Origin: Candidatus Parcubacteria bacterium
GTDB lineage: Bacteria; Patescibacteriota; Minisyncoccia; Minisyncoccales; JAGLUP01
Direction: 5' to 3'
DNA: 9,281 nucleotides
Assembly: GCA_023134715.1 (NCBI GenBank)
Contig: JAGLUP010000011.1
Location: 1-9,281 of the forward strand
Below the pieces are notes generated by a model. The model was not told the DNA's origin and did not search any database. It worked only from the letters and a program-made list of their open reading frames with translations. The position numbers were made by a program, and so were the translations under genes. How positions within the stretch are numbered: position 1 is the stretch's first letter; every line of letters starts with the position of its first letter. Positions 1-9,281 of this stretch are shown here, in pieces.

Positions 1-2
1 CT

Positions 3-941
3 CAATTAGCATATATGTCAATGCTTAAAAGAGGAGTAAAAGATATTTCTAAAATCAGACCGGTCAATGGATTTATAATTACTCCGGGAAGCGATAGTCA
101 AGGAAGATTTCATGATTCCCAGATTTTAGAAGGAGTAATGTCTATTTCTAAAACCGCGCTCCGTATACAAGGAGGAGGATTGTGCAGCGGAATGAGTAAA
201 AGTGCTACGTTGCCCGGTTTTACCTTTTATCAAGGAAAAGTATATCAAGAAGCGGCAATTTCAGTAATTTTGGGTTCAGAATTAGAAATTGGGTATGGAG
301 TAGGCGCTGGAGCTAAACCTATAGCTAATATTGGCATGATTACCAAAATAAAAGATTCTTGGACAATTGAAGAGATTAATCAAAGACCAGCATTAGAAGT
401 TTTCTCAGAAGTGTTTGATAAATATACAGAGTTTAAAAAGGAGCAGTTTATAAAAGATCCAGGCGCTGTATTTATAGCCGCTGGACTCAAAAAGGGATAT
501 CTTCCAGTTTTAGCTGAATCTTCTGCTGATTTCTTTTGGCCGTTGCTTATGCCAAAAGTCATTCAAAACAAATATATCAGATGTATGACTCCAATAAAAC
601 AAGGAACTCCTTTACTTTTAGGTTATATAAACAATGAATCAGCAAAAAAAGCCCCAGCAAACGCGACAAAATTAATGATAGAAGACATTGATTCTAAAAA
701 CTTTGGTTTTGTTTTCTTCTTTTCCTGCGCTTGCAGGGGAATGCTGTTAGGCAAAGATTATATGACAGAAATCAAAAAAATAAAAGAAACACTGGGAAAT
801 AAAGATATTCCCGTATTTGGAATAGCTTCCACAGGAGAGTCTGCTTTTTACAAAACTGGCTCACCAATTGGAACAGGATTCACTGTTACAATGCTCGGAA
901 TCTCCGATGAATCAATCTTTATTAGCAAGGAAGCAAGATAA
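3..941 (+). CDS. FIST-domain protein, 5' end missing (partial)
   Basis: This is the C-terminal portion of a FIST protein (FIST_N plus FIST_C), a family proposed to be a sensory domain for small ligands; the specific role here is unknown. Numbering from the ATG at 15, residues ~18-130 fit the later part of FIST_N (IQGGGLCSG, then FTFYQGKVYQEAAISVIL and a GVGAGAKPI segment). Residues ~150-297 fit FIST_C, with FFFSCACRGMLLG at 235-246 and GIASTGES at 269-276, close to the family's sCagRg and Gf.t.GE motifs. The frame stays open upstream of the ATG to the window edge, and the usual FIST_N beginning is absent, so the true start very probably lies outside. No membrane segment or attached signalling domain is visible in this part. 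It ends 42 nt before ftsZ. Family call is fairly secure; function is not. Confidence 0.75.
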   Translation, partial: QLAYMSMLKRGVKDISKIRPVNGFIITPGSDSQGRFHDSQILEGVMSISKTALRIQGGGLCSGMSKSATLPGFTFYQGKVYQEAAISVILGSELEIGYGVGAGAKPIANIGMITKIKDSWTIEEINQRPALEVFSEVFDKYTEFKKEQFIKDPGAVFIAAGLKKGYLPVLAESSADFFWPLLMPKVIQNKYIRCMTPIKQGTPLLLGYINNESAKKAPANATKLMIEDIDSKNFGFVFFFSCACRGMLLGKDYMTEIKKIKETLGNKDIPVFGIASTGESAFYKTGSPIGTGFTVTMLGISDESIFISKEAR

Positions 942-950
942 TATCTAAGA

Positions 951-976
951 AATTTCTAATTTCTAATTTCTAATTT
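951..976 (+). repeat. 7-bp tandem repeat AATTTCT x3.7 before ftsZ
   Basis: Three perfect AATTTCT units (951-957, 958-964, 965-971) followed by a partial AATTT (972-976) fill most of the 42-nt spacer between the FIST gene and ftsZ, ending 7 nt before the ATG. No Shine-Dalgarno motif is present. It could be a promoter or spacer element, or simple slippage. The TTCTAATTT core resembles the elements in the pilin leaders further right, but so AT-rich a match may be chance. Confidence 0.6.
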
Positions 977-983
977 TGTATCT

Positions 984-2402
984 ATGAAAAAACAAAAACA
1001 TCAAAGGAAAATTAAAAAGATTAAAGTTCAAAAGAGCAAAAAAGTTTCTTTGAAAAAGAAAGGGGTTTTAAAATTAGGTAAAAAAAATAATCAAACCAAA
1101 TCAAAAAAATCTTTAAAGAAAAAAAAGGTTAAAAAAAGAGCTGTTTCAAGGAAAATTTTTAATCAAATTCCCCGGATTAAAATAAAAATAGTTGGAATTG
1201 GCGGGGGAGGGAACTCAATTGTTTCCGAAGTTGCTCAAAAAATAAAAAAAGTTGATTTTGTTGTCGCTAATACTGATTTTCAGGCGCTTTCCAGCTGCCC
1301 AAGGGGAATTAAACGTTTATGGTTTGGACAGGAGCTAACTCAAGGATTAGGAGCGGGAATGAATCCTGAAGTAGGAAAAGCAGCTGCTGAAAAAGAAAAA
1401 GAAAAGCTCGCCAAGATTTTTGATGGAGTAGATTTCTCTATTTTAATAGGTTCGCTTGGCGGAGGAACTGGTTCCGGGGCATCTCCGCTTTTTGCCAGTT
1501 TAGCTCGAGACGCGGGTAATTTAACTTTAGGAATTTTTACAATGCCTTTTAAATTTGAAGGCGAGAGAAAATTAAAAATTGCCCAGGACGCTTTAGAAAA
1601 TTTAAAGCAAAATTTTAACGCTTTAATTATTATTTCTAATGAAAAAGTTTTTGAAATTATTAAAAGAGAAACTGGTTTTAAAAAATCTCTTTCTTGCGTA
1701 AACGAATGCCTCGCTGACGGATTAGGAGGTTTAATAGAGATGATTTATTCGCCCGGCTTGATTAATATTGATTTTGCCGATGTTAAAACAATTTTACAAG
1801 GGAAAGGAAAAATAGCTTACCTTAATACTGCCACAGCCAAAGGGCCGAATAAAATAGAAGAGGCGGTTAAAAAAGTATTGAAAAATCCTTTATACGAATA
1901 TAATATTTCCGGAGCGGAAAAAATCTTATTCAATATTACCAGCGGTAAAGATTTGAAAATGGTAGAAGCAGAAGAAATTAGCAGAATTATTTCTGGATTT
2001 AATCCTCGAGCTAAAATTATTTTCGGCATTTCTCAAAATTCAAAATATAATAATAAGATTAAAATAACTCTTTTTGCTGTCGGCTGCGGGAACGGGATTC
2101 AGGAAAAAATAAAGAAAATCATCAAAAAAACTTCAATTAAGATTAAGAAAGAAGAAAAGAAACCAGCCGAGAGTCCTTCTGACAGTCAGGCGGGCAAGTC
2201 AGCCGCTGCTCCGCCAAAGCTTTTAGAAAAACCTAAATCCGTAGAAAAACCTAAACCCAAGCCAAAAATAGAAGAAATTCAAGAAATTAAAACAAGAAGA
2301 AACGCATTGGAGATAAAAAAAACTGAAAAAGCGATTGAAGACGCAAAATTGCTTCAGGAAAAGGAATGGGAAATTCCCACATTTTTGCGTAAAAACAAAT
2401 AA
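984..2402 (+). CDS. ftsZ: Cell division GTPase FtsZ with Lys-rich N-terminal extension
   Basis: FtsZ is the tubulin-like GTPase that polymerises into the cytoplasmic division ring. Residues 1-~64 form an unusual extension with 26 Lys and 3 Arg in the first 60 positions. The GTPase fold follows: GIGGGGNS at 71-78, NTD at 96-98, GLGAG at 121-125, and the tubulin/FtsZ G-box GGGTGSG at 159-165 (most bacterial FtsZ have GGGTGTG). The T7 catalytic loop NIDFADVK is at 261-268 with both aspartates kept (D263, D266). A basic, proline-rich linker (~385-455) leads to a C-terminal peptide WEIPTFLRKNK that fits the FtsZ D/E-IPxFLR tail that binds FtsA/ZipA-type partners. At 472 aa it is longer than the usual ~380-400 because of both ends. 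No other in-frame ATG lies upstream of the GTPase core, so this start is taken. galU follows after 8 nt. Confidence 0.93.
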   Translation: MKKQKHQRKIKKIKVQKSKKVSLKKKGVLKLGKKNNQTKSKKSLKKKKVKKRAVSRKIFNQIPRIKIKIVGIGGGGNSIVSEVAQKIKKVDFVVANTDFQALSSCPRGIKRLWFGQELTQGLGAGMNPEVGKAAAEKEKEKLAKIFDGVDFSILIGSLGGGTGSGASPLFASLARDAGNLTLGIFTMPFKFEGERKLKIAQDALENLKQNFNALIIISNEKVFEIIKRETGFKKSLSCVNECLADGLGGLIEMIYSPGLINIDFADVKTILQGKGKIAYLNTATAKGPNKIEEAVKKVLKNPLYEYNISGAEKILFNITSGKDLKMVEAEEISRIISGFNPRAKIIFGISQNSKYNNKIKITLFAVGCGNGIQEKIKKIIKKTSIKIKKEEKKPAESPSDSQAGKSAAAPPKLLEKPKSVEKPKPKPKIEEIQEIKTRRNALEIKKTEKAIEDAKLLQEKEWEIPTFLRKNK

Positions 2403-2410
2403 AATTTATT

Positions 2411-3286
2411 ATGATTAAAAAAGTTATAATTCCGGTTGCCGGTTTGGGCACGAGATTTTTGCCTCAATCTAAGGTTCTGCCAAAAGAATTTTTTCCTTTA
2501 GTAGATAAGCCGGTAATTCAATATATTATTGAGGAAGTAATGTCTTCCGGAGTTAAGCAGATTGTTTTTGTAATAAATCCTGAAAAAAATTTAGTTTCAG
2601 ATTATTTTAAAAAAAATTTAAAGTTAAAGAAACTATTAAAAAATAAAAATAAAGCTCATCTTTTAGATGAATTGGAAGAGCTTGAAAAAATAGCGAAAAG
2701 TATTTCTTTTTCTTATGTTTCTCAAAAAAAACCGATTGGCAATGGGCATGCTATTCTGCAGGCAAAAAATAAAATTGGCAAAAATGAGCCATACGGAATT
2801 TTATTCAATGATGATATTATTATCTCTAAAATTCCATGCTTTTTACAGCTTTCTAAGGTTTTTGAAACTTATCAAAGGCCGATTATTGCTTTAAAAAAAG
2901 TTCCCAAAGAAGAAGTTTATCATTACGGCATAGTAAAAGTAGAAAAAATTGCTAATCGTTTTTATAAAATCAAGGATGTTGTTGAAAAACCCGCGGTTGA
3001 TTCAGCTCCTTCAGATTTAGCCATTGTTGGGAGGTATATTTTAACGCCGGAAATTTTTGATATTCTTGAAAAAATTCCTCATGGGAAAAATAAAGAACTG
3101 CTTTTAACTGACGCTTTTGAAAAAATGCTTAAAGACCAGAAAACAATTTATGGTTATGAAATTGAAGGTGATTGGCTGGAATGCGGAGACAAGGAGCGCT
3201 GGCTTAAATCAAATCTTTTGCTTTCTTTGAGGCATCCAGAATTTGGTCCAAAATTAAGAAAATATCTAAAAAAAATAAAATTTTAA
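2411..3286 (+). CDS. galU: UTP-glucose-1-phosphate uridylyltransferase
   Basis: This enzyme makes UDP-glucose from UTP and glucose-1-phosphate in the cytoplasm, feeding glycan and envelope polysaccharide synthesis. At 291 aa it has normal GalU length. Visible motifs are the nucleotidyltransferase signature GLGTRFLP at 11-18, KEFFPLVDKPVIQY at 25-38 (KEMLP-VDKP in classic GalU), GNGHAIL at 110-116, the metal-binding DD at 134-135, YGIV at 172-175, VEKP at 191-194, GRYIL at 207-211 and LLTDA at 231-235. Near the C-terminus classic GalU has a YDxGxKxGYL-like motif; here it reads WLECGDKERWL, with Glu at the Asp position. Other sugar nucleotidyltransferases share the fold, but the VDKP and GxGHA motifs favour GalU. 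The ATG gives the canonical MIKKVIIPVAGLGTR start. It sits 8 nt after ftsZ and 3 nt before the reductase gene. Confidence 0.9.
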   Translation: MIKKVIIPVAGLGTRFLPQSKVLPKEFFPLVDKPVIQYIIEEVMSSGVKQIVFVINPEKNLVSDYFKKNLKLKKLLKNKNKAHLLDELEELEKIAKSISFSYVSQKKPIGNGHAILQAKNKIGKNEPYGILFNDDIIISKIPCFLQLSKVFETYQRPIIALKKVPKEEVYHYGIVKVEKIANRFYKIKDVVEKPAVDSAPSDLAIVGRYILTPEIFDILEKIPHGKNKELLLTDAFEKMLKDQKTIYGYEIEGDWLECGDKERWLKSNLLLSLRHPEFGPKLRKYLKKIKF

Positions 3287-3289
3287 AAT

Positions 3290-4210
3290 ATGCATGATTT
3301 AATTATTATTGGCGGAGGTCCAGCCGGAATTGCAGCCGGTATTTACGCCTCAAGAAAAAAGTTAAACTGTTTTTTGATTACAAAAAATTTTTTAAGCCAA
3401 GCGGCTAAAACGTCAAGCATAGAGAATTATCCTGGATTTAAAAAAATTGGCGGAATGGCTTTAGTAAATAGATTTGAAAAACATCTTAATAGTTTTGAGA
3501 TTGATATAAACCAAGGAGAAGAGGTGGAAAAAATTATAAAAAAGGGTAATTTTTTTGAAATTAAAACAACTCAAAAAGACAGATATAAAGCAAAAGCAGT
3601 GATTATTGCCACTGGCGCGGATCCTCGGCCATTGGATGTTCCGGGAGAAAAAGAATTCACAGGCAGAGGCGTGGCATATTGCTCTACATGCGACGCGCCA
3701 TTTTTTCAGGATAAAAAAGTAGCGGTTATTGGAGGAGGAAACTCTGGTTTTGAAGCGGCTTTAGATCTTACGCCTTATGCCGCAAATATTTATATTTATG
3801 AATTCGGAGATAAATCAGCCGCAGATGAAATAATCCAAGAAAAAGTGAGCTGTTATAAAAAGATTGAGATTTTTTTGCGCACCAGAGTAAAAGAAATTAA
3901 AGGACGAGGCAAGGTGCAATCTATTGTTTATCAAGACAGACAGACAAAAAAAACTTATGAGCGGCCGGTAGAAGGAGTATTTATTCAAGTTGGGAGCATT
4001 CCGGCAACTGGTTTTGTTAAAGGTTTGGTAAATTTTAGCAAAAGAGATGAAATTAAAATTGACGCTAAATCAGGACAAACTAAAACACCAGGTCTTTTTG
4101 CCGCTGGCGATGCGACCGATGTAAAATACAAACAAGTTATTATTGCCGCCGGAGAAGGCGCTAAAGCCGCTTTATCAGCTTATGAATATCTTCAAAAATT
4201 CAAAAATTAA
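3290..4210 (+). CDS. trxB: Thioredoxin reductase-like FAD oxidoreductase, AhpF/NADH-type
   Basis: A low-molecular-weight thioredoxin-reductase-family flavoprotein of 306 aa, cytoplasmic, passing electrons from a pyridine nucleotide via FAD to a disulfide. The FAD-binding GGGPAG is at 8-13, IENYPGF at 44-50, IIATGA at 105-110, the redox pair CSTC at 131-134, the second Rossmann motif GGGNSG at 148-153, and the C-terminal FAD motif GLFAAGDAT at 268-276. After the second Rossmann motif, typical TrxB has HRRxxxR to hold the NADPH 2'-phosphate. Here the segment is YEFGDKSAAD with Glu171, closely resembling the LLEFAP segment of the NADH-using AhpF. The downstream YKQVIIAAGEGAKAALSA also echoes AhpF. 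No AhpF-type N-terminal thioredoxin-fold domains are present. The natural partner could be a thioredoxin or glutaredoxin encoded elsewhere. It starts 3 nt after galU and overlaps eno by 29 nt. The symbol is by family; NADH preference is inferred. Confidence 0.88.
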   Translation: MHDLIIIGGGPAGIAAGIYASRKKLNCFLITKNFLSQAAKTSSIENYPGFKKIGGMALVNRFEKHLNSFEIDINQGEEVEKIIKKGNFFEIKTTQKDRYKAKAVIIATGADPRPLDVPGEKEFTGRGVAYCSTCDAPFFQDKKVAVIGGGNSGFEAALDLTPYAANIYIYEFGDKSAADEIIQEKVSCYKKIEIFLRTRVKEIKGRGKVQSIVYQDRQTKKTYERPVEGVFIQVGSIPATGFVKGLVNFSKRDEIKIDAKSGQTKTPGLFAAGDATDVKYKQVIIAAGEGAKAALSAYEYLQKFKN

Positions 4211-5450
4211 ATCAATAGAAGCAAGGGAAATTTTGGATTCAAGGGCGAATCCTACTATTGAAGTAGAATTAAAAACAAAGAATTTTTCTGTTTTTGCTTC
4301 TGTTCCTTCTGGCGCGTCAAAAGGAAAATATGAAGCAAAAGAATCAAGAGATAATAAAAAAAGATATGGGGGCAAAGGAGTTCTTGAGGCCGTAAAAAAT
4401 ATTAACGAAATTATTGCTCCTAAATTAAGAGGAAAAGATGTAAAAAAACAAAAGGAAATAGATGATTTAATGATTGAATTAGACGGAACAAAAGATAAAT
4501 CAAAATTAGGAGCCAATGCTATTTTAGCGGTAAGCATGGCTGTCTGCCGCGCCGGCGCAAAAACAAAAAACATTCCATTATATAAATACATCGCAAAACT
4601 TTCAGACGTCGGGTCTCTGAAAGTTTTGCCGAAGGCTTGTTTCAATGTTATTAATGGGGGAGTTCATTCCGGAAATGAATTAGATATTCAGGAGTTTATG
4701 ATTATTCCCCAAAAAAAATCTTTTTCTAAAAATCTGCAAACAGCCAGTGAAATTTACTATTGTCTAAAAGAAATTTTAAAAGAAAACTTTGGAAAATTCG
4801 CGATAAATATCGGAGATGAGGGCGGCTTTATTCCCCCTGTTTTCGGCACAAAATCCGCCTTGGGCCTATTGGTTAAAGCTATAAGGTCATCTGGTTATAA
4901 AAATATAAAAATTGGTCTGGATTGCGCTGCTTCCCAATTTTCAAAAGAACAAGCTTATTTATTAGAAAAGGTTTTTTTGACAAAACAAGGACTTTTAGAT
5001 TTTTATCAGGATTTAATAAAAGATTACCCCATTATTTTTTTAGAGGATCCATTTTCTGAAGAGGATTGGGAGGGTTTCTCCAAAATTACAAAAAAAATTG
5101 GTAAAAAAATTAGTATAATTGGTGATGACCTTTTGTGCACTAATCCGGAAAGGATAAAACAAGCAAAAGAAAGAAACGCGTGCAATGGTATGATTCTAAA
5201 ACCCAACCAAATAGGCACTATAACTGAAGCGCTGAAAGCCGCGGAATTAGCCAAATCTTTTGACTGGAAAATTATGGTTTCTCATCGTTCAGGCGATACT
5301 TGTGATGATTTTATTTCTGATTTAGCGGTCGGAATTTCAGCTGATTTCATAAAAGCCGGCGCTCCAGCCCGAGGAGAAAGGGTGGCAAAATACAACAGAT
5401 TATTAAAAATAGAAGAAGAAATAATAAATAAACAAAATAAGTATAATTAA
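4182..5450 (+). CDS. eno: Enolase (phosphopyruvate hydratase)
   Basis: Enolase interconverts 2-phosphoglycerate and phosphoenolpyruvate in lower glycolysis. The 422-aa product is close to the usual ~430. From the ATG at 4182: AREILDSRANPT at 14-25 (normally DSRGNPT), the mobile loop SVPSGASKG at 40-48, NGGVHSGN at 158-165, QEFM with catalytic-region Glu171, GDEGGF at 211-216 (Glu213), metal ligands Asp247 (LDCAAS), Glu288 (LEDP) and the Asp pair at 315-316 (GDDL), catalytic Lys340 (LKPNQIGT), SHRSGDT at 367-373 (normally SGET), and Lys391 before GAPARGERVAKYN. All expected catalytic and metal residues appear present. An in-frame TTG at 4143 would only lengthen the overlap with trxB; 4182 gives a family-typical N-terminus and overlaps trxB by 29 nt, which suggests translational coupling. 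It is the last gene of the packed left-hand cluster. Confidence 0.95.
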   Translation: MNIFKNSKIKSIEAREILDSRANPTIEVELKTKNFSVFASVPSGASKGKYEAKESRDNKKRYGGKGVLEAVKNINEIIAPKLRGKDVKKQKEIDDLMIELDGTKDKSKLGANAILAVSMAVCRAGAKTKNIPLYKYIAKLSDVGSLKVLPKACFNVINGGVHSGNELDIQEFMIIPQKKSFSKNLQTASEIYYCLKEILKENFGKFAINIGDEGGFIPPVFGTKSALGLLVKAIRSSGYKNIKIGLDCAASQFSKEQAYLLEKVFLTKQGLLDFYQDLIKDYPIIFLEDPFSEEDWEGFSKITKKIGKKISIIGDDLLCTNPERIKQAKERNACNGMILKPNQIGTITEALKAAELAKSFDWKIMVSHRSGDTCDDFISDLAVGISADFIKAGAPARGERVAKYNRLLKIEEEIINKQNKYN

Positions 5451-5464
5451 ATTAATTCTAAAGA

Positions 5465-5522
5465 TTTATTCTAATTAATAATTAAAAAAGGTTTATTTTA
5501 GTTTAGTTAAAATTTAGAATAA
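5465..5522 (+). promoter_or_regulatory. Pilin 1 leader: paired AT-rich element and hairpin
   Basis: Two related 12-mers, tttattctaatt at 5465-5476 and tttattttagtt at 5492-5503, lie 27 nt apart start to start. The second begins 43 nt before the pilin 1 ATG. TTATTTTA (5493-5500) can pair with TAGAATAA (5515-5522), giving an 8-bp stem with one G-U pair and a 14-nt interior. The same arrangement recurs before pilin 3. A promoter, a regulator site pair or an mRNA leader hairpin are all possible; the role is not determinable from sequence alone. Confidence 0.45.
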
Positions 5523-5534
5523 GATTTGAATAAT

Positions 5535-6725
5535 ATGTTTCTAAAATCAAAAAAAAGGGGGTTCACAGTCATAGAGCTTTTAGTGGTTATTGCTATTTTA
5601 GGATTATTGGCCTCTGTGGTTCTTGTTCATTTGAAAGGAGCTAAGGTCTCAGCCAGAGACGCTGAAAGAAAAGGAGAAGTGGATTCTATTCGTAAAGCAT
5701 TGGCTTTTTACTACACAGAACATAGTAAATATCCTGTATCTGGAGAATGGATATCTCTTGAAAAAGACGCGGAAGATGGTGGTCTTGTTTCCCAAGCATT
5801 ATCAGAATGGCTTCCTGATATGCCTGAAGACCCTCTTTATCCCAACACCAAAGAATCAACAGGAGAACCCTTTTCTTATCAGTATTCAACTGGAGAAACT
5901 GGAGGTTATGGATACAAAATTCGTACTGAAATGGAAAGCGTAGCTTATTCTTATCATGAGGTTTCTTCTGTCGGGGGCGGAAGCATTGTTTATGGAGACG
6001 GAGAGGAATTTACCTGCGGAACCGACACGGTCACCGATGAGGACGGAAATGTTTACAACATAGTTCTTCTTGGAACACAATGCTGGTTTGCAGAGAATTT
6101 AAAGTATGACGGGGATCCATCTGGCAATGGCTGTAAAGATGTAACTTGGGTAAATAACAGCGATGAGGGCTGGTGTGGAGATTACACTGGCGGACCCTTT
6201 ACTGACGAAGGATTATTATATCAATGGTCAACGGCAATGAATGGGGCTGTCACTGAAGGCGCTCAAGGTCTGTGTCCGACTGGATGGCATATACCTACTA
6301 CTGACGAGTGGATCGATTTAGAAAGGTATGCTTGCGAGCACAAGATTGACGCTAACACTTTCGATGAGTGCGCGATTACTTTTCCAAAAGATGATATCAT
6401 AGGGTGGAAAGGGCAAGACACGACTACCGCGAATGGAGAAGGAAGCTACTTAGCTGGAAATGAGGGTTTGTGGATTAATCACGACATTGACAATCACGGA
6501 GCTGGCGACAATGACTTTGGCGCTTCTGGTTTCCTCGCCCTTCCCGCGGGTTGCAGGTATGCCTCTGGCAGTTACAACAGTCGGAGCGCCCGCACATACT
6601 TATGGTCCTCCACTCAGAGCGACACTAATGCTTGGGTAGGGGAGTTGAGTCACGATTATACATATGTCGGCCGGTACAAGTACAGTAAGGCATACGCCTT
6701 TGCTATCCGCTGCCTCAAGGACTGA
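5535..6725 (+). CDS. Prepilin-like protein with C-terminal FISUMP domain (pilin 1)
   Basis: A surface protein built on a type IV pilin / GspG-like scaffold; 396 aa. Residues 1-9 are a short basic leader ending KKRG, then [21 protein letters not shown] (10-30) is the class III prepilin helix with Gly at -1 and Glu at +5. The stalk holds RKALAFYY (53-60), KYP (65-67) and a GspG-like PEDPLYP (97-103). After a glycine-rich linker (~145-156), residues ~160-396 match the FISUMP domain (Fibrobacter succinogenes major paralogous domain): DEDGNVYNIVLLGTQCWFAENL (168-189), LLYQWSTAMN (227-236), CPTGWHIPTTDEW (247-259), LPAG (336-339), WSST (357-360) and a final IRCLKD. The head has nine cysteines and is near 50% GC, unlike its ~30% GC neighbours. 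The ATG at 5535 is chosen over an in-frame TTG at 5526 because pilin 3 starts at the equivalent place. The last ~64 residues resemble a DGR variable region. The ligand is unknown. Confidence 0.88.
   Translation: MFLKSKKRGFTVIELLVVIAILGLLASVVLVHLKGAKVSARDAERKGEVDSIRKALAFYYTEHSKYPVSGEWISLEKDAEDGGLVSQALSEWLPDMPEDPLYPNTKESTGEPFSYQYSTGETGGYGYKIRTEMESVAYSYHEVSSVGGGSIVYGDGEEFTCGTDTVTDEDGNVYNIVLLGTQCWFAENLKYDGDPSGNGCKDVTWVNNSDEGWCGDYTGGPFTDEGLLYQWSTAMNGAVTEGAQGLCPTGWHIPTTDEWIDLERYACEHKIDANTFDECAITFPKDDIIGWKGQDTTTANGEGSYLAGNEGLWINHDIDNHGAGDNDFGASGFLALPAGCRYASGSYNSRSARTYLWSSTQSDTNAWVGELSHDYTYVGRYKYSKAYAFAIRCLKD
6531..6722 (+). other. Candidate DGR variable region in the pilin 1 FISUMP domain
   Basis: These 192 nt encode residues 333-396 of pilin 1 and are about 55% GC by hand count, against ~23% in a 60-nt sample of the nearby mutase gene. 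Around an invariant-looking frame (LPAG, WSST, AW, V, R, K, F, RC) the intervening positions are mostly Tyr, Ser, Gly, Asp, His, Ala or Arg. Most of these have NNY codons (tac, agt, cac, gat, ggc, gcc, cgc), the set expected when AAY codons of a template are randomised at adenines. C-terminal placement, with homing end near the stop, also fits DGR targets with C-type-lectin-like folds. No template repeat or reverse transcriptase is visible here, so an ordinary FISUMP C-terminus remains possible. Confidence 0.45.
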
Positions 6726-6740
6726 TCAGATAAAATAAAT

Positions 6741-6758
6741 ATGCCTCAATTAATTTTA
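6741..6758 (+). repeat. Near-copy of the gpmA start (direct repeat, left copy)
   Basis: This sequence matches 8360-8377, the first six codons of the phosphoglycerate mutase gene, at 17 of 18 positions (one C/G difference in codon 2). It begins with ATG and reads MPQLILKNLF before a stop at 6771-6773, against MAQLIL in the real gene. It lies 15 nt after the pilin 1 stop, a normal gene spacing. It looks like a remnant of a gpmA 5' end, leaving the pilin 2 leader and gene flanked by direct repeats. It is probably not a functional gene. Confidence 0.55.
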
Positions 6759-6763
6759 AAAAA

Positions 6764-6806
6764 TCTATTCTAAATTTAGCTAAAAAGATTTATTTTAGTT
6801 TAGTTA
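6764..6806 (+). promoter_or_regulatory. Pilin 2 leader: paired AT-rich element
   Basis: A degenerate copy tctattctaaat (6764-6775) and an exact copy tttattttagtt (6789-6800) of the leader element lie 25 nt apart. The stretch 6782-6806 matches 5485-5509 of the pilin 1 leader at 24 of 25 positions. A 10-bp palindrome TTTAGCTAAA is at 6775-6784. The right arm of the hairpin seen before pilins 1 and 3 is degraded here (only GAATA remains, 6814-6818). Shared ancestry with the other leaders is clear; function is not. Confidence 0.45.
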
Positions 6807-6825
6807 GATTTATGAATATGATTAT

Positions 6826-8355
6826 ATGCGATATATGGCAAAAAATAAATTAAAAAAGATATTTAGCTCAAAAACTAAACCTTTAAAAGGGCTTATTGTT
6901 ATAGAACTTTTAGTGGTTATTGCTGTTCTTTCTTTATTGGGTTCTCTTATTTTAGTTGAAATAAGAGACGCTCGAGCTATAGCCAGGGATGGGAAAAGAG
7001 ACGCTGAAGCTGGAGAGGAGAGGGGCAGTCTTCGCAAAGCTCTTGAAATGTATTATTTTACTGAAGGAAAATATCCCCATTCTATTAATTCAGAAACAGA
7101 CGATGGGTGCTGTATAGAAGAAGATGATGCAATTCAAACATTATTAGCTCCTTATTTTTACAGCATACCCGAAGATCCTCTTTATAAAGAAGATGACCCT
7201 CTCGCAACCGACCCTGATCCCGACAAAAGATTATTTAGATTTTGTTATCATTACAGAACAACCAATGAAGGAGAGAATTTCGCGACTCGAGTCAATTATG
7301 AAAGGGGAGGATACAAAGAGGTTGCTTCTTCTTGGTTTAGTATGTGGACAGGCGATGATGATGATGGAACATTTTCTACTATTCCCATGAAAGACGCTTT
7401 CTCGGTTTTTGTTTCCGGAAACTACGCCTATGTAACTTCAGGAGATCCAGCCGGCAAAGGATTAAATAAAATTAAGATTACTGATCCATCTAACCCCATA
7501 TTAGAAGAAAGCAGTAATGCAAATTTAAGCAACCCTGTTCGTGTAATAATTTCTGGAAACTACGCTTATATAGCTAATGGCACAGAAAAATCTTTATATA
7601 TTTATGACATTAATGATATAGCTGAACCTCTAGGAACTATTTCATTTAGTGGTTTAAGTAGCGCACATTCAATTGCTGTTTCTGGAAACTACGCTTATGT
7701 AATCGGTGACAAAATAGGGGCTACTGATAATAATTTTAGAGTAATTGATATTTCTGATCCAGAAAATCCTCAAGAAATAATAGGTCTTCAATTAAAAGCT
7801 GCTCCAAACGATATAAAAATTTCTGGAAATTACGCTTATATAGTTGGCGGTTATCATTTTTCAATTGTAAATATTTCTGATCCAGAAAATCCTGAAATAA
7901 AAAAAGAAATCTGTGATAATACAGTAAGCATGGGTTGTGGCGGTGATTATTACCATTTAAAAAATAGCGTTGCGATAGAAGTTTCTGGAAATTTTGCTTA
8001 TATAATGACTCTTTCTGGTCCAGCTACTCCTCACTTAAAAGGCTTAACTGTAATTGATATTTCTGACCCTAACAATTTAAAAGAGGAAGCATTTCTGCCT
8101 ATAGATGAAATAAACACAACTTATTTATATTCAGATATAGATATTTCTGGAAATTTTGCTTATGTTGGCAGTTATATGCCGCCTGGCTATATTATCACTA
8201 TTGATATTACTGATCCTTCTAATCCTGTTGAAACAAATATATTCTCTAACGACGAAATAGATTGTCCATATCAAATATTTATTCACGGAAGCCACGCTTA
8301 TATTGCTGTTCATTGTGACGATAATTTAAGTATTATTAGTCTTGATGAGCTATAA
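6826..8355 (+). CDS. Prepilin-like protein with seven-repeat LVIVD beta-propeller (pilin 2)
   Basis: A predicted membrane-anchored, pilus- or surface-associated protein of 509 aa. A basic leader ends KPLKG (18-22), followed by [22 protein letters not shown] (23-44), a class III prepilin helix with Gly at -1 and Glu at +5. The GspG-like stalk has RKALEMYY (70-77), KYP (82-84) and IPEDPLY (114-120). From ~190 to the end are seven LVIVD-type repeats, each with an SGN(Y/F)AY strand and most with a later I(D/N)ISDPxNP-like strand: SGN at 197, 243, 286, 333, 387 and 441, with a final HGSHAY at 487. Seven copies suit a seven-bladed beta-propeller, probably for protein or glycan binding; no catalytic motif is seen. 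Two in-frame ATGs are possible; 6826 is listed, while 6835 fits the leader-to-start spacing of pilins 1 and 3 better. No Shine-Dalgarno is visible. gpmA starts 4 nt after the stop. Confidence 0.85.
   Translation: MRYMAKNKLKKIFSSKTKPLKGLIVIELLVVIAVLSLLGSLILVEIRDARAIARDGKRDAEAGEERGSLRKALEMYYFTEGKYPHSINSETDDGCCIEEDDAIQTLLAPYFYSIPEDPLYKEDDPLATDPDPDKRLFRFCYHYRTTNEGENFATRVNYERGGYKEVASSWFSMWTGDDDDGTFSTIPMKDAFSVFVSGNYAYVTSGDPAGKGLNKIKITDPSNPILEESSNANLSNPVRVIISGNYAYIANGTEKSLYIYDINDIAEPLGTISFSGLSSAHSIAVSGNYAYVIGDKIGATDNNFRVIDISDPENPQEIIGLQLKAAPNDIKISGNYAYIVGGYHFSIVNISDPENPEIKKEICDNTVSMGCGGDYYHLKNSVAIEVSGNFAYIMTLSGPATPHLKGLTVIDISDPNNLKEEAFLPIDEINTTYLYSDIDISGNFAYVGSYMPPGYIITIDITDPSNPVETNIFSNDEIDCPYQIFIHGSHAYIAVHCDDNLSIISLDEL
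7396..8352 (+). repeat. Seven LVIVD propeller repeats within pilin 2
   Basis: Seven in-frame repeats of roughly 40-55 codons. At the DNA level the core tctggaaactacgcttat or a close variant recurs six times, from ~7414 to ~8160, and a diverged seventh (cacggaagccacgcttat) lies near 8284. The DNA-level similarity suggests internal duplication with moderate divergence. Repeat 5 has the longest insertion (an SGPATPHLKG segment after the SGNFAY strand), and repeat 7 ends without the DPxNP strand, which is typical of a closing blade. Confidence 0.75.
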
Positions 8356-8359
8356 TTAT

Positions 8360-8377
8360 ATGGCTCAATTAATTTTA
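8360..8377 (+). repeat. gpmA start (direct repeat, right copy)
   Basis: The first six codons of gpmA, matching 6741-6758 at 17 of 18 positions. The two copies bracket a 1601-nt segment (6759-8359) made of the pilin 2 leader and gene. Removing one copy plus that segment would put an intact gpmA 15 nt downstream of pilin 1, the geometry expected if the pilin 2 cassette was inserted with duplication of the junction. Confidence 0.5.
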
Positions 8378-9043
8378 TTAAGACACCTTAAATCACAATG
8401 GAATTTGGAAAACAGATTTTCCGGCTGGGTTGATGTTCCTTTATGTCAAGAGGGGACTAAGAAAGCTAAGGAAATTGCTGAAAAAGTATTTAAATTTAAA
8501 ATTGATATTGCTTATTCTTCCCCTTTGATTAGAAACCAAAATACCCTGGTAAAAATTTTAGATTATGTTGATAAAAAATATCCGATTTTTATTTATCTTG
8601 ATAAGGGTAAAATGAAAAAATGGGGAGATTTTAAAGAAATCCATGAGGATTATTTACAGGTCTATATTTCAGAAAATTTGAATGAAAGATATTATGGAAA
8701 ACTGCAAGGATTAAACAAGCAAAAAATCATAAAAAAATATGGTCGTCAAAAAGTTCATCTTTGGCGGAGGAGCTTTGAAGAATGTCCGCCGGATGGCGAA
8801 AGCTTAAAAGATACCTACAAAAGAACGGTTCCTTTCTATAAAAAATATATTGAAAGGGATTTGCGAAAAGGGAAAAATGTTTTAATAGTTTCCAGCCATA
8901 ATAGTTTGAGAGCAATAATAAAATATATTGAGAAAATATCCGACCAGGACATTATTGATACAGAAGTGCCTTTTGCCGGGATAATTTGCTATAAATTTGA
9001 TAAATCGCTAAAATTAAAAGAAAAAAATAGCTTTGAGCTTTAA
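8360..9043 (+). CDS. gpmA: Phosphoglycerate mutase family protein (gpmA-type), atypical active site
   Basis: By family this enzyme interconverts 3- and 2-phosphoglycerate, the step before enolase, which is encoded nearby. The 227-aa product aligns with 2,3-bisphosphoglycerate-dependent GpmA: LILLRHLKSQWNLENRFSGW at 4-23, YSSPLIR at 52-58, LNERYYGKLQGLNK at 107-120, WRR at 135-137, CPPDGESL at 142-149, and HNSLRAIIKYI at 180-190 followed by an ISDQDI segment. Two catalytic motifs deviate. RHGES is RHLKS, keeping the phosphorylated His (H9) but losing Gly and Glu. The second His motif AHGNSLRA reads SSHNSLRA, moving the His one position into the usual Gly. There is also a ~25-residue insertion (~77-101) and no equivalent of the GpmA insert before PxTES. 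An in-frame TTG lies at 8342, but 8360 gives the canonical MAQLILLRH start, 4 nt after pilin 2. Whether mutase activity is kept is uncertain. Confidence 0.83.
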   Translation: MAQLILLRHLKSQWNLENRFSGWVDVPLCQEGTKKAKEIAEKVFKFKIDIAYSSPLIRNQNTLVKILDYVDKKYPIFIYLDKGKMKKWGDFKEIHEDYLQVYISENLNERYYGKLQGLNKQKIIKKYGRQKVHLWRRSFEECPPDGESLKDTYKRTVPFYKKYIERDLRKGKNVLIVSSHNSLRAIIKYIEKISDQDIIDTEVPFAGIICYKFDKSLKLKEKNSFEL

Positions 9044-9081
9044 GTTTTTAAACTATGCTTTTCAAAATATCTAATTAAGGA

Positions 9082-9138
9082 TTCATTTTAATTTAGCTGA
9101 AAAGATGTTTATTCTAATTTTTAACTAAAATAGAATAA
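9082..9138 (+). promoter_or_regulatory. Pilin 3 leader: paired AT-rich element and perfect hairpin
   Basis: Two element copies, ttcattttaatt at 9082-9093 and tttattctaatt at 9108-9119, lie 26 nt apart; the second starts 44 nt before the pilin 3 ATG. TTATTCTA (9109-9116) and TAGAATAA (9131-9138) are perfect inverted repeats, extendable by TTT/AAA after one mismatch, with a loop of about 6 nt. Arm-to-arm offset is 22 nt, identical to the pilin 1 leader, where the one differing position becomes a G-U pair. The absence of a following T-run and its place before a gene argue against a simple terminator. Confidence 0.5.
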
Positions 9139-9151
9139 TATCCGAAATAAT

Positions 9152-9281
9152 ATGTTCAAAAAATCAGAAAAATCATTCACAGTCATAGAACTCTTAGTAG
9201 TTATTGCTGTTTTGGGGCTTTTAGCTTCTATGGTTCTTGTTCATCTGAAAAACGCTAAGGCGTCAGCCAGAGACGCTGAAA
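9152..9281 (+). CDS. Prepilin-like protein, N-terminus only (pilin 3, partial)
   Basis: Forty-three codons are visible before the window ends. MFKKSEKS is a short basic leader, then [21 protein letters not shown] is the prepilin helix with Glu at +5, followed by [14 protein letters not shown]. From the conserved Phe onward it is about 84% identical to pilin 1 at DNA level (17 differences in 106 nt by hand count), so it is a recent paralogue or is being homogenised with it. The residue at the peptidase -1 position is Ser rather than the usual Gly. The start is the ATG in the same aataatATG context as pilin 1. The head domain lies beyond the window and cannot be predicted, although the closeness to pilin 1 makes another FISUMP head plausible. 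Confidence 0.85.

Follow-up and report, generated by a model that had tools for sequence, protein, structure and literature searches.

DGRs are enriched in CPR bacteria. According to a global survey, their targets in these organisms typically carry no transmembrane or other conserved domain that can be recognised (PMC8144416). In human microbiomes, the FISUMP domain has been reported as a DGR target (PMC4159848), and the tip pilins of the type V pili of Bacteroides are, as summarised in PMC12632263, diversified by a DGR (Macadangdang et al. 2024). Here we analyze pilin 1, a pilin-like protein carrying a FISUMP domain and encoded in a genome of a CPR-type order. The window, i.e. the whole stretch of DNA analyzed, comprises the 9,281 nucleotides at positions 1–9281 of contig C3, from an assembly of 761,603 bases in 12 contigs with an estimated completeness of 90%; the present genome is the only one of its GTDB family. 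The reading that we favor, with a probability slightly better than even, is that the tip of pilin 1 is a DGR variable region (VR), orphaned or retired, in a family of pilins with a common stalk and swapped heads.

Architecture of pilin 1 and organization of the pilin family

Pilin 1 is encoded on the forward strand at positions 5526–6725 by an ORF of 399 residues with a TTG start (an alternative in-frame ATG is located at 5535) and matches the Pfam families N_methyl and Fib_succ_major. The first match, PF07963 (residues 8–33, E = 1e-7, 31.7 bits vs. a cut-off of 21.2), covers the N-terminal methylation segment and prepilin helix (5547–5624, forward strand), where the prepilin motif with the GFTxxELL helix is present. 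The second, PF09603 (residues 182–398, E = 2e-27, 97 bits vs. a cut-off of 33.9, profile positions 3–187 of 187), corresponds to the FISUMP head (6069–6719, forward strand), for which a C-type-lectin-like fold is predicted. The stalk (5625–6008, forward strand) shares 77–81% DNA identity with the pilins at C6:62121 and C8:16842, the heads of which are FISUMP and PKD+LamG. A VR-type region, delimited by the columns of 11 real templates of relatives, occupies 6549–6722 on the same strand. A PHROGs search gave a match confined to the pilin N terminus. The locus is situated between the genes of enolase and phosphoglycerate mutase. Judged from its sequence, pilin 1 is type IV pilin-like and ends in a FISUMP domain, which bears out the pilin-displayed FISUMP domain placed at 6531–6722 by the first-pass annotation, N_methyl and PF09603 being found in one ORF.

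Pilin 2 (6826–8355, forward strand) belongs to the same cluster; its prepilin N terminus is related to that of pilin 1 (similarity over residues 10–206) and its head is an LVIVD β-propeller (PF08309, four repeats). Of pilin 3 (9146–9281, forward strand), only the start of the stalk lies on the contig, which breaks off in a repeat also found at the end of contig C8. A related AT-rich element (TTTATTTTAGTTTAGTTA...) precedes all three pilins of the window, at 5434–5503, 6732–6800 and 9060–9150; the copy upstream of pilin 1, on the forward strand, is promoter- or leader-like and 77% identical to the one upstream of pilin 2. The pilins on C6 and C8 have a common upstream element, TTTTCCACATGTAAATTTTTGAAAAAGTGTTAAACT, which differs from that of the window pilins, so that there are seemingly two promoter classes. 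The FISUMP pilin on C10 is followed downstream by a short ORF (L019, 4039–4296) made up of tandem repeats of acidic character (EETTEETSKEGESS).

Within the source genome, the heads found on the common stalk are FISUMP, PKD+LamG and a NosD-like β-helix, and the LVIVD propeller pilin is related to them. Analysis of the contig ends reveals that the same 24 bases close C3 and C8 and that the same 25 bases open C10 and C11, the latter repeat lying approximately 320 bases further along than the former on the pilin 1 ruler. These stalk sequences common to the ends of C3 and C8 and to the starts of C10 and C11 point to two pilins whose stalks are almost identical and whose heads, one FISUMP and the other a NosD-like β-helix, are unrelated. 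The occurrence of the same stalk with different heads suggests, from the repeat structure, that head swapping is the more likely route by which this genome itself would generate tip diversity. A DGR cassette hidden at a contig break was considered and is unlikely, since the breaks of C3, C8, C10 and C11 fall in the repeated pilin stalk, which explains the pilin-related contig ends without a missing cassette. A further break caused by a repeat is seen at the starts of C1 and C3, which share the same 25 bases and lie inside FIST-domain paralogues (window 1–941; L184 on C1, 1–929). The short contigs C4 (L187) and C12 (L195) appear phage-like by eye, with small terminase-like and nuclease-like ORFs.

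Predicted fold of the head

The FISUMP head was modelled with AlphaFold2 (pLDDT 75, pTM 0.79). A phmmer search against PDB sequences returned nothing, and Foldseek alone gave no match below E = 0.001; the C-type-lectin matches emerged only with a second look by VIA-align. The matches obtained in this way are CarF (Z 8.2), the C-terminal domain of Lcl (Z 7.6), FGE (Z 6.9), the C-terminal domain of Bd2740 (Z 6.8) and many C-type lectins. Z scores below 8 are modest, but nearly all matches belong to one fold, which is C-type-lectin-like. Targets of DGRs commonly have such folds; in pilin 1, the VR-type region forms the C terminus of the modelled domain, for which the matches to C-type lectins, FGE and the Lcl C-terminal domain lie at Z 4–8.

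Codon composition of the C-terminal region

The last 64 residues of pilin 1 (6531–6722) read FLALPAGCRYASGSYNSRSARTYLWSSTQSDTNAWVGELSHDYTYVGRYKYSKAYAFAIRCLKD. The constant-frame motifs listed for them by the first-pass annotation are all present, apart from a one-residue slip in RxKxxxKAxxF, which is actually RxKxxKAxxF, and the residue bias was described correctly. The GC content, estimated at ~55%, is 54.5% (37–50% upstream in the gene), and the NNY codons, said to be in the majority, amount to 71% (43–65% upstream). The rise in GC is confined to codon position 3 (GC3 of 0.65 vs. 0.23–0.48 upstream in the gene); positions 1 and 2 remain flat at ~0.49. The constant frame as such follows the usual consensus of FISUMP domains, which is also found in Bacteroidetes FISUMPs without a reverse transcriptase (RT) in the locus. 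It is the codon pattern, not the frame, that stands above chance in this region.

We set 16 AAY columns from the codons of 11 real templates in relatives, without reference to the source genome. The corresponding candidate template-adenine codons of pilin 1 are located on the forward strand at 6552, 6558, 6576, 6579, 6591, 6597, 6627, 6636, 6642, 6648, 6657, 6669, 6675, 6681, 6684 and 6693. NNY codons are found at 14 of these 16 columns, the exceptions being GTA at 6636 and GAG at 6642, two columns where AAA or AGA stands in some real templates. Pooled over the three FISUMP heads of the genome, NNY codons occupy 43/47 template-AAY columns vs. 77/120 constant columns (p = 2e-4), and the same comparison for the pilin 1 head alone gives p = 0.054. 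In addition, third-position A is rare in the constant frame of pilin 1 (4/42 vs. 95/340 elsewhere in the gene, p = 0.005).

DGRs with FISUMP targets in other genomes of the order

Among 247 genomes of the order, FISUMP is found in 41 and RT in 92, often side by side. Ten genuine DGR loci with a FISUMP target were identified, in which template, VR and DGR-type RT occur together. Their template/VR mismatches fall almost only at template adenines, the VR is the FISUMP C terminus, and the RTs carry YVDD and, in most cases, the DGR-type IGNLTSQ. The templates of relatives have AAY codons at fixed columns and rarely use A as the third base of constant-frame codons. In at least two of the ten loci, L102 (G084) and L105 (G146), the DGR target is an N_methyl + FISUMP pilin beside template and RT, showing that DGRs do diversify FISUMP heads displayed on pilins in this order; the target of L106 (G146) has an N terminus of the same kind. 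A search for template and RT at the database FISUMP loci L120–L143 found none, and a scan of viral contigs yielded one FISUMP, a distant one. The assignment of pilin 1 as a DGR target is therefore right as to kind, in view of the ten FISUMP DGRs of the order, the similar codons and the sister relationship of its head to the pilin target of L102 (see below), but not as to the current presence of a DGR.

Comparison of the pilin 1 head with true variable regions

At the 13 strongest columns, NNY codons are found at 126/130 positions in true VRs, at 11/13 in pilin 1, 13/13 in the C6 paralogue and 11/13 in that of C10, and at 75% in other FISUMPs. Tyr, Asn and Ser at template columns are common in all FISUMPs, and NNY counts alone were dropped as proof of a DGR because FISUMPs outside DGRs also prefer such residues. 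For third-position A of constant-frame codons, the ratio of the observed to the amino-acid-matched expected frequency amounts to 0.18 in true VRs and 0.35 in the source genome, vs. 0.89 in the outgroup, mostly Bacteroidetes, and 0.78 in other FISUMPs of the order. GC3 climbs toward the end of pilin 1, as it does in true VRs. This rise was at one point taken as evidence against a DGR, mutagenesis concerning codon positions 1 and 2, an argument that we dropped; it fits a DGR origin because constant-frame codons of real templates seldom end in A.

These features were brought together in a combined score, with parameters set by hand from class frequencies, which ranges from +0.4 to +13.7 for most true VRs and from −1 to −31 for most other sequences. 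The heads of pilin 1 (+0.5), at the class boundary, and of C10 (+1.1) score lower than that of C6 (+5.4), inside the true VR range. When pilin 1 is compared with the nearest foreign template, mismatches amount to 42% at A vs. 30% elsewhere (p = 0.09), a weak A-specific excess. The DGR signature of the pilin 1 copy alone is borderline, and that of the C6 paralogue is clearer. In a tree built from the portion of the head that precedes the variable region, the pilin 1 head is sister to L102 and to L066, an orphan VR-type head from G016 (support 99/98), within a group of 25 rows that contains 11 of the 15 DGR-type heads. The DGR label is scattered on this tree, its clustering being not beyond chance (185/500 shuffles).

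It could be argued that the FISUMP head of pilin 1 is an ordinary one and was at no time controlled by a DGR, the frame being the family consensus shared across Bacteroidetes and the richness in Tyr, Ser and Asn resulting from selection on the ligand-binding surface. Some FISUMPs without an RT in the locus also reach 12–13/13 NNY codons, the score of pilin 1 is borderline, and the source genome holds neither RT nor template (see below). We regard this explanation as unlikely, since low third-position A in the constant frame, when combined with the rise in GC3 and with NNY codons at template columns, characterizes true VRs and is seldom seen in the outgroup, the C6 paralogue scores within the range of true VRs, and the sister of the head is a pilin target that has RT and template. 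On the evidence of codons and phylogeny, the pilin 1 head is probably DGR-derived.

Search for a reverse transcriptase and a template

Genome-wide searches covered the 90%-complete assembly, in which contig C2 (2,092 bases) is masked as N. In this sequence, the RT profile PF00078 (RVT_1) found no match at E ≤ 1, and a profile built from ten DGR RTs of relatives found none at E ≤ 10; the latter retrieved the RTs of two control genomes at 1e-166 and better. For the template of the pilin 1 head, a DNA search with a query of 401 bases and a pattern allowing for changes at adenines matched only the locus itself in the assembly, and DNA searches of the assembly with the FISUMP heads at C6:62619–63185 and C10:22382–22693 gave no template either. 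Sensitivity is ample, since the true template/VR pairs of relatives obtain E values between 1e-22 and 1e-69 when 300 Mb are searched. The templates and RTs of relatives lie 3′ of the heads; the assembled 3′ flanks of all three FISUMP heads contain other genes and neither template nor RT. The RT and template repeat foreseen by the first-pass annotation are accordingly not found in the 761 kb, 90%-complete assembly, which largely goes against its proposal.

The constant frame was examined at 23 columns that do not vary among templates. Live VRs deviate on average at 2.9 of them, VR-type heads from RT-less genomes at 4.75, the heads of the source genome at 6.7 (seven in pilin 1, including the terminal change from GF-S-V to AF-A-I) and non-DGR FISUMPs at 9.4. 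Such drift is expected if template copying has ceased to renew the frame. The earlier view of a hypervariable region is not supported for the present state, the assembly holding no RT and no template for any of the three heads, and the frame having drifted where live VRs are conserved.

A live DGR acting in trans on at least one of the three heads, its RT and template being present in the cell and missing from the assembly (on an unbinned contig or a mobile element), would account for the VR-like codons. The 12 contigs, the 90% completeness and the exclusion of C2 leave room for it, and the DGR loci of relatives are often close to contig ends. It is nevertheless rather improbable: the assembly covers the 3′ side of each of the three heads, the contig ends are explained by the stalk repeat, the constant columns have drifted, and the three heads are too divergent outside the adenine columns to share one template.

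VR-type FISUMP heads are also found in at least six further RT-less genomes of the order. The full VR-type signature, with no RT found, is observed for L054 (G164), L052 (G141), L165 (G049), L066 (G016), L119 (G144) and L064 (G001). Some of the RT-less genomes with VR-type FISUMPs are 98–99% complete in few contigs; some of the heads are located at contig ends, which makes the absence of an RT less certain there.

Proposed origin of the pilin 1 head

In the preferred reading, that of an orphan or retired variable region, the last ~58 residues of pilin 1 would descend from a DGR variable region. In relatives, this family of heads is diversified by an adenine-mutagenised template copied into the gene end, and the source genome would have lost its DGR, rather than the DGR being absent from the assembly, or would have received the head without one. 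In either case the surface residues Tyr, Ser, Asn, Gly and Arg, encoded by NNY codons, would now form a fixed, slowly drifting binding surface at the putative pilus tip, and the natural reading of such a protein is a pilus-borne adhesin. Present diversity would come from several pilins with one stalk and different heads (FISUMP three times, PKD+LamG, LVIVD propeller and NosD β-helix). More speculatively, and with doubts on our part, heads already diversified by DGRs may outlive the retroelement, or part from it, and be passed around as finished adhesin tips, each joined by recombination to a shared pilin stalk. If this were true, bacteria without any DGR would still profit from DGR-made diversity, the source genome with its three orphan heads being an example.

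Comparison with known systems

What is new here is a kind of DGR target in a CPR-type order, the type IV pilin–FISUMP protein, together with orphan heads of VR type in genomes that lack the retroelement. For this order, a kind of DGR target is now identified, namely a FISUMP lectin-like head, sometimes on a type IV pilin, which is a plausible organ of host contact. Moreover, NNY codons at template columns combined with an adenine-poor constant frame may allow former DGR targets to be recognized where the retroelement is no longer present, so that DGR losses would become countable.

Like the FISUMP-type targets of DGRs, pilin 1 has its VR-type region at the C terminus of a domain of predicted C-type-lectin fold, with NNY codons at template-AAY columns and an adenine-poor constant frame; it differs from them by eroded constant columns, a weak adenine-specific signal and a genome without RT or template. 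Close counterparts are the targets of L102 and L105/L106, which likewise combine an N_methyl pilin N terminus with a FISUMP head, that of L102 being sister to the head of pilin 1, whereas their template and RT are next door and their stalk sequences are different. With respect to structure, the CLec-fold adhesin domain of Legionella Lcl (8q4e, C-terminal domain; Z 7.6 over 102 residues) and the CLec-fold fimbrial protein of Bacteroides (4eps; Z 4.8 over 113 residues) are among the best matches to the modelled head, with 11–17% sequence identity, Z values below 8 indicating a common arrangement only. Finally, the tip pilins of the Bacteroides type V pili, as far as they are described in PMC12632263, resemble pilin 1 in joining a diversified lectin-like domain to a pilus tip subunit, assuming that pilin 1 is located at the tip. 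They belong to type V fimbriae and follow lipoprotein sorting, whereas pilin 1 is predicted to be a type IV prepilin in a genome without a DGR.
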